Positions 1 through 64,000 of a stretch of DNA of 64,000 nt are shown piece after piece. The notes beneath the pieces are model-generated. The model was given only the letters and a program-made list of their open reading frames with translations, was not told the origin of the DNA and made no database searches. Every line of letters starts with the position of its first letter. The first letter of the stretch is position 1. Origin of the DNA: a bacterium (GTDB taxonomy: Bacteria; SZUA-182; DTGQ01); the NCBI GenBank assembly GCA_040755755.1, contig JBFLZW010000002.1, positions 68,337 through 132,336 on the forward strand, in the 5' to 3' direction. The position numbers and the translations under genes were made by a program.

Positions 1-43
1 ACCGATCATCCCCAGCCAAGATCACGGAACGGGTTGAGACAGC

Positions 44-1213
44 TTATTCCACGGTTAAGGTCCCGGGAGCGACAAAGTGCGGAGACTGGACATCGGGGTG
101 GCTCCTGAGAAAGCGCTGGATATTCAGGAGATCATCCAGGTTCAGGCAGCGGTGGGACGGAGGTTTGCGGTCCAGGTACGAACCGAGCCGGACATCGTGC
201 TCGAAAACCCTGCAGGCCGCTGGTACTTTCCAGACCGGTAATCCGCAGTATTCGAACAGTGCCTTGACCACCTCGTGAGGTCTGGCTATCAAATCCTCGT
301 AGCGCAGGCCGATCATGGGAACACCCCGCCGGTAGAGGTCCAGGTAGCGGTGCATGACCGACAGCCACATAATGAGGGCAATGCCCACACTGCCGAGATC
401 TTTATAGGCCCTGGATGGGTAATCCTGAATGAGTGGAATAAGGCGGCTCATCGATTTCTTCCTCCGGGCGATGAACAACCGGAGCCAGAATCTGGCAAGG
501 TGCGATTGCTGTGCCGCCCGGAATGTCCTGCCCCAAAATCCCTGATCACCGAAGGCGCGGATCAGGGACTCAATCACATCCTCTGCATTCCGGTAGAGGA
601 ATATGTTCCGTGCCTGGGGAAAGATGCCGTGCATGAGGTCTCCAAGCTCGATGCCGAAACTGCGGAACTTGATCGCCAGATTGGGCTTGCGTCCGCCTGC
701 GCCAGGCTTGCCGAGAATGCGGGTGCAATCACGGAGCAGCCTGGAAAGCTCAGAATCGCGGCTCCCATCAGGATTTCGCAGGCCAACCACCTGAGTAAAA
801 ATATCCGGCTCGGACAGACTGACAACTCCAGGCACCTGATTGAACACCCTGCTGAGCAGCGTGGAGCCGCAACGCCCTACCGAATAGATAAGAATAAGGT
901 TGTCAAACGGGTCGCCCATCGCCCTGGCCAGTGAGTGTATATCCTCATAGGACACGGCAACCAGCCGGATGGCGTGCTGAAACTGAGCCTGATAATAAAA
1001 GGGTGCTTTGGAAAGGTCAATGCCGGGTGATGTTTCAACGAAAATCACCCGCTTTCCTGGATCATCCAGACAATACGGGCTGATGTCAGGATTGCTGATA
1101 ATAACTCCAGGGTCAATGCTCTCCCCCTCCTGGCAGCGAAAGTTGCTGAACCGGGCCCAGCTTTCCGGAGGAAGAGAAAGCTTTCGCTTAATATGCAAAA
1201 CCTTTGCGCTCAT
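44..1213 (-). CDS. Sulfotransferase family protein
   Basis: A 389-residue protein of the P-loop sulfotransferase family, which transfers a sulfuryl group from PAPS to a hydroxyl or amine acceptor. The 5'-phosphosulfate-binding loop is visible as YSVGRCGSTLLSRVF around residues 110-124. A 3'-phosphate-binding stretch (FLYRNAEDVIESL) lies about 95 residues further on, followed by a C-terminal region with YEDLIARP, common in this family. No signal peptide or membrane segment is seen, so it should be cytoplasmic. It stands alone: the next gene is about 190 bp upstream on the same strand and unrelated. The acceptor cannot be told from sequence; glycan, lipid or small-molecule sulfation are all possible. 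Confidence 0.8.
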   Translation of the reverse strand: MSAKVLHIKRKLSLPPESWARFSNFRCQEGESIDPGVIISNPDISPYCLDDPGKRVIFVETSPGIDLSKAPFYYQAQFQHAIRLVAVSYEDIHSLARAMGDPFDNLILIYSVGRCGSTLLSRVFNQVPGVVSLSEPDIFTQVVGLRNPDGSRDSELSRLLRDCTRILGKPGAGGRKPNLAIKFRSFGIELGDLMHGIFPQARNIFLYRNAEDVIESLIRAFGDQGFWGRTFRAAQQSHLARFWLRLFIARRKKSMSRLIPLIQDYPSRAYKDLGSVGIALIMWLSVMHRYLDLYRRGVPMIGLRYEDLIARPHEVVKALFEYCGLPVWKVPAACRVFEHDVRLGSYLDRKPPSHRCLNLDDLLNIQRFLRSHPDVQSPHFVAPGTLTVE

Positions 1214-1404
1214 GGATGTATAAATTTATCTGGTTATTTGCCTGTTGCTTATCTGACTGCATGAGGATACGGTAACTTCAACCAGCATCATTTACGACTG
1301 ATGATTTTCTTTCGGTTTATCTTGCTATTTCTCATGACCCTGAAAGCAGGGAAACTGATAAAAAGGCTGGCAATTATCGAAATATTTTTCAACCGAGAGC
1401 CCGT

Positions 1405-2301
1405 TCAGACAGCATTATTCACAAAATCCCAGAATGCCTGAGCTGGCGGAGAGAGGGTTTTCGCCAGGAGGTGCACCAGATAGAAATTCCGGGTGAGCCG
1501 GACATCGGACAGAGGGACGGATTTAACCATATTGGCCCTGGTCTCGAAGGCAAGGGCGGCCTTGGGGATAAACGAAATGCCAAGACCGGCAATCACGGCC
1601 CGCTTCACCGCCTCGATGCTGCCCAGCTCAGCCACAATCTGAAGCTCGCCGCGAGAAAGGTTTATCCGGGACAACTCGTTTTCGAAAAGACGTCTGGTCC
1701 CCGATCCCTCCTCTCTCAGAATGAGGGGAAACTCCATCACCTGCGCCAGCGTGATCTTTGGCGGCATTTGAGGAAAATGGGCAGGAGAATAGGTGAGCAG
1801 AAGCTCGTCAGTACCCATAATGCAGGAGGTAAACTGCTCTTCATCGGGTGTACTGCCGACAGCCCCAAGCTCTATTCTCCCCAGGCAGATATCGTGGAAA
1901 ATACTGCCCGTATTTCCCGAGGCCATATGAACGGTGACCTTTGGGTAAGTCTTGAGAAACCTGACAATTATTTCCGGCAGGATATAGGAGGCCGGAATCG
2001 TGCTTGCACCAAGGCCGATTGTTCCCTCGATCCTGCCCAGAAAATTGTTGACCGCACACATGGCTTCCTTCCGGGAAGCGATGACCTTCAATCCCTGCCG
2101 GTACAGGACTTCGCCCACCGGGGTAAGATGGACCCGGCCTTTGCGGCGGTCGAAAACCTGAGCCCCGATTTCGGATTCGACCGTCTTGATATGGGTGCTG
2201 ACCGTGGACTGGCTGATGCCAAGAGTCTGCGCAGCTTCCGAGAAGCTCCCCAGCTCGGCACAGGTGCAGAAAACCTCCAGATGATGGATATCGATATTCA
2301 T
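1405..2301 (-). CDS. LysR-type regulator, selenium-metabolism-associated
   Basis: A 298-residue LysR-type transcriptional regulator. The N-terminal winged helix-turn-helix is clear (SFSEAAQTLGISQSTVSTHI, residues about 19-38), followed by the linker helix and a two-lobed effector domain from about residue 90. The sequence resembles the LysR subfamily that co-occurs with YedF and the Sec machinery, and it closes the selenium island here, 36 bp after the ABC ATPase gene and on the same strand. I infer that it controls the island, perhaps the transporter, in response to a selenium or sulfur metabolite. The effector is unknown, and the usual T-N11-A operator was not pinned down. Confidence 0.82.
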   Translation of the reverse strand: MNIDIHHLEVFCTCAELGSFSEAAQTLGISQSTVSTHIKTVESEIGAQVFDRRKGRVHLTPVGEVLYRQGLKVIASRKEAMCAVNNFLGRIEGTIGLGASTIPASYILPEIIVRFLKTYPKVTVHMASGNTGSIFHDICLGRIELGAVGSTPDEEQFTSCIMGTDELLLTYSPAHFPQMPPKITLAQVMEFPLILREEGSGTRRLFENELSRINLSRGELQIVAELGSIEAVKRAVIAGLGISFIPKAALAFETRANMVKSVPLSDVRLTRNFYLVHLLAKTLSPPAQAFWDFVNNAV

Positions 2302-2337
2302 AGAGAACTATCCTTTCTTATCTCCTTATTGTGTACT

Positions 2338-3039
2338 TTACTGGATATTATTATTATACGATAGCTCGACTACCGTGTCAGCAATTCTCTTCACCTGATC
2401 CAGGTAATGGGAAACCGTCAGGATGGTGCAATGTTCTTTAATGTTCAGCAAAAGCTCCTCAATGACAGCTCCGGCTTTGCTATCCAAAGATGAAGTGGGT
2501 TCATCGAGGAGCAGGATTTCCGGTTCCAGAACCAGTGCCCGGGCAATACAAAGGCGTTGCTGCTGCCCGCCGGATAGAGCAAGTGCACTGTCTGCCAGCC
2601 GGTTTTTAACTTCCTCCCACAGATGGGCATTCTTCAGAGCCTGTTCAACCTTGTGACCGATGAGACTTTTGTCTTTTATTCCAGCCAGTTTTAAGGGAAA
2701 GGCGACATTTTTATAAATGCTCATCAGCAAAGGATTGGGCACCTGAAAGACCATGCCGACCGTCCGCCGTAATTGCGGCAGGGGATAGGACCGGCTATAA
2801 ATATCATGGAAATTCCCATTAAATTTAATTTCTACCATCCCCTTCATTTTAGCCCCTGGTATGCCTTCCCACAATCGATTGAGGGTCATCAGAAAGGTCG
2901 ATTTACCGACCCCTGAAGGACCGATGATGGCAGTGATGGAATTTTCGATAAACTGGACTGTAATATCGCGAAGGACATAGTGATCATGGTATGAAAAATA
3001 GAGATGCGCAGTTTTTATCTTTACCGTCTTCTCATCCAT
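2338..3039 (-). CDS. pstB: Pst-like ABC transporter ATP-binding protein
   Basis: An ABC ATPase of the PstB type: Walker A GPSGVGKST, the Q-loop context VFQVPNPLLMSIYKNVAFPL typical of phosphate transport ATPases, signature LSGGQQQR, Walker B ILLLDEPTSSLD and a switch His in TVSHYLDQ. The open frame extends further 5' but overlaps the permease gene; the start MDEKTVKIK, six bases after the permease stop, is the sensible one, giving 233 residues. It powers the permeases encoded just upstream. Family resemblance says phosphate, but the neighbours are selenium genes and no phoU is present, so another oxyanion such as selenite or selenate is possible. Confidence 0.8.
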   Translation of the reverse strand: MDEKTVKIKTAHLYFSYHDHYVLRDITVQFIENSITAIIGPSGVGKSTFLMTLNRLWEGIPGAKMKGMVEIKFNGNFHDIYSRSYPLPQLRRTVGMVFQVPNPLLMSIYKNVAFPLKLAGIKDKSLIGHKVEQALKNAHLWEEVKNRLADSALALSGGQQQRLCIARALVLEPEILLLDEPTSSLDSKAGAVIEELLLNIKEHCTILTVSHYLDQVKRIADTVVELSYNNNIQ

Positions 3040-3044
3040 AGGGC

Positions 3045-3926
3045 TCAGACGCGATAGAGGATTTGATAGGCCAACTGCCTTTTGATGACAAAGGCAAGCA
3101 GAAAGAGAACAATGCAAATAGTCAGGAGAATGAGCGAAGCTCCATATCCGGTCAAAAGTTCCCGGGTGTTTGAATATTCGGAGGAGATGTAATAGATGTA
3201 AAATGGGAGCGCTTCATAGGGTGAAAGCAAAGACCTGGGCAATCCGGCTGTAGCCACGACGCCGGTGAGCATGATCACGGCTGTGTCTTCTGCACAACGG
3301 CCGATGGCCAGGACAAGGCCGCTCAGGATGCCTGAGAGCGATTGAGGAATGAGGACATAAAAGATGTTCTGAAGCTTTGTGCCCCCCAGAGCCAGGGCTG
3401 TAAGGCGTGTCTTTAAAGGCAGGCTTTCCAGAGAAACCTGAGTTGCGCGAATGATATATGGCAAGACCAAAAAAGAGAGGGATAGACTGGAGATCAAAAG
3501 GGAGGGATAGATGCGCTCGGAGTAGTGTTTATGCAGGAAAACAGCCAGGGCAAATCCTGAGAGACCAATCACGATCGAAGGAATGCTGGCCAGAATATCG
3601 AAAAAGAGATTGAAAAAGGTTTTTGTTTTACCCTGAGCATACTCCGCCAGGTAGATGCCGCAAGCCAGTCCCACCGGAGCCGCCCAACTGACAGATAAGA
3701 CTACGAGACAGATGGTCCCTGCCATAGCCGGAAACAGGCCGTGAAAGACCTGTTTCCGGAAAATGAGCGCTTCGAGAGGCCTGGTTTCACCAAAGACAAG
3801 CTGCATATTTACCGTGCCAATACCTTTGAAAATCAGATAACCGATAATATACGAAATAACGCTTACCAGAGTTATTCCACATATCCACGAAAAGACTACC
3901 ACCAGCTTCTCTCCTGCCCGGTTCAC
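3045..3926 (-). CDS. pstA: Pst-like ABC transporter permease (PstA type)
   Basis: A 293-residue integral membrane protein of the PstA family with about six predicted transmembrane helices. The cytoplasmic EAA-like coupling loop is visible near residues 175-205 (TRLTALALGGTKLQNIFYVL, then IPQSLSGILSG). The start codon overlaps the stop of the preceding permease gene by 4 bp (ATGA), so the two are translationally coupled. It forms the membrane channel with the PstC-type partner and is driven by the ATPase that follows. Substrate by family is inorganic phosphate; the genomic setting leaves room for a selenium oxyanion. Confidence 0.8.
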   Translation of the reverse strand: MNRAGEKLVVVFSWICGITLVSVISYIIGYLIFKGIGTVNMQLVFGETRPLEALIFRKQVFHGLFPAMAGTICLVVLSVSWAAPVGLACGIYLAEYAQGKTKTFFNLFFDILASIPSIVIGLSGFALAVFLHKHYSERIYPSLLISSLSLSFLVLPYIIRATQVSLESLPLKTRLTALALGGTKLQNIFYVLIPQSLSGILSGLVLAIGRCAEDTAVIMLTGVVATAGLPRSLLSPYEALPFYIYYISSEYSNTRELLTGYGASLILLTICIVLFLLAFVIKRQLAYQILYRV

Positions 3927-4789
3927 CTTTTTTCTCTCCCATCCCCTGATCCTGACAACGACCGGGCTCCCAAAACAAGAATGGTCGTAAACAGATAAAG
4001 CACTATACCACAGGCAAAGATGGATTTAAATTCCAGACTTTCATAATCAGCGGCGAACACCAGGGCGATGTGAGATGTCAAAGTTCTGGCTGAATCCAGA
4101 ACCGAGCCGGGAATCTGAATTGCATTTCCGGCAAGCATCAAGGCAATAAGGGTATCGCCGAGAGATCGCCCCAGGGCAAGAATGAACCCGGTCAGGACAC
4201 CCCTAAAGGCGCAGGGCAGGATGACATACAGAAATTTTTGCACTTCGGTTGCGCCTAAAGCGTCAGCAGCATCACGGTAGGATTTTGGCACATGATCAAA
4301 GCTATCGGTGAAAAACAGGATCATGGTCGGAGAAATAAGGACCGCCAGCATCAATGAAGCGGAGAGGATGCACATTCCTGAACCGCTCTGGAACATTTCC
4401 CTGATTCTGGGAACCAGAAGGAACACGCCTACAAACCCATACACAACCGTGGGTATGCCTGTCATAAGCTGAACCGCTTTTCGCAGGAACCGGCTGAATA
4501 TTGCGGGACCAAGAACACTGATCAGTGCGGAACACCCCAAACTCAGCGGAAAAGCGAAGACCAGGCTCAAACCGGCAATAGTCAGCGTGCCCGCGATCAT
4601 GGGATAAATACCGTATGAACCGGAAGCGGGTTCCCACGGCTGAGCCAGGAGGTCAAAAAAATGTCCCCCTCTGATGAGAGGGAGACCCAGGAACACCATG
4701 AATCCCAAAATGATAATAGTTAGAGAAACACTGACCACTGCCGAGAGGAGAAACAGTTTCTCGGCGATCTTTTCACGGATGGTAACCAT
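3923..4789 (-). CDS. pstC: Pst-like ABC transporter permease (PstC type)
   Basis: A 288-residue membrane protein of the PstC family. Hydrophobic helices begin at residues 15-35 and recur throughout. The coupling loop SYRDAADALGATEVQKFLYV lies at about residues 170-190, as expected for a binding-protein-dependent permease. It follows the binding-protein gene after 15 bp and overlaps the next permease gene by 4 bp. The protein pairs with the PstA-type subunit to translocate the ligand delivered by the periplasmic binding protein. Confidence 0.8.
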   Translation of the reverse strand: MVTIREKIAEKLFLLSAVVSVSLTIIILGFMVFLGLPLIRGGHFFDLLAQPWEPASGSYGIYPMIAGTLTIAGLSLVFAFPLSLGCSALISVLGPAIFSRFLRKAVQLMTGIPTVVYGFVGVFLLVPRIREMFQSGSGMCILSASLMLAVLISPTMILFFTDSFDHVPKSYRDAADALGATEVQKFLYVILPCAFRGVLTGFILALGRSLGDTLIALMLAGNAIQIPGSVLDSARTLTSHIALVFAADYESLEFKSIFACGIVLYLFTTILVLGARSLSGSGDGREKR

Positions 4790-4804
4790 GTGAATGGGCT
4801 GTAA

Positions 4805-5641
4805 TCATTTGACCGGGATAAAGCCATTGCTTTCAACGATCTTCTGACCTTCGGGCGTGAAAAGATAATCGATGAACTTTTTCGTCAGACCTGAAGGCTG
4901 GCCTTTGGTATTGCTGTACAACCCTCGACTGACGGTGTACTTGCCCTGTTTTACGTTATCCAGAGTTGGCAATACCCCATCGAAAGCTACCGGGGCCACC
5001 GTCTCATCGATATGGCCCACAGAGACATAGCCTATGCCATAAGGATCCTTTGCTATGGCTGATTTCATTGCTCCGTTGGAGGCGACAAAATTGGCTTTGG
5101 GAGTGATCGCCCCCTTGTCGAGGGCCTTTTCCCAGAAGACTTCACGGGTACCGCTTGCCTCGTCTCTTGTATAGACATTAATTCCCTTATCTGCTCCGCC
5201 AAGGAGTTTCCAGTTGTCGATCTTCCCTGAGAAGATATCAATAACCTGAGCTTTGGTCAGCTTTTTCACTTTGTTATCCGGATGATTAATGATACCTACA
5301 CCGTCAATGGCCCACTGGAATATCGTGAGATTATACCTGGTAATTTCCTCATCGGTGGGTTTGCGTCCGGAATTCCCTATCTGGACCAGACCTTCCCCTA
5401 CCTGCTTGATTCCAACCCCCGAACCACCACCGGCAATGGTTATCTGAATATCCGGATTGACCTCCATAATCTTTTTGGCCGCCTCCTGCATCACCGGAAT
5501 ATGAGCTGTACCTCCGGCTATTTTCAAGGTTCCCTTTTCATCCCTGAAGGAGTCCAGTTCTCCAGCCTGTAAACTCATACCTGCGCCAATGATTAAACAA
5601 ATCGTCATCGACAATGCAATCAGAATATACTTTCGCTTCAT
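4805..5641 (-). CDS. pstS: PstS-like periplasmic oxyanion-binding protein
   Basis: A 278-residue secreted binding protein with a signal peptide (MKRKYILIALSMTICLIIG, cleavage probably after SLQA). Ligand-loop motifs of the PstS fold are present: GGTAHIPVM near the mature N-terminus, GGGSGVGIKQ, IGNSGRKPTDEE and RDEASGTREVF. The loop that holds Asp56 in E. coli PstS reads GNSGRKP here, so the acid that senses protonated phosphate is not obviously conserved, although other short PstS homologues also lack it. It heads the transporter block, 52 bp after a cysteine-desulfurase-family gene of the selenium island. Phosphate is the default ligand; a selenium oxyanion is my alternative inference. Confidence 0.78.
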   Translation of the reverse strand: MKRKYILIALSMTICLIIGAGMSLQAGELDSFRDEKGTLKIAGGTAHIPVMQEAAKKIMEVNPDIQITIAGGGSGVGIKQVGEGLVQIGNSGRKPTDEEITRYNLTIFQWAIDGVGIINHPDNKVKKLTKAQVIDIFSGKIDNWKLLGGADKGINVYTRDEASGTREVFWEKALDKGAITPKANFVASNGAMKSAIAKDPYGIGYVSVGHIDETVAPVAFDGVLPTLDNVKQGKYTVSRGLYSNTKGQPSGLTKKFIDYLFTPEGQKIVESNGFIPVK

Positions 5642-5693
5642 GACACTCTCTCCTTACCTGATGGTGATAATCGTAGAACTGGCAATACCAGTT

Positions 5694-6839
5694 TTAACTG
5701 TTATTTCTCATATAAGACTTCAGGACCTTGATGGCAATATCGATCTCCCGCTCGGTGTTAAAGTAGGAGAGGGAGAACCGGACCGTGCCGTGGGGAAAGG
5801 TGCCCAGGGTCTGGTGCGCCAGAGGCGCGCAGTGCAGGCCCGGCCTGGTGCATATTTCCCACTCGCGGTCAAGGTAATGGGAAACCTCGGAAGCCATTGC
5901 CCCTTTCAGATTGAACGATACTACAGCCACCCGGTCGGCTTCGGGAGCATAAACCTGAGCTTCATCGATTTGCTTCAGCTTATCGAGCAGATAGTGTGTC
6001 AACTGATGCTCCCGGTCGATGATCTGCTCAAGCCCTTCGGCCAAAATGAATTCAATGCCGGCTGCAAGACCCGCGAATCCCGGAGTATTGACTGTCCCGG
6101 CCTCGAATTTATCCGGTGGAAAGTCCGGCTGGACGGTCTTTTCCGACAGGCTGCCGGTGCCGCCGCACAGAAAAGGCTCCAAGGTATCAGTATCCCTGAT
6201 GATCAGAGCCCCGGTTCCCTGCGGTCCGAAAAGATGCTTATGCCCGGTTATGGCCAGAAAATCGAATGGGGTCCTGGCCAGATCGATCTGTATTGCCCCG
6301 GCACCCTGGGCAGCATCGACCAGAAGCTTCACCCCCCTGGACCGGCTTACCTGGTATATCCCATCCAGGTCAAGCTTTGTGCCGCATACATTGGAAGCGG
6401 CGGTAACCGCAATGAGCCTGGTGTCAGCACTGATGGCTGCTTCGATCTTTTCCGCAGATACCAGGCCGTTTCTGTCTCCCTCGACAATGGTGAGCCTGAT
6501 CAGGCCCTTGTCTTTCAGGCGGTTGAGCGGCCTCAGAACGGAATTATGCTCCATCGAGGTGGCTATCGCCTCACCCCCTCCCGATGCCAGCGTCCCGTAA
6601 ATAGCCAGATTCAATGCCTCGGTCGCATTTTTGGTCAGGATGATTTTTTCCGTTTCGGGAAAGTTGAAAAGCTCACCAATGGCCTCACGTGCCCGATAGA
6701 TAATCTCGGCAGCCCTGATGGACAGAGAATGCGAAGACCTGCCCGGATTGGCATTGGCATGCTTCAGACAATCGACCATAGCCTCGATCACTGATGGAGG
6801 CTTGGTGCCCGAAGTGGCTGCATGGTCAAAATAAATCAT
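5694..6839 (-). CDS. Cysteine desulfurase family protein (class V aminotransferase)
   Basis: A 381-residue PLP enzyme of the SufS/CsdB-like class V aminotransferase family. The PLP lysine sits in ITGHKHLFGP and the aspartate in LLVDAAQGAG. A catalytic-type cysteine is seen in TRPGLHCAPLAH near residue 340. This subfamily recurs beside YedF in selenium clusters, where it is thought to mobilise sulfur or selenium from cysteine or selenocysteine. Here it lies 40 bp after yedF and 52 bp before the binding-protein gene. I infer a role in selenide or sulfide handling for selenophosphate synthesis; ordinary cysteine desulfurase activity is the alternative. Confidence 0.85.
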   Translation of the reverse strand: MIYFDHAATSGTKPPSVIEAMVDCLKHANANPGRSSHSLSIRAAEIIYRAREAIGELFNFPETEKIILTKNATEALNLAIYGTLASGGGEAIATSMEHNSVLRPLNRLKDKGLIRLTIVEGDRNGLVSAEKIEAAISADTRLIAVTAASNVCGTKLDLDGIYQVSRSRGVKLLVDAAQGAGAIQIDLARTPFDFLAITGHKHLFGPQGTGALIIRDTDTLEPFLCGGTGSLSEKTVQPDFPPDKFEAGTVNTPGFAGLAAGIEFILAEGLEQIIDREHQLTHYLLDKLKQIDEAQVYAPEADRVAVVSFNLKGAMASEVSHYLDREWEICTRPGLHCAPLAHQTLGTFPHGTVRFSLSYFNTEREIDIAIKVLKSYMRNNS

Positions 6840-6879
6840 GGCTGGTTCTCTGTTTGTGTTCTTTGCTGAAAGTGGGTAC

Positions 6880-7527
6880 CTAAATCGTAATCACTTTGGC
6901 TGATTTGAGCAAAGTTTCGGAAATATCGTACATGTTGGAAATCCTGCCAGCGCCAAGCTCCTGGGTGAGATTGAAGTAATTCAGGCAGGTTCCGCAGACC
7001 AGAAGCTCAATCCCTTTCTCTTCAAGCTCCTGCAGGCAGGACAGGGTCGGGGCTCCTTTAACCGCCAGTTTCACTCCGCTGTTCATGAAACAGATGGTTT
7101 TCGGCTGGACGGACAGATCCCGGAGAGTAGCGACAAACGCATCGAGAAGGTTCATGCCCAGCTCATCACTGCCGGACCCGATCCGGTCCCTGGTGATAAA
7201 AACCGCCGTCCCGGTTCCGGAAGGATGATCGGTGCAGGAGTAATCTTCAGGCGCAAGCTCCACGGCTGACAGAGCGGTTTCCCGGCCAGCAGCCGGACTC
7301 TTTTGATCAGAGCCGCCCCTGGTATAAATGTGAAATTCGTTCCCTCGCTCTTCCACCCGGTCAATTTCAACCCCATTGCGCGTAAGAAACCGGGTGACAT
7401 TCTCCTTCGAGGCCGCGCTGCTGACCATCACCACAAGAGGCTGACCAGCCGCCTGCTCGAAAGCTTCCTTTGTTTTCACTACTGGTTTGGGACAATCCAA
7501 ACCCCGTGCATCAACCGTTATAGCCAT
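6880..7527 (-). CDS. yedF: Sulfurtransferase-like selenium metabolism protein YedF
   Basis: A 215-residue two-domain protein. Residues 1-70 form a TusA-like domain with the signature LDCPKPVVKTKEA. Residues about 100-215 form a DsrE-like domain with a cysteine in LLVCGTCLNYF. This architecture is the YedF family, which is restricted largely to genomes that use selenium. A good ribosome-binding site (AAGGAGAT) precedes the ATG by 5 bases. It is presumed to carry persulfide or perselenide between the neighbouring desulfurase and a downstream acceptor; the exact reaction is not known. Confidence 0.9.
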   Translation of the reverse strand: MAITVDARGLDCPKPVVKTKEAFEQAAGQPLVVMVSSAASKENVTRFLTRNGVEIDRVEERGNEFHIYTRGGSDQKSPAAGRETALSAVELAPEDYSCTDHPSGTGTAVFITRDRIGSGSDELGMNLLDAFVATLRDLSVQPKTICFMNSGVKLAVKGAPTLSCLQELEEKGIELLVCGTCLNYFNLTQELGAGRISNMYDISETLLKSAKVITI

Positions 7528-7545
7528 GCGAAATCTCCTTATGTT

Positions 7546-7671
7546 CCTGCTGACTCCCAGCTCCTGACTTCTGACTACTCTTCACTGGCCACTGATCACT
7601 GGCCACTGGTCACTCTCTCCTGACTCCTGGCTTCTGGCTTCTGGCTCCCGACTCCTGACTCCTGACTCCTG
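7546..7671. repeat. Degenerate CTGACTCCTG-type microrepeat tract
   Basis: Tandem and imperfect copies of short units such as GACTCCTGACTCCTGACTCC, with TGGCCACTGATCACTGGCC in between. The same word family recurs at 13924-14022. The tract lies between yedF and the activase gene, and it encodes the last 25 or so residues of the activase, so the repeat has extended that reading frame. Confidence 0.75.
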
Positions 7672-8442
7672 CTTTAAAGCATACACTGCCGCACCAAGCG
7701 CGCCGATAATCTGGGGATTTTCCGGCACAATCAGGTTTCCTCCCAGCCGATCCTCCAGAAGTTTTACCAGACAGGGATTCAGGGCTCCGCCACCGGCAAA
7801 GAGTATTGGCCGCCTGCGGCCAAGCCGGTTGATCATGGTCTCTATCCGCTCGACTACGGATTGATGAACCCCCAGGGCAATGCTTTGAGGGTCTTCGCCT
7901 TTAGCCAGCAGTGAAATCACTTCAGATTCAGCAAAAACCGTGCACATGCTGGTAACCTTGATCAAACCGCCAGCCGTAAGAGCGAAAGCTCCAAACTGGC
8001 CGATGTCAATCTCGAACGAATGAGCCATGATCTCCAGAAACCGGCCGGTTCCGGCAGCACAGCGGTCATTGATGCCGAAATTGTCAAAGGAACCATTCCC
8101 GTCCAGAGCAATGACCTTGGTGTCCTGCCCCCCGATATCGATCACCATCCGGACATCCGGGTACAGGTAATGCGCACCCAGGGCAAAGGCTTTGATCTCG
8201 GTTATGGTCTGATCAGCCAGGTCTTTCCGGGCAAGATGCCGTCCATATCCTGTGGCCACAATGCCGGGCCGCCCGGCCGCTTTCATAATGCCTTCTTTTT
8301 CCAGGGCGCGGCGAAGCTTTTCCAGAGGATGAACACCGCCATCCATAACCTGAAAGGCAACCAGGCCACTCTGGTTCAAAATTACATACTTGGCCGTCCG
8401 GGAACCAAGATCAATGCCTATGGAAGTCATACACTGTGGCAT
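7582..8442 (-). CDS. Acyl-CoA dehydratase activase (BadF/BadG/BcrA/BcrD family)
   Basis: A 286-residue ATPase activase of the ASKHA fold. Visible motifs are GIDLGSRTAKYV (phosphate 1), VIDIGGQDTKVI (phosphate 2), the [4Fe-4S]-ligating cysteines in NDRCAAGTGRF and TSMCTVFAESEVI, and LFAGGGALNP near the end. Family members hydrolyse ATP to push a low-potential electron into a partner iron-sulfur enzyme, here the dehydratase-like protein encoded 16 bp upstream. Residues after AVYALKQ (about 260 on) are a low-complexity tail encoded by a microrepeat and are unlikely to be functional. An alternative start is the internal MTSIGIDLGS. Confidence 0.88.
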   Translation of the reverse strand: MPQCMTSIGIDLGSRTAKYVILNQSGLVAFQVMDGGVHPLEKLRRALEKEGIMKAAGRPGIVATGYGRHLARKDLADQTITEIKAFALGAHYLYPDVRMVIDIGGQDTKVIALDGNGSFDNFGINDRCAAGTGRFLEIMAHSFEIDIGQFGAFALTAGGLIKVTSMCTVFAESEVISLLAKGEDPQSIALGVHQSVVERIETMINRLGRRRPILFAGGGALNPCLVKLLEDRLGGNLIVPENPQIIGALGAAVYALKQESGVRSREPEARSQESGESDQWPVISGQ

Positions 8443-8458
8443 TGTATCATATCTTATC

Positions 8459-9733
8459 TTACGGTTTAATCCGCTCCAGAAATGCCTCGATCCTTGTCTG
8501 AATCTGCCCCGCGTCTTCGGCGGTGTAGTCAGTCTCGATCTTCAGGACCGGAAAGCCTGCCTCTTTCAGCGCCTTTTCAACCCTGGCGTACTCCACGTTA
8601 TAGGTATGGCAGAACTGAAGGGTGTTATAGATCACGCCATCGGCATGATACTCCTGAGCATACTGGATTATCTGTTCGGTTCGCTCATGGTTCGGAGTAA
8701 AACAGGAGCAGTTTATCGACAGGTATCTCTGAGCCAGAGCATCCAGTTGGGCATTCAAATCCGCCGCCGACTCATCGACCAGGGTTTCGAAATAGCGGGT
8801 CCCCGTGCAGGCTTCCTCGACCACTACCGCTGCCCCCAGGCTTTCGATGATATGATGCAGTTTCCAGTTGGGCACCACACTCGGACAGCCGGAAAGCATA
8901 ATGCGGGGGGCATCCTTGGCAAACGGGCTGATGCCTTGTGCAATCCGGCCGGTCAGCTCTCCGGTCAGTTTATCCACCGAAGCGGTAAACCGGGCAACAT
9001 CATCGTAAAACGCAACCTGTGAAATCAGCAGGGCATCTTTTCCACTGATGGGTGAGGGCTGACACTTTCGGGTTTCATACAGCCTGGCCAGGGCCCTCCT
9101 TTTATTGTTCATGAGCTCGATGGCTTTTTTCACCGCATCAAAGCTGATTTTCGTCCTTCCCGCCTCCTCCAGCATTTTCACCAGCCTGTCAAGCTCTGCG
9201 CGATATACTCCCCGGCCTGCATCATCCTTCCTGTGGGGGACCTGCACGACCCTGGTGGGAACGAAATCGTTTAAAATTTCCCAGGCTTTCTTTTTGCCGT
9301 CGCAGGTGGTTTCTCCGAGCAGAAAGTCAGCGGATTCAAAATAGGGGCAGATTTTCGCCAGCTTAAACCCGACCGATGACTTTATCAGCGGGCAGATGTT
9401 TCTCGGCAGGTATTCTTCCGCCTTGGAGATGGTGAGGTCCGCCCCGCCGCACAGGCCGATCGGAAGACCTCCAGCCGCAAGGATCAACTCATCGGGGATG
9501 AAAAGACAAAAAGCTCCGGCAATGAATCCTCCCCTGGCCTTGTGCTCCAGGAGCTCCCTGATACGAAGACCATGAACCTCGCTCAGGACAAAGTCAAAAT
9601 ACTCCATAGCTTCGGGCCGGTTATCCTGCTTCAGGTAAATGTCAGAATAGACCTGCCCAAGAACGTTCAGAAGGTTGCAATGCGGATCAAGATCAATATT
9701 CAGGCTTCTCCACATATCGTCGTAATTACTCAT
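8459..9733 (-). CDS. 2-hydroxyacyl-CoA dehydratase superfamily protein, possibly double-cubane-cluster reductase
   Basis: A 424-residue protein of the HgdB/BcrB superfamily. Cysteine-containing stretches suited to iron-sulfur ligation are seen in IGLCGGADLT, RNICPLIKS, AKICPYFES, GETTCDGKKK and INCSCFTPNHER. As a single-subunit member paired with one activase it resembles the YjiM-like or double-cubane-cluster reductases rather than a two-subunit dehydratase. It sits between the activase and the DUF3343 gene inside the selenium island. I infer a strongly reducing step, possibly on a selenium or sulfur compound; the substrate cannot be read from sequence. Confidence 0.82.
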   Translation of the reverse strand: MSNYDDMWRSLNIDLDPHCNLLNVLGQVYSDIYLKQDNRPEAMEYFDFVLSEVHGLRIRELLEHKARGGFIAGAFCLFIPDELILAAGGLPIGLCGGADLTISKAEEYLPRNICPLIKSSVGFKLAKICPYFESADFLLGETTCDGKKKAWEILNDFVPTRVVQVPHRKDDAGRGVYRAELDRLVKMLEEAGRTKISFDAVKKAIELMNNKRRALARLYETRKCQPSPISGKDALLISQVAFYDDVARFTASVDKLTGELTGRIAQGISPFAKDAPRIMLSGCPSVVPNWKLHHIIESLGAAVVVEEACTGTRYFETLVDESAADLNAQLDALAQRYLSINCSCFTPNHERTEQIIQYAQEYHADGVIYNTLQFCHTYNVEYARVEKALKEAGFPVLKIETDYTAEDAGQIQTRIEAFLERIKP

Positions 9734-9750
9734 TATCTGCCCTCGTTACA

Positions 9751-10023
9751 TTAGATGAATTTGAATTTCTTCTTCTTTTCCGCCTCATCATCCCTCTCCC
9801 ACCGAAAAATCTGATCGATCTCCACCTGGCTGTCGGTGAGGATTTTTTCAATCTCTTCCCTTTCCGGCCAGGGCACCTTGCAGCAAAAACCGCAGTTGGA
9901 GCTGAATTCCCTCGGCACCGGGATCATTTCCGGTTTTCTGCCGCTCTTGTCAAGCACCCGTTTGGCCTTCAGGGCAAAATGGGTGGTGTGAAAGGTGATG
10001 ATTGCATAGACTGCCATATACAA
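9751..10023 (-). CDS. DUF3343 putative Se/S carrier-like protein
   Basis: A 90-residue protein of the DUF3343 family. Family features seen are the opening AIITFHTTHFALKAKRVL, the middle MIPVPREFSSNCGFCCKVP with a cysteine-rich loop, and a lysine-rich tail. Two in-frame starts (MYMAV) are close together and cannot be separated. It lies 17 bp before the dehydratase-like gene and is probably co-transcribed with it. The family is found beside selenium genes and is suggested to carry selenium or sulfur on its cysteines; no reaction is established that I can point to. Confidence 0.8.
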   Translation of the reverse strand: MYMAVYAIITFHTTHFALKAKRVLDKSGRKPEMIPVPREFSSNCGFCCKVPWPEREEIEKILTDSQVEIDQIFRWERDDEAEKKKKFKFI

Positions 10024-10159
10024 GCCTCGGAATGAGGAAAAATCAAAGCTGCACCAGGATATTGCTAATACTCGATAATACCCAATAGTTTTGGGAAGTC
10101 AAGGGCATTATTGAAGAAATCTATAATGCCTATAGATGTATTCAATATCACGGTGGTGC

Positions 10160-10915
10160 TTATTTCCGTTCCGCGGCAGAATCGCCGGTGATGGATAGAA
10201 CTACAGAGATAACCACCTCCGGTGTGGTTTTACTGTCTGTTTTAACAACTACCTGACCACTCGTAAGGGAGCTGTTGTCCATTGCTTTTGCTGACACAAT
10301 AATCGTCAGGGATTCGTTCGGTTTGAGACTTGCCGGCAGTTTGGTCTGCTCCGATGCTGCTTTGGCTGTAACAGCAGCGGCAGGAGTGGTTTCAATCGAT
10401 AAAATCGACATGCTCTCCTGGCCGATATTCTTCAGCACAACCTCCTGAGTGGCATCCTGGTCCTTTGCTGCCCGGTTGAAATAAACATTGGCAGGAGTGG
10501 CTTCCAGATCGACTTTGACTAATGCTTCAATAGTTATTTGCGTAATTGGATTAACCGGGTCATTGGAATGGACATAGATGACTTTCTGTTGTTTCCCCTT
10601 GCGATGGGCGGAATTGAAAGTGACTTTAATCTGCCCGGTCTCACCCGGATTGATTGTTTTTTGAGAAAGCACAGCAGCGGTGCATCCGCAGGATGTCTTT
10701 ACTTGTTCGATGTTCAGCGCCTGGTCTCCGGTATTCTGAAAGGTAAAAACATGGGTAACCGCTTTATTCTGGTAAATTTGCCCAAAATCGAACGAGGCAT
10801 TGGAGAATGCGATACGGGGGGCGGCTGCGGCAGGTGCCGGACAGAATACGGACAACACTATGGGAAAACTTATCAGGAGGACTGATAAGACTATTAAGGT
10901 TCTATTCTTTTTCAT
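10160..10915 (-). CDS. DUF1573 exported protein
   Basis: A 251-residue secreted protein with a signal peptide (residues 1-32, ending APAAAA). The first beta-sandwich domain carries the DUF1573 signature NTGDQALNIEQVKTSCGCT at about residues 61-79, and a second Ig-like/ASH-type domain follows (about 130-245). Its start overlaps the end of selB by 14 bp, so it is cotranscribed with the selenocysteine elongation factor. The role of DUF1573 proteins is unknown; they are periplasmic or surface-located. The overlap may reflect expansion of the selB tail rather than a functional tie. Confidence 0.75.
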   Translation of the reverse strand: MKKNRTLIVLSVLLISFPIVLSVFCPAPAAAAPRIAFSNASFDFGQIYQNKAVTHVFTFQNTGDQALNIEQVKTSCGCTAAVLSQKTINPGETGQIKVTFNSAHRKGKQQKVIYVHSNDPVNPITQITIEALVKVDLEATPANVYFNRAAKDQDATQEVVLKNIGQESMSILSIETTPAAAVTAKAASEQTKLPASLKPNESLTIIVSAKAMDNSSLTSGQVVVKTDSKTTPEVVISVVLSITGDSAAERK

Positions 10916-12866
10916 GGTTTATCTCTCCTTTACTTTTTGGGCCTTTACTTTTCGGGCCTCTCAGTATCCGAATATCGCCGATCCGCATGGTGAAACCAAT
11001 GGAATCGAAGTATTCCAGAATCTGAATGGTTTTTATTCGGCCCAGATCCATTACTCTATCACGAAAATCGATAACGGTAAGACTCCCTTCCTTTTGGATA
11101 TATGCCTTCACCATCTCCCTGAGCTCATGGAGAGGTTGGCTATGGATGATGGTATTTGGTGCGATTCGAATGACAACACTCTGATCTATGAGCATCTTTA
11201 ATAATCTGTCCACCTCCTCCCCGGCGCAATTGATATTTTGATAAAGTTGACTTATGGGCAGCGGTCTGTAACCGCTGGATAGAAGCGCCCTTTCAATTTC
11301 GCTGATAACCTTCTTCTGCCATGAACTGAACGACAGGCTATGATTGGCAAGCCTGATAGCGGGACCGTCGATCGCTATTGTCTGCCTCATCTCAAGGTCC
11401 CTGAGCAGGTGATGGAAAAGCCGGCTGTCCATTTCCCCTGCTGTCTTTGACTTGAGCAGTTCTCTCCCCATACCTTTTTCAAGAGGGTTTTGGCTGTGAA
11501 AGTCTTTCAGGGCAGCGATAATTTTTTCTTTGATATGTGTTACCTGCCTGGTGGCAATAAAGAATTCCTCATCATCAAGACAGTAAATAACGCCTTCACT
11601 CTTTAACCGGGCAAGGATATCGACGAGTTCTGACCGAGTAAGGGCGGTCTTTCGTAACAGTTCACTCTGACTGCAAGGATGGAATTGGTATCGTGAAAGT
11701 GTCTCGATGATGAAGTCCCTGAATTTTCCCTGTTCCAGGTGCTCGATCCGAGTGACTCTGCTTTTACCTTCTGAGGCACTGTACCGCCTGGGGTAAGTAT
11801 CCAGGATAACTCCTCCGCCAATGGTACGGGAAGGGCTGAGAGACCGGATAATATATCTGTCGAATACCCGAGGCGAAGCCTTTTCTTCCAGCCTGAACTG
11901 GACAACAGCCATTTCACCGGGTTGAATCTTATCCCTGTCCATGCAGATCACCCTGGCTATAATCTCGGTAGTACCGGTATGGAGGCGTACCCTGGCTTTC
12001 GTGGACAAAGGAGATGCGTTCGATTCCAGGTATCGGAGTCTGGCATCCAGTATGCCGGTGGGCATGAGGGATTCCGGCGGGGCGATGACATCTCCTCTCT
12101 TGACCTGGGAGGTGGCGATACCGGCCAGGTTAAAGCCGACCCGCTGTCCGGCATGGGCTTCTTCGACCCACTGGTTATGCACCTGAAGTCCACGGATTTT
12201 GACTTTATAACCTTCGGGATATACCATTGCTATGGCTCCGGAACTTACAGCACCATTTACCAACGTGCCGGTAGCTATTGTGCCGTAGCCTGCTACTGAA
12301 AAAACCCGATCCACGGGAAGCCGGAATTCGCCCCTCTCAAGTTTGGTTTTCTCAACCTTGCCGGTAAGCTCCATCAGGGCCGTCTTCAATTGATCGATTC
12401 CCTCTCCGGTCCGGCATGAGCAATCGATTACCGCTGCCTCCCGGAGGAAACTCGGCTCAACAAGCCGGGCGATTTCCCCGTGAATCAACTCCAGCCAGTC
12501 CCTGTCCACCAGATCGATCTTGTTGACTGCCACAAGGCCGTGTCTGATTCCCAGCAGGGAAAGAATATCAAGATGCTCGCTGGTCTGGGGCATGGGGCCG
12601 TCATCGGCTGCAATAACCAGTATGGCCATATCGACGCCGGATATGCCTCTGAGCATATTCTTGATAAATTTTTCGTGACCCGGACAATCGACAATACTCA
12701 CCACCTGTCCATTGGGAAGCCGGCAGGGTGCAAAACCTGATTCTATCGATATTCCCCGGACCTTTTCCTCTTTCAGCCGATCGGTGTCTATACCAGTGAT
12801 GGCCTTGGTCAGAGCGGTCTTGCCATGGTCAATATGCCCGGCCAAGCCTATAACCAGATTTTTCAA
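10902..12866 (-). CDS. selB: Selenocysteine-specific translation elongation factor
   Basis: A 654-residue SelB. The EF-Tu-like GTPase domain shows GHIDHGKTAL (residues 10-19), DCPGHEKFIKNML and AVNKIDLVD. Domains 2-3 follow, including VDRVFSVAGYGTIATGTLV, then domain 4 with winged-helix repeats in the C-terminal third, which bind the SECIS hairpin. SelB delivers selenocysteyl-tRNA to in-frame UGA codons. The gene lies 57 bp downstream of tRNA-Sec on the same strand. Its last residues contain a duplicated GPKSK unit and overlap the DUF1573 gene. selA and selD are not within the window. Confidence 0.95.
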   Translation of the reverse strand: MKNLVIGLAGHIDHGKTALTKAITGIDTDRLKEEKVRGISIESGFAPCRLPNGQVVSIVDCPGHEKFIKNMLRGISGVDMAILVIAADDGPMPQTSEHLDILSLLGIRHGLVAVNKIDLVDRDWLELIHGEIARLVEPSFLREAAVIDCSCRTGEGIDQLKTALMELTGKVEKTKLERGEFRLPVDRVFSVAGYGTIATGTLVNGAVSSGAIAMVYPEGYKVKIRGLQVHNQWVEEAHAGQRVGFNLAGIATSQVKRGDVIAPPESLMPTGILDARLRYLESNASPLSTKARVRLHTGTTEIIARVICMDRDKIQPGEMAVVQFRLEEKASPRVFDRYIIRSLSPSRTIGGGVILDTYPRRYSASEGKSRVTRIEHLEQGKFRDFIIETLSRYQFHPCSQSELLRKTALTRSELVDILARLKSEGVIYCLDDEEFFIATRQVTHIKEKIIAALKDFHSQNPLEKGMGRELLKSKTAGEMDSRLFHHLLRDLEMRQTIAIDGPAIRLANHSLSFSSWQKKVISEIERALLSSGYRPLPISQLYQNINCAGEEVDRLLKMLIDQSVVIRIAPNTIIHSQPLHELREMVKAYIQKEGSLTVIDFRDRVMDLGRIKTIQILEYFDSIGFTMRIGDIRILRGPKSKGPKSKGEINHEKE

Positions 12867-12923
12867 TGGAAGGTCACCCGACTTTTTATCATCTCTACTC
12901 TTGTGTCATAGGGAGAGAGGTAA

Positions 12924-13014
12924 AGAGGGTAAGGGGAATCGAACCTCCTACGGCCCTTGCACAGGCCGACCAGCGGATTTGAAGTCCGTGGGGCACACCA
13001 GTACCATTACCCTC
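12924..13014 (-). tRNA. selC: tRNA-Sec (anticodon TCA)
   Basis: A selenocysteine tRNA of about 91 nt. An 8-bp acceptor stem pairs GAGGGTAA (minus strand, from 13014) with TTACCCTC (ending 12925). The anticodon arm CGGACTTCAAATCCG places TCA at 12982-12980, a long variable arm follows (GGTCGGCC...GGGCC), and the T loop reads GTTCGATTC. The T stem appears to contain one A-C mismatch. CCA is not encoded. It lies directly upstream of selB on the same strand, so both are probably made from one transcript. Confidence 0.9.
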
Positions 13015-13630
13015 GGTCATTCTCGATCATGACAGCTCGACAGCGTAAACAGTGTAAAAACTTTGGAAAATGATAAGTAATATTAAATATATCAGAAACT
13101 TACCGTGACCGGGTGATATAAGGAAACATGCTCGAAGTGGAGTGAGGATTGGAAGATGCATGCAGTTGCGGACCGGATCGAATATAGCCGACCTGCATTC
13201 AGGGATTGAAAAACGGATGGAATTTAAAAATGAAGTCTGATTTTTTTGAAAAGATTGCACTATAGGTAAAGATAGATATGAGAAAAGCATAATGGGTTTC
13301 CTGTTATTGCCCCGACCACCGGTCAGAGTTACCTGATACAGAGTCAATATTGTCCAACAAATCCGTGTAAGTGAACCTTTTTCAAGTACATAATTGTTCC
13401 TCTCTTAAAATTTGGAATCAATTTATGGAAACTACCGCTTCTTTACCCTACCGACATTCATTAATGAATACAATTAAACCTGTTAATAGAGATTCCTTAA
13501 AAATATAGGGGATATTTTTACCATAACCTGGATTATACGTCAATAAGGAATTTTCAATTTTCATCTTGACATCGAAAATGCATGGAATTAAAATGAGCCC
13601 AAAAGCCGAAATTGCTGATAATTGCATAAA
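13015..13630. other. Intergenic region with no supported gene
   Basis: About 600 bp between the tRNA-Sec gene and the riboswitch, noticeably AT-rich toward its right half. It should hold the divergent promoters for the minus-strand selenium island and the plus-strand riboswitch transcript. A 106-codon open frame at 13027-13347 (minus) has no family features or ribosome-binding site and is not called. Confidence 0.5.
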
Positions 13631-13690
13631 GGCGAGGGAGTTCCGCCATAAACCGTTCCGGCCAGGGCCGGAGCTAATGACTCCTACGAG
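13631..13690 (+). promoter_or_regulatory. Fluoride riboswitch (crcB motif)
   Basis: The aptamer matches the fluoride-riboswitch consensus. P1 is GGCG...CGCC at 13631-13634 and 13644-13647, followed by the conserved ATAAAC (13648-13653). A GC hairpin follows (CCGGCC/GGCCGG, 13658-13671), then AGCTAAT (13672-13678) and ACTCCTAC (13680-13687). The pseudoknot GGAGT (13637-13641) with ACTCC (13680-13684) is perfect. An intrinsic terminator lies about 55 bp downstream, the usual expression platform: fluoride binding should favour read-through. The next ORF on this strand starts at 13846. No known fluoride exporter (crcB/fluC or CLC-F) is adjacent, which is unusual. Confidence 0.88.
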
Positions 13691-13743
13691 CAGGTAAATA
13701 TACCCTTGGGAGGAGTTATACAGTTGCTGGCAATCAAACTTTG

Positions 13744-13783
13744 AGCTCTTACCAGGGCCTAGTACCTGGTGAGAGCTTTTTTT
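13744..13783 (+). terminator. Intrinsic terminator of the fluoride riboswitch
   Basis: A 13-bp stem (AGCTCTTACCAGG at 13744-13756 with CCTGGTGAGAGCT at 13765-13777, one G-T wobble), an 8-nt loop and a run of seven T residues (13777-13783). It lies between the aptamer and the first downstream ribosome-binding site, so it fits a transcriptional OFF switch. An upstream GGAGGAGT (13709-13716) could compete for the ACTCC strand of the pseudoknot. Confidence 0.9.
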
Positions 13784-13845
13784 ACCCCGTAGCAGGAAGA
13801 ACCTGTAACGGTAGGGGGGATTTATCTCAAAGGGAGGAACAAGAA

Positions 13846-14216
13846 ATGGCAGAAATCAAAGAAGTGAAGGCAAGAGAGATGTTATACCATTTCTCACCTG
13901 AAATTGAGCATAAACCGGCCAAAGGAGTCAGAATACAGAATACAGAAGTCAGAAGTCAGGAGAAACGAAAGCCTTATTCTGAATTCTGACTCCTGAATTC
14001 TGACTCCTGACTCCTGAATTCTCTACTTATGCTGCAGTTGAATGTCGAAAAATGGTATTAGCTCAGGGGGAAACATACGACTTGTCCTGGATTCAGGCGA
14101 TGAATTTCCATAATGCGTTCTTGTTCACTTCGGTTAATGAAGCCCTTCGCAGCCTGGTGGCAATTATCAAGAGGCAAAGCAAGGCCGAACAGGGGCGTGG
14201 AGAGGGGCGCTCGTAA
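13846..14216 (+). pseudogene. Small riboswitch-controlled ORF interrupted by a palindromic repeat
   Basis: A strong ribosome-binding site (AGGGAGGAAC) precedes ATG 13846, which opens with MAEIKEVKAREMLYHF and continues for about 26 sensible residues. Translation then enters a microrepeat (13924-14022) and stops at 13987-13989. Beyond the repeat a coding-like frame resumes and ends at TAA 14214-14216; it includes KMVLAQGETYDLSW and NEALRSLVAIIKR. The repeat is about 98-99 bp, and removing 98 bp would place both halves in one frame. The original product would be a soluble protein of roughly 85-90 residues. I do not recognise the family. It is the only ORF downstream of the fluoride riboswitch before a convergent gene. 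Confidence 0.55.
13924..14022. repeat. Inserted GACTCCTGAATTCT-type palindromic repeat
   Basis: A tract built from AGTCAGAAT, TCTGACTCC and CCTGAATTC units. GGAGTCAGAAT (13924-13934) is the inverse of ATTCTGACTCC (13983-13993), so the transcript can fold back. It is related to the tract at 7546-7671 and splits the small ORF under the fluoride riboswitch. Confidence 0.75.
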
Positions 14217-14262
14217 ACTGGAGAAAAGAAGAAAAGAGAAGAAAACGGTAATTCACTTGAGA

Positions 14263-14679
14263 TTATTTTTCGGTCTCATTTTTCAGCATGGCCTCGGCAA
14301 AATCGAGGAAATCCTGCAAATGTTCCTCTACAATCCGCCTGACAATGTCAAGGTTCAGTGCCTGATAGTCGTGAACAGCAATGTTTCGGAACCCTGTCAT
14401 GGCCATCATGCGTTCTGCCAGCCCTTTGGTTATCAGACCGACCCGCTGAAGCAAAGTGAATGCATCCCTGCTTTCCTGGGGAATTCCCAGCCGGCGGAGG
14501 CGGATCTCATGCATGGCCAGGTCTATGGCTGCCTCACAGGCCCTCTGGATATTTAAAATTATCGAGTCCTGTTTGGTATAATTCTCATAGAGGTTTTTCT
14601 CGTCTTCTCCATATTCTTCACGTATGCGGGCTATGCATCGCTCAATGGTGGCTGCTTTATTGAGTTTTACGTCGTCCAT
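14263..14679 (-). CDS. hepT: HepT-like HEPN ribonuclease toxin (DUF86)
   Basis: A protein of about 138 residues of the HepT/DUF86 HEPN family, starting at the internal ATG (MDDVKLNKAATIERC). The RX4HXY-type active-site motif is seen as RNIAVHDY near residue 100. It overlaps the 3' end of the nucleotidyltransferase gene by 23 bp. This is the standard layout of an MntA/HepT toxin-antitoxin module, in which the HEPN RNase is silenced by AMPylation at the motif tyrosine. The module appears intact. Confidence 0.85.
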   Translation of the reverse strand: MDDVKLNKAATIERCIARIREEYGEDEKNLYENYTKQDSIILNIQRACEAAIDLAMHEIRLRRLGIPQESRDAFTLLQRVGLITKGLAERMMAMTGFRNIAVHDYQALNLDIVRRIVEEHLQDFLDFAEAMLKNETEK

Positions 14680-15079
14680 AAACTGTTCCCCGGCTCTGGA
14701 TATCCTGAATAATCTCCCGGCGCTCCTCATTCAGACGAGCGTAGGCACTGTAAACGTAATCTTCAAAGCGTTCTCTCTGTCCCGGATCCCCCTCGTACCA
14801 GCACTGTCCTGTAGAAACGACCTGCATCCGCAATACGGTGGAAGCCTTTCGCAGGTCAACGAGATCAACCTCCCGCCTGAGCGCTCCGGCCAGGTGCCGG
14901 GCCATCGACCATCTCTCCCAGGGGTCCAGGGGGTGCCGGGGAAGGATCGCCAGGTCGATGTCACTCTCCGGCATCATCTCCCCTTGCCCCGCTGACCCGA
15001 ATACATAGATGGCCACAAGATCCGGGTATTTCTCCCGAAGGAGTCGAACGATAAGTTCCTGTTGAGTTTCTTTGACCAT
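14657..15079 (-). CDS. mntA: MntA-type minimal nucleotidyltransferase antitoxin
   Basis: A 140-residue MNT-fold protein with the motif GSAGQGEMMPESDIDLAI near residues 28-45; the two aspartates of DID are the metal ligands, and a third conserved Asp is likely in REVDLVDL. It is predicted to transfer AMP to the partner HepT toxin encoded downstream with overlapping frames. It lies between the polysaccharide-export genes and the broken riboswitch ORF, with no functional tie to either. Confidence 0.87.
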   Translation of the reverse strand: MVKETQQELIVRLLREKYPDLVAIYVFGSAGQGEMMPESDIDLAILPRHPLDPWERWSMARHLAGALRREVDLVDLRKASTVLRMQVVSTGQCWYEGDPGQRERFEDYVYSAYARLNEERREIIQDIQSRGTVYGRRKTQ

Positions 15080-15127
15080 GATTACCCTTAATTAATCACA
15101 GAGTTTTTCACCCTCCCCCGCTCTCAC

Positions 15128-15190
15128 TCCTCTGCTTTTCTCTGTATACCTCTGTGCCTCAGTGTCTCTGTGGTGTCCTTTGTTTTGTCT
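15128..15190. repeat. Intergenic CACAGAGACAC-type repeat, copy 1
   Basis: Reads, on the minus strand, AAAGGACACCACAGAGACAC followed by further CAGAG units. The same sequence type recurs at 29058-29105 and 45612-45680. It lies in the gap after the fused kinase gene. Confidence 0.75.
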
Positions 15191-15201
15191 TGTCTTTGTC
15201 T

Positions 15202-17262
15202 TTACAGCCTCCGGTACAGGGCCTCCGGGATATAGTAATTTTTGCGGTTCAGTATCACACCCATGATCGGCACTGATCCGCTCAGCATTCCCTTGACTCT
15301 TCGGACGGATTCCATGCTGGTCCTGCCTGCATGGACCACCAGGATGAGGCCATCCAGGTGCGCTCCCAGCAGGATCGGATCGGAATAGGCGTTCAGGGCG
15401 CAGCAATCGAATAAGATATAGTCGAAGTGTTCTTTAAACTCCTGGATTGTTTTCTCCAGAGTGGCGGATTTCAGCAGATACAGAGGATTGATCGCCGGCT
15501 CCCCGGCGGTGATGATTGAAAGATTGGGAATTTTGCAGGACCGCAAAACATCCTTCCATCCGACCTTTTCCCGGATTACTTCCCCCAGCCCTTCTGATTT
15601 TGGCAGGCCGAAAAGGCTGTGGAGCTTCGGGCTCCGGAAGTTGGCATCCACCAGGAGCACCCTGGCCTCTTCGGTCAGCGCAGAGGTAAGCGCGAAGTTG
15701 GCGGCCACGCTGGAAGTGCCCTCACCGGAGTTTGAGCTTGCAAACATCAATGCCTGGAGCCTGCTGCCCGGATTGGCCAGGTAAAGGTTATTCTTGATCC
15801 TCTGATACTCCTCGATGATTTTTGACGGCGGGGAGTAAATTTTCTGCTCCAGCCCCAAAAGACGGCGACTGCGCTGTATCAGGAAGCGGGGAAGAAACAG
15901 CAGCCACCCTTTCAGCCCTTCTCCCTGTTCCCTCCCCGAAGGGAGAAGGTTCAACGATTCAAACCGTTTGATATATTCCGGGGAAAGAGGTTTCGGTCTG
16001 GCTGGTTCTGCTGTCCTGAAATTTTCTGAAGGCTGATCATTCTGAAGAAGGGAGCCCTCCTTCTCCTGTCCAGGGGGGGTGCTCTGCTGCCTGGTGGCCT
16101 CGAAGGCTTTCTGCTGGCGGGCTGTCCTGCTGGCCGGCGGCAGTCCGCGGGGCGGACCCGGACTGACCATGAAGTCCTTTTCTCCTGCGGCATGTTCTCC
16201 CGGTTTTCTTTCCTGCTGCTGTTCCTGCCCATACTGCCCCAGAATTGCCCGCAGACCATCCCGCAGAAATCTTTGAGCTTCATCTTCCTCCCCTGCTGCT
16301 CCTGATGTCCGCCAGGGATACATCCTTTTGCCTGAATTGATAAGCCGGTATCGATAGTCTGGCATCTGAAACCAGTAAGCTCTCGCTTCTGCGGGTGAAC
16401 CGGCAGCAGGCAGATGACTTCTGCTTCGCTGAACGAGGCGCGACTGGTCAGGTTGTATCTCCGGGCTTTCGAAGAGTGAGGAAAGATCCTGAATGATATC
16501 CTGATCGATAAGCTGCTGCTGGCGGCTGAACCCCAGGAGCAGTGCCTTGTCGCATATATTATTGATGAGCCTTGGAATTCCCTGGGACCGATAGTAAATT
16601 TCCAGCAGCGCTTCATAGGAGAAAATATCCTGCTGGTCCCGTCCTGCGCTTTGCAGGCGGTATTCAACATAGTGGAAGCTTTCCGATTCGGTCAAAGGAT
16701 CGATCCGGCAGCTCAAATCTACCCGCTGCTTGAGCTGCTGGAACGCGGGCTGGTTCAATTTGGTTTGCAGCTCCGGTTGCCCCGCCAGGATGATCGACAG
16801 GAGTTTCTGGTCAGCCGTCTCCAGATTGAGCAGCAGCCTGATTTGCTCCAGTTGCCGCCAATCCAGGTTTTGTGCCTCATCGATAACCAGGACCACTGAT
16901 ATCCCCTGCTGGAGCTGGTGCAGCAGTCCCTCCCGAAGGAGCCCGAAGCTGTCTCTGGATGCCCCTATGCCGGTAACTCCGAGCTTTTCCAGGAGATGGC
17001 CAATGAGTGCGTTGTTCCCTGACCCGGTATCGAGGAAAAAGATCATCTTAACCGCCTGGCCGATCTCCTTTTGAATGACCTGGAGAAGGGCTGTCTTCCC
17101 GGTACCTGCCTTGCCGGTAACCGTGATCAGCCCCTTCTTTTCCCGGATGGCATACAGAAGGAAAAGGAGTGTGCGCTGATGGCCGGAGCTCATGAAGAAG
17201 AAATCAGGATCAGGGGTATTGTTAAAAGGAGGACCGGTAAGCCCGTAGAATGTGGTGTACAT
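15202..17262 (-). CDS. XrtA-type ExeA-like AAA ATPase fused to a tyrosine-autokinase-like domain
   Basis: A 686-residue fusion. Residues 1-265 match the ExeA-like ATPases of exosortase/PEP-CTERM loci: opening FYGLTGPPF, Walker A GKAGTGKTAL near 50, Walker B VLVIDEAQNL near 130. A Pro/Gln/Glu-rich linker (about 270-480) leads to a CpsD/Wzc-type autokinase domain with a Walker A region at about 508-518, VLLVDANFRSP (Walker A') and YILFDCC (Walker B). The autokinase P-loop reads SGEGTSS, so the usual P-loop lysine of GEGKS/T is absent. The C-terminus has a short Tyr cluster (NYYIPEALY). It lies 18 bp after the chain-length gene and probably controls polysaccharide polymer length or export. Exosortase itself is not in view. 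Confidence 0.85.
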   Translation of the reverse strand: MYTTFYGLTGPPFNNTPDPDFFFMSSGHQRTLLFLLYAIREKKGLITVTGKAGTGKTALLQVIQKEIGQAVKMIFFLDTGSGNNALIGHLLEKLGVTGIGASRDSFGLLREGLLHQLQQGISVVLVIDEAQNLDWRQLEQIRLLLNLETADQKLLSIILAGQPELQTKLNQPAFQQLKQRVDLSCRIDPLTESESFHYVEYRLQSAGRDQQDIFSYEALLEIYYRSQGIPRLINNICDKALLLGFSRQQQLIDQDIIQDLSSLFESPEIQPDQSRLVQRSRSHLPAAGSPAEARAYWFQMPDYRYRLINSGKRMYPWRTSGAAGEEDEAQRFLRDGLRAILGQYGQEQQQERKPGEHAAGEKDFMVSPGPPRGLPPASRTARQQKAFEATRQQSTPPGQEKEGSLLQNDQPSENFRTAEPARPKPLSPEYIKRFESLNLLPSGREQGEGLKGWLLFLPRFLIQRSRRLLGLEQKIYSPPSKIIEEYQRIKNNLYLANPGSRLQALMFASSNSGEGTSSVAANFALTSALTEEARVLLVDANFRSPKLHSLFGLPKSEGLGEVIREKVGWKDVLRSCKIPNLSIITAGEPAINPLYLLKSATLEKTIQEFKEHFDYILFDCCALNAYSDPILLGAHLDGLILVVHAGRTSMESVRRVKGMLSGSVPIMGVILNRKNYYIPEALYRRL

Positions 17263-17280
17263 GCTCCATCTATACCTTTT

Positions 17281-18852
17281 CTACTCTTTAATATCCGGAA
17301 TCGAACCCAGGACCGGCAGGTCAATCGACGCCTCAAGCTCCTCCGCTGACTCTACCGAGTGGTCAAGCATTTCCGATATGAGGGCAACGCCCAGGCTTGC
17401 GGTAATTCCCAATATAATGGCCATAAAAATTCTGAGGAGCTTGTTGGTTTTTCGCGGCACCAGGGGAACCAGGGCAGGTTCGATGATACTGATATTGGCA
17501 AAGCGGGCTGCATCCATAGCCTCAGAAATACGGTTTTCTTCCACTTTCTTCCGATAGAGCTGATAGTTTTCTTCATCGATTTTGAGCTGGCGCTGCAGCT
17601 GATTGAATTCCAATTCGATCTTGTTGAGATCGGCCAGTTTCTGACTGCACAGGGCCAGGTTTTTGGCGAGATTGTCCTTCCTGGCCTCAAGGGCTTCCAG
17701 ATCGACCTGTTTTTTCATGATCTCTTCAGTCAGCTTGAGGTAGATATCATTGAGCCCGACATGCACTTCGTATTGTACCGGACTGCTCAGCTCACACAAC
17801 TGCGATTCCACTTCCTCAATCTCTTTTCGAATGTCGAGGATCTTGCGCTGATTGGCATCGGCATACATATTCATCATTTGGGTTTCACGGAGTTTGAGCT
17901 GGGAAAGCTGAGAGTTTAACTGATCTTTCAGGGGATCCTGCCGGGAAATCTCGGTCAGCAGAATTCTTTCCTTCTGGGCAGCCAGTTGTTCTTTCTGCTG
18001 CCGTATCTGCTCTCTGATCCCCCTGATGGTACTCTGGGTGGCCTCCAGGCTGCTTTCATACTCCCCCTCCTGCCTGATAAGGATATCCCGCTGTAAGCTT
18101 AACTCAGCCAGGGAGAATTGTTTTTTAAATTCTTCCAGCCTCTGTTCCGATGCATCCAGCTTTTGCTTGAATTCAATAGCCTGCTCGGAAAAGAACTGAT
18201 ATGCCCCCGGGGTCTTATACACATTCAGGTGCTGATCGAGATAAAAGTCCAGCAGGGTATTGACAACATCAGCGGATACCGCGGGTTCAGGGTCGGAAAA
18301 GCTGACCATAATTACGTTGGATTGGTTTACGATACTGACCGCAAGGTTTTTTTGGATCCGAAGCACCGCTGATTTAAAAGGTGACAGGGCCTCCTGAGGT
18401 GCAGGGGCAAGGGGGAGTATATAATACAGAAGATTTTTCACCTCATGAAAAATCCTGGTCAGGGTCTGGCGTATGCCGGAGCGGGGGGGAGTTTTTCCTT
18501 TCCCGGTTTTGCCTGGCGATTTCGTGAGGTCAACACCCAGCTTTGCTACCACCTTCTCGGCCAGCACTCTGCTGCGAAGAATCTCGATTTCCGAATTGAT
18601 ATCTTCCAGGCGGGTAATATCCATAATCCGCTCCGGAGTAGTCATCACCGCTGTGGTGGGAATAGCGTTTTCCCTCCCCTCTTTGACCAGGATTTTTGCT
18701 GTACTTTCATAGACCGGCACCTGGTTGACGATGATGAAGACAGCCAGTGATGTCACCGCCACGAAGGTCAGCAGGATTTTCCCTTTGTGCTTAAAGAAAA
18801 TCGCGAGTAAATCCCGCAATGACCTGTTGATAGTCTTCTGCTCATCCATCAT
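17281..18852 (-). CDS. Polysaccharide chain-length determinant (Wzz/GNVR family co-polymerase)
   Basis: A 523-residue inner-membrane protein of the polysaccharide co-polymerase type. A transmembrane helix lies at about residues 15-35 with a Wzz domain after it. A long periplasmic coiled coil occupies about 200-420 and includes the GNVR-like region. A second helix near 465-490 (LLRIFMAIILGITASLGVAL) precedes the cytoplasmic tail ending VLGSIPDIKE. The protein sets polymer length and contacts the cytoplasmic kinase, here the fused ATPase/kinase encoded 18 bp downstream. Confidence 0.88.
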   Translation of the reverse strand: MMDEQKTINRSLRDLLAIFFKHKGKILLTFVAVTSLAVFIIVNQVPVYESTAKILVKEGRENAIPTTAVMTTPERIMDITRLEDINSEIEILRSRVLAEKVVAKLGVDLTKSPGKTGKGKTPPRSGIRQTLTRIFHEVKNLLYYILPLAPAPQEALSPFKSAVLRIQKNLAVSIVNQSNVIMVSFSDPEPAVSADVVNTLLDFYLDQHLNVYKTPGAYQFFSEQAIEFKQKLDASEQRLEEFKKQFSLAELSLQRDILIRQEGEYESSLEATQSTIRGIREQIRQQKEQLAAQKERILLTEISRQDPLKDQLNSQLSQLKLRETQMMNMYADANQRKILDIRKEIEEVESQLCELSSPVQYEVHVGLNDIYLKLTEEIMKKQVDLEALEARKDNLAKNLALCSQKLADLNKIELEFNQLQRQLKIDEENYQLYRKKVEENRISEAMDAARFANISIIEPALVPLVPRKTNKLLRIFMAIILGITASLGVALISEMLDHSVESAEELEASIDLPVLGSIPDIKE

Positions 18853-18895
18853 TGCTTCTTCCCTTCAGAATCCCTGCGCCTGACGCTCCGCGCCA

Positions 18896-19747
18896 TCATT
18901 TCCCCCGGATCAGGTCAGTAAATACCTCACTGGGGACAATCTGGTTCATATATTGATCGACAAACTGGTCTACCTTGCCGATCAGCGTCTTGGGCACATA
19001 AACTACATCGTTCGGCTGGAGCTGAAGGTCATTTTTCACCAGCCGCTTGCTGAGAAACAGTTTCATAAGATCGACTTTGATTACCCGAAAGCCCGGCTGT
19101 CCGATATTTCTCAGGACCAGCACACTGCGCATTTCAGCGGTATTCTTAAACCCGCCTGCCGCAAAGATGGCCTGGAGCGCTGTCTTGCCGCTGCCAAGAT
19201 TGACCATCTGCGGAGTGGATACCTCTCCGCCAACGTAAACCTGATGGGAATAACTTGCGACCGCGACCGTAACTTCAGGATCACGGAGGATTTTTGCATA
19301 TTTCTCCCGAATGATCTGCTGGGCCTTTGAGGATGAAAGCCCTTTCACCTTGACATCTCCAATGAGCTGCAGGGTGATCAGTCCATCGGGCCGGATAACC
19401 GTTTTGGTGTTGAGCTCCGGATGGTAATACAGGCTGATCGCCAGCTCATCCCCGGTCTGAAGGAGGTATTCGGTTTCCGACGGCTCCCCCTGGTAATTCG
19501 AGCGCATGACCTGCATCTCACCGATGTCGTCATAGGCGTAGTGCGGGCTGCATCCCAACAGGCTATGGCATACCAGGATAATGCCAGGGACCATCAGCCA
19601 CCACCACCAGCCCGATCGACGGTTCCCAGTCATCTTGTGCATCCCTGCATCCCCATTCGATAAGCTGTCTTTTGGATGTCCGCCGGTGGAGGTCGTTTTT
19701 GGATTTTTCTGGTCAAGTTTTTTCCACCTGCCATGATAATTGGTCAT
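18896..19747 (-). CDS. Polysaccharide export lipoprotein (Wza-like)
   Basis: A 283-codon frame encoding a Wza/GfcE-type outer-membrane export protein. The lipobox LLGC is preceded by a hydrophobic run (WWWWLMVPGIILV). A start at the internal MHKMTGNRRSG (near 19642) would give a normal lipoprotein signal and is likely the true one. The Poly_export domain (LQTGDELAISLYYHPELN, PDGLITLQLIGDVKVKG) is followed by a SLBB-like domain (VYVGGEVSTPQMVNL). It lies upstream of the co-polymerase gene on the same strand; the three genes form a minimal export operon with no glycosyltransferases alongside. Confidence 0.87.
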   Translation of the reverse strand: MTNYHGRWKKLDQKNPKTTSTGGHPKDSLSNGDAGMHKMTGNRRSGWWWWLMVPGIILVCHSLLGCSPHYAYDDIGEMQVMRSNYQGEPSETEYLLQTGDELAISLYYHPELNTKTVIRPDGLITLQLIGDVKVKGLSSSKAQQIIREKYAKILRDPEVTVAVASYSHQVYVGGEVSTPQMVNLGSGKTALQAIFAAGGFKNTAEMRSVLVLRNIGQPGFRVIKVDLMKLFLSKRLVKNDLQLQPNDVVYVPKTLIGKVDQFVDQYMNQIVPSEVFTDLIRGK

Positions 19748-20289
19748 TTATCGACCACGGTCTTCACCGCTGAATCACTCTGGTTCGAAGACGCTACCCG
19801 GAATAGCGTTCAAGAATTCCTGGACCTCAGGATGGATAAGTAAGGCAGAGACCGGATATTTTCTGTACCGGGCTATGCCTTTTTTACGCAAAATTCGTAC
19901 CAAAATTTGGTTCTGAGCCCTCTGCAGCCCATAAAGTACCGATAGAAGGGCTGGCCCGAAAATCAGCCTTGAGCTACCCAAACAGAGAAAAAGAAACCAC
20001 ATCCGCAAGGGTTACAGGAAGGACTTGGTCGCGTATATTCCCCACGCTCTTGTCTGAATTTCAACAGGTTGTTGAGATTCAGACGCTATAGTATTGAGTT
20101 ATCCTCGTGTTGACAAGGGAGTCTAATGGTTGTAAAATGGTGAACCGATAAAAGTAAAACATCTGATAATATAATTATTAATCAAAAGGTTGATAGAGTC
20201 AATCTTTTATTTCTGAAAAAGGCCGAATAGTACCATGAAACATCAGGGGGAAACAGGAGAAAGGATAAGGCGAGGGGGTACGGTATATT
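19748..20289. other. Divergent intergenic region
   Basis: About 540 bp between the minus-strand export operon and the plus-strand dnaJ-htrA fusion. A 77-codon minus-strand frame (19775-20008) ends with HPEVQEFLNAIPGSVFEPE but shows no family features or clear ribosome-binding site, so it is not called. The AT-rich stretch at 20090-20220 is the likely promoter area for the fusion gene. Confidence 0.4.
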
Positions 20290-22773
20290 ATGATCAAGAA
20301 GGATTACTATGAAATCTTGGAAGTCCCTCGGAATGCTGCCCCGGAAGAGATAAAGAAAGCCTATCGGAAAAAGGCGCTCCAATATCATCCGGACCGCAAT
20401 CCGGGCAACCCGGAGGCGGAGGAAAAATTCAAAGAGGCTTCCGAAGCCTACGAGGTTCTGAGCGATGCCCAGAAGAGGAGCCTCTACGATCAATTCGGCC
20501 ATGCAGGCCTGCAGAATTCGGGCTTTACCGGCTTTAACTTCGATGATATATTCGGGAGTGACCTTTTCAGCAGTTTCGGTGATATTTTCGGAGATTTCTT
20601 CGGGTTCAGAACCGGAAGGTCCGGCCGTCCGCGTCCGGCACGGGGAGCGGACCTTGGGCAGGAGGTAGCGATCTCTTTTCGTGAGGCGGCCTTTGGACTG
20701 GAAACCGATATTGAAGTGGAAAGACACGAAACCTGCCCGACCTGCCAGGGGAGCGGAACAAAACCCGGCACGTCACCACAGGTCTGCCGCATCTGCGGCG
20801 GACGGGGGCAGGTGCAGCGCACCCAGGGCTTTTTAAGCATTACCACCGTTTGTCCGCAGTGCCGGGGCACCGGTCAGGTGATAGAATCCCCCTGTCCGCA
20901 GTGCCGGGCAATGGGCAAAGTACCCCAGAAGAGAAAACTGCATGTCAAGATCCCCGCTGGTGTAGATAATGGCTCCCAGCTCCGGCTGCTGGGAGAAGGA
21001 GCGCTCGGAGAGCGGGGAGGTCCCCCCGGTGATCTTTACATCACCATTCAGGTCAAAGAGGATGATTTTTTCTCCCGCAAGGATGACGATGTGCTGTGCA
21101 CTGTTCCCATATCCTTTGCCCAGGCTGCCCTGGGAGCGGAAATCGAGGTTCCGACACTCTCCGGGCCGCATAAACTGGAAATCCCCCGGGGAACGCAGAG
21201 CGGTACCGTGATGCGGATTAAAAAAGCGGGCTTTCCCAATGTCTACGGCAAGGGAAAGGGAGACCAACTGGTAACGATCGTCGTGGAGGTCCCCACCAGT
21301 CTTACGCCCCGGCAGGAAGAGCTGTTGCGCAAATTCGACCAGGCAGGGGATGAAAAAAAGCCGCATCAGGAGGAGAAACAGCACAAGAAGGGTTTTTTCC
21401 ATTTTCTGGGATTGTTGTCGCTGGTTTTTTTTCTGCTCCTGACTTCGACTTCCCCGGCCGGGGCATCGGCGGATGCTGCCCGTGAGGGTCGCAAGACGCC
21501 AATTGTCAAAGTGGTCGAGAAGGTGAGCCCGGCGGTAGTCAATATCAGTACCGAACGGATTGTGCGGGAGAGAGTCAATCCTTTTGGCAATCCCTTCTTC
21601 GATAATTTTTTCGATAATTTTTTCGATACCTTTCCTCCGAGGAGCTACAAGGAGCAGAGCCTGGGATCGGGAGTTATCATTGATCCCAAAGGACACATTC
21701 TGACCAATGAGCACGTTATCCTCAAGGCCTCCAAAATCAAAATCACCCTGGCCGACAACCGCGAGTTCGAGGGGAAACTGGTCGGTTCTGATCCCCGCTC
21801 GGATCTGGCCGTCGTGAAAATAGATTCTCCGAAAAACCTGCCCTATATCACTACCGGACAATCCGAGGATCTGATGGTGGGTGAAACGGTAGTGGCCATC
21901 GGAAACCCTTTCGGCCTCTCTCATACCGTAACCACCGGGGTGATCAGCGCTGTCAACCGCACGGTAAAGGTTAACGAAGACCTTGTCTACCACGGTTTCA
22001 TTCAGACAGACGCTTCCATCAATCCCGGAAACAGTGGAGGGCCGCTGATGAATATCACCGGGGAGTTGATCGGCATTAATACTGCCATTTACCAGAAAGC
22101 CGAGGGGATAGGTTTCGCTATTCCCATCGACCGGGCCAAAAGAATTATTGCCGACCTGATCACCTATGGCAAGGTCCGCAAGGTCTGGCTGGGGATTCGT
22201 GTTCAAAATCTTACCAGGGACCTGGCAGGCTATTTCAACCTCAGTCATCCGGCGGCAGGGGTCATTGTCACCCGCATCATCGACGGCAGTCCGGCTGAGA
22301 AGGCAGGGCTTCAGCGGGGAGACATCATCCAGAAAATCAATAGCGATCAGATCGCTTCCCAGGAGGTTTATTCCTCGGTTGTGGCCGGATTTACCGCGGA
22401 CAGTGAGATGAAAATCTCGGTGTTGCGGGAAGGAAAGCCCCTGACCATCGACATTAAACCTGCCCGGCTGACCCAGGAGATTGCTGAAAAAATTGCCAAA
22501 GACCTGCTTGGTTTGACCGTCAAGGGGTTTAGCTCTTCATTCGGGGGAATGGGCGAGCGGGACTCCGGCGTGGCTGTAAGCTCTGTCCGGGGCAGGAGCC
22601 CCGTTGCCAAGGCAGGCATCCAAAAGGGAGACATCATCCGCCGGATCAATGATAAGGAGATACAAAACCTGAAAGATTTTCAGGAAGTTATCATTGCCAA
22701 TGCCGATCGGGACAGCCTGCTCCTTCTGGTCCAAAGAGGACCTTATATTTATCCGGTCACGATCGGTTTCTAA
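20290..22773 (+). CDS. DnaJ chaperone - HtrA/DegP serine protease fusion
   Basis: One uninterrupted 827-codon frame. Residues 1-365 are a complete DnaJ: J domain with HPD at 33-35, Gly/Phe-rich stretch (70-110), four zinc motifs ([32 protein letters not shown] at about 149-209) and the C-terminal substrate domains. Residues 366-394 are a hydrophobic segment ending PAGASA, like an HtrA signal peptide. Residues 400-827 are a complete HtrA protease with His475 (TNEHV), Asp505 (RSDLAVV), Ser582 (GNSGGP) and two PDZ domains (about 635-725 and 740-827). As drawn, the cochaperone is cytoplasmic and the protease periplasmic, tethered through the membrane. Alternative: two overlapping genes. ATG 21350 lies in the +1 frame and opens [14 protein letters not shown], and a single extra T in the run 21393-21398 would join it to the HtrA frame. 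Confidence 0.85.
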
Positions 22774-23032
22774 GATCATACCGATAAAAAGGATGTCCTC
22801 ATCTTTAACCATGACCTGTTCGATTTCCTGTCTCTTCTCCGCAGATGGAGAGCATGGATCTATTCATATATTCAATTTTGACTGCCAAAATTATCGATAA
22901 CTGAAATTTATACACCGGCACAAAAGTTGCTCCTTCCGTAAAGCATATGATCGAGGCAATCGTATGCGGCTCGCGAACATAGGCTAGATAAGAACCGTTC
23001 CCGTTGTTATCCGTTGCGGTAAGGAGATCAAG

Positions 23033-24094
23033 ATGAAGAAGTGCAATTCCCTGGGTCGGCTGCTGGTAATTTCAACCGCTTATACTGTGCTCTTATTCCT
23101 GCTGACTATGACTATCTCGCCTGGCAACTGCCAGGTACCGTCTTCCTACCCATATACCACGTATCCTTATACAACGTATCCGACCGGCACTACGAGCGGA
23201 TATCCCTACACGGTGTATCCGAGCCAATCTGCTACATCTTACTCTTACTCACCGCTGACAGGTTACACTGTTAATCCCTATACTCAGGCGACTGCCGCGG
23301 TCCCTTATGGGACCACATACGGGACTACCTATCCGCAGTATGGTACTTCCTATACTACGGTGCCATCCTACGGCACTTCGGCCTATGGCCTGCCTGTATA
23401 TGGTACTTCCGGATATAATATCCTGGTGATCGCTGCTCCTTCGAATTCTTATACCAATCCCTTATCCTCGTATCCTGCCATAAGTACCTATCCAGGCACA
23501 TATCCTTTTGATGGCAGAATAGCGGCCATTTATCTGCCGACGCAGAGCACCTATCCTGCGTATCCGACATACCCTGCGTATCCTGCGTATCCGACGACGC
23601 CTGCGTATTCGACCTATCCGACCTATCCTGCGTATCCGACGACGCCTGCGTATTCGACATACCCGACCTATCCGACATACCCGACATATTCTACGTATCC
23701 GACCTATCCGACATACCCGACGACACAGACGTATCCGACCACACCTACCTATTCAACGAGTGTATCGGGCGGGTGGAGCGGTTCCTGGGTAAGTAACGGA
23801 ACCCAGGGAGGCGCTTCTCTTACCCTGACTCAGAGCGGAACCACGCTGACTGGCACGATAAACCTTACATCTTCGAATGGTCAGGCCAAATTGAACGCCA
23901 ATGTCAATGGAAGCATGAGCGGTACTACCCTGCAGCTTTGGGCAACTATTAATGGAGGTACGGATATCTTCAACCTGAGTATCATCGGAAACATTAACGG
24001 AACCGTGCTGAACGGCAATTACCGGATTACCAACAACAGCAGTATCGAGCTGGAATCCGGGACGCTTAACCTGGTCAAATCATCGCTCTATTAA
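23033..24094 (+). CDS. Secreted Tyr/Pro/Thr-repeat protein with C-terminal beta domain
   Basis: A 353-residue exported protein of unknown function. A signal peptide spans residues 1-34 (cleavage near GNCQ). Residues 35-240 are low-complexity and rich in Tyr, Pro, Thr and Ser, with dense tandem YPTYP/YPAYP/YSTYP units at about 175-240 (23560-23750). Residues 245-353 look like a compact beta-sheet domain with alternating hydrophobic/Thr-Ser strands (GGASLTLTQSGTTLTGTINL). A good ribosome-binding site (AAGGAGAT) precedes the ATG. The repeat resembles extended wall- or adhesion-type Pro/Tyr repeats and could be crosslinked or glycosylated; that is inference only. Confidence 0.75.
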   Translation: MKKCNSLGRLLVISTAYTVLLFLLTMTISPGNCQVPSSYPYTTYPYTTYPTGTTSGYPYTVYPSQSATSYSYSPLTGYTVNPYTQATAAVPYGTTYGTTYPQYGTSYTTVPSYGTSAYGLPVYGTSGYNILVIAAPSNSYTNPLSSYPAISTYPGTYPFDGRIAAIYLPTQSTYPAYPTYPAYPAYPTTPAYSTYPTYPAYPTTPAYSTYPTYPTYPTYSTYPTYPTYPTTQTYPTTPTYSTSVSGGWSGSWVSNGTQGGASLTLTQSGTTLTGTINLTSSNGQAKLNANVNGSMSGTTLQLWATINGGTDIFNLSIIGNINGTVLNGNYRITNNSSIELESGTLNLVKSSLY

Positions 24095-24302
24095 CCTGAG
24101 ATGAGGTAAAGCAGTATGGAGTGATTCCTGTTCACAAAACAAAACAGAGCTCCGTCTCGAAATACGACATCCTGCGCTGCTGAGGCTGCAAAAAAGGCAG
24201 GCTGGAAATCAGAATCGTCCGAAATGTATAGCTGCTTTTACTCCGGATCCGAGAGCACAAGTTCAACCAGGTATCATTCACCAGGAGAAGAGAAGGAGAA
24301 TC

Positions 24303-24629
24303 ATGAATAAGGAAGAACTCTCGAAAAAGTTGAATACAAGCAAGGAAAAGCTGCAACTTCATCTGGAAAGATTCAACTCGCTGAGGGAAGAAGGGAAAAC
24401 CCAGGAGGCCCTTGAGGAACTGAAAATCGCCCTCAGTTTCGCTGCTCAAACGCTGGAATACTCAAACTCCATACTGCAGGAGATCCATACTGATCTCACC
24501 AGTATGCCCCAGGAAACCAGGCAAAAAACCCTGCAGGCAATCGAAGGCAATTGCACCCGGACACTCAAGATCCGTTCGGAAAATCCTTTGTTGAATATCC
24601 ATGTCCCGGAGAAAAAGACCCTGCATTAG
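24303..24629 (+). CDS. Small coiled-coil hypothetical protein
   Basis: A 108-residue, charged, mostly helical protein beginning MNKEELSKKLNTSKEKLQLH, with heptad-like spacing through residue 65. A strong ribosome-binding site (AAGGAGAAT) lies just upstream. No signal peptide, membrane segment or recognisable domain is present. It lies between the Tyr-Pro-repeat protein and rpsO on the same strand, about 210 bp after the former. I do not recognise it. Confidence 0.6.
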   Translation: MNKEELSKKLNTSKEKLQLHLERFNSLREEGKTQEALEELKIALSFAAQTLEYSNSILQEIHTDLTSMPQETRQKTLQAIEGNCTRTLKIRSENPLLNIHVPEKKTLH

Positions 24630-24652
24630 TACAACGAGACATGGAAGAAGGA

Positions 24653-24727
24653 TCTCCCGCAGAGACGCAGAGGCGCAGAGAATGACCCAAAATGATATCC
24701 TCTGCGCCTTTGCGTCTCTGCGGGAGA
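24653..24727. repeat. Palindromic CTCCCGCAGAGACGC repeat, copy 1
   Basis: A 75-bp element with near-perfect inverted arms of about 28 bp: TCTCCCGCAGAGACGCAGAG at the left end and the complementary CTTTGCGTCTCTGCGGGAGA at the right end, around a 19-bp centre. The same arms occur at 30623-30699 and inside both MITE copies (35089-35365, 44199-44475). The transcript would form a very stable hairpin. Confidence 0.85.
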
Positions 24728-24823
24728 AATACCAAACAGCACAGGAATTCCCGCTCCCGCTTAAAACCTGCGGGAACAAGCATCGCGGGAAAGAGGGGTA
24801 TACAAACAGGAAAACAGCACCTG

Positions 24824-24854
24824 AAAAAAAGATACCCCTCTTTCGAGGGGTATC
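24824..24854 (-). terminator. Terminator-like hairpin, minus strand
   Basis: GATACCCCTC (24831-24840) pairs with GAGGGGTATC (24845-24854). Read on the minus strand, the stem is followed by seven T residues (complement of A 24824-24830). No minus-strand gene lies upstream, so it may be an orphan or serve an unseen short transcript. The rest of the 570-bp gap before rpsO shows nothing else beyond the palindromic repeat. Confidence 0.5.
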
Positions 24855-25200
24855 ACTAAAGATGTATATATAAACTAGGGGTAGGAGGAGAGCCTTACCT
24901 TGAGTTCGTTTGTTCCTCACTCATCTGCCTTAATAGACGAGAATGAAGTGCATTCATTACACAAAATGGAGAAAAAATTTTACGGAACTATCAACACGGT
25001 GTATGAGTATCCCTCATTTGAGATAATCCCGTCTCCTTGATCCATATTTTCTTGCAGCAGAGGATATTTCACAGGTATATCCCTCCTTTACAAGAGCTTT
25101 TTCTTGTGCTAACATAAGGTTTTGTGCTGGTATATCAAACTGAGTAAAAATGATTGATTCAATAAAGGCTTACTGCAAATTAACGTGCGGGAGGGTAATT

Positions 25201-25470
25201 ATGCCACTTGCTAAAGAGAAAAAACAGGAAATTATCTCTTTGTTTCGTAAACATGAGAAGGATACGGGTTCTCCGGAAGTGCAGATTGCCATTTTGAGTG
25301 AGAGAATCAGCTATCTGACAGAACATTTCAAAGTCCACAAGGGAGATCATCACTCCCGGCGGGGATTGCTCAAAATGGTTGGACAGAGGAGAAGATTGCT
25401 GAATTACTTAAAAAGCAGCAGTGAGGATCGTTATCGAGAAGTCATTACCCGGCTTGGTATCAGAAAGTAG
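25201..25470 (+). CDS. rpsO: 30S ribosomal protein S15
   Basis: An 89-residue S15 of normal length, starting at [10 protein letters not shown] after a ribosome-binding site (GGGAGGGT). The conserved [20 protein letters not shown] is present at about residues 40-60. S15 binds 16S rRNA early in small-subunit assembly. The gene precedes pnp, the order found in most bacteria, with a 112-bp spacer. A longer in-frame start at 25150 exists but is not supported by the family. Confidence 0.97.
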
Positions 25471-25582
25471 GCAATTACGCATTATTATCAAATATCTTCT
25501 CCTAAATCGACCTCTAAGAGTCAATGTTCCATGAGAGCAAGCGGATTAGAAGATTGCGGAAAAGGTGGAGGCTTACCTTATT

Positions 25583-27754
25583 ATGATTAAATCTTTACAG
25601 GTGGAGTTGGCACAAAGAACTTTCACTATTTCAACAGGATTAATGGCCAAGCAGGCTAACGGGGCCGTTACCGTCCAATATGGAGAGACGGTGGTGCTTG
25701 TTACTGCGGTCTGCGAAGCCAAGCCGCGCGAGGGAACGGACTTTTTCCCCCTGACGGTTAATTACCTGGAAAAATCCTATGCAGCAGGAAGAATTCCAGG
25801 CGGGTTTTACAAGCGGGAGGGCAGGCCCTCGGAAAAGGAAGTTTTAACTTCCCGCCTGATCGATAGACCTCTGCGGCCATTATTTCCGGACGGATTCCGG
25901 AATGAAGTACAGATTATTGCCATGGTCTTATCAGCGGACCTTGAAAACGATCCGGATATTCTATCAATCATCGGGGCCTCAGCGGCTCTGGTGGTTTCGG
26001 ATATTCCTTTCACGCAGCCGGTAGCGGCTGTGCGGATTGGCCTGATCAATAATGAGCTTGTTCTGAATCCCAGTAACAAAGATCTTGAGAACAGCCGGTT
26101 GAACGTTGTGGTTGCGGGAACACGGGATGCAGTGGTAATGGTGGAAGGGCAGGCGAGCGAGATTTCGGAAGAAACCATGAAAGAGGCGATCTCCTTTGCT
26201 CATCGATCTATGCTTCCGCTGCTTGATCTGCAGGATGAATTGCAGCGGCAGGTGCAAAAACAAAAGATAGAAGTTCCCCAGAAAACTATTGATGAGGAGC
26301 TGGTAAACCAGCTGCGGGGAGCTTTTCAAGAGAAATTAAAAAAGGCTATTCTTATCCCAGGAAAAATGGATCGGCAAAAAGGGATAAACGAGGTCATCGA
26401 TGAAGCTGTCGCTGCTTTTGGCCAGGAGGATGATCTTCGGGAGAAAGAAATCAAGGCTATCCTCGAATCTTTGGAAAAAGAAGAGCTTCGTCGGTTAATC
26501 ATCGAGGAAGGGATCAGGGCTGATGGCCGTACCCTGACCCAGATACGTCCGATCGATTGCCAGGTTTCCGTGCTTCCCCGTACTCACGGATCAGCTCTGT
26601 TCACCCGCGGTGAGACCCAGTCCCTGGCGATTGTCACGCTGGGAACCACTGAAGACGAACAGCGCATGGATGAGCTGGAGGGAGAGACTTCCAAAGCCTT
26701 TATGCTGCACTATAATTTCCCTCCATTCAGTGTCGGAGAGGTCGGCATGCTGCGCTCTCCGGGCCGCAGAGAAATCGGTCACGGCCTCCTGGCGGAGCGG
26801 TCGCTGAAGGCCATTCTGCCAAAACCGGAGGATTTCCCCTATACCATCCGCATTGTTTCCGATATTCTGGAATCGAACGGCTCTTCTTCCATGGCCTCGG
26901 TCTGCGGAGGAACACTCGCCCTGATGGATGCCGGGGTGCCGATCAAATCCCCGGTGGCTGGCATTGCCATGGGACTGGTCAAAGAAGGAGACAGGGTGGC
27001 CATCCTGAGTGATATCATCGGCATGGAAGACCACAACGGAGACATGGATTTCAAGGTGGCCGGAACCAGAGAGGGAATAACCGCCTTCCAGATGGATGTA
27101 AAAATCAAGGGAATCAGTGAAGAGATCATGGAAAAAGCCCTGGCCCAGGCCAGAGCGGGGCGGCTGTATATCCTCGACCGGATGATCGAAGCCATTTCAA
27201 GCCCCCGGGAGAATATCTCAACCTATGCTCCCCGGATATTCTCGATCCAGGTCAAGAGTGACAAGGTCGGCACGGTAATCGGTCCGGGTGGGAAGATGAT
27301 CCGCAGCATTATCGATCAAACCGGCGTCAAGATTGACATCGAAGATGACGGCAAGATTATCATCGCTTCCAGTGACGAGGCCTCGGCTAAAAAAGCCATT
27401 CAGCTTATCCAGAACCTGGTGGAGGAGCCGGAAGTAGGCAAGATCTATCAGGGGAAGGTCAAGCGGATTGTCGATTTCGGTGCCTTTGTGGAAATTATTC
27501 CGGGCACGGACGGCCTCCTGCATATCTCCCAGATTTCACAGCAGCGGCTGCGAAGAGTCGAAGATGCACTGAAAGAGGGAGATGAAATCGAGGTTAAAGT
27601 CATCGAGATCGACAAGCAGGGCAAAGTCAAGTTGAGCCATAAGGCCCTGCTGGAGAAATCGGAAGAGCACCGGGAGCACGGAGGGTACAGAGAACACCGG
27701 GAGCATAGAGAGCACCGGGAGAGAGAAGATCGGACCTACGGGAACCGGCGATGA
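25583..27754 (+). CDS. pnp: Polyribonucleotide nucleotidyltransferase (PNPase)
   Basis: A 723-residue PNPase, starting at MIKSLQVELAQ (GGTGGAGG lies about 10 bases upstream) rather than six codons earlier. Two RNase PH domains flank an alpha-helical linker; the second holds the catalytic region (FMLHYNFPPFSVGEVG). A KH domain (VGTVIGPGGKMIRSII) and an S1 domain (VGKIYQGKVKRIVDFGAFV) follow. It degrades RNA 3' to 5' phosphorolytically. The tail after the S1 domain is a short tandem repeat of REH units (residues about 695-715), encoded by direct repeats at 27665-27725. The stop overlaps the M16 peptidase start by 4 bp. Confidence 0.97.
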   Translation: MIKSLQVELAQRTFTISTGLMAKQANGAVTVQYGETVVLVTAVCEAKPREGTDFFPLTVNYLEKSYAAGRIPGGFYKREGRPSEKEVLTSRLIDRPLRPLFPDGFRNEVQIIAMVLSADLENDPDILSIIGASAALVVSDIPFTQPVAAVRIGLINNELVLNPSNKDLENSRLNVVVAGTRDAVVMVEGQASEISEETMKEAISFAHRSMLPLLDLQDELQRQVQKQKIEVPQKTIDEELVNQLRGAFQEKLKKAILIPGKMDRQKGINEVIDEAVAAFGQEDDLREKEIKAILESLEKEELRRLIIEEGIRADGRTLTQIRPIDCQVSVLPRTHGSALFTRGETQSLAIVTLGTTEDEQRMDELEGETSKAFMLHYNFPPFSVGEVGMLRSPGRREIGHGLLAERSLKAILPKPEDFPYTIRIVSDILESNGSSSMASVCGGTLALMDAGVPIKSPVAGIAMGLVKEGDRVAILSDIIGMEDHNGDMDFKVAGTREGITAFQMDVKIKGISEEIMEKALAQARAGRLYILDRMIEAISSPRENISTYAPRIFSIQVKSDKVGTVIGPGGKMIRSIIDQTGVKIDIEDDGKIIIASSDEASAKKAIQLIQNLVEEPEVGKIYQGKVKRIVDFGAFVEIIPGTDGLLHISQISQQRLRRVEDALKEGDEIEVKVIEIDKQGKVKLSHKALLEKSEEHREHGGYREHREHREHREREDRTYGNRR

Positions 27755-29025
27755 CAGGTGAACCGGTCCGTAAGGTTGTCTTTGAAAACGGCCTGAGGCT
27801 GATTACCGAGCACATGCCGTCAGTGCGGTCTATTTCGGTTGGTTTCTGGATTCTGGGCGGATCACAGATAGAGGAAGCTGCAGAAAGCGGAATTACTCAC
27901 TTTATCGAGCATATGCTCTTTAAAGGGACGCCAACCAGGACCGCCTACGATATTGCCAGGGAAATGGACTCACTGGGCGGGCAGATGGATGCCTTTACCA
28001 GCCGGGAGTATACCTGCCTGTTGGCTACGGTATTGGACGAGCACCTGCCCACGGTTATCGATATCCTGACCGATCAACTGAAAAACTCGGTATTCGACGA
28101 ACAGGAGATGAACCGGGAACGGGATGTGATCCTGGAGGAGATTAAAACAATCGAAGACAGCCCCGATGAGCTGGTCCATGACATCTGCATCCAGAGCCTG
28201 TGGCCGGACCAGCCGATTGGCCGGTCCATTATCGGACGTCAGGAAAACGTCGAGGGATTTACCCGGCAAAACCTCCTTGATTATTTCGAGCACAATTTCC
28301 TGCCGGAGAACATTATTATTACCGCCGCAGGAAACGTCGATCATGATGCTCTCATGAGGTTGATTCAGAAAGAAAATCTGCCTTCCCCGATCTCCGCCGG
28401 GGAAGAGGCGGAGACATCGGGCCGCCCGATGGTCAAACATCAAATCACCTGCATCCGGAAAAAACTGGAACAGGCCCATGTATGCCTGGCCATTGACGGC
28501 ATCCCGCAAAACCATGACCTGCGCTTTGCAGGCTATCTCATGAATTCCATCCTGGGTGGGGGCATGAGCTCCCGCCTGTTTCAGAAAATCCGGGAGCAGC
28601 GGGGGCTGGCTTATTCCGTTTACTCCTCCTGTCACTCCTTCCGGAATGCCGGCCTGTTTTCCATTTATGCCGGAACCCGACCCCAATCCCTGCACGATAC
28701 CGTGCAGCTCATCCTCGATGAGCTTGTCCTTCTCAAGGAACAGACGGTGACTGAAGAGGAACTGCAACGCGCCAAAAACCAGCTCAAAGGCAGCCTCATG
28801 CTGGGGCTTGAGAGTACAGCCAACCGGATGAGCAAACTGGCACGGCAGGAGATATACTTTAACCGGAACTTCTCCCTCGACGAGATCCTGGCAAAAATCG
28901 ATGGAGTAACCCAAGAAGATATACTTACGCTGGCCAGCCTGCTCTTTTGCAGCCAAAACCTGAGCATGGCTGTGCTGGGAGATGTGACAGAACCGGCATG
29001 GCCCCTTGAGGCACTGCGATGTTAG
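27751..29025 (+). CDS. M16 family zinc metallopeptidase (YmxG/PqqL-type)
   Basis: A 424-residue single-unit M16 peptidase. The inverted zinc motif HFIEHMLFKGT (HxxEH) is at about residues 50-60, with the downstream glutamate in the ERDVILEEIKTIED stretch. The C-terminal M16 half contains GGGMSSRLFQKIREQRGLAYS. The ATG overlaps the pnp stop, so translation is coupled. This gene follows pnp in many bacteria, where it is probably a processing or peptide-degrading enzyme, with no signal peptide here. Confidence 0.92.
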   Translation: MTGEPVRKVVFENGLRLITEHMPSVRSISVGFWILGGSQIEEAAESGITHFIEHMLFKGTPTRTAYDIAREMDSLGGQMDAFTSREYTCLLATVLDEHLPTVIDILTDQLKNSVFDEQEMNRERDVILEEIKTIEDSPDELVHDICIQSLWPDQPIGRSIIGRQENVEGFTRQNLLDYFEHNFLPENIIITAAGNVDHDALMRLIQKENLPSPISAGEEAETSGRPMVKHQITCIRKKLEQAHVCLAIDGIPQNHDLRFAGYLMNSILGGGMSSRLFQKIREQRGLAYSVYSSCHSFRNAGLFSIYAGTRPQSLHDTVQLILDELVLLKEQTVTEEELQRAKNQLKGSLMLGLESTANRMSKLARQEIYFNRNFSLDEILAKIDGVTQEDILTLASLLFCSQNLSMAVLGDVTEPAWPLEALRC

Positions 29026-29057
29026 GATAAACACAAAGCAAATACAAATACAAATAC

Positions 29058-29105
29058 AAAGGACACCACAGAGACACAGAGACACAGAGAAAAGCGGATG
29101 AGAAC
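29058..29105. repeat. Intergenic CACAGAGACAC-type repeat, copy 2
   Basis: AAAGGACACCACAGAGACAC followed by AGAGACACAGAGAAAAGCGG. Same family as 15128-15190 and 45612-45680, here in the opposite orientation. It fills much of the gap between the peptidase gene and dut. Confidence 0.8.
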
Positions 29106-29194
29106 AGGTCATTCTGGGACGGCTCCAATTACCAATGACACCACAGAGTAATTAAATGTAGATTTATCATGCTGTGTGTTAAACGACAAACCAT

Positions 29195-29644
29195 ATGGAA
29201 AAGATAGAAATCAAGATAAAAAAAATGGCAGGCTGTGAGGATATTCCCCTTCCCGCCTACATGAGTGAATTGGCTGCCGGGATGGACGTTTTTGCCGCTG
29301 TCGAGGACGCGGTAAAAGTTATGCCGGGAGATTGGATGGCTGTTCCGACCGGGTTTTCCATCGCCATACCTGCGGGGTATGAGGCCCAGATCCGACCACG
29401 CAGCGGCCTGGCCCTTCGCCACGGCATCGGCCTGATGAACAGTCCGGGGACTATCGATGCGGATTTTCGGGGTGAAGTTAAAATCATTGTCGTCAACCAC
29501 GGCAAAGAGCCGTTTGTCATCAAGAGGGGAGACCGTATTGCCCAGATGGTTATCCATCGGGTCTATGCAGGCTGTTTCGAGGTGGTTGAAGACCTGCCGG
29601 AAACGAAAAGATCGGATGGAGGATTCGGCCATACCGGAGTGTGA
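29195..29644 (+). CDS. dut: Deoxyuridine 5'-triphosphate nucleotidohydrolase
   Basis: A 149-residue trimeric dUTPase. Motifs in order: AAGMDVFA (motif 1), PRSGLALRHG (motif 2), GTIDADFRGEVKIIVVN (motif 3, with the catalytic Asp in IDADF), RGDRIAQMVI (motif 4) and the C-terminal Gly-rich arm SDGGFGHTG (motif 5). It hydrolyses dUTP to dUMP, keeping uracil out of DNA. Length is normal. It is in the same direction as the pnp cluster. Confidence 0.96.
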   Translation: MEKIEIKIKKMAGCEDIPLPAYMSELAAGMDVFAAVEDAVKVMPGDWMAVPTGFSIAIPAGYEAQIRPRSGLALRHGIGLMNSPGTIDADFRGEVKIIVVNHGKEPFVIKRGDRIAQMVIHRVYAGCFEVVEDLPETKRSDGGFGHTGV

Positions 29645-29773
29645 CGGGTAATGCCACCGACTTAAGTACATGCCGCGGGAATTAACCAACCAGGTGGCCT
29701 AGCCGCCTCTCAATTGTATTCTTTCATCTTTGTTCGTGCATCTTACACCCCTATACCGTGAGGAGGGCGAGAG

Positions 29774-30559
29774 ATCAGTTTTCGGGTCTGTGTGCTAGGA
29801 AGCGGCAGTGCCGGTAATTCGATCCTGGTATGCTCGGAGAAAACCAAAATTCTGGTGGACGCGGGCTTGAGTACCGGCGAGATTGTCAATCGGCTGGCAA
29901 TGGTAGCCACCCGGCCCGATGAGCTGTGCGCGATCCTGATTTCCCATGAGCACATCGATCATATCTGCTCAGCCGGAGTTCTGGCCCGAAGATACCGAAT
30001 TCCTCTGTATCTGAATACTGCAACCTTCGAGGCAGCAAGTGTTAAGCTCGGCAAGTTGCCTCATTGGGAAATTTTTGACGCCAACCGCAGGTTTGAGCTT
30101 CAGGACCTCCTCATCGAGCCCTTCTCTGTGCCGCACGATGCTGCGGACCCGGTAAGCTTTTGCCTGCACCTGAAAAACCGCAAATTAGGGATCGCCACCG
30201 ACCTTGGCAGGCCCACGACCCTGGTGCGGCAGATGCTCACGGCATGCCACGCACTGATCCTGGAATCAAACCACGATCCCGAAATGCTCCTCAGCGGCCC
30301 ATACCCCTGGTGGCTCAAGCAGAGAATCCGGGGGGGATTCGGGCACCTGTCCAACGAGGGCTCACAATCCCTGCTGCGGGAAATTCTTCACCAGGAACTG
30401 AAAAATGTCATCCTCGCCCACCTGAGTGAAAAAAATAACCATGTCGCCCTGGCTCATCAGACAGCCATGCAGGCTTTACAGGAGCGAAGCGACCTGAGCC
30501 TGAAAGTGACCCTGAGCATCGCCAGCCAGCATCGGGTCGGGGCGGTGATTGAGGTGTAG
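29774..30559 (+). CDS. MBL-fold metallohydrolase (YycJ/WalJ-like), unusual start
   Basis: A beta-lactamase-fold hydrolase with the metal motif SHEHIDH, an N-terminal VLGSGSAGNS stretch and the later ESNHDPEML and LAHLSEKNNH regions of the YycJ-type. Homologues begin FRVCVLGSGS; the only canonical start in frame is GTG 29792, which would cut off FRVCV. An AGGAGGG ribosome-binding site (29760-29766) sits 7 bases before ATC 29774, which would encode exactly the expected N-terminus. I therefore place the start at ATC, either a rare non-AUG start or a one-base error for ATG. Family members act on nucleic acid (5'-3' exonuclease) or related phosphoesters. Confidence 0.8.
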   Translation: MSFRVCVLGSGSAGNSILVCSEKTKILVDAGLSTGEIVNRLAMVATRPDELCAILISHEHIDHICSAGVLARRYRIPLYLNTATFEAASVKLGKLPHWEIFDANRRFELQDLLIEPFSVPHDAADPVSFCLHLKNRKLGIATDLGRPTTLVRQMLTACHALILESNHDPEMLLSGPYPWWLKQRIRGGFGHLSNEGSQSLLREILHQELKNVILAHLSEKNNHVALAHQTAMQALQERSDLSLKVTLSIASQHRVGAVIEV

Positions 30560-30622
30560 GGGGGAGGGAGACGATATAAGGAATTCGCTTTTATGGGAAA
30601 GATGACACGGCAGTGTTGTATT

Positions 30623-30699
30623 TCTCCCGCAGAGACGCTGAGACGCAGAGGATATCATTTTTGGTCATTCTCTGCGCCTCTGCGCGTCACTGCGAGAGA
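30623..30699. repeat. Palindromic CTCCCGCAGAGACGC repeat, copy 2
   Basis: A 77-bp inverted repeat, left arm TCTCCCGCAGAGACGCTGAG, right arm ending GCGTCACTGCGAGAGA with a few mismatches. It lies in the 300-bp gap before the HipA-like gene; the rest of that gap is AT-rich with no gene seen. Confidence 0.85.
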
Positions 30700-30858
30700 T
30701 CATTCTTCTATCCTTAAATACGTGCTATCATAGCGTTTGTTAAGGATGTGCCTAAACCAAAGAAGCAATAAATCTCCAATTTTCAATATATTGGACCAGC
30801 TTTCCACTTCCATGATATCTATTACTATTTAACTATTAGAGAATATTGGTTACAGGCA

Positions 30859-31620
30859 GTGAGTTACCAAGTAATTGAAATCACAAATGAATATAATACC
30901 ATTGAACAGCTTGGAACAAAGGCAAAATTCTGGTTTTATGATAAAAGCGATAACACCACAAAATCATTTAAAATTGGCAGACCTGGCACTGGAGAAAATT
31001 GGGCGGAAAAAGTTGCGTGTGAGTTAGCAAAGCTCCTGAATTTACCGTGTGCCGAGTATGAATTTGCAATCTGGAAAGGAAAAGAAGGTGTAATATCGCC
31101 ATGCTTTGTTCCTCCAGATGGCAGACTTGTTCATGGGAATGAAATACTGGCGAAACTCATTGAAAGTTATCCTAAAAAGGAACTTTATAAGGTTCATGAA
31201 TACCAGCTTTCAACAGTTTTGGAGGTTATAAGTAGGGAAATACCTAATTTGCCATTAGGTTATGAAAGAGGTACAATAATTCAGAAGCCATTGGAACTTT
31301 TCGTAGGCTATTTAATGTTTGATTGTTGGATTTCCAACCCTGATCGTCACCATGAAAACTGGGGATCGGTACTTGATAATACAAGTAAAAAAATGCACCT
31401 TGCACCGACATACGATCATGCATCAGGATTGGGATGCAGAGTATCTGATACCGAAAGAACAAAAAGACTAACTACCAAAGATACAAGGTATAATATAGAA
31501 GCGTTTGTTAGAAAAGCAAAATCTGCTTTTTACGATAAAAACTCGATACAGTTAGATACAATCGAAGCATTTACTTATGCTGCCAAGCAAAATAGAAGGG
31601 CAGCGAACTTCATGCATTAA
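30859..31620 (+). CDS. HipA-like kinase, C-terminal frameshift
   Basis: A 253-residue protein with the C-terminal kinase fold of HipA toxins, starting at GTG. The catalytic loop NPDRHHENWG (residues about 166-175) and a metal-binding Asp in LAPTYDHASGLG match the HipA NxDRHxxN and DFG-equivalent motifs. HipA kinases phosphorylate tRNA synthetases or other targets. The region is visibly more AT-rich than its neighbours. Just after the stop, another frame reads ELHALISEPAINFALEIL and runs to TAA 31701-31703. A single indel near 31595-31605 has therefore probably cut off about 30 native residues, leaving the catalytic core intact. No HipB-like DNA-binding antitoxin precedes it. Confidence 0.75.
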   Translation: MSYQVIEITNEYNTIEQLGTKAKFWFYDKSDNTTKSFKIGRPGTGENWAEKVACELAKLLNLPCAEYEFAIWKGKEGVISPCFVPPDGRLVHGNEILAKLIESYPKKELYKVHEYQLSTVLEVISREIPNLPLGYERGTIIQKPLELFVGYLMFDCWISNPDRHHENWGSVLDNTSKKMHLAPTYDHASGLGCRVSDTERTKRLTTKDTRYNIEAFVRKAKSAFYDKNSIQLDTIEAFTYAAKQNRRAANFMH

Positions 31621-31705
31621 TTAGTGAGCCAGCAATCAATTTTGCATTGGAAATCTTGGCAGCAAACAAAAAGCGCTTATTAGACTCAAAAACAAGGTCA
31701 TAAAA

Positions 31706-32494
31706 ATGGACATGACTACCGTACTTATCTTAGCCTGGCAAAACCCGCATAATCGTGGATGGGTGCCTGTCGGAAGATTGCAGTATAAGGGTACTCGATA
31801 CATCTTCCAATATACCATTGGCGCAAAACAAGCAAAAGACTTCGTGCCATTTAACCTGATGACTGATTTAGCCAGTTCATACGAGTCAGAAGAGTTGTTT
31901 CCGATTTTTCAGAATAGGCTGCTCTCGAAATCGAGGCCGGAATATAATGACTACCTAAATTGGCTCAGCCTGGAAAAAGATACAATTTCCCCTTTCGAAG
32001 AGCTCGCCAGGACAGGAGGAATCAGAGCCACTGATTCCCTCCAATTGTTTCCGATTCCCGAAGAGAGAAATGGAAAGTATGAAGTCATATTTTTCGCTCA
32101 TGGGATCAGTCACTTGGCACCTGGCTATATTGAAAAGGTTAATCAGCTCAGTCAGGGAACGAAGCTCTATGTAATGAGAGATATTCAAAACGAATTTGCC
32201 CCTTATGCACTTACCTTGAGAACCGGTGACACCCGGGAAATCGCAGGTTACTGTCCAAGATTTTTTACCCGGGATTTCGGGAGGCTGATTGATATTAACG
32301 GCGCAGAAAATGTGGAAGTTACCGTTGTTAAGGTTAATGTAAACTCACCATTACAATTTAAGCTGCTCTGTAAGTTGAGCACATCCTGGCCAAGTAAATT
32401 TGTCCCTTTTGCGGATGAAATCTTTCAGCCCATCATAGACAGAGAAGACATACAAAAACCGGCAAAGGCCAAAGGCATCGACATCAAACCATGA
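31706..32494 (+). CDS. HipA N-terminal-like / HIRAN domain protein
   Basis: A 262-residue protein. Residues 1-85 resemble the N-terminal HipA subdomain (WVPVGRLQYKGTRYIFQY, then ELFPIFQNRLLSK). Residues about 150-245 look like a HIRAN domain (LTLRTGDTREIAGYCPRFF), a fold that binds DNA 3' ends in helicases. It begins 2 bp after the repaired stop of the HipA-like kinase gene, so the two form a unit resembling a HipA split into kinase and N-lobe partner, here with HIRAN added. Its TGA overlaps the ATG of the next gene (ATGA). It may restrain the kinase, by analogy with HipS; that is inference. Confidence 0.7.
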   Translation: MDMTTVLILAWQNPHNRGWVPVGRLQYKGTRYIFQYTIGAKQAKDFVPFNLMTDLASSYESEELFPIFQNRLLSKSRPEYNDYLNWLSLEKDTISPFEELARTGGIRATDSLQLFPIPEERNGKYEVIFFAHGISHLAPGYIEKVNQLSQGTKLYVMRDIQNEFAPYALTLRTGDTREIAGYCPRFFTRDFGRLIDINGAENVEVTVVKVNVNSPLQFKLLCKLSTSWPSKFVPFADEIFQPIIDREDIQKPAKAKGIDIKP

Positions 32495-35034
32495 TCTCAG
32501 AAAAACCTCTACCTCAGACAGATCTATTCCAGTCCCTGCCGGAAGAGGCACGGAATCAACTGAAGAGCTTCTTTACCCTCAAAAAATTTCAGGCGGGTGA
32601 TGTGATCATCCGTCAGGGGAGCAGGGAGACTCAGTATTTCTATATCGTTGCATCTGGACTGGTGGAGCTTTTCGTTGATGAGGAGGATGGCTCCCGGATT
32701 CATCTGGCCTCCATAGGCCCTGGTGATTACTTTGGCGAGCGGGCACTGCTGGTGGAGGAGGACAGCTCCTGCAACGTCGTTGCCCGTGAGGATACGGAGG
32801 TCTATGTCCTCACCAGGGAGCATTTTTATCAGTTTCTGACCGCCCATCCTGAATTGAGCCGTCACTTCGTCTGGACCTTTACCCAGCGCCTTCACAGAAC
32901 CAACCTGCTCCTTGAGGAAAAGGAATACAAGGAGGCCATGATCGACCTCCTTTCCGAAGAGTACAAACCGTACACCGAAGCCATTTTTATTGCCAGAAGC
33001 CGCGCCATGCGGCCGGTGCTTGAAGGTATCAGGCGGGCGGCCAGTAATTCTTCGCCTGTCCTGATCGAGGGTGAATACGGGTCCGGCAAGCAACTTTTGG
33101 CCCGCCAGATTCATGCCAAAACGGCGCGATGGAGGAAAGCCTTTATCCTGGTGGACTGCGGTGCACTGATGGAGGAGGAAAACCGGGAAGAAAGTCTCTT
33201 TGGCCGGGAGCATGGCCAGCCGTTTCACCTTTCGGAGCATGCCTTTGGGTATCTTGAGCTGGCTGAGGGCGGAACCCTGTTCCTGAAAAATATCGATCAG
33301 CTTTCTCTTGAGGTCCAGCAGCGGATCCGGGAAGTAGTTGAAACCGGGTCTTACACCCGGCTTGGGTCAACGCAGGTCCGGAAGGCTGACTTTCGGCTCA
33401 TAGCCAGCACCCGCGCGAACTTACGTGAAAAGGCCGCAGCGGGGGAATTTGATTCCAGGCTCTACGGGCTTTTGAGCGCCAATCATATCCAGTTGCCCCC
33501 CTTGCGAGAGCGCAAGAACGCTATCCCCAAGCTGGTCGATTACTTTATCAAAAAATATGCCAGACTGGTCAATAAAAACGTTACCGGCGCTACGCCGGAA
33601 GCCATGCAGGCACTCCTGAAGCATGATTATAAGCTTGGCAATATCAAGGAGCTCGAACAGATCATCGAGCGTGCCGTTGCGCTGCCGAGCGATGATAAAA
33701 TCTGGCCGCGACATCTTTTCCTTGGGGCTCCGGCTGTCAGGCCGGATAGCTGGTATTTTAACCTTTTGAAAATCAAGCCCTTTGGCCGATGGGTGATGAA
33801 TAAGATCTATCCGGACAAGCTTCAGTATGCAACTGCAACCTTCTTTATGCTCCTGATTCTTCTCTGCTTTCTGGGACCGGCGAGCGCAGCACGCAACCCT
33901 GCCGCTTTTCTGGTCTGGCGGGTCTGGTGGCCGATGATGTTCCTGTCATTTTTCTGGGTTGGCCGCACCTGGTGCTCTATCTGCGCCTATGCGGCTTTTG
34001 GCCGCAAGTTTCAAAAGCTCAAGCAGTATCAGCTTCCTGTTCCCGCATTTATCCGGGACCATGATGCCCTTCTGGTAACCCTGGCCTTTCTGACCATTCT
34101 CTGGGCTGAAGAGATCACCCACATGCGCTCCTCACCCAGGGCCACGGGTTGGCTGATGGTCACCATGCTGTCTCTGGCTATGGTCAGTGCGGTCATTTTC
34201 CGGCGGGAGAGCTGGTGTCGATACTTGTGCCCTATGGGCGGGCTGATCGGGGTCTGCTCCATGAGCTCCATTATTGAGCTGCGCTCTGATACCACGCTCT
34301 GCGCAAACCAGTGCAAGGGGGCCGAGTGCTATAACGGGACCCCGGAAAACCCCGGCTGTCCTCTCTTTCAGCACCTGCTCTTTGTTGATAACAATCAGAA
34401 TTGCAAATTATGTTTGCAGTGCATCAGAAACTGCCCCAACCATTCGGCATCCCTGAACCTTCGTCTGCCGGGGCGTGAAATATGGCTTTCCAATCAGGTT
34501 CGTGACAAAATGTCATTCTTTGTCTGTGCCCTGCTTGGATCCCTTGTGCCGGTCATTTACCTTGAAGCCAGGAACATTACTCTGCAGGGGGGAAGGGTGA
34601 AAGCGCTCTACACCCTGGCCCATTTCCTGCTCCCGGTTATTGTAGCCGCAATACTGTATATTCCCGGCCTGCTCAGTTCTCCCGGAACAAAATCCCTCAA
34701 TTGGCTTCGCTTCTGGCATACCTCGTATGCCTATGTTCCCCTGGCCCTGGCAGCTCACCTTGCCCACCAGATGCAGTTTGTTCCCGGCGGAGAATATTTC
34801 CAATACCTCATCCGGTCAAGGGCTGGTGGAATAATCCAGGGGCCAATTGTTCAACCGCTCCAGACAATGGCTCTGATTTCGGGATTGTTATTTTCCTGGT
34901 TTTGCCTGTGGCAGATCTACCAGCATCGACGGCAGAAGAAAACCTTCGAGGCGCAATGGTGTTTCTGGCTGGGGCATGCTTTTTTGATGAGTCTTTATGC
35001 AGCTATGGTATTTCATCTGATGGTTTTTCGGTAG
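32491..35034 (+). CDS. cNMP-sensor / degenerate sigma54-type AAA+ / NapH-NosR-type membrane ferredoxin fusion
   Basis: An 847-residue three-part protein. Residues 10-140 form a Crp-like cyclic-nucleotide-binding domain. Residues 165-410 form an NtrC-type AAA+ domain with Walker A GEYGSGKQ (194-201). The GAFTGA loop is missing, and the Walker B region reads GTLFLKNIDQ instead of LFLDEI, so sigma54 contact and ATP hydrolysis are doubtful. No helix-turn-helix follows. Residues 445-847 form a polytopic membrane region of the NapH/NosR/CcoG kind with CSIC (495-498), CRYLCP (576-581), further cysteines (604-623) and a ferredoxin-like set (638, 641, 644, 648). It looks like a membrane redox protein gated by a ligand sensor. 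Translation is coupled to the HIRAN gene by an ATGA overlap. Confidence 0.85.
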   Translation: MISEKPLPQTDLFQSLPEEARNQLKSFFTLKKFQAGDVIIRQGSRETQYFYIVASGLVELFVDEEDGSRIHLASIGPGDYFGERALLVEEDSSCNVVAREDTEVYVLTREHFYQFLTAHPELSRHFVWTFTQRLHRTNLLLEEKEYKEAMIDLLSEEYKPYTEAIFIARSRAMRPVLEGIRRAASNSSPVLIEGEYGSGKQLLARQIHAKTARWRKAFILVDCGALMEEENREESLFGREHGQPFHLSEHAFGYLELAEGGTLFLKNIDQLSLEVQQRIREVVETGSYTRLGSTQVRKADFRLIASTRANLREKAAAGEFDSRLYGLLSANHIQLPPLRERKNAIPKLVDYFIKKYARLVNKNVTGATPEAMQALLKHDYKLGNIKELEQIIERAVALPSDDKIWPRHLFLGAPAVRPDSWYFNLLKIKPFGRWVMNKIYPDKLQYATATFFMLLILLCFLGPASAARNPAAFLVWRVWWPMMFLSFFWVGRTWCSICAYAAFGRKFQKLKQYQLPVPAFIRDHDALLVTLAFLTILWAEEITHMRSSPRATGWLMVTMLSLAMVSAVIFRRESWCRYLCPMGGLIGVCSMSSIIELRSDTTLCANQCKGAECYNGTPENPGCPLFQHLLFVDNNQNCKLCLQCIRNCPNHSASLNLRLPGREIWLSNQVRDKMSFFVCALLGSLVPVIYLEARNITLQGGRVKALYTLAHFLLPVIVAAILYIPGLLSSPGTKSLNWLRFWHTSYAYVPLALAAHLAHQMQFVPGGEYFQYLIRSRAGGIIQGPIVQPLQTMALISGLLFSWFCLWQIYQHRRQKKTFEAQWCFWLGHAFLMSLYAAMVFHLMVFR

Positions 35035-35088
35035 ATAAAACTATGCAGGCTTGAGAAGCGAATCGCTTGCAGGCTTCCAGATTTAAAC

Positions 35089-35365
35089 GGAATGTCACTT
35101 ACATAAGCCAAGCTTATAATTATAGAGAGAACACAAAGCGCACAGGGAAAAACGATCTCCCGCAGAGACGCAGAGGCGCAGAGAACAACCAATCCGACAA
35201 GGCCCTGATGAAAGTCGGGATATGCCGATGTGTCAACGGCCTGGAAGCAAGCAAAAAGTAAAAAGGCACAAGGAGGAACTTATTTTACTCTTACTTTTCA
35301 ATGACATCCTCTGCGTCTCAGCGTCTCTGCGGGAGAATTACTAATTCTTATGTAAGTGCCATTCG
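35089..35365. mobile_element. MITE copy 1 with 8-bp target duplication
   Basis: About 277 bp. Terminal inverted repeats: left GGAATGTCACTTACATAAG, right end the complement of CGAATGGCACTTACATAAG. The 8-bp direct repeats ATTTAAAC flank it at 35081-35088 and 35366-35373. Inside lie both arms of the CTCCCGCAGAGACGC palindrome separated by about 110 bp. No transposase is encoded. An inverted second copy is at 44199-44475. Its right end lies 45 bp before the AIM24-family gene. Confidence 0.85.
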
Positions 35366-35409
35366 ATTTAAACGCCATTCAAGATAAAAAGAAGGGAGGC
35401 TTTTTGAGC

Positions 35410-36183
35410 ATGTCTGACAGTATTGACTATACAATTTACGGCGATGATATGCAGCTTGTCGAGATTGAATTAGATCCTGCTGAGGGAGTGAGAGCTGAAG
35501 CAGGGGCCATGATGTATATGGACGAAGGAATTGAGATGCAGACCTCTACCGGTGGCGGCGTATTTAAAGGACTCAAACGGATGATCACCGGAGAGAGTTT
35601 TTTTATCACCAGCTTCCTGAACAGTGGGAGAGGCAAGGCACACGTTGCCTTTGGTGCTCCCTATCCGGGGAAAATAATCCCTCTCGAATTGGATAAACTG
35701 GGAGGCAAATTCATTTGCCAGAAAGACGCTTTCCTGTGTGCAGCCCAGGGGATTGAAATTGAAATTGCTTTTACCAAAAAGATCGGTGCAGGGCTCTTTG
35801 GCGGCGAGGGGTTTATCCTGCAGCGGCTCGAAGGTGACGGCATGGCTTTTGCTCATGCAGGAGGAACGATTATCAGACGGGAGCTTCGAGAGAACGAGGT
35901 ACTGCGGGTAGATACCGGCTGTCTGGTAGCCTTTTCCCCCTCGGTGGATTACGATATCCAATTTGTTGGAGGATTCAAGAACGCTCTTTTTGGCGGGGAA
36001 GGGATATTCCTGGCCAGGATGACCGGCCCAGGGCTCGTTTACCTGCAAAGCCTTCCCTTTTCACGCCTTGCGGATCGCATTTATGCAGCCTCCCGCTTTC
36101 AGCAAAGAGATGAGCGAAAAGGCATTGCCGGTATTGGTGGTGGTGTGTTGGGTGGAATCCTGGGAGGAGACCGCTCTTTTTAG
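35410..36183 (+). CDS. AIM24 / TIGR00266 family protein
   Basis: A protein of 257 residues, starting at MSDSIDYTIYG after a GGGAGG ribosome-binding site; the longer in-frame start lies inside the MITE and is not native. The family pattern is clear: VRAEAGAMMYMDEGIEMQT near the N-terminus, FITSFLNSGRGKAHVAFGAP, and repeated Gly-rich strands such as GLFGGEGFILQRLEGDG and LFGGEGIFLARMTGPG, with a Gly-rich tail. The fold is a beta-sandwich of the TRAP-like type; the bacterial function is not known. Confidence 0.88.
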   Translation: MSDSIDYTIYGDDMQLVEIELDPAEGVRAEAGAMMYMDEGIEMQTSTGGGVFKGLKRMITGESFFITSFLNSGRGKAHVAFGAPYPGKIIPLELDKLGGKFICQKDAFLCAAQGIEIEIAFTKKIGAGLFGGEGFILQRLEGDGMAFAHAGGTIIRRELRENEVLRVDTGCLVAFSPSVDYDIQFVGGFKNALFGGEGIFLARMTGPGLVYLQSLPFSRLADRIYAASRFQQRDERKGIAGIGGGVLGGILGGDRSF

Positions 36184-36253
36184 CGTCCTGGCAATAAGGA
36201 GTAAAAAGAGGCTGTCGCCGCTCTCTAACGCTCCTACTTAAAGAAGGATTAAT

Positions 36254-36640
36254 ATGCAGGTAGTTACTGCCGCGGTTATTGAAAAAGGTGGTAAGCTCCT
36301 GATTGCTCGAAGGAGGAAAGGGGACCACCTGGAAAATAAGTGGGAATTTCCTGGAGGCAAATTAGAGCGGGGAGAAACTCCGGAGCAATGCCTGAGAAGA
36401 GAGCTGTTCGAAGAGTTTGGCATTGAGACGAGGATCGGAGACTTTATCTGCTCAAGCAGATTTGTGTACAGCCACATCTCCATCGAGTTATTGGCTTACC
36501 GGGCAGAGCATCTCTCCGGAGAGTTTACCGTGCATGAACATGAAGAAATACGATGGGTATGGCCACGCGAACTTGAAGCTTATGATTTTGCCGATGCGGA
36601 TATTCCTATCGTTAAGAAATTGGTGCAGGGTTGCCCATAG
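36254..36640 (+). CDS. mutT: NUDIX hydrolase, MutT-like 8-oxo-(d)GTP diphosphatase
   Basis: A 128-residue NUDIX protein. The Nudix box GGKLERGETPEQCLRRELFE, then EFGI, matches GX5EX7REUXEEXGU in full. Length and the KWEFPGG preceding the box fit MutT-type nucleotide-pool sanitising enzymes (8-oxo-dGTP to monophosphate). A ribosome-binding site (AAGAAGGA) precedes the ATG. It is 45 bp before the YprB-like nuclease frame, same strand. Confidence 0.9.
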   Translation: MQVVTAAVIEKGGKLLIARRRKGDHLENKWEFPGGKLERGETPEQCLRRELFEEFGIETRIGDFICSSRFVYSHISIELLAYRAEHLSGEFTVHEHEEIRWVWPRELEAYDFADADIPIVKKLVQGCP

Positions 36641-36685
36641 GGTGCGGATGGATATTGAGCGGTATGATTTCAAGGATAGGCGATT

Positions 36686-37420
36686 ATACTGCAAAATTCC
36701 TTTATTCATATTCCTGGCATTGGAGAAATAACTGAAAGAAATCTGTGGACAAAGGGTCTCATGACCTGGGATGACTTTTTGGATAACCGGCATGGGAGCG
36801 GCTTTGGGATTCAGAAAAGAGAGGCAATTTCGAAATACCCGCTCCTCTCCAAAGAGGCTCTTTCCTCTCGAGATTACCGTTTTTTTGAGGATTGCTTCCC
36901 CAATAAGGAAAAGTGGCGGTTATTCGATGAATTTAAAGGTCATGTGGCCTACCTGGACATTGAAACCACAGGTTTATCCCCCTGGGAGGGCTCCATAACC
37001 GTCATAGGTTTGTACGATGGAGAACAAGCGAAAACCTTCGTTCAGGGAGACAATCTTCAGGCGTTTACTGATGAAATAGAACGATACAAAATGATAGTCA
37101 CCTTTAATGGGGCGCGGTTTGATATACCATTTATCAAACAATCCCTCAACGCGCGACTGGACCAGATCAATATTGATCTCATGTACCCTTTAAAGCGGCT
37201 TGGCTATTCAGGAGGCTTAAAAGCAATTGAGCAAACGCTTGGCATCTTTCGCCCGATTGAGATTGGAAATATAGATGGTCTTGAGGCTGTGAGGCTTTGG
37301 TTTGAATATCACAGAAAGGGTAATCAAAGAGCACTGGAAAGGCTCATAAAATATAATCTTGAGGATACAAGAAACCTCAAGGGGTTAATGGAACTGGTTT
37401 ACGAGAGGCTCAAAGAGTGA
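36686..37420 (+). CDS. YprB-type RNase H-like exonuclease, unusual start
   Basis: A DEDD-type 3'-5' exonuclease-fold protein of the YprB family: exo I YLDIETTGLSPW, exo II FNGARFDIPFI and exo III YNLEDTRNL. The first canonical ATG (36761) begins MTWDDFLDN, but the frame runs 25 codons upstream with LQNSFIHIPGIGEITERNLW, a helix-hairpin-helix-like N-terminus expected in this family. The position of the initiator Met is ATA (36686-36688), with AAGGA nine bases upstream. Either a rare AUA start is used, the sequence has an error, or a 219-residue form starts at 36761. Substrate unknown, presumably DNA or RNA ends. Confidence 0.75.
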   Translation: MLQNSFIHIPGIGEITERNLWTKGLMTWDDFLDNRHGSGFGIQKREAISKYPLLSKEALSSRDYRFFEDCFPNKEKWRLFDEFKGHVAYLDIETTGLSPWEGSITVIGLYDGEQAKTFVQGDNLQAFTDEIERYKMIVTFNGARFDIPFIKQSLNARLDQINIDLMYPLKRLGYSGGLKAIEQTLGIFRPIEIGNIDGLEAVRLWFEYHRKGNQRALERLIKYNLEDTRNLKGLMELVYERLKE

Positions 37421-37635
37421 ACCTTTCCATTTCTTTAATCCTTTGTAAGATGAGCAGGTATGGAAGCATGGGTTTGAGCGATAGAGAATATAAGCGCTCT
37501 TTTTTGATTTATGGGAGACGATGGAGCGTCAGCGGAAAGAGTGCGCCAGACTCAGAGGAGAGAATGTTGAGCTTGATCATTGCTTAAGTCAGCATATTAC
37601 ATTATAATTTAAAGATAACAAATGTTTTAACAGGT

Positions 37636-37800
37636 TTCGTTACCGGACACTTTTTTCAATTCCTGTAATCAACCGCGAATGCACACGAATAGACGCTAAT
37701 AAATTCTTTTGATTTGCATTCATTATTGAGTCCTCTTTGTTCAGTTCGCGTTCATTCGCGTTCATTTGCGGTTGTTACCTCAAAAGTGTCCGGTAGCGAA
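37636..37800. mobile_element. Short GTGTCCGG-type MITE
   Basis: A 165-bp element with inverted ends TTCGTTACCGGACACTTTT (37636-37654) and AAAAGTGTCCGGTAGCGAA (37782-37800). TAACAG occurs on both flanks (37628-37633, 37801-37806), a probable target duplication. The interior has CGCGAATG-type inverted words. A lone end-like AAAAGTGTCCGGCAGTAA lies at 59203-59220. The rest of the 450-bp gap (37421-37871) holds nothing recognisable. Confidence 0.75.
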
Positions 37801-37871
37801 TAACAGATATTTAATGCCGATAACCAGATTACCGAGTATCGGTATATGACATCTATTTCGCAAGGCAAGAA

Positions 37872-38249
37872 ATGAAGGCTACAGCTATTAAAGAGCAAAG
37901 AACAGGGGCATTGATTCCTTCGGAAACGATTTCTGCTGTTATCCGGGCTATCGCTGAGAGCTTCTCCCCCCAGAAAATTATTCTCTTTGGCTCATATGCA
38001 TCAGGGCATCCAACACCAGACAGTGATCTTGATCTTTTGGTCATTATGGAGAGTGACCTGCCGCGACACAAACGGGCTGTCCCGATTCGGCGGCTTTTTC
38101 GTCCGACTCCCTGCGCCATGGATATCCTGGTTTATACGCCGCAGGAGGCGGAATACTGGAATGGGGTAGCTAACCACATTATTACCGAGGTATTCGAAAC
38201 GGGAAAGGTTGTGTATGAAAGACCAAACAATGAGAGATCGAAACCGTGA
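37872..38249 (+). CDS. Minimal nucleotidyltransferase (MNT) domain protein
   Basis: A 125-residue MNT-fold protein with GSYASGHPTPDSDLDLLVIM, the GSX10DXD metal-binding signature. A third acid is likely in PCAMDILVYTP. It overlaps the start of a HEPN-domain gene, the second MNT/HEPN pair in this window but of a different HEPN type from the one at 14263-15079. It is a predicted antitoxin for the downstream HEPN protein. Confidence 0.85.
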   Translation: MKATAIKEQRTGALIPSETISAVIRAIAESFSPQKIILFGSYASGHPTPDSDLDLLVIMESDLPRHKRAVPIRRLFRPTPCAMDILVYTPQEAEYWNGVANHIITEVFETGKVVYERPNNERSKP

Positions 38250-38638
38250 GTTGGCCCTGCAATGGCTGAAAAAGGCAGATCACGACCTGATCACGGCCAG
38301 ACAAACCCTTGCACTGCCGGATGGCCCGACCGATACTCCCTGCTTTCATGCCCAGCAGGCTGTGGAAAAAGCATTAAAGGGCTATACTGACTTTTCATCA
38401 GATTGCTTTCCCCAAGATTCATGACCTGATGAGGCTCATAGATATGGTAATCCCCTCATTGCCAGCTTTGGAAGGTTGCCGAGAGTCACTGGCTGAATTG
38501 TCGGAGTATGCAGTAGAGATCCGTTATCCAGGAGATTGGTTTGAACCCTTACGGAGTGAAGCAGAAAAAGCTTTTGCAGTTGCTGAGCAGGTTGTGAATA
38601 TGGCCAGGGAGTATATGGCAGATAAAATGCAAAAATGA
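38230..38638 (+). pseudogene. HEPN-domain protein, frameshifted
   Basis: The first frame starts MRDRNRELALQWLKKADHDL, shows HAQQAVEKALKGY, and ends at TGA 38422-38424. The correct continuation is in the +1 frame: LTFHQIAFPKIHDLMRLIDM and on to EYMADKMQK, stopping at 38636-38638. One extra base in CTATACTGAC (about 38380-38386) explains the break. The intact product would be about 135 residues and a typical HEPN partner of the MNT gene just upstream. Either the toxin has been inactivated or the base is a sequence error. Confidence 0.8.
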
Positions 38639-38665
38639 ACCTGGCTCAACTCAACACCTGCGGGG

Positions 38666-39238
38666 TTAAGCCCGTGAAATATAGCGTACATCCCGGGTAT
38701 CAATCTTGATCCTTTCCCCTTCTTTCATATAACTTGGCACCTGGAGCGTCAGGCCGGTCTCGGTCCGGGCCGTTTTGCTCTGGGCTTGAGCCGTCGCTCC
38801 CTTGATCACCGGATCGCATTCGACGATGGTTTGCTCCACAACCTGGGGGAGATCGACATTGACCACATTCCCCTTATAGATATGCAGGATAACATCCAGG
38901 CCATCCATCAGAAACAGTTTCCGGTCCCCGATAGTTTCCTCCGACAGGCTCACCTGATCATAGGTTTCCTTATCCATAAAGACAAAATCTCTCCCGTCGG
39001 CATAGAGAAACTGGCCGCTTCGTCGCTCGAAATCGGGCTGCTCTACCTTGTCACCCCCCCGGAAGGATTTGTCGAATACCTGCCCGGTGAGTAAATTCCT
39101 GCACTTGACCTTGACAAACATATTTGCCCCGCGTGCCGAAGGGGTCTGAAAAGCCAGATCAAGGACTTCAAAGGGAGCATCATCTATCTGGAAAATTTCA
39201 CCTCGCTTCAGGTCATTTACCACTATTACACCCGCCAT
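38666..39238 (-). CDS. efpL: Elongation factor P-like protein (EfpL/YeiP type)
   Basis: A 190-residue three-domain EF-P relative. Domain I carries the loop TPSARGANMF at about residues 32-41, where canonical EF-P has a PGKG-type lysine; the SARGA pattern is that of YeiP/EfpL, with Arg at the tip. KGATAQAQSKTARTETGL and VPSYMKEGERIKIDT in the C-terminal part are family-typical. A strong ribosome-binding site (AAGGAGGAG) precedes the ATG. It should relieve ribosome stalling at proline-rich and related motifs. No EF-P modification genes are adjacent. Confidence 0.82.
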   Translation of the reverse strand: MAGVIVVNDLKRGEIFQIDDAPFEVLDLAFQTPSARGANMFVKVKCRNLLTGQVFDKSFRGGDKVEQPDFERRSGQFLYADGRDFVFMDKETYDQVSLSEETIGDRKLFLMDGLDVILHIYKGNVVNVDLPQVVEQTIVECDPVIKGATAQAQSKTARTETGLTLQVPSYMKEGERIKIDTRDVRYISRA

Positions 39239-39464
39239 CCTTCTTTCTCCTCCTTATATCATGTGGCTACCCTTGGTAATCGTAAATTTACAGAGTTTTT
39301 TCTTCGGAGTATACTGGTATCCTGACCTTCCGTCAAGAGGTTGGTTGTCGCCAATAAATTTGTTTCCGTTTGACCTGCAAAGTATGGTATTCTACGAGCA
39401 TTAGGTTATCCAAGGGCCTATTAATGTTACTGGATTCTAGCCTGAAGCTTATGGAGATCGAATT

Positions 39465-40619
39465 ATGATTGTCTCTCGCCTTATCCTCAAGAATTGGCGT
39501 AACTTCCAATCAGTAGACGTCCAATTGGGCGATCGGGTTTTTTTGGTTGGCCCGAATGCATCGGGCAAATCGAACCTGCTCGATGTGTTCCGCTTTCTGC
39601 GAGATATTGCTACCAGGCAGGGAGGAGGTTTGCAGAAGGCAGTCAAGGACCGGGGTGGAATATCTAAGATACGCTGCCTGGCTGCTCGGAGATTCCCGAA
39701 TATTGAAATTGAAATCCACCTGGCTGAAGCTGCCGGTAAGGGGCCACTTTGGAAGTACGGCATTGGGATTACCCAGGAAACCAGTGGCTACCGCCAGCCA
39801 ATTCTGGCCTACGAGCGGGTATGGGAGCGGCAGGAAGGCGACTTGCTCATCCGCCCGGATAATCAGGATAGAAAAGACAAGGTGCGGCTGACTCAGACAC
39901 ACCTGGAGCAAATTAATGCTAATAAGTGCTTTAGAGGCATCGCTGAATTCTTTGAATCCGTTCTCTATCTGCATCTTGTGCCTCAACTGCTCCGCCACCC
40001 TGAAGCTTTCTCAGGGCCTGGCATTTCAGGAGACCCCTTTGGCCGGAGTTTTTTGGAACGTGTTGCCTTAATGCCTTCCAAATCCCGTACTTCACGTTTA
40101 AAGAAGATTGAGGAGGCTCTCCGCGTTGCAGTTCCACAACTAAAGCAGCTTACCTTTCAAAAAGATGAGCTCGGCATCCCGCATCTTGAGGCAATTTATG
40201 AACATTGGAGGCCCAAGGGGGCCAAGCAGCGTGAAGATCTTTTCTCCGATGGTACCTTGCGACTGATCGGCATGCTTTGGTCACTTCTTGAGGGAGATTC
40301 ATTATTGCTGCTTGAGGAACCGGAGCTATCGTTAAACTCCGGTATTGTCAGCAAACTGCCCGGCCTGATGGCTAAACTGCACAGGGCAAAAAAAAGGCAG
40401 ATTATTCTCAGTACTCACAGCGCTGATCTGCTTTCGGACAAGGGCATAGGCGGTGAAGAGGTTCTTCTCTTAACTCCTGACCCGGAAGGCACAAAGGTTG
40501 AAGAGGCATCCTCTATTCAGGAGATAAAGGACCTGCTTGAAGGAGGATTGAGCATAGCCGAGGCAGCCCTGCCTCGAACAGTACCCCGGGGAATAATTCA
40601 ACTGGAGCTTTTTAAATGA
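39465..40619 (+). CDS. AAA family ATPase (OLD/RecF-like) of a DUF4276 pair
   Basis: A 384-residue SMC/RecF-like ATPase: N-terminal strand LILKNWRNFQSVDV, Walker A GPNASGKSNLL, an ABC-type signature region SDGTLRLIGMLWSLL, Walker B LLLLEEPELSLN and switch ILSTHSADLL. It overlaps the DUF4276 gene by 4 bp (ATGA). AAA_21-type ATPases paired with DUF4276 resemble OLD-nuclease layouts split over two genes, and are suspected of defence roles; that role is inference. Confidence 0.87.
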   Translation: MIVSRLILKNWRNFQSVDVQLGDRVFLVGPNASGKSNLLDVFRFLRDIATRQGGGLQKAVKDRGGISKIRCLAARRFPNIEIEIHLAEAAGKGPLWKYGIGITQETSGYRQPILAYERVWERQEGDLLIRPDNQDRKDKVRLTQTHLEQINANKCFRGIAEFFESVLYLHLVPQLLRHPEAFSGPGISGDPFGRSFLERVALMPSKSRTSRLKKIEEALRVAVPQLKQLTFQKDELGIPHLEAIYEHWRPKGAKQREDLFSDGTLRLIGMLWSLLEGDSLLLLEEPELSLNSGIVSKLPGLMAKLHRAKKRQIILSTHSADLLSDKGIGGEEVLLLTPDPEGTKVEEASSIQEIKDLLEGGLSIAEAALPRTVPRGIIQLELFK

Positions 40620-41116
40620 CAGTACCCATCTCCATCGACATTGCCGTCGAAGATTCACTCAGCGAGGCGGTTTTACGAAAAGTCATTGATCAATCAGGAC
40701 GGCATTGGCAGGTTGGTACCTGCCACCAGAGGGGTGGCTTTGGCTATTTGAAGCAAAAAATAGAAGGATTTAACTCTGCCGCCAAAGGGAAACCTTTTTT
40801 GGTGCTCACAGACCTTGACAGGGCAGATTGCCCGATTGCACTCATTCAGGAATGGCTGACGGTTCCCAGACATCCTGACCTGCTGTTTCGAGTGGCAGTA
40901 AGGGAGGTTGAATCATGGCTTCTGGCCGACCGCACCGGGTTAGCTCAATTCCTTGGCATACAGGAATCGCTGGTGCCGGGTGATCCTGATACGATTCCGG
41001 ACCCAAAACAGTGCTTGATTAGCCTCGCAAGAAAGTCGCGATATCGGGCTTTGCGTTCGGATATCGTTCCATTACCCGGAAGTACCGCAAAACAGGGTCG
41101 AAATTACAATGGGTGA
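40616..41116 (+). CDS. DUF4276 (TOPRIM-like) protein with early TGA
   Basis: A 166-codon frame of the DUF4276 family. TOPRIM-like acids are visible: the Glu in VEDSLSEAVL and the DxD in LTDLDRADC; REVESWLLAD is a family motif. The frame stops at TGA 41114-41116 after GRNYNG, but the same frame continues without interruption as LISFVQKSWDHWIAM and on to SLYRTVNAIA, ending at TAA 41222-41224, which matches the usual family C-terminus. The TGA falls where homologues commonly have Arg, so a CGA-to-TGA nonsense change is the simplest reading; recoding as selenocysteine is possible in a Sec-using genome but no convincing SECIS hairpin is seen. Confidence 0.78.
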   Translation: MTVPISIDIAVEDSLSEAVLRKVIDQSGRHWQVGTCHQRGGFGYLKQKIEGFNSAAKGKPFLVLTDLDRADCPIALIQEWLTVPRHPDLLFRVAVREVESWLLADRTGLAQFLGIQESLVPGDPDTIPDPKQCLISLARKSRYRALRSDIVPLPGSTAKQGRNYNG

Positions 41117-41224
41117 CTAATCTCATTTGTCCAAAAATCCTGGGACCATTGGATAGCCATGCATCACTCACCCAGTCTGTACCGTACAGTAAACGCCATT
41201 GCTCAATTTCAACTAAACCAGTAA

Positions 41225-41535
41225 AATTCATCCTGTCTTCTTCAGTGGCATGACAATTGCTATTTTATACTGCATGAGGTGAATTTTTCTTTCCCATTAC
41301 CGTGCCCTTAAGGTCGCAGAAAAAAATTTTTGCGTAATCATGCCGGTCAAGTGAAGAAAATTCCCAAGTGGATTGATTCTCAGGACGAAATCATTTATAG
41401 TAGGGTTACTTTTTTATGCCCTGTGCAACTCTGCTCTTTGCCAGTACATTTTATACTCCACGAGAAACAGACTTCATCTCGAATAATACTTGAAATGATT
41501 TAATATGGACGATAGTAAGAGGAGATTCATTTCTT
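41225..41535. other. Intergenic region, nothing recognised
   Basis: About 310 bp, AT-rich, between the DUF4276 gene and mltD, both on the plus strand. It presumably contains the mltD promoter; no repeat, RNA or small gene is supported. Confidence 0.4.
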
Positions 41536-43425
41536 ATGAAAGTGAAGTTGAATTATGTTGTGCTCACCTGCCTTATTCCTTTCCTGTGTACGGCTATAAT
41601 CGGATGTTCCCAGGCATTGCTGCCGACAGCGGGAAACCATTCCTCTCAGGAAGCTGACACTTCCCAGGGCGAAGAATTTTTCGAAGAAAATAAGGAAAAT
41701 CATTCTCAAAAAAAATTTTCTCCCTCACGCAGTCAGGAGGAGAATCATGCCCTGGCTGAAAAACAAATAAAAAGCTCGACCGCTTTTCAGCCCCCGGATG
41801 TGCGGGAGTCTGATCTCCAGGCAACGGATATCAACCCGGACGATCAAGCTGAAGCTCAAGAAGAAATCGATTCTTCAGAGGATTATCAGGATGCGGAGTC
41901 AGAAAATGGTGACGAAACACCCCTGGAAGAGGATGTCGAGGAAAGCTCCCCGCAGGAGAAGCTGGATGCTGCTCTTCAGCTCTGTCAGGAAGCTCAGAAG
42001 CAGTGGGAGGGAGGCAATTCGGACGGGGCTATGGAGAGTCTGGATAGTGCCTATGAGTTGCTGACGTCCGTTGATCCTGATAATGATGCTGACCTGTTGC
42101 AGCAAAAGGATGATATCCGGTTTCTGATTTCCAAACGGACGGTGGAGATATACGCCTCCCGGCAAAATGTGGTCAATGGGACACACCGTGAAATCCCCCT
42201 GGCCATGAACGAGCATGTAAAAAGAGAAGTCAATTCCTTTCTGGGAATCGAGAGAGAACACTTTCTGGAGGCTTTCAGCCGCTCCGGGCTCTATCGCCCC
42301 ATGATTGTCAAGGAACTGAGTGATGCCGGTCTTCCAACCAAGCTTTCCTGGCTGCCGCTTATTGAAAGCTACTTTAAAGAAAAAGCCTTCTCCCGGGCCC
42401 GTGCTCTGGGTTTATGGCAATTCATTCCTTCAACCGGCTGCAAGTTCGGCCTCAAGAGGGATAAATGGGTCGATGAGAGAATGGATCCGCAAAAATCAAC
42501 CCGGGCGGCCATTGAATATCTCAGGCAACTGCATCAGATGTTTGGCGACTGGACTACGGTCCTGGCCGCTTATAACTGCGGAGAAGGGACGGTCATGCGG
42601 GTAATCCGCAATCAACATATTAATTACCTGGATAACTTCTGGGACCTTTATGATCGCCTCCCCCAGGAAACCGCCCGCTATGTTCCCCGGTTCCTGGCTG
42701 CCATTCAGATCATCGAAGATCCTAACCGGTTCGGTATCGATTTAGACCCGCCACTTCCCCCCCTTGAATACGAAACAATCACCGTAAAGCGGCAGATCCC
42801 CCTGAAAGGCCTGGCCGAGAAACTGGGGATCGGCGAAAAATTATTGACTGACCTGAACCCTGAGCTCCGCTATCAGATAACGCCAGACTACGAGTACCGG
42901 TTGAAGATTCCCCTGAATACCAGAGAACAAGTCCTCGCCTGCCTGGAGTCGATTCCTGAAACCCCTCCGCCGGAACCTGAAGATACGCAGATTGAGCGAA
43001 TCAAGCAAAAAGCCAAGAATACTCTGGCAAAAACTAAACCAAAGCCCGCACCTGAGGCAATTACCGTCCGGCTGAGGAAGGGAGACACCCTCAATAAATT
43101 AGCCCGGAAGTACGGGACCACGGTCAAAGCAATTGCGGCAGCTAACCGCATCAAGAGCACCAAGCGGCTTAAGGCTGGCCAGCAGCTTCGCATTCCACTC
43201 AAGCCTGACAAGGTACTCTCTCAAAATAATTCCTCTCCTGCTCAGAAAGGGAAGAAGAAGGCTGATGTCAGTCGATACCAGGTCTACTTGGTTAAAAAAG
43301 GAGACTACCCAGCAAAGATAGCCAAAAACCATAATCTGGATTTGGCTGAATTTTTAAAGCTCAATAAGCTTTCTTCCAGGAGCACCATTCGCCCTGGTCA
43401 GCGTGTCCTGGTTAAGATTGATTAG
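41536..43425 (+). CDS. mltD: MltD-like membrane-bound lytic transglycosylase with LysM domains
   Basis: A 629-residue lipoprotein: signal with lipobox AIIGC (Cys24), then an acidic low-complexity region (about 35-140). The lytic transglycosylase domain lies at about 235-385: catalytic Glu in LPLIESYFKEK, then ALGLWQFIPSTG and VLAAYNCGEG. Two LysM peptidoglycan-binding domains follow at about 515-555 (VRLRKGDTLNKLARKYGTT) and 580-628 (VYLVKKGDYPAKIAKNH). It cleaves the MurNAc-GlcNAc bond, forming anhydromuropeptides. The extended acidic N-terminal linker is longer than in E. coli MltD. Confidence 0.92.
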   Translation: MKVKLNYVVLTCLIPFLCTAIIGCSQALLPTAGNHSSQEADTSQGEEFFEENKENHSQKKFSPSRSQEENHALAEKQIKSSTAFQPPDVRESDLQATDINPDDQAEAQEEIDSSEDYQDAESENGDETPLEEDVEESSPQEKLDAALQLCQEAQKQWEGGNSDGAMESLDSAYELLTSVDPDNDADLLQQKDDIRFLISKRTVEIYASRQNVVNGTHREIPLAMNEHVKREVNSFLGIEREHFLEAFSRSGLYRPMIVKELSDAGLPTKLSWLPLIESYFKEKAFSRARALGLWQFIPSTGCKFGLKRDKWVDERMDPQKSTRAAIEYLRQLHQMFGDWTTVLAAYNCGEGTVMRVIRNQHINYLDNFWDLYDRLPQETARYVPRFLAAIQIIEDPNRFGIDLDPPLPPLEYETITVKRQIPLKGLAEKLGIGEKLLTDLNPELRYQITPDYEYRLKIPLNTREQVLACLESIPETPPPEPEDTQIERIKQKAKNTLAKTKPKPAPEAITVRLRKGDTLNKLARKYGTTVKAIAAANRIKSTKRLKAGQQLRIPLKPDKVLSQNNSSPAQKGKKKADVSRYQVYLVKKGDYPAKIAKNHNLDLAEFLKLNKLSSRSTIRPGQRVLVKID

Positions 43426-43439
43426 TGGCTTCACTGCTC

Positions 43440-43478
43440 TCCTCCCCCCTTGAAGGGGGAGGCTGGGTGGGGGTGATG
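43440..43478. repeat. CCTCCCCC palindrome after mltD
   Basis: CCTCCCCCCTTGAAGGGGGAGG forms a strong hairpin, then GGGTGGGGGTGA. Related GC palindromes lie at 59026-59072 and 60070-60168. Between convergent mltD and queD it could act as a bidirectional transcription block. Confidence 0.7.
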
Positions 43479-43559
43479 GTTATTTTCACCTTCCTCATTG
43501 ATAAAAGGGAAATGGACAATTATCTTTACTGATAACTGAAGACTGATAGCTTCTTTTCA

Positions 43560-43955
43560 TCAGTGCCTTTTGGCATCCTCAAAATACTGCGCATAAGCGC
43601 TGTCTGACTCCCATACCCGAACCGAAGATACCCGAGCCGATGATCCCTGGAGCTCCTCGCTGGCCTGCTCGAATATATATTTGGCAATGTTTTCCGAGGA
43701 AGGATTATGCTCCTCGAAGGGAGGCAGGGTATTTAAGTTTGTGTGATCAAGGGTCTGCAGGATATCGTGCAGACACTTTTTCAGATGCTTAAAATCCAGG
43801 GCCAGCCCCACCTCGTTGACCTGTTCCGCGGTGACATAGAGCTGAACCCTCCAGTTATGCCCGTGCAGTGATTCGCATTTTCCCCTGTAGCCCCGCAACT
43901 GATGGGCTGCTGCAAAGCTTGCACTGACCATGAGTTTATACATGCTCTCCTCCAT
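43560..43955 (-). CDS. queD: 6-carboxy-5,6,7,8-tetrahydropterin synthase
   Basis: A 131-residue QueD/PTPS family protein. Zinc histidines are in FAAAHQL and LHGHNW, and the catalytic Cys in GKCESLHGH. LDHTNLN and PSSENIAKYIF are family signatures. The start could be four codons later (MYKLMVSASF). The enzyme converts 7,8-dihydroneopterin triphosphate to 6-carboxytetrahydropterin in queuosine/7-deazaguanine synthesis. Other que genes are not nearby. Confidence 0.88.
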   Translation of the reverse strand: MEESMYKLMVSASFAAAHQLRGYRGKCESLHGHNWRVQLYVTAEQVNEVGLALDFKHLKKCLHDILQTLDHTNLNTLPPFEEHNPSSENIAKYIFEQASEELQGSSARVSSVRVWESDSAYAQYFEDAKRH

Positions 43956-44198
43956 CCGGTTGGTGATTCAATTGCTTCCTATTTTGAATATTGCCGAATG
44001 TGCATCTTTCGTTTTGAGCTATTTTATTTTAAAATGTCATTAGCTGAGCGCTATGCACCATAATAAATCCTTCACCCCAACCCTCGCCCCTCATGGGCAC
44101 ATGGCTATCCCTCCAAGGCTAACGGTACGCCTCTCGGCGATGCTTTACCCGACATTCTCTTTGACCCTCCAATCTTGCGGGCACCAACAGGTCTAGGG

Positions 44199-44475
44199 AG
44201 AATGGCACTTACATAAGAATTAGTAATTCTCCCGCAGAGACGCTGAGACGCAGAGGATATCATTGAAAAGTAAAAGTAAAACAAGTTCCTCCTTGTGCCT
44301 TTTTACTTTTTGCTTGCTTCCAGGCCGTTGACACATCGATATATCCCGACTTTCATCAGGACCTTGCCGGATTGGTTGTTCTCTGCGTCTCTGCGTCTCT
44401 GCGGGAGATATTTTTTTCCCTGTGTGCTTTGTGTCCTCTCTATATTATAAGCTTGGCTTATGTAAGTGCCATTCG
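44199..44475. mobile_element. MITE copy 2 (inverted relative to copy 1)
   Basis: About 277 bp, the reverse complement of the element at 35089-35365 with scattered differences. Ends GAATGGCACTTACATAAG and CTTATGTAAGTGCCATTCG. Flanking 8-mers GTCTAGGG and GTCTAAGC agree at 6 of 8 positions, suggesting an older insertion. It contains the CTCCCGCAGAGACGC arms and encodes no transposase. The sequence between queD and this element (43956-44198) has no recognised gene. Confidence 0.85.
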
Positions 44476-44496
44476 GTCTAAGCCGTTTATAGTATA

Positions 44497-45567
44497 TCAC
44501 AGCTTCATCCCGGTCATCTCTTCGATCTGGGCAATCAGGGCTGGAAGCAGTTCTGCCTCACTGCGTTTATCGACAATTTTACCGTTTCGGAAAACGACCC
44601 CGATCTGCCGGCCTCCGGCAATTCCGACATCGGCTTCTTTTGCCTCTCCGGGGCCATTTACCACACAGCCCATAATGGCCACCTTCAGAGTTTGCGAAAG
44701 GTGGCCGATTCGCTCCCGGACCTCTGCGGCCAGCTTCTGGATATCGATTTCACAGCGGCCGCAGGCAGGGCAGGAAATAATTTCCGGCCCGCGCTGACGG
44801 ATCCCCAGAGCGCGCAGGATTTCATAGCCTGCCCGCACCTCAAAAACGGGATCCGCGGTCAGAGACACCCGCATCGTATCCCCGATCCCTTCAGCGAGCA
44901 AAATTCCCAATCCGACAGCGGATTTGATTCCGCCGCAGAAGGCATCTCCGGTCTCGGTAATGCCAAGATGGAGAGGATAATCCATTTCTTTGGCGATCAG
45001 CCGGTATGCTTCAATCGTGTCCGGTACCGAAGAGGATTTCAAGGATATTTTGATCCGGGAAAATCCCATCTCCTCAAGAAGTTCGACTTTCCGCCGGGCA
45101 CTTTCCACCATAGCTTCGGCTGGTGCTCCGCCGTATTTCTGATACAGGTCCTTTTCCAGCGACCCGGCATTGACTCCGACGCGGATAACGGTACCGCGGT
45201 CGAGGGCCACCCGGATCAGCTCCTGTAAATGGGTGCGTGATCCGATATTGCCCGGATTGATGCGAAGCCCCTCGACGCCGCCTTCCATAGCCATGATAGC
45301 CAGCCGGTAATCGAAGTGGACATCGGCAATGACCGGAATCGGGCTGTGCTGAACGATGTAGGGAATCTGCCGTGCAGCATCCCGGTCGGGCACGGCTACC
45401 CGGATGATTTCGCAGCCAGCCTGAGCCAGCCGCCTGATCTGGTCCACCGTAGCCTCACGGTTCCGGGTGTCGGTTTTGGTCATGGATTGAACCGAGATGG
45501 GGGCACCATCACCGATTTTCACCTCCCGCAGCCAGATGGACCTGGTCGTCTTTCGCTGTATGTTCAT
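44497..45567 (-). CDS. ispG: 4-hydroxy-3-methylbut-2-enyl-diphosphate synthase (GcpE)
   Basis: A 356-residue IspG of the bacterial short type. The TIM-barrel start reads VQSMTKTDTRN and GLRINPGNIG is present. The [4Fe-4S] cysteines are in ISCPACGRCEID and the C-terminal MGCVVNGPGEAKEADVG. It converts MEcPP to HMBPP in the non-mevalonate isoprenoid pathway. The stop lies 20 bp from the MITE end. It follows tsaE on the same strand after a 47-bp gap that holds part of a CACAGAG repeat. Confidence 0.96.
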   Translation of the reverse strand: MNIQRKTTRSIWLREVKIGDGAPISVQSMTKTDTRNREATVDQIRRLAQAGCEIIRVAVPDRDAARQIPYIVQHSPIPVIADVHFDYRLAIMAMEGGVEGLRINPGNIGSRTHLQELIRVALDRGTVIRVGVNAGSLEKDLYQKYGGAPAEAMVESARRKVELLEEMGFSRIKISLKSSSVPDTIEAYRLIAKEMDYPLHLGITETGDAFCGGIKSAVGLGILLAEGIGDTMRVSLTADPVFEVRAGYEILRALGIRQRGPEIISCPACGRCEIDIQKLAAEVRERIGHLSQTLKVAIMGCVVNGPGEAKEADVGIAGGRQIGVVFRNGKIVDKRSEAELLPALIAQIEEMTGMKL

Positions 45568-45611
45568 GGTTTATGTACCTTTTGTTTGTTTTGCCTATTC
45601 ATTTCTCCACA

Positions 45612-45680
45612 TTCTCACTCGTCTCCTGTGCTTTTCTCTGTGTTTCTCTGTGCCTCTGTGTCTCTGTGTTGTCCTTTGTA
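45612..45680. repeat. Intergenic CACAGAGACAC-type repeat, copy 3
   Basis: On the minus strand ACAAAGGACAACACAGAGAC, followed by ACAGAGGCACAGAGAAACAC and more. It overlaps the 3' end of tsaE and encodes the last 20 or so residues of that protein. Confidence 0.8.
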
Positions 45681-46208
45681 TTTCCTCGAAAAGAGCCGAT
45701 GCCGAAATCGCCCTAGAAGTTTCTCTGAATCTTCCCCCCGTGCAATAAAAAGTAACCGGCGGCTGTCAGTTCCAAGATACTCCAGAACCACCGTAAGGTG
45801 GTCTTCGGGCAGAAGATCTTCGATTTTCTCCGCCCATTCCACCAGGGTGACTCCCTGGCCGAAAAAATATTCCTCGTAGCCGAGCTCCTCCAGCTCTTGC
45901 GGGCTTGCGAGGCGGTAGACATCGAAGTGATAGACTGGAACGGTCCCCCCGTACTCGTTGATGAGGGTAAAGGTAGGACTGGTCAGGTAGCGGTCCTGCA
46001 CCTTCAGGCCCCGCAGGATGCCCTGGACCAGGCAGGTTTTGCCTGCTCCCAGATTGCCGGACAGGGCAACGAGCTGGCCGCGGGATGAGGATTCACCCAG
46101 TAATTCACCCAGCACTTTTCCCAGGTCATGGGTTTCCTGCGGGCTTAAGGTGAATATGATTAATCTCCTGATTTTCCGATCTTCCCTGTTCATCAATAAT
46201 CGTATCAC
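45615..46208 (-). CDS. tsaE: tRNA t6A biosynthesis ATPase TsaE
   Basis: A TsaE/YjeE-type P-loop ATPase: Walker A GNLGAGKTCLV, the TSPTFTLINEY switch, and VTLVEWAEKIEDLLPEDHL. It drives N6-threonylcarbamoyl-adenosine formation with TsaB and TsaD. The GTG start overlaps the tonB stop; an ATG five codons in is also possible. Residues after RHRLFSRKYKG (about 175 on) come from a CACAGAG repeat and are probably not part of the ancestral protein. Confidence 0.93.
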   Translation of the reverse strand: MIRLLMNREDRKIRRLIIFTLSPQETHDLGKVLGELLGESSSRGQLVALSGNLGAGKTCLVQGILRGLKVQDRYLTSPTFTLINEYGGTVPVYHFDVYRLASPQELEELGYEEYFFGQGVTLVEWAEKIEDLLPEDHLTVVLEYLGTDSRRLLFIARGEDSEKLLGRFRHRLFSRKYKGQHRDTEAQRNTEKSTGDE

Positions 46209-47041
46209 TCAAGGCGGAAGCTGAAGGGGATAATCCCCCATTCCAGATCGCCCCTTCCTTTGCTCACCGGCTCAAACCGATACTTGCGTAAATACTCCGT
46301 AGCCACTACATCCAGCCGGGGGTCCAGTTTCTGCATCGGCACCACCCGGACGACAGACCCCTGGCTGTCTACCCAGAATTTCAGCCGAATCCGGCCCTGT
46401 GTCTGGCCCTGATAGCCTTCCGGATAGCGTGGAGGATAGGGTGGTTTATACAGGATGCGGCGGGGCTTTCCCGACCATTCAATATCAGCGCTGGCTGAAG
46501 AGAAGAGGGTCTCTTTGGCCACTTCTTCCGCTGCCTCCTCATCGCCAAAGTCCACTTCCTCCGGCACTGGCTTTGGCAGGCTCTCTTCCTTTTTGACCGC
46601 ATCCTCAACCGGTTTTGGCGGCGGCTGGGGCGCTGCTGCCGGGAGCTGTTTGGGCTGGCTGGCCATCTCATCTGCCAGGGTCTGATCGATCACTTCATCC
46701 TCCAGGGTTTTGTCTGCATGGGGCAGGGGGGGCGATTCTTTCCGCTGCGGCCGGGGTGGGGGCGCAAAGGAAGGCATCTGAACATCCCGGACAGCTTTCA
46801 TCCGCTCCAGGAGCTTCGGGTCAATTTCAGGGGCAGGAACATCCCCCTGAGCCTGCGGTCGGGCTTTTTTCTTCTGAACCGGCGAGAGTGCGGTCTGAAT
46901 GAGATGGACCTGAGTACAGGGTGATCCGCCGATCCGCTCTTCCGGGCTTATCGGCCTGAATTTCGGTATCAGATAGATAAGGAGTGCATGCATCAGGAGA
47001 GAGACAGCTATAAATGTGGGTAAGCTTCTATTCTCCATCAT
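46205..47041 (-). CDS. tonB: TonB family energy transducer
   Basis: A 278-residue TonB-like protein. An N-terminal membrane anchor (LPTFIAVSLLMHALLIYLIP) precedes a long Pro/Lys/Glu-rich periplasmic stretch (about 55-170). The C-terminal TonB domain is recognised by YPEGYQGQTQGRIRLKFWVD and ATEYLRKYRFEPV. It couples the proton-driven ExbB/ExbD motor to the outer membrane. The order exbB-exbD-tonB on one strand is compact; there is no TonB-dependent receptor in the window, but the TPR protein upstream of exbB has a TonB-box-like sequence. Confidence 0.88.
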   Translation of the reverse strand: MMENRSLPTFIAVSLLMHALLIYLIPKFRPISPEERIGGSPCTQVHLIQTALSPVQKKKARPQAQGDVPAPEIDPKLLERMKAVRDVQMPSFAPPPRPQRKESPPLPHADKTLEDEVIDQTLADEMASQPKQLPAAAPQPPPKPVEDAVKKEESLPKPVPEEVDFGDEEAAEEVAKETLFSSASADIEWSGKPRRILYKPPYPPRYPEGYQGQTQGRIRLKFWVDSQGSVVRVVPMQKLDPRLDVVATEYLRKYRFEPVSKGRGDLEWGIIPFSFRLE

Positions 47042-47082
47042 AGGGACCAGTTATTCGTCGTCAAAGGTATTTATTATTATCA

Positions 47083-47496
47083 TCATTTTTCATCCTCCGG
47101 CCTGGTGGCGATAGCCAGGGTTTCAATGCCCGACTTTTTGGCTATGTCCATAACCGAAACAACCAGTCCGTGGGGGACAACCTCATCTGCCTTGACGATC
47201 AGGACGGACTTGCTTCCCTGACTTCGGGCCTTGATCAGCCGGTCGGGCAACTCGGCCAGAGAAACCATATCTTCGTTCAGGTAAATTTTTTTCTCCCTGG
47301 TGATGGTGGCCACCAGTTCCTTTTCCTGTTGCAGGTCCTTGGTGCTGGCCTTGGGGAGCCTGACATCGATGCCGGTCTGGGCCATAAAGGAAGTGGTAAT
47401 CATAAAGAAGATTACCAGCTGCAAAGTCACATCGATCAGGGGAGTGAGATTGATATCCAGTTTGGATCCACCGTCGTAGTCATTCGAAAAATTCAT
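47083..47496 (-). CDS. exbD: ExbD/TolR family biopolymer transport protein
   Basis: A 137-residue protein: one transmembrane helix with the conserved Asp in NLTPLIDVTLQLVIFFMIT (residues about 16-34), then the periplasmic domain with INLN-type strands (KKIYLNEDMVSL) and VVSVMDIAKKSGI. It forms the proton channel with ExbB. The start is 13 bp after the exbB stop. Confidence 0.92.
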   Translation of the reverse strand: MNFSNDYDGGSKLDINLTPLIDVTLQLVIFFMITTSFMAQTGIDVRLPKASTKDLQQEKELVATITREKKIYLNEDMVSLAELPDRLIKARSQGSKSVLIVKADEVVPHGLVVSVMDIAKKSGIETLAIATRPEDEK

Positions 47497-47509
47497 TGTT
47501 CTTCCCCTT

Positions 47510-48151
47510 TCACCTCAAGGCATCCCGGTGGGCAAAGCTTTTTGGGCTCTCTTCTTTTTTCAGAATATCAAGAAGCTCCATGGAGGTATTTTCCATATCC
47601 GAGATGTATCCGTGGGCTTTCTTGGAGAAGTAGTTATGGGCAACCAGCGCAGGGATGCCAATGATCAGACCCGCGGCAGTGGTAATCAACGCCTCGCCGA
47701 CTCCGCCAGCCAGGTCTTTGGGATGGCCGACTCCGATGGTTGCCACTACCTCAAATGCCTTGATCATTCCGGTTACGGTCCCCAAAAGTCCGAGCAGCGG
47801 AGCGACCGTGGCCACGGTGGACAGGGGAGCGAGGTGTTTTTGCAATTTTGTCGATTCCCTTTTGCCCGCATGCTCGATGGCCTCCTTAATCTCATCGCGT
47901 GAGGCATGGATCTTTATGATTCCTGCCTCGATAATTTTCGAGATGGCAAAGGAACTGTTGCCGCAAATGGCAATAGCCTCATTCATCTTGCCCTCATGGA
48001 GCAGTTTTTTTATTTTGCTGACAAACTCAGGGGGATGGATCCTCGACTCCCGCAGACTATAAAGCCGTTCAAGTACAATAGCCAAACCCAGCACCGAGCA
48101 GAAGAGGATAGGAACCATTACCCATCCTCCCTTAATAATATAGTCAATCAT
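47510..48151 (-). CDS. exbB: ExbB/TolQ/MotA family proton channel protein
   Basis: A 213-residue protein with three transmembrane helices: GGWVMVPILFCSVLGLAIVL at the N-terminus and two in the C-terminal half (LSTVATVAPLLGLLGTVTGM and LITTAAGLIIGIPALVAHN). These are the conserved signature segments of ExbB/TolQ. It forms the pentameric stator with ExbD and energises TonB. Confidence 0.92.
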   Translation of the reverse strand: MIDYIIKGGWVMVPILFCSVLGLAIVLERLYSLRESRIHPPEFVSKIKKLLHEGKMNEAIAICGNSSFAISKIIEAGIIKIHASRDEIKEAIEHAGKRESTKLQKHLAPLSTVATVAPLLGLLGTVTGMIKAFEVVATIGVGHPKDLAGGVGEALITTAAGLIIGIPALVAHNYFSKKAHGYISDMENTSMELLDILKKEESPKSFAHRDALR

Positions 48152-48191
48152 GCCTTCCTCCTTGGTTTATATCATATATGGTAAAAATATG

Positions 48192-51100
48192 CTATTTCTT
48201 TTTCTTCTTCGATGCAGAGAGCACGCTGATCCTTCGGATGGCTTCCTTCTGTAATTCAGCATCCCGGGCACCCTTGACTACCTTCTGATAGGCACTCTTT
48301 GCCTGTTCGCTGTTTCCCTGCCGCTCATAGAGCTCCCCTACCCGGTAGTAAACCTTGATTTTCCACTCTTCCTCGTCAGGATAGAGGTAGGGGATTTTCA
48401 GGTAATCGGCGATGGCCTGTGAATAATTTCTCAACTGGGTTTTCGCCTCTCCGAGATGGAACAGGGAATTAAGCCTCATTTCCTTGTTCGGGGATTTGGC
48501 AGAATCACTGAAGGCGCGTGCTGCATCCTCGTAGTGGGCTTCGCTGAAAAAGGCCTGGCCGAGTTTGAACTGGACCTCGTGAAAGAAGGGGCCTTCGGGA
48601 AATTTCTCAGCCAACCGAAGGTAATTCTCCCTGGCTTCAGCCTGATTTCCCAGTTTCTCATTGGATGCTCCCCGGTAGTACAGTGCCTCATGGAGGAGAA
48701 CCTCGGGTTTTTCAAATTTCAAAACAGCATCGCACTCTGCAATGGTTTTTTGAAACTGGTCCAGAGCAAAGTATGCCCTGGCCAGGCCAAGGTGAATATC
48801 CATTGCCCGTGTGGTTTGCGGAGACATCTCGATGAGTTTGATAAATTCCTCAATAGCCCGCTCATGCTCACCCGCCTGGAGATGGATTGAGGCAACCTTG
48901 TACATGGCCTCATCCAGCAGTTTTCCTTTGGGGAACTTCTGGACCAGAGTCTGGTAATTTTGAATGGCTTCCGGAAGATTTCCCCGGGTGAAAAGCGTTT
49001 CGCCAATCTGGAACTGCAGTTGCTCACTGATCGGGTTATCTTTATATTTCTCGATGAAATTCTTGGATGTGTCCAAATACTGATCAATCATTCCCAGCCG
49101 GTCGTAGCAGAGGATCGTCCCGTATTCAGCCTCGATTCCCACCGAAGTATTGCCAAGTTTTGCACTCAGCTCCTGATAGCGCGAAAGGGCCGGTGCATAT
49201 TGTCCGAGGTTATAGAGGCAATCGGCTATTCTGATCTGCGCCTGCTCGATAAAACGGCTCTTTGGGTAATCCCGCAGAAGGATCTGAAATTCCTTCATGG
49301 CCTCCTGGAATTTACTGTCCTGGAAAAAGGTCAGCCCGATGTAATACTGCGTCTGGTCCCGTAAATCGCTCTGAGGAAACTTGGTGAGCATCCGGCGGAA
49401 TTGCCTGATCGCTTCCTTCGTCTCGCCCATCCGGGAATAGGTCAGGGCATAGCGGAAAGCGGCTGTATCGATGAGCGATGATGTGGGGAATCTGGCCATC
49501 AGTTCTTCGAGGCATTTCTGGGACTTGGCATATTCTTTCAGGTTATGCAGACATTCAGCCTGGCGGAAAAGGGCATCCGGTACAAGCTGGCTGTCCGGGA
49601 AACTCGTGGCCATCCGGGAAAACTCTCTGGCCGCCTGGGTCCAGTCTTCCAGCCGGTAATAGGCCCAGCCGATCCCATGCTGTGCCGGGGCGCTCCATTT
49701 GCCTTCCGGATACTCGTCCAGGAGCTGTGAATAACTGCGAATGGCCGCCTGGTAATTCCCCTGGCGGAAATAGGATTCCCCGATCCAGTAAATCGCCTGA
49801 TCGGCCAGACTGGTGCCCGGATATTCATTGAGTAATTTTTGCAGGTCCACAATAGCCCTGGCATACTGCTCAAGGAGAATGGAACAGGTTCCTGACCGGA
49901 AATAGGCAGTTTCCGTGTACTCGTTCGAAGCCGCAGGCGGAGTTAATTTGTTATACCAGGTTGCGGCTTCCGCGTACTGCTTTTGATTATAACAGGTTTC
50001 GGCCAGCATGAAAATCCCGGAGATCCGCAGGGGCTCTTCGATCCCCTGACGGTCCAGCAGGGTTTTGAGCTTCCCGGAAGCTGCCTGGTACTCCCCGGTC
50101 TTAAACAGGGACCAGGCAACCCCGAAGAGTGCCTGATTGTAAACGGGAGACGTGGGATAGTCGGCCAAAAGCTGCTCGTAGGCTTTTTGTGCCTGCGGGT
50201 AATCTTCCAGCATGAAGTAACATCGCCCCTGGCGAAACAGGACCTGAGAGATCAGGCTGCTGTTCGGGTATTTTTCCCGCAGAACCTTGAGCCGGTCAAG
50301 AGAATCCTGAAACCGGGAGGTCTTGAAGCTGATCCAGGCCAGGCCATACAGGGCAGATTCCGCCAGGCTGTGGGAGGGATATTTGGAAAGAAATTCCGTA
50401 TAGAGCTTTTCACTGGTTTCAAATTCATTGAGGTTGAAAAAACACTCCGCCTGCCAGAAGATGCATTGAGAGAGAAAAGGGCTCTGGGGAAATTCCCGGA
50501 TCAACTGCTGATAGTTGCGGGCAGAATCCCGGTATTTTCCGAGGTGATAGAGATCTGCGGCCAGAAGATAATAGGCTTTTTCCCGCAGGGGGCTTAACCC
50601 GAACAGATTGATTACGGATTGAAGATGCTGGCTGGATGCCTGGAACTCTCCCCTTTGAGCGTAAATCCACCCCAGGGAGTAAAAAGCATAGTCAGCATAC
50701 TGCGACTGGACGGAGCGGGCAATGACCCGCTGATAGGAGGAAATGGCCTTATCCATCTCTTTCAGGTTAAAGTAGGATTCTCCTGCCCAGTAAGCCGCCA
50801 TCCCTTTGTAAGGGCTGTTCGGGTATTTTTTAATCAGCTTTTCAAAGGCTGATGCGGCCTGCCGGTAATTCCCCCGGGAATATTCATGCTTTCCGTACTC
50901 ATAATAGCCATTGTCCCGCAGGACAGTCCGGGAAAAGGCTCCGCCGCACGGCATACCAAAGAGGCAGCCAAACTTGGGCTTGATCGCGGGTTTCATTTTT
51001 TCTTCCGCACCGATGACCGGCGCGATACCTGCCTTGGCCGCTTCGCTGGGAACATCCTTGACTCCCAGGGCCGACATGGCCGGCATCTGCAAGCTGGTTT

Positions 51101-51302
51101 TATCCTCTTTGAATTTTAATTGATAATCCCCCGTGACCACCACTTCCGGCAGGGTAATCCCCGGTTTGGTCTCACCATCGGTAGCTCGAACCAATGAGGG
51201 GTGAATCCAGCAGATTATCGCCCAGCATGATACCAAAATCCAGAACCTTACCGATAAGCTTTTCTGTGCGGGGCACAGCCCCTGGTGTGTTATCCGCTTC
51301 AA
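48192..51302 (-). CDS. Large periplasmic TPR protein with a TonB-box-like N-terminus
   Basis: A 1036-residue exported protein. A signal peptide covers residues 1-40 (ending LVRA). Residues 51-60 read LPEVVVTGDY, which closely resembles the TonB box at the mature N-terminus of TonB-dependent receptors. From about residue 128 to the end there are more than 20 TPR units of the YbgF/CpoB-like kind (for example YRQAASAFEKLIKKYPNSPY). There is no beta-barrel domain. It lies 40 bp upstream of exbB on the same strand and 65 bp after another TPR gene. I infer a periplasmic scaffold that may be pulled on by TonB; a TolA/Pal-type envelope scaffold is the alternative. Confidence 0.85.
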   Translation of the reverse strand: MKRITHQGLCPAQKSLSVRFWILVSCWAIICWIHPSLVRATDGETKPGITLPEVVVTGDYQLKFKEDKTSLQMPAMSALGVKDVPSEAAKAGIAPVIGAEEKMKPAIKPKFGCLFGMPCGGAFSRTVLRDNGYYEYGKHEYSRGNYRQAASAFEKLIKKYPNSPYKGMAAYWAGESYFNLKEMDKAISSYQRVIARSVQSQYADYAFYSLGWIYAQRGEFQASSQHLQSVINLFGLSPLREKAYYLLAADLYHLGKYRDSARNYQQLIREFPQSPFLSQCIFWQAECFFNLNEFETSEKLYTEFLSKYPSHSLAESALYGLAWISFKTSRFQDSLDRLKVLREKYPNSSLISQVLFRQGRCYFMLEDYPQAQKAYEQLLADYPTSPVYNQALFGVAWSLFKTGEYQAASGKLKTLLDRQGIEEPLRISGIFMLAETCYNQKQYAEAATWYNKLTPPAASNEYTETAYFRSGTCSILLEQYARAIVDLQKLLNEYPGTSLADQAIYWIGESYFRQGNYQAAIRSYSQLLDEYPEGKWSAPAQHGIGWAYYRLEDWTQAAREFSRMATSFPDSQLVPDALFRQAECLHNLKEYAKSQKCLEELMARFPTSSLIDTAAFRYALTYSRMGETKEAIRQFRRMLTKFPQSDLRDQTQYYIGLTFFQDSKFQEAMKEFQILLRDYPKSRFIEQAQIRIADCLYNLGQYAPALSRYQELSAKLGNTSVGIEAEYGTILCYDRLGMIDQYLDTSKNFIEKYKDNPISEQLQFQIGETLFTRGNLPEAIQNYQTLVQKFPKGKLLDEAMYKVASIHLQAGEHERAIEEFIKLIEMSPQTTRAMDIHLGLARAYFALDQFQKTIAECDAVLKFEKPEVLLHEALYYRGASNEKLGNQAEARENYLRLAEKFPEGPFFHEVQFKLGQAFFSEAHYEDAARAFSDSAKSPNKEMRLNSLFHLGEAKTQLRNYSQAIADYLKIPYLYPDEEEWKIKVYYRVGELYERQGNSEQAKSAYQKVVKGARDAELQKEAIRRISVLSASKKKKK

Positions 51303-51367
51303 GGGTTACTCATCCTCCCTTCACAAAGACAATGACTGTCTGAAGAAAACAAGCAAGCGATATAAGT

Positions 51368-52864
51368 TTAAGGACTTCCTTTGATTTGAGACCGCAATTT
51401 TTCAATCCTCTGGAGGGCGGTGGGCCTGAGCTGATTTTCACTTTTACTCTTGGCCACCTTCTCGTAAAGCTCCAATGCCTTGTTAAGCTCTCCGCGATGC
51501 TCGTAAATTCCCGCTGCCCTCATTTGCGCCATAACCGCCCAATGTGCGATCCCATCATATTGCCGGGGAATCTGCAATAAAATTTGAACAGCCTTATCGT
51601 AATTTTTCTGGCTCGCCCAGGACTCTCCCAGCCAGTAAAGGGCCTCCGCGGCCACATTCCGGTCGGCTGATCCTGAGGCGCTTTCGTAAGCCCTGACAGC
51701 CTGAGGAAACTGCCGGGACTGATAGGAAATGGCCCCCAGTTGAAGCCACGCACTGTCAGCGATCGGATTACTTTTAAATTCTCTGACAATGCGGTTCAAC
51801 TGCTGCCCGGCCAGATCCTGCTTTCCCAGTTTCTGATTGCTGAGGGCAAGATAATACCAGGCTTCAGGCAAGTACATGCTTTTCCCATAGCTGTGGATAA
51901 ATGCCTCCAGTCTGCCGGCGGCCAGGGAATATTTTTCCAGCTTAAACTCCATGAATCCGCTTTGAAAGGCTGCCGTTTCCGCCAAATCATCCTTCGGATA
52001 TTTCTCCAGAAACTGCTGGTACATCTCCAGGGCTTTTGGAAACTGCTGAGCCTGGTAAAATGACAGCCCCGCTCCATACAGGGCCAGCCGGATATCGGGG
52101 GAATCGGGATAATCATGCACAACTTTCTGGTAATTCTGAGCCGCCTTACCGTAATTCCCCGATCGATATTCAACATCCGCCATATTCAACCAGGCTTTGG
52201 CAACTTGTTGTTTATTTTGTGGATACCTGGTAGTCAATTCCTGAAAGGCTTTCAATGCCTGCCCCTCATCCTGCAATTTCAGATAAGCCGACCCCAGGCC
52301 ATAGGCTGCATCGGCAGCATGGCTGTGATTCGGGTAATTGTTGAGGAATTGCCGGTAAGATTGGCTTGCCTCCTTCCATTTTCCAGCCTGACTGTTCGAC
52401 TCCGCTGACCAGAACAGGGCATCGCCAGCCAGCCTGCTGCCGGGACACTGGCCGAGCAGCTTCTGGTAAAAGCTGTCCGCCTTCTCATAATCTTTTTTGA
52501 AAAAATACAGTTGGCCCAGCCGGTACAGGGCTTTGTCCAGCAGGTCGCTCTTGTCTGGATACTGATCGAGCAGTTTTTGATACCAGGTGAGAGACTGTTC
52601 GTAATTTTTTTGCTTGAAATACGACTCTGCAATCCGAAACTGAGCATAGGGAACCTTGGGCGAGTTGGGATACAGCCGCAGCAATTGGGAAAACTGGTCA
52701 ATAGCCAAATCATGGAACCCATCCTTATACGCGCCAAGGGCAACCGCATACAGACTATTCTCATCAGTGCCCTGAGCAGAGGATATCCGTGCGGATTGAA
52801 GAAACACCATACCAGCCAGCAGCACAGAGCACACAGATACGAGGAGAGCTTTCTGATCGGTCAT
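51368..52864 (-). CDS. Exported TPR repeat protein
   Basis: A protein of about 498 residues from the start MTDQKALLVSVCSVLL, which gives a clean signal peptide (cleavage near ISSAQ); an upstream in-frame ATG at 52945 adds 27 non-signal-like residues. About 12 TPR_6-type units follow (for example YKDGFHDLAIDQFSQLLRLY and NYEQSLTWYQKLLDQYPD). Like the larger neighbour it is a YbgF/BamD-like periplasmic scaffold in an envelope cluster. The two probably act together with ExbBD-TonB. Confidence 0.8.
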   Translation of the reverse strand: MTDQKALLVSVCSVLLAGMVFLQSARISSAQGTDENSLYAVALGAYKDGFHDLAIDQFSQLLRLYPNSPKVPYAQFRIAESYFKQKNYEQSLTWYQKLLDQYPDKSDLLDKALYRLGQLYFFKKDYEKADSFYQKLLGQCPGSRLAGDALFWSAESNSQAGKWKEASQSYRQFLNNYPNHSHAADAAYGLGSAYLKLQDEGQALKAFQELTTRYPQNKQQVAKAWLNMADVEYRSGNYGKAAQNYQKVVHDYPDSPDIRLALYGAGLSFYQAQQFPKALEMYQQFLEKYPKDDLAETAAFQSGFMEFKLEKYSLAAGRLEAFIHSYGKSMYLPEAWYYLALSNQKLGKQDLAGQQLNRIVREFKSNPIADSAWLQLGAISYQSRQFPQAVRAYESASGSADRNVAAEALYWLGESWASQKNYDKAVQILLQIPRQYDGIAHWAVMAQMRAAGIYEHRGELNKALELYEKVAKSKSENQLRPTALQRIEKLRSQIKGSP

Positions 52865-53120
52865 AAGCAGTATACCTGGTACTGTGCCGGGCACTCCATT
52901 GGGTGATAACCTGGGCATAATAACTTTAAGTTTATGTATTTCCATCGGTAAAGAACTATGCTCCTCAGTTTAACATACTTTGCTGAGAAATTCAATTTTA
53001 TCAGGCAGCAGTGATAGAACCGACATTCCGCTCTGATACAATTCTCAACTACTGGGGAAAGAAGATAAGATAAAATGGGCGAGAGCAATTAAGAACCGCT
53101 CTAACATGAGAGAGCCCGCT

Positions 53121-54842
53121 CTACCTGAGGAGCGGAGAAATTGTTTCTATGGACCATTGCTGCAGCAGGGTCCCTTCGCAAATCTGGAGATCGATAAAGG
53201 CTTCGATCTGATCGATAATAGCCGTGACCTCGCGGACCCGGGCTTCGGTGAGATCCCGCTGGGCCTGAAAGACCAGCAGGTTTGTGGACCTGCCTACCCG
53301 GAATTTTTCCTGTTCGACCTTCAGTTTTTCTTCCTGTTTGCTGCGATTGGCCTGCAGGGCGAAAATCTGTTCCCGGCAGCGCTCGATTTCCCCAATTGCC
53401 TTGCGGACCTCGACCTGGATAATCTGTTTCAAGTTCTCGATGCTTTCCAGGTATTTGAGGCGGCTTAAGCCGGCCCTGCGGGACTGAGCTTTGGCCTGGG
53501 TATTTTCAAGGGGCCGTGACAGGTTCAGACCGACAATATAGTCGGAGTCATCGAATTCACTGATGGATTGAGGAAATTCCGGGCCGGAGGCCATGTTTTT
53601 CAGGGTGATGAAAAAATCCAGCCGGGGAAGGAGCCCGTTTCGGGTCCGCACCACTTCAAGATCCCCTTTCTGGAGATTGAGATAGGCCTGTGCAAGGTCG
53701 GGCCGAGACCGGAATGCCGTGGCCACGTGCTCCTGAACATTGCCGGTTTCCCGGTCAATGGGAGCGGGAGGTGTGGTGAGGCTGACCTTCCGGTCCCAGA
53801 GGGTATCAACATCAGGGTTGAGGAGGCGGAGAAAATCGAGGGTCCGCTGGGAGAGTGCGCTTTTGGCATCGATGACCTTTCCCTTTTCGGCAGCCACTTC
53901 GGCCTGGGCAAAGATAAGCTCTGATTCGGCCTGTTTTCCCAGTCTGATCCTCTCCTGGGTTTCATCCATCTGTCGCTCGGATAATTCCAGAGATTTTTCC
54001 CGGATATTCAGGGTCTCTTTGGCCAGCACCAGATCCCAGTAATTTTTCTGAACCCTGGCCACCAGTTCGATGATGTATTGTTGCAGCTCATAGGCGGAAA
54101 TCTGCTGATCGAATTCCGCCTGACGGACGAGTGAGAGATTGACCTTTCTCCCCACCCCCTGGAGAAGAGGCTGGGTCAGAGTCATGCTGGCGGAGGTGGA
54201 ATAGCGGGTGGATGATGTCGATGATTTTTCGTTGGGTGAATCCGTTTTCCTGATCAACTGATTTTTTTCTTCATCGGAATATTGGCTTCCCAGGTCGAAT
54301 TCCAGCTTGGTGCCGGTCGAAAAGAGTTTGGAAAATCCCAGAACTCCTCCATACGATTGCGTCTCCTTATCGAGGGTCGCCTTCTGTACATCGCCAAAGT
54401 ACTCATCATAGTATTGCTCGAATATGTCATCCGGCATATTGGGGTATTCATCGCGGACATTTTTGCGGATATCCTTCCGGTTGAGGCTGGTTTCATCCGT
54501 GGTTTGTTCAGCCTGCAGTTTAATGAACGGCGAAAAGTCAAACGGGGCTTTCCGTTCTTCGACCGCGGTCTCGGCAATCTTGGGATTGACGATCTGGACC
54601 TTGAGGTCCCGGTTGCGGTTTAAAGCCAGTAAGATTGCATCTTCCAGCGTGAAAGACAACTCCTGCGGGCCGGAGGGTCCCGGTTCTTCGGCTGGTATAT
54701 CCTCCTCCGATTCCGAAGGCTCCCGGTCAGGTTCCGAAAGCTCCCGGGTTGTCCGTGGAGGCTCTTGTGCCCTGGCCTCCGGAATGAAAAAGACTGGCAG
54801 CAGGGATAGAAGTAACCAGATAACAAGCGGGCTGATCTTCAT
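53121..54842 (-). CDS. TolC family outer membrane efflux protein
   Basis: A protein of 573 residues from the start MKISPLVIWLLL, preceded by AAAGGAGAA. The signal peptide ends near EARAQ, and an acidic Ser/Glu/Pro linker (about 28-60) follows. The two outer membrane efflux repeats typical of TolC are present (about 75-320 and 350-560), including helices such as SLELSERQMDETQERIRLGK and FRVGRSTNLLVFQAQRDLTE. It should form the outer-membrane channel for the MacAB-type pump encoded just upstream, 28 bp away. Confidence 0.88.
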   Translation of the reverse strand: MKISPLVIWLLLSLLPVFFIPEARAQEPPRTTRELSEPDREPSESEEDIPAEEPGPSGPQELSFTLEDAILLALNRNRDLKVQIVNPKIAETAVEERKAPFDFSPFIKLQAEQTTDETSLNRKDIRKNVRDEYPNMPDDIFEQYYDEYFGDVQKATLDKETQSYGGVLGFSKLFSTGTKLEFDLGSQYSDEEKNQLIRKTDSPNEKSSTSSTRYSTSASMTLTQPLLQGVGRKVNLSLVRQAEFDQQISAYELQQYIIELVARVQKNYWDLVLAKETLNIREKSLELSERQMDETQERIRLGKQAESELIFAQAEVAAEKGKVIDAKSALSQRTLDFLRLLNPDVDTLWDRKVSLTTPPAPIDRETGNVQEHVATAFRSRPDLAQAYLNLQKGDLEVVRTRNGLLPRLDFFITLKNMASGPEFPQSISEFDDSDYIVGLNLSRPLENTQAKAQSRRAGLSRLKYLESIENLKQIIQVEVRKAIGEIERCREQIFALQANRSKQEEKLKVEQEKFRVGRSTNLLVFQAQRDLTEARVREVTAIIDQIEAFIDLQICEGTLLQQWSIETISPLLR

Positions 54843-54870
54843 AGGTTCTCCTTTGCGTGGATACAGGGGG

Positions 54871-56079
54871 TTACTCATATCGTAAAGCCTCGATCGGGTC
54901 CTGTTTGGCGGCCCGCATAGCCGGATAAAAGCCGAAAAAAGTTCCGACGGCTGCGGAAAAGGAAAAAGCGATTATTACATAGACCGGCTGGATAAAGGTA
55001 GAAAAGGAAAAAAGAGCATCGATCAGATAGCAGGCCCCGGTGCCAAGTGCGATGCCGATTCCTCCACCGATGAGGCTGATCAGGGTGGACTCGAAGAGAA
55101 ACTGCCGCAGGATATCGCGGTTGCGGGCCCCCAGTGCCTTGCGGATGCCGATTTCCCGTGTTCTTTCGGTCACCGTGACCAGCATGATGTTCATGATCCC
55201 GATTCCTCCTACCAGCAGGGAGATGCTGGCAATCCCGCCAAGCAAAAGGGTCAGGGCCATGGTGATGGAGTTGAGCGTGTCCAGAACCTCGGCCTGGCTC
55301 TGCAGGGTGAAGTCGAGGGGCATATCCGCCGGGATCCGGTGCTGATACCTCATCACGGCCGTGATTTTCTCCTTCGCTTTCTCAGGATCGACTCCCTTTT
55401 TGATCTGAAGATCGATGCCTCCCAGGTAATCAAGCCCGAAGAGCTGCTTCATGGCCGTAGTATAGGGAATGATGAGCTGATTGTCCGGATTGTACCATCC
55501 CTCGTCACCCTTAACGCTGAGAACTCCGATGATCTTGAAATTCAGGCCGTTCACCTTGACTATCTTGCCGATGAGGTCGCGTTTTCCGAACAGGTCGTCG
55601 GCGGTCTGGGAGCCGATAACAGCTACTCTGGCCTGTTCTCTGGTTTCGGTTTCATCGAAAATCCTCCCCTTCTGGAGGGTAAAGTTTCGGATCGGGAAAT
55701 AGGTCACCGCCGCGCCGGTTATCGGCACGCGGGTGTTCTGGTTCAGGTATTTTACCTGAGCACTGCCCCGGAGTACGGGTGAAAGATGCAGAACATCAGG
55801 AACCTTGTGCAGTATGGCCTCAGCGTCTTCCAGCCTGAGCGTGTCGTAGGAGCTGTTCTGGACGCCGCGGCTCCCTTTTTGGCCGGGCCGCAGGATCATC
55901 AGATTGCTCCCCAGGGAGGAAACCTTCTGGGTAATCTGCCGCTTGGCCCCTTCTCCAAGGGCCAGCATGGCAATTACCGCCCCCACGCCGATGATGATGC
56001 CAAGGGTTGCCAGAAAAGAGCGCATCTTATTGGCCCACAGGCTTTTGATGGAAACCTTGATCAGGGTCCACAGCAGCAT
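54871..56079 (-). CDS. MacB-type ABC transporter permease
   Basis: A protein of 402 residues from [15 protein letters not shown], chosen because AAGGAGAA precedes it and because the longer frame overlaps the ATPase gene. The N-terminal transmembrane helix ([20 protein letters not shown]) is followed by a MacB periplasmic domain (about 50-245) and three C-terminal helices with the FtsX-like signature ([20 protein letters not shown]). In E. coli MacB the ATPase is fused; here it is a separate gene, as in LolCDE-like and many other bacterial systems. Confidence 0.9.
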
Positions 56080-56092
56080 TCTTTGGTTCTCC

Positions 56093-56746
56093 TTACATGA
56101 TCTGGCCATCGCGGATGCGGATCTGGCGCTGGCATTTTTGGGCAATTTCCTGTTCATGGGTGACAATGATAATTGTCCGCCCCTCCTTGTTGAGGTACTG
56201 CAAAACCGCCATGATCTCTTCACTGGACTTGCTGTCCAGATTACCCGTGGGCTCATCGGCCAGAATTATGGACGGATTGGTTACCAGAGCCCGGGCAATG
56301 GCCACCCGCTGCCGCTGTCCGCCGGAGAGCTGGTTCGGCTCATGGTGCATGCGGGAAGTCAGGCCGACCTGCTCAAGTGCCCTGGCAGCTTCCATCTTGG
56401 CCGCCGGATGTCCGGAATAGAGGAGCGGAAGCTCCACGTTTTCCAGGGCGCTCATGCGGGGAAGAAGATTAAAGGTTTGAAAAACAAAGCCTATTTCGCG
56501 GTTTCGGATTTTAGCCAGCTCATCCTTCCCAAACCTTGATACATCCTTGCCATTGAGAAAATAGCGGCCGGAGTCAGGGTGGTCCAGGCAGCCGAGAATA
56601 TGCATGAGCGTGGATTTCCCGCTCCCCGAAGCACCCACGATGGCCAGCATTTCGGATTTTTCCACCGTGAGAGAAACCCTGTTGAGGGCCAGGATTTCCT
56701 GCTCGCCCATCCGGTATTTTTTGGTAACTTCATCAACCACCAGCAT
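56093..56746 (-). CDS. MacB-type ABC transporter ATP-binding protein
   Basis: A 217-residue ABC ATPase of the LolD/MacB class: Walker [11 protein letters not shown]-loop [20 protein letters not shown], signature [15 protein letters not shown], Walker [13 protein letters not shown]-switch VTHEQEIA. It drives the permease encoded 13 bp downstream. Substrates of MacAB pumps include macrolides, siderophores and peptides; the one here is unknown. Confidence 0.94.
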
Positions 56747-56766
56747 GAAAGACCTCGCTTACTATC

Positions 56767-58119
56767 CTACTCCCCCCCCGAACCTCTTCTCAGACCCAAA
56801 AGGGGCCTTTTTTCTTCCTGGTCCGCATCCTTTTGCCTTCCGGTATTTGACCATTTGCTGTGAACCTGCCCTGAAATCAGGCGGACTTCTTCCCCTTCCT
56901 CCAGGCCGCTGATTACTTCGGCTGTTCCGCCGTTGTCAAGCCCCAGGGTAAGGGACCGGGTTTCAATCCTTCCGTCAGGTAAAACTACCTGGACTTTCGG
57001 GCCTTCGGATGAAAACTCGACCGCATCGTCCGGAACCAGCACCACATTGGCTTTTTCTCGTGAAACAATCTGGACATTGGCCGTCATCTCCGGCTTCAGG
57101 AGGGATTTATTCTTTCCCAGAACCTCGATCTTGACGTCAAAGGTCACAACATTGCTGATATTGACTCCCCGGGTGGCGATTTGAACCACCTGGCCGTCAA
57201 AGTGCACATCCGGGTAGGAATCCACGGTAATCTTTGCTTTCTGACGCAGTTTGACCTTGCCGATGTCACTCTCGTCAACCGAGGCTATGACAAAAATCCG
57301 GGAAAGGTCCGACAGGGTCAGAATCGTGGTCCCGCCGCCGATATTGTTGATTCCTGATGAGATGATCTGGCCGATCTGCACATTCCTGGCGGTCACGGTC
57401 CCGTTCACGGGCGAAAGTATCCGCGTATCCTGAAGACGCTGCCTGGCGATTTCAAGATCCACCCTGGCGGCCCGGACCCGGCTCTCCTCGAGCTGGACAG
57501 CATGCCGCCTGAGCTCGATCTCCATTTCCTGGGTCTTGAATTCTTCCTGCTTGACCAGGGCTTTTTCGTGGGCGGCTTTGGCCCGCACGGCCTCGGCTTT
57601 GCGGGTATCCAGCTCCTCCTGGCTCGACAGTTTTTTCTGAAAAAGCTGCTCCTCCCGTTTGGCTTTGTTTTCCGCATCTTCCCAGGTAGCCCTGGCGGAG
57701 GATATCTCGGCCTGAATATTCAGTTTGGTGGTTACCAGTTGATTTTCGGCAATAGCCAGATCCTGCCTGGCATTGTTGAGCTGGGAGGTGGCCGCTTCCA
57801 GGGCGGCCTGGGCTTTTTCCAGATTCCGCTGCTCATCCGTGGGATCCAGTTCCACCAGAAGATCAGAGGCACGGACGAAGTCGCTGACATCAAAGGGGAG
57901 CTTCTTCACCTCTCCACTGGCCTTTGATTTGATTTCCACATCCTGGTTGGAAACCACCTTCCCCGTGCAGGCAACGCTTACCTGAATGGCCCCCCGTTTG
58001 ATTTGAGCTATGGCAAACTCTTTCTCCTTCTCTTCTCCCTGTGAGGACAGGGTTCTTAACCGTATGATGACCACAGACACCAGGAGAACCAGGATAATAA
58101 GGATAATCCAGCGCTTCAT
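56767..58119 (-). CDS. MacA-type periplasmic adaptor (HlyD family)
   Basis: A protein of 450 residues from MKRWIILIILVLLVSVV (GGGAGG lies upstream), giving one N-terminal anchor. The membrane-fusion architecture is visible: lipoyl-like half-motif (VACTGKVVSNQDVEIKSKAS), a long alpha-hairpin (about 105-220), the second lipoyl half (RILSPVNGTVTARNVQIGQI), then beta-barrel and membrane-proximal domains. It bridges the ABC pump and the TolC-like channel. It is first in the macA-ATPase-permease-tolC order. Confidence 0.92.
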   Translation of the reverse strand: MKRWIILIILVLLVSVVIIRLRTLSSQGEEKEKEFAIAQIKRGAIQVSVACTGKVVSNQDVEIKSKASGEVKKLPFDVSDFVRASDLLVELDPTDEQRNLEKAQAALEAATSQLNNARQDLAIAENQLVTTKLNIQAEISSARATWEDAENKAKREEQLFQKKLSSQEELDTRKAEAVRAKAAHEKALVKQEEFKTQEMEIELRRHAVQLEESRVRAARVDLEIARQRLQDTRILSPVNGTVTARNVQIGQIISSGINNIGGGTTILTLSDLSRIFVIASVDESDIGKVKLRQKAKITVDSYPDVHFDGQVVQIATRGVNISNVVTFDVKIEVLGKNKSLLKPEMTANVQIVSREKANVVLVPDDAVEFSSEGPKVQVVLPDGRIETRSLTLGLDNGGTAEVISGLEEGEEVRLISGQVHSKWSNTGRQKDADQEEKRPLLGLRRGSGGE

Positions 58120-58186
58120 AGCTTGACCTCCCATACAGCCCAAAATTATTCAGGAAAGCATCTTATTAGTGAGAAATCATGGCATT

Positions 58187-58843
58187 TTAAAAATCATCCC
58201 TGCTCATCCTGTCCCGCAGCTCATCAAGGTGGCAGGTATCGTTCAAGCCGGTCAGGATAAATTTTCCTGATTGATAATCCAGCATGGACAGGGCCGCAGT
58301 GTCCTGCCTGATCTGCCAGAAATGCGAATTGTCCAGGCCGAGGACGGCGCAAAACAGCATCTTGATGACGACCCTGTGGGAAACAAGGACAAGCGGGGCC
58401 TGGTTCTCTGTCTGGTCATGCTGGATAATCAGCCTGTCCAGGAAGGTTTCAACGCGCTGTCGAACCGAGGACAGGCTCTCGCCATCCGGAATATGAACCA
58501 TATGCGGGGCCTCAAGCCACTCCTGATACAGGTCCGGATACTCCTGCTGGACTTGAATGTGCCCCTTCTTCTCCCATGATCCGTAATCGATGTCGATCAG
58601 CATATCCTCCTGCATGATCGGGGGAGATTCTGACTGTTCTCCCTGAACAGCCAGGGCCGTCTCGACAGCCCGCTTGAGGGGGCTGGTATAGATGCCCTGA
58701 ATCGGCTGCCCGCGAAGCCTTCGTCCCAAAAGACTGACCTGCTGACGTCCGGTTTCACTGAGGCTGATATCTACCCGGCCTCGAAAAATCTTTTCTTTGT
58801 TCCAGGAGGTTTCTCCATGACGGATAACAAGGATTCTTAACAT
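58187..58843 (-). CDS. Histidine phosphatase family protein (phosphoglycerate mutase-like)
   Basis: A 218-residue branch-1 histidine phosphatase: RHGETSWNKEKIFRGR with the catalytic His at residue 9, YTSPLKRAVETA, DYGSWE, and VSHRVVIKML with the second His. These features suit cobalamin/alpha-ribazole phosphatase-like or general sugar phosphatases; the substrate is not clear. It lies 67 bp upstream of macA on the same strand, with no functional tie evident. Confidence 0.87.
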   Translation of the reverse strand: MLRILVIRHGETSWNKEKIFRGRVDISLSETGRQQVSLLGRRLRGQPIQGIYTSPLKRAVETALAVQGEQSESPPIMQEDMLIDIDYGSWEKKGHIQVQQEYPDLYQEWLEAPHMVHIPDGESLSSVRQRVETFLDRLIIQHDQTENQAPLVLVSHRVVIKMLFCAVLGLDNSHFWQIRQDTAALSMLDYQSGKFILTGLNDTCHLDELRDRMSRDDF

Positions 58844-59025
58844 TGCTGGTCACCTTTCTTCTCCAGAAAAGGTAATGTTACCTTTTCGGTTAAATGTGAA
58901 TTTTATCGCCAGGGCGAGAATATATTTTTTCTCGTTCTCTATCAAGATATGGATTTCCGCTCCCTGCTTAACACTACACTACATCAAGACTTTTCTGTGG
59001 TGATAGAGGAATTGCCATAATACAT

Positions 59026-59072
59026 CACCCCCACCTCACCTCCCCCCTCAAGGGGGAGGTGAGGTGGGGGTG
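59026..59072. repeat. Perfect GC-rich palindrome
   Basis: CACCCCCACCTCACCTCCCC is answered by GGGGAGGTGAGGTGGGGGTG, forming a near-perfect hairpin of over 20 bp. Same word family as 43440-43478. A lone MITE-end-like AAAAGTGTCCGGCAGTAA follows at 59203-59220. Otherwise the gap 58844-59407 shows no gene. Confidence 0.8.
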
Positions 59073-59407
59073 AATAAAACCAACGGAGTCCTCTAACCAA
59101 CTCCTCTTATGTGAGGGAAAAGGAAAAAGTCTCGTTGCAATACTAAAAGCTGCGGGGACAGGCTTCGCGGGAATGACGGCAGAAGCCTCTCTATTTTTTC
59201 ATAAAAGTGTCCGGCAGTAAATAATTATAATAACCATATCACCAAAAATTACAACATATCAAATACTCTCCATGCGATTGCCCTGGATTGTGAGCTTGAC
59301 ACTGCTCTCTTTTTTTTATATCCTTGGAATAAAGGTTTTAGTCTCTAGCACGATAAGGCAAATAGCAGGGGGCCATGATTGTCCCTTGATGATAGGAGAA
59401 TGGATGC

Positions 59408-59974
59408 ATGAAAACACGAGATACTGCTCTGCATCTGGATACCAAATTCACCTATGAGGATTATCTTCATTTTCCGGAAGATAAAAGGTATGAGATTATC
59501 GATGGGGAGGTTAGTTTGGCACCATCACCAGATAGAATCCATCAGGATATATTAAGAGATTTGGGGTTCATTCTCTGGGAATTTGTCAAAAAAAACGATC
59601 TTGGCCTGGTGTATTATGCCCCCTTTGATGTGGTCTTATCTGATACCGATATCGTTCAGCCCGATCTTATCTTCGTCTCCAAAGAGCGAAAGCTTATCCT
59701 GACGGAGAAAAATATCCAGGGTGCTCCGGATATTGTCGTTGAAATCCTCTCTCCCTCATCACAACACAAGGATACAGTGATTAAAGCCAAGTTGTACAAG
59801 AAATTCGGGGTAAGGGAATACTGGCTTATCGATCCACAGGAAAAGCAAATCACCCTCCATGACTTCAGCTCATCCCAAAGGAAGCCATCCACGGCCATCT
59901 ATACCTTTGATGAGATTTTCGAATCACCTCTTTTGCCCGGGCTGAAAATAAGCCTGAAAGAGCTTTTCATATAG
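59408..59974 (+). CDS. Uma2 family protein (DUF820, restriction-endonuclease-like fold)
   Basis: A 188-residue Uma2/DUF820 protein. Family features are YEDYLHFPEDKRYEIIDGEV at the N-terminus, VQPDLIFVSKER, then PDIVVEILSPSS and KAKLYKKFGVREYWLIDP, which together outline the PD-(D/E)XK-like core (Asp in QPDL, Glu in VEIL). An AGGAGA lies upstream of the ATG. The biological role of these widespread, often horizontally spread proteins is unclear. It is isolated here between repeat-rich gaps. Confidence 0.88.
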   Translation: MKTRDTALHLDTKFTYEDYLHFPEDKRYEIIDGEVSLAPSPDRIHQDILRDLGFILWEFVKKNDLGLVYYAPFDVVLSDTDIVQPDLIFVSKERKLILTEKNIQGAPDIVVEILSPSSQHKDTVIKAKLYKKFGVREYWLIDPQEKQITLHDFSSSQRKPSTAIYTFDEIFESPLLPGLKISLKELFI

Positions 59975-60069
59975 CTGTTAGCTGGTATCACCAACCTGTA
60001 CTTGCCTGCGGCCCTGTCTCCCTCTCCCCTCTTTTGAGGCAATTTTATTCAGTTAAGGTCTCCCCCACC

Positions 60070-60168
60070 AGTAACGCCCCTCACCCCGACCCTCTCCCCA
60101 GAGGGGCGAGGGAGAAAAATGCTACCCTGCGAATAGCATTGCCCCTTAAAGGGGGAGAGGGGCGGGGA
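60070..60168. repeat. Paired GC palindromes
   Basis: Two back-to-back repeats of the form CCTCTCCCCAGAGGGGCGAG and CCCTTAAAGGGGGAGAGGGG, around a GCTA...TAGC core (60121-60140). Related to the CCTCCCCC palindromes elsewhere in the window. It lies between the convergent Uma2 and phosphodiesterase genes. Confidence 0.65.
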
Positions 60169-60225
60169 ATAACCGGCCGCCTATTGATTGCGCAGCGTGC
60201 AAAGCCCTCACAAGGTATAAAGCCC

Positions 60226-61686
60226 TCAACAGAGCTGATAATCGTAGGAGGAAATGATTGTGCCTTCAAGGTCAGCAGGAGGCTCTACCCCCATGATATG
60301 GAGGATAGTGGGAGTTACTTCCAGGATGTCGAAATAGCCGGGGTTTTTCACTGGAGGACCCTGGTAATCCGGATCATGCAAAATGAATATTCCCTCCTGG
60401 GCATGATTGGCATCGTCCGGGCCGGTGTCGTTCTCGAAGGTATGAATGGCGGGAAGTCCCACACTGCCCACCGATCGCCAGTCCAGGTTGCCAAAATAAA
60501 CGATCAGGTCAGGGGCGATGCCGTTGACCTTCGGATAAATTTCCTGCGGCTTGAACACCCTGGTCCCGATGTCGTTTCCCTGTTCATCGGTCAGAGCTTC
60601 CAGCCTGGCTATAAGCTCATCCCGCACTTTCTCGTAATCCTGCGGCGGAATCACCCCTTCCGGCTCCCGTCCCTGGACGTTCAGAAAGAGGCGTCCATAA
60701 TAGCCGCCTTCTCCCCAGCATTTGGTTTTGGACCAGTCAACCTTTGCCTGGTCGAAGCGAATGACCGTGGACGGCTGCTCCTTGAGCGTAAGATATCCTT
60801 CCCGCTGGAGCCACTCGTTGATGGCGATTCCACCTTCCATCTTCTTTGCGCCATGATCCGAGACTATCATGACTGCGGTCTGATCGTCGAGGAAAGAGAG
60901 AAGCTCACCGATACGCTCATCGATATACTGGTAGTATTTCCTGATGGACTGCTCGAAGGGATTTCCCGGTTCAAACTGGCGGTGCTGCGGATCGATGAAT
61001 TTCCAGAATCCATGATGAATCCGGTCCACGCCCATTTCAACCATCATGAAAAAGTCCCACTCCTTCTGCCTCAGAAGGTAGCGGGCAGCTTTGAACCGTT
61101 TTTCAGTCATCTCGTAAATCTGGTTGAGCAGTTTTTCTTTATCGTTGGTGCGAAAGTTTTCCACATCAATAATATAACCGCCGGTCACCAGCTCGATCTC
61201 GGTCTTCAGGGTCTTGGGATGGGTATACTGACAGCTAGTATCCGGAGTGAGAAAGCAGGATACCATGCAGCCATTGATGGGGCGAATCGGATAGGTCTGA
61301 GGAATGCCGAGCAGAATGGATTTTTTGCCCGCCTCACCGAGCATGTCCCACAACGTAGGCTCCTTGACCGTGGTTGAATTGCACATGACCATTTTGGAAT
61401 ACGAGTAATCAGCCCGGTTGCGGAATCCGTAGAAGCCAAGAGTGCCGGGACACTTACTGGTCATCATGGACATCCATGCCGGGCAGGTTATGGCTGGAAC
61501 GGTACTTCTCATGGGGCCATAAATTCCCTTGTCTATCAGGGCGCGGATATTGGGCAGGTCATCCTTCCACTGGTCGAAAACCAGTTGCGGGGCAGCACAA
61601 TCCAGTCCGATTACCACCACCTTTTTCCCCTGGCGGGCAGGGTGGGCATGGCGGGCCGGGTGAGCCGGGTGAGATTGATAAGGCAT
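60226..61686 (-). CDS. Alkaline phosphatase superfamily protein (type I phosphodiesterase/nucleotide pyrophosphatase)
   Basis: A 486-residue enzyme. Metal and nucleophile motifs are VVVIGLDCAAPQLVFD near residue 25, STVPAITCPAWMSMMTSKCP with the expected Thr nucleophile near 67, VEMGVDRIHHGFW, and VSDHGAKKMEGG. It begins with a short His/Pro-repeat stretch (HPAHPARHAHPARQG) rather than a signal peptide, so it is likely cytoplasmic. AAGGAGA precedes the ATG. It probably hydrolyses or transfers phosphate mono- or diesters; the substrate is unknown. Confidence 0.88.
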   Translation of the reverse strand: MPYQSHPAHPARHAHPARQGKKVVVIGLDCAAPQLVFDQWKDDLPNIRALIDKGIYGPMRSTVPAITCPAWMSMMTSKCPGTLGFYGFRNRADYSYSKMVMCNSTTVKEPTLWDMLGEAGKKSILLGIPQTYPIRPINGCMVSCFLTPDTSCQYTHPKTLKTEIELVTGGYIIDVENFRTNDKEKLLNQIYEMTEKRFKAARYLLRQKEWDFFMMVEMGVDRIHHGFWKFIDPQHRQFEPGNPFEQSIRKYYQYIDERIGELLSFLDDQTAVMIVSDHGAKKMEGGIAINEWLQREGYLTLKEQPSTVIRFDQAKVDWSKTKCWGEGGYYGRLFLNVQGREPEGVIPPQDYEKVRDELIARLEALTDEQGNDIGTRVFKPQEIYPKVNGIAPDLIVYFGNLDWRSVGSVGLPAIHTFENDTGPDDANHAQEGIFILHDPDYQGPPVKNPGYFDILEVTPTILHIMGVEPPADLEGTIISSYDYQLC

Positions 61687-61936
61687 TGCTTGTCTCCTTG
61701 TTATGATGGGATTAAAAGAATAATGGCACTTCAGGATTGACTATAACATAGTAATGATATCGGCATCAATGACCGGGAGGGGGGACCCCAGCAATTCTAA
61801 TTATGGAAATTGCATATTTTCAAAAGTATAGTTTACTTAAGCATGGAGGGCTAGCTACCTGTCAGTTTTATAGGGAATAAAAAATCTCCTCTTTCAGAGG
61901 TAAAATGGAGTAGTAACCACTAAAAGAGGAGATGAT

Positions 61937-61986
61937 ATGACTATTACTTCTGCAAACAAAGCTCTTAAAAATCTTTTACTATGCAT
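61937..61986 (-). pseudogene. Remnant leader of a cohesin/dockerin-protein paralogue
   Basis: Read on the minus strand from 61986, the sequence encodes MHSKRFLRALFAEVIVIS, almost the same as the start of the secreted protein encoded at 62114-63427 (MYSKRLIKALVAEVIVIAA), and the similarity extends upstream of the ATG to about 62003. After about 18 codons the likeness ends. It looks like the left-over 5' end of a duplicated gene. Confidence 0.6.
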
Positions 61987-62113
61987 GGTAGTCTCCCAAT
62001 CGAGTGAAAACTGGGTCATGCCTTGAATTATGAGCTTGGGAGATACATTCACGATTCAAGGCACGAACCCCAGACTTTGGGCGGAAAGATGCACTCCCTC
62101 CGACGATCCTCAA

Positions 62114-63427
62114 TTACTTCCAGATTCCTAAACAGGGCCTCGACCGAATATAGCGCAGAAAAATGCGGTGAGCATCCTCCGGACTAATTACGCCATCCCT
62201 ATTAAGGTCAGAGCACTCAAGACAAGGGCCGGTTCCAAGATAGCATTTAAAAGCAAGCAGAGCATCTCCGGGAGTAATAAAGCCATCCCCATTAACATCT
62301 CCCTCATTGCACCTCATACAGAAGATCCCTCCTGTCTTTGAAAAATTAGCTATATCACTCCCGAGGTTCTCCAGTTTAAAAAGATAAGCGGCACCTTCCT
62401 TCACACTTTTGAGTTTGAACTTCAGCCAAACCAGATAACCACTTGCACCTTGAGAAATACCCTGCCCATCAGTTTGTCCCCCTATTCTGAGTCTGGCCGA
62501 ATCAATCGAATAAGCCTCAATCGCTGCAAAAGATTCTGCCAGCTCTCCTTGTTCCATTCCTGTATACTCAAAGGTATCTGGATCATAGGTAACTTCAAAA
62601 TCAAAGGAATGTACCTCACAAGGTGTATTTTCAATCCTGACCGGAATCCGGACCTCTTTGCCGATTTTTCCTGTGGTCCCTATCCCTTTAATGTAAATGT
62701 TTCTTTCATGTGTAGCAGGGGTGCAGGGAGGAATTATTACCCCTCCTGTTCCCATCCACGCTGTAGATGCAAAAAATATGGTCTTTCCTGCATATTTATT
62801 TATGAATATTTTTCCATAAAAATCACCAATAGAACTTGAACAAATATAATTTCCACCTAAAAGCTGCACATCCTCCTTATGAACTGAACAACCACGATCA
62901 ACATCAGGGTCAATAACAGGGTCAAGGCACGCCTCGAGAGGAGCAAGAAGATAATTTAACCGTAACTCCTCTTCCATAAGAGGAATAACTTCTTCCAAGT
63001 TGAGCTCTTTTTCCACTGGATAGGTAAACTTATCGATTCTCTTTAAATCAAATGATCGATAATCCAGTCTAACGATGGTTATTTTTACTTCTTCTTCTAT
63101 TTCAGGAATGGATGATACCACCACTACCCATTCAGCAGTGTTAAGATCAAACGCTCCTTCAGTATATGGATGCATGAGGATCACTACTGAATAAGCTTTT
63201 TCTGAAGTGACAAGCTCTACTTCTTCAAGCTCCTTAATGTTTTCCCAAATAGTTGGGGTATACAGTTTGAGCTCCTCTTTGAAACGTCTATCTAAGGTTT
63301 CATCATACAGATAAATATTCCCTTCAGGATTGGACTGTGCCATTAAGCACCTAAAATTCAAGCCGATAACTGCGGCTATGACTATTACTTCTGCAACCAA
63401 AGCTTTTATAAGTCTTTTACTATACAT
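62114..63427 (-). CDS. Secreted protein with cohesin-like and dockerin-like domains
   Basis: A 437-residue exported protein with a signal peptide/anchor (residues 1-31). Residues 32-235 are of unknown type and contain several cysteines (EACLDPVIDPDVDRGCSVHK). Residues about 240-365 look like a cohesin domain (VRIPVRIENTPCEVHSFDFE, FEVTYDPDTFEYTG). The C-terminus has two dockerin-type EF-hand repeats, DVNGDGFITPGDALLAFKCY and DLNRDGVISPEDAHRIFLRY. Having both partners on one chain suggests self-association or surface multimer formation rather than a cellulosome. A truncated paralogous leader lies 130 bp downstream. Confidence 0.82.
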   Translation of the reverse strand: MYSKRLIKALVAEVIVIAAVIGLNFRCLMAQSNPEGNIYLYDETLDRRFKEELKLYTPTIWENIKELEEVELVTSEKAYSVVILMHPYTEGAFDLNTAEWVVVVSSIPEIEEEVKITIVRLDYRSFDLKRIDKFTYPVEKELNLEEVIPLMEEELRLNYLLAPLEACLDPVIDPDVDRGCSVHKEDVQLLGGNYICSSSIGDFYGKIFINKYAGKTIFFASTAWMGTGGVIIPPCTPATHERNIYIKGIGTTGKIGKEVRIPVRIENTPCEVHSFDFEVTYDPDTFEYTGMEQGELAESFAAIEAYSIDSARLRIGGQTDGQGISQGASGYLVWLKFKLKSVKEGAAYLFKLENLGSDIANFSKTGGIFCMRCNEGDVNGDGFITPGDALLAFKCYLGTGPCLECSDLNRDGVISPEDAHRIFLRYIRSRPCLGIWK

Positions 63428-63542
63428 GATAGCCTCCCAATCAAGTAGACTATATATAATACCGATAATACCGAGAGGCTTTGCTGTCTAGCAGGTGTAA
63501 AGATGCAAAGCCTCTCGTCATAACCATTAATAATGTGTAAGC

Positions 63543-64000
63543 CTAATACTTACATATAGCAAGACCTACATATTCCTCGCTTCCATCAAACCTTAACTCT
63601 TCAATTCGAACCCTATAATTACCGGTTGTATTTGCAGTAAATGCCAAGATTTCATAATTGTTATCGTAACTAAATGATCCCGTTATATAATTTCCATTAG
63701 GATCATAGGCTATCAAATTCAAGTTAGCTTCTAGTCTGTCATCCCAATGAACTGGGGGCTCATCGGTGTTATAGGCTTTAGAATCCCATCGAATTACAGC
63801 TCTCACTTTCTGCCCTTGATTAGCATAAAAGTATTTATCGTAAGGAAGGTCCTCAGCAGTAAATGTATAATGACTGCTTAATCCATTATCAATGACTTGC
63901 AGAGCATTGGCTATGTCTATTCCACCGACTCCAGCATTATCATCCAAAGGAACATTGGGATCGTATCCAGCTATATTGATATCGTGAATAGCGGAAGCCA
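63543..64000 (-). CDS. Probable subtilase, C-terminal part (runs off the window)
   Basis: The frame is open to the window edge; about 152 residues are visible. The start of the visible part (PNVPLDDNAGVGGIDIANAL) resembles the end of the S8 peptidase domain, where GxGxVNAxxAL motifs occur. A pre-peptidase C-terminal-like beta domain follows (SHYTFTAEDLPYDKYF ... GNYRVRIEELRFDGSEEYVG). The catalytic residues would lie beyond 64000. It lies 115 bp upstream of the cohesin/dockerin gene on the same strand; both are predicted secreted proteins. Confidence 0.55.
   Translation of the reverse strand, partial: ASAIHDINIAGYDPNVPLDDNAGVGGIDIANALQVIDNGLSSHYTFTAEDLPYDKYFYANQGQKVRAVIRWDSKAYNTDEPPVHWDDRLEANLNLIAYDPNGNYITGSFSYDNNYEILAFTANTTGNYRVRIEELRFDGSEEYVGLAICKY

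Follow-up and report, generated by a model that had tools for sequence, protein, structure and literature searches.

The window analysed here is a stretch of 64,000 nucleotides belonging to a genome (G000) of 5.26 Mb in 88 contigs. On its forward strand, positions 20290-22773 form one frame of 827 codons that starts with ATG and contains no internal stop. An earlier note on this DNA had read the frame as a complete DnaJ joined to a complete HtrA, and this reading was borne out by the ORF itself, by Pfam and by the curated cut-offs of NCBIfam. The features of the locus are as follows.

20290-22773, forward strand: fused dnaJ-htrA gene, 827 aa, about 90 kDa; a single open frame, with the same architecture at L038, L041 and L039
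20302-20490, forward strand: J domain, residues 5-67, HPD at 33-35 (PF00226, E 1.5e-28)
20662-21294, forward strand: DnaJ substrate-binding/C-terminal domain (residues 125-335) including the zinc-finger domain (149-207; four CxxC) (PF01556, PF00684); cysteines invariant in four genomes
21295-21393, forward strand: DnaJ tail and Lys/Glu-rich linker (about 336-368) with a basic KKG motif at its end; variable in length, with in-frame indels only (alignment of the four fusions)
21350-21442, forward strand: short +1-frame ORF (30 codons plus TGA) starting ATG AAA AAA; probable relic of an ancestral htrA start, the htrA start (TTG) of G004 lying at the corresponding place with the same offset
21391-21447, forward strand: hydrophobic membrane segment (about 368-386), from the DnaJ tail and the HtrA signal h-region (Kyte-Doolittle 2.03; AlphaFold helix 370-384)
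21463-21474, forward strand: candidate signal peptidase I site, GASA before D, with the cut after residue 394 (A-S-A); A-x-A motif in three of the four fusions
21664-22077, forward strand: trypsin-like protease domain (459-596), triad H475, D505, S582 (PF13365, E 1.3e-34); residues invariant in four genomes
22189-22770, forward strand: two PDZ domains (about 634-723 and 757-827) (PF13180, PF17820)

The fused protein reached a whole-length score of 444 bits against the bacterial DnaJ model of NCBIfam (DnaJ_bact, TIGR02349; curated cut-off, 377 bits) and 445 bits against that of the Do family endopeptidases (TIGR02037; curated cut-off, 416 bits). The residues and the two PDZ domains named in the earlier note were correctly identified: HPD 33-35, the zinc-finger cysteines (C149/152, C166/169, C188/191 and C202/205) and the catalytic H475, D505 and S582 are invariant in all four fused proteins described below. 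The fourth zinc motif of the window protein reads CPQCRAMG, and its PF00684 match lies above the cut-off. As in bacterial DnaJ of class A (TIGR02349), the J domain with its HPD is accompanied by a G/F region, four CxxC motifs and the C-terminal domains, whereas the fusion runs on into a membrane segment and a protease and is not encoded beside dnaK. Likewise, the protease half shares with DegP and DegQ (Do/HtrA, TIGR02037) the trypsin-like domain, the catalytic triad (His-Asp-Ser, with GNSGG) and two PDZ domains, but it lacks a start and a signal peptide of its own, its N-terminal region being a whole DnaJ. The closest solved structures to this half are DegQ, DegP-like and other Do chains. By these family assignments, one half is an ordinary class A DnaJ and the other an ordinary Do/HtrA protein.

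The segment between them reads as a typical DnaJ tail (KKGFF; compare PEKKGFFDRLL in the relative G008) running into the former signal-peptide h-region of HtrA. Its hydrophobic part, 17-20 residues long, is the top-scoring 19-residue window in each of the fused proteins (Kyte-Doolittle 2.0-2.6), and AlphaFold draws a helix at residues 370-384 between low-confidence linkers in a model that is poor overall (mean pLDDT 66, pTM 0.31). The protease core of this model, built on a shallow alignment, has a pLDDT below 50, and the model is uninformative on topology.

Directly downstream of the fusion in four out of four genomes lies a gene whose product looks secreted and combines Tyr/Pro/Thr repeats with a conserved C-terminal part (window 23033-24094; L038 6841-7950; L041 6766-7830; L039 2957-3922). 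The window copy had no Pfam or NCBIfam match; the protein is possibly a client or a co-regulated partner of the fusion. No HrcA/CIRCE heat-shock operator was found in the window.

Conservation and origin of the fusion

Nine genomes of the window's phylum were compared, the relatives being metagenome-assembled. The same long architecture, sought in these relatives, was present, as an uninterrupted in-frame fusion, in each of the four genomes examined from this family of uncultured bacteria (G000 to G003, from three genera), with 83% identity to the window protein in G001, of the same genus, and 71% in each of G002 and G003, of other genera. Three of these fusions also stand in the public records JAILZY010000018 (L038), DAOURK010000024 (L041) and JAUWIR010000340 (L039), whose contig names give read depths of 19, 1333 and 48, respectively, and the assemblies differ.

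The earlier note had cautioned that a T missing from the T6 run at 21393-21398 might conceal two overlapping genes, the second opening at a +1-frame ATG at 21350. Both the run and the ATG are present, as is a T8 run at 21425-21432 that the earlier note did not list. An error of assembly or sequencing would fall at a homopolymer, and exactly such an overlapping pair exists in G004. The same mistake, however, would be needed in four genomes of three genera, and the length of the T-run varies among the fusions (6, 6, 7 and 6) while the frame is kept in all; no fusion has an added T that breaks it into two genes. Furthermore, the linker joining DnaJ to the membrane segment holds several indels, every one a multiple of three in the alignment of the four fusions, and across linker and membrane segment pS (0.67-0.93) exceeds pN (0.31-0.46) in every pair of fusions. 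Thus, the junction appears to be translated in frame 0 and selected as protein, the linker being under purifying selection in that frame. Because the fusion is conserved in all four family genomes examined, we reject a frameshift error as the cause of the single frame, an explanation with next to no probability left, and hold it nearly certain from the coding sequence that DnaJ and HtrA are encoded as a single chain.

The relatives examined from outside the family have dnaJ and htrA as separate genes. Separate or overlapping genes in relatives, which the earlier note would have counted against a genuine fusion, are thus found beyond the family, including an overlap within the same order, but not inside the family, where four of four are fused. 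In the genome of the same order, G004, the two genes overlap by 50 nt with a +1 offset, which is the frame that had concerned the earlier note; htrA must here start at a TTG inside dnaJ (TCAGGATA TTG AGA AAA AAA AGG), 50 nt before the end of the dnaJ stop. The genes abut in G005 (TAA, then GAAGTAACC ATG), are neighbours with a short gap between them in G006 and are parted by one gene in G007; next to dnaJ of G008, no htrA was seen. In G043 (L013/L090), a genome from another phylum, the two genes abut in one and the same frame, a single TAG standing between them, one step from a fusion, and no such fusion was found in the seven genomes of that phylum that were examined. A search of 386 sampled genomes, mostly from other families of Bacteria, likewise returned no further in-frame DnaJ-HtrA fusion outside the family at E 1e-130, a threshold that weaker or rarer cases could escape.

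The DnaJ tree placed the four fused proteins in one clade (support 100/99), whose sister was the separate DnaJ of G004 (99/95). They also formed one clade in the HtrA tree (100/98), from which only this monophyly was taken, one very long row (L037_H) leaving the tree poorly resolved. The overlap of the G004 type is probably the ancestral state, and the layout with one extra T that the earlier note envisaged would be very like the state that the family has left. The trees and gene orders fit a single fusion event in the ancestor of the family, from its native gene pair, in which a frame-restoring change would have joined the overlapping dnaJ and htrA.

Starts and frames at the junction

In frame 0 of G001, neither ATG nor GTG nor TTG occurs from the end of DnaJ to the mature protease, and G000, G002 and G003 have only TTG codons, lying either in the tail of DnaJ or within the hydrophobic core, plus a GTG after the segment. 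Separate initiation of htrA was rejected, in-frame starts before the protease domain being few and G001 having none before the mature part.

In the +1 frame, both members of the window's genus (G000 and G001) carry ATG AAA AAA behind a purine-rich, SD-like stretch (window 21350-21442; L038 about 5094-5153). This frame closes after 30 codons in G000 and after 19 in G001, and use of its ATG would require a -1 shift near the T-run. Since htrA of G004 starts inside dnaJ in the same +1 offset, we regard the ATG as a relic. The locus could otherwise have a dual output, with free HtrA made from this ATG by a -1 shift on the T-run in addition to the fusion, or free DnaJ released by ribosomes that slip and then stop. 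The retention of the SD-like sequence and start in both genomes of the genus, and the six to seven T at Phe-Phe codons in all four fusions (with T8 in G000), would be in line with such an output. We nevertheless consider it improbable, as the +1-frame ATG is absent from the junction in G002 and G003, T6 or longer occurs anyway at 13 of the 37 Phe-Phe pairs of the window's ORFs and the linker shows no suppressed synonymous change. A conserved programmed frameshift was rejected on the first two of these grounds.

Predicted topology and possible processing of the chain

DnaJ works with DnaK in the cytoplasm, and HtrA proteases with two PDZ domains work in the periplasm. Basic residues directly precede the hydrophobic segment of the fusion, which should for this reason insert with its N-terminal side in and its C-terminal side out. 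The earlier note had placed DnaJ and HtrA on opposite faces of the membrane; family knowledge and the hydrophobic segment support this well, and we infer from them that DnaJ very likely lies inside and HtrA outside.

Following the segment, which sits together with its A-x-A motif 367 residues inside the chain, three of the fusions carry the motif at the position expected for signal peptidase I (ASA in G000, ANA in G001 and ASA in G003); G002 has no clean A-x-A, only VKG or KGS. The background rate of A.A is 2.2% of 8-residue stretches of the fused proteins, and G000 encodes two signal peptidase I-type proteins. That the motif was kept on both sides of the deepest split of the family while the remaining linker changed speaks for cleavage in some members at least; given the lack of a clean motif in G002, it may not occur throughout the family. 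Judging from the motif, we lean slightly towards signal peptidase cutting a substantial part of the molecules. By computed mass, such a cut would yield a C-terminally anchored DnaJ of 43 kDa and a soluble HtrA of 47 kDa.

The earlier note had suggested that the chain could couple the sensing of cytoplasmic and envelope stress. On that reading, the fusion would be a stable bitopic protein in which DnaJ inside and HtrA outside stay joined, coupling the recruitment of DnaK with periplasmic proteolysis. Consistent with it, the single frame and the hydrophobic segment are conserved in four genomes, and G002 is without a clean cleavage motif. On the other hand, A-x-A was retained in both deep branches of the family despite strong divergence of the linker, HtrA of the relatives with separate genes has ordinary signal peptides, and no signalling feature was found in the sequence. 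A chain that is never cleaved has a real but lesser chance of being the true state; the odds of cleavage into two proteins would be no lower than those of a permanent connection through the membrane. That the two stress systems are functionally coupled across the membrane is doubtful, and an intact membrane-spanning machine, in which the sole class A DnaJ on the inside cooperates with a Do-type protease on the outside, is similarly unlikely. Such a machine may, for instance, hand membrane or secreted clients of DnaK to the periplasmic protease, or cluster DnaJ at the membrane through the oligomerisation of HtrA.

In the reading that we prefer, with partial cleavage, the ribosome would make one chain whose DnaJ part folds in the cytoplasm, and the former HtrA signal peptide would insert in the inner membrane, its N side facing the cytoplasm, allowing HtrA to reach the periplasm. 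Signal peptidase I would probably cut at least part of the molecules after A-x-A; DnaJ would then be held by a tail anchor on the inner face of the membrane and HtrA released into the periplasm, while uncut molecules would span the membrane. A class A DnaJ so placed would recruit DnaK to membrane clients or exported ones, and would be made in a 1:1 ratio with a periplasmic quality-control protease. This explanation as a whole, comprising a one-time fusion in the family, a DnaJ-in/HtrA-out topology, partial cleavage by signal peptidase and a membrane-held class A DnaJ, seems to us quite probable.

Chaperone and protease context

Each of the four fused genomes encodes a single PF00684 protein, which is the fusion. 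As far as these genomes, 91-98% complete, show, none has a free class A DnaJ gene. Genes for DnaK are present in each. In G000, dnaK is followed by grpE, a gene for a 335-aa J-protein without a zinc finger (class B, CbpA-like) and htpG; a class B J-gene likewise follows dnaK in G001. G000 also encodes further J-domain proteins, as well as a second HtrA-like protein (497 aa) that has an N-terminal hydrophobic segment of its own. With the class B J-protein and the second HtrA, the cell could keep up both DnaK cycles in the cytosol and proteolysis in the periplasm independently of the fusion, and the soluble class B J-protein encoded beside dnaK would serve the cytosol. This spare capacity may have allowed the fusion to arise.

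Matches to the Hsp70 ATPase domain were also seen within long frames of 789 and 990 codons in G000 (C60:12211-13389 and C55:83848-84849), with similar cases in G001 to G003; these look like unusual Hsp70-containing multidomain proteins. At L073 in G005 (C127, about 2008-4303), several short ORFs carry DnaJ-like CxxCxGxG motifs, with no J-domain match there.

Two known kinds of membrane-bound protein resemble one half of the fusion each. DjlB and DjlC of E. coli are tail-anchored J-proteins of class C (PMC8215388). Together with DjlA, they would share with the fusion the placing of a J-domain protein at the inner membrane; they differ in being of class C and in having neither zinc finger nor protease, whereas the fusion is the only class A DnaJ of its genome. 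By Pfam it carries the class A domain set, and no DjlA model was among its 25 best NCBIfam matches. DegS is a membrane-anchored HtrA, a periplasmic protease with an N-terminal membrane segment, one PDZ domain and a short cytoplasmic tail. The fusion would resemble it in having a membrane segment before a periplasmic HtrA protease, but it scored 251 bits against the DegS family, for which the cut-off is 423, and has two PDZ domains. By domain content, the fused protein is neither DegS nor DjlA. Among the open-access papers searched, we found no description of a DnaJ-HtrA or DnaJ-DegP fusion, and one of them, on DjlA, made no link to HtrA or DegP. What appears to be new is the combination of DnaJ with HtrA together with the lack of a free class A DnaJ gene.

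DnaJ and HtrA are among the best-known stress proteins, and in well-studied bacteria the inner membrane lies between them. In this family their joint is fixed throughout, and no other form of class A DnaJ was found in its genomes. If the chain stays intact, it would physically link the work of Hsp70 to envelope proteolysis. If it is cut, a signal peptide would be working behind a folded domain of 367 residues, and a class A DnaJ would have been turned into a tail-anchored protein. The family would also offer an example of two overlapping genes becoming one through a small change of frame.
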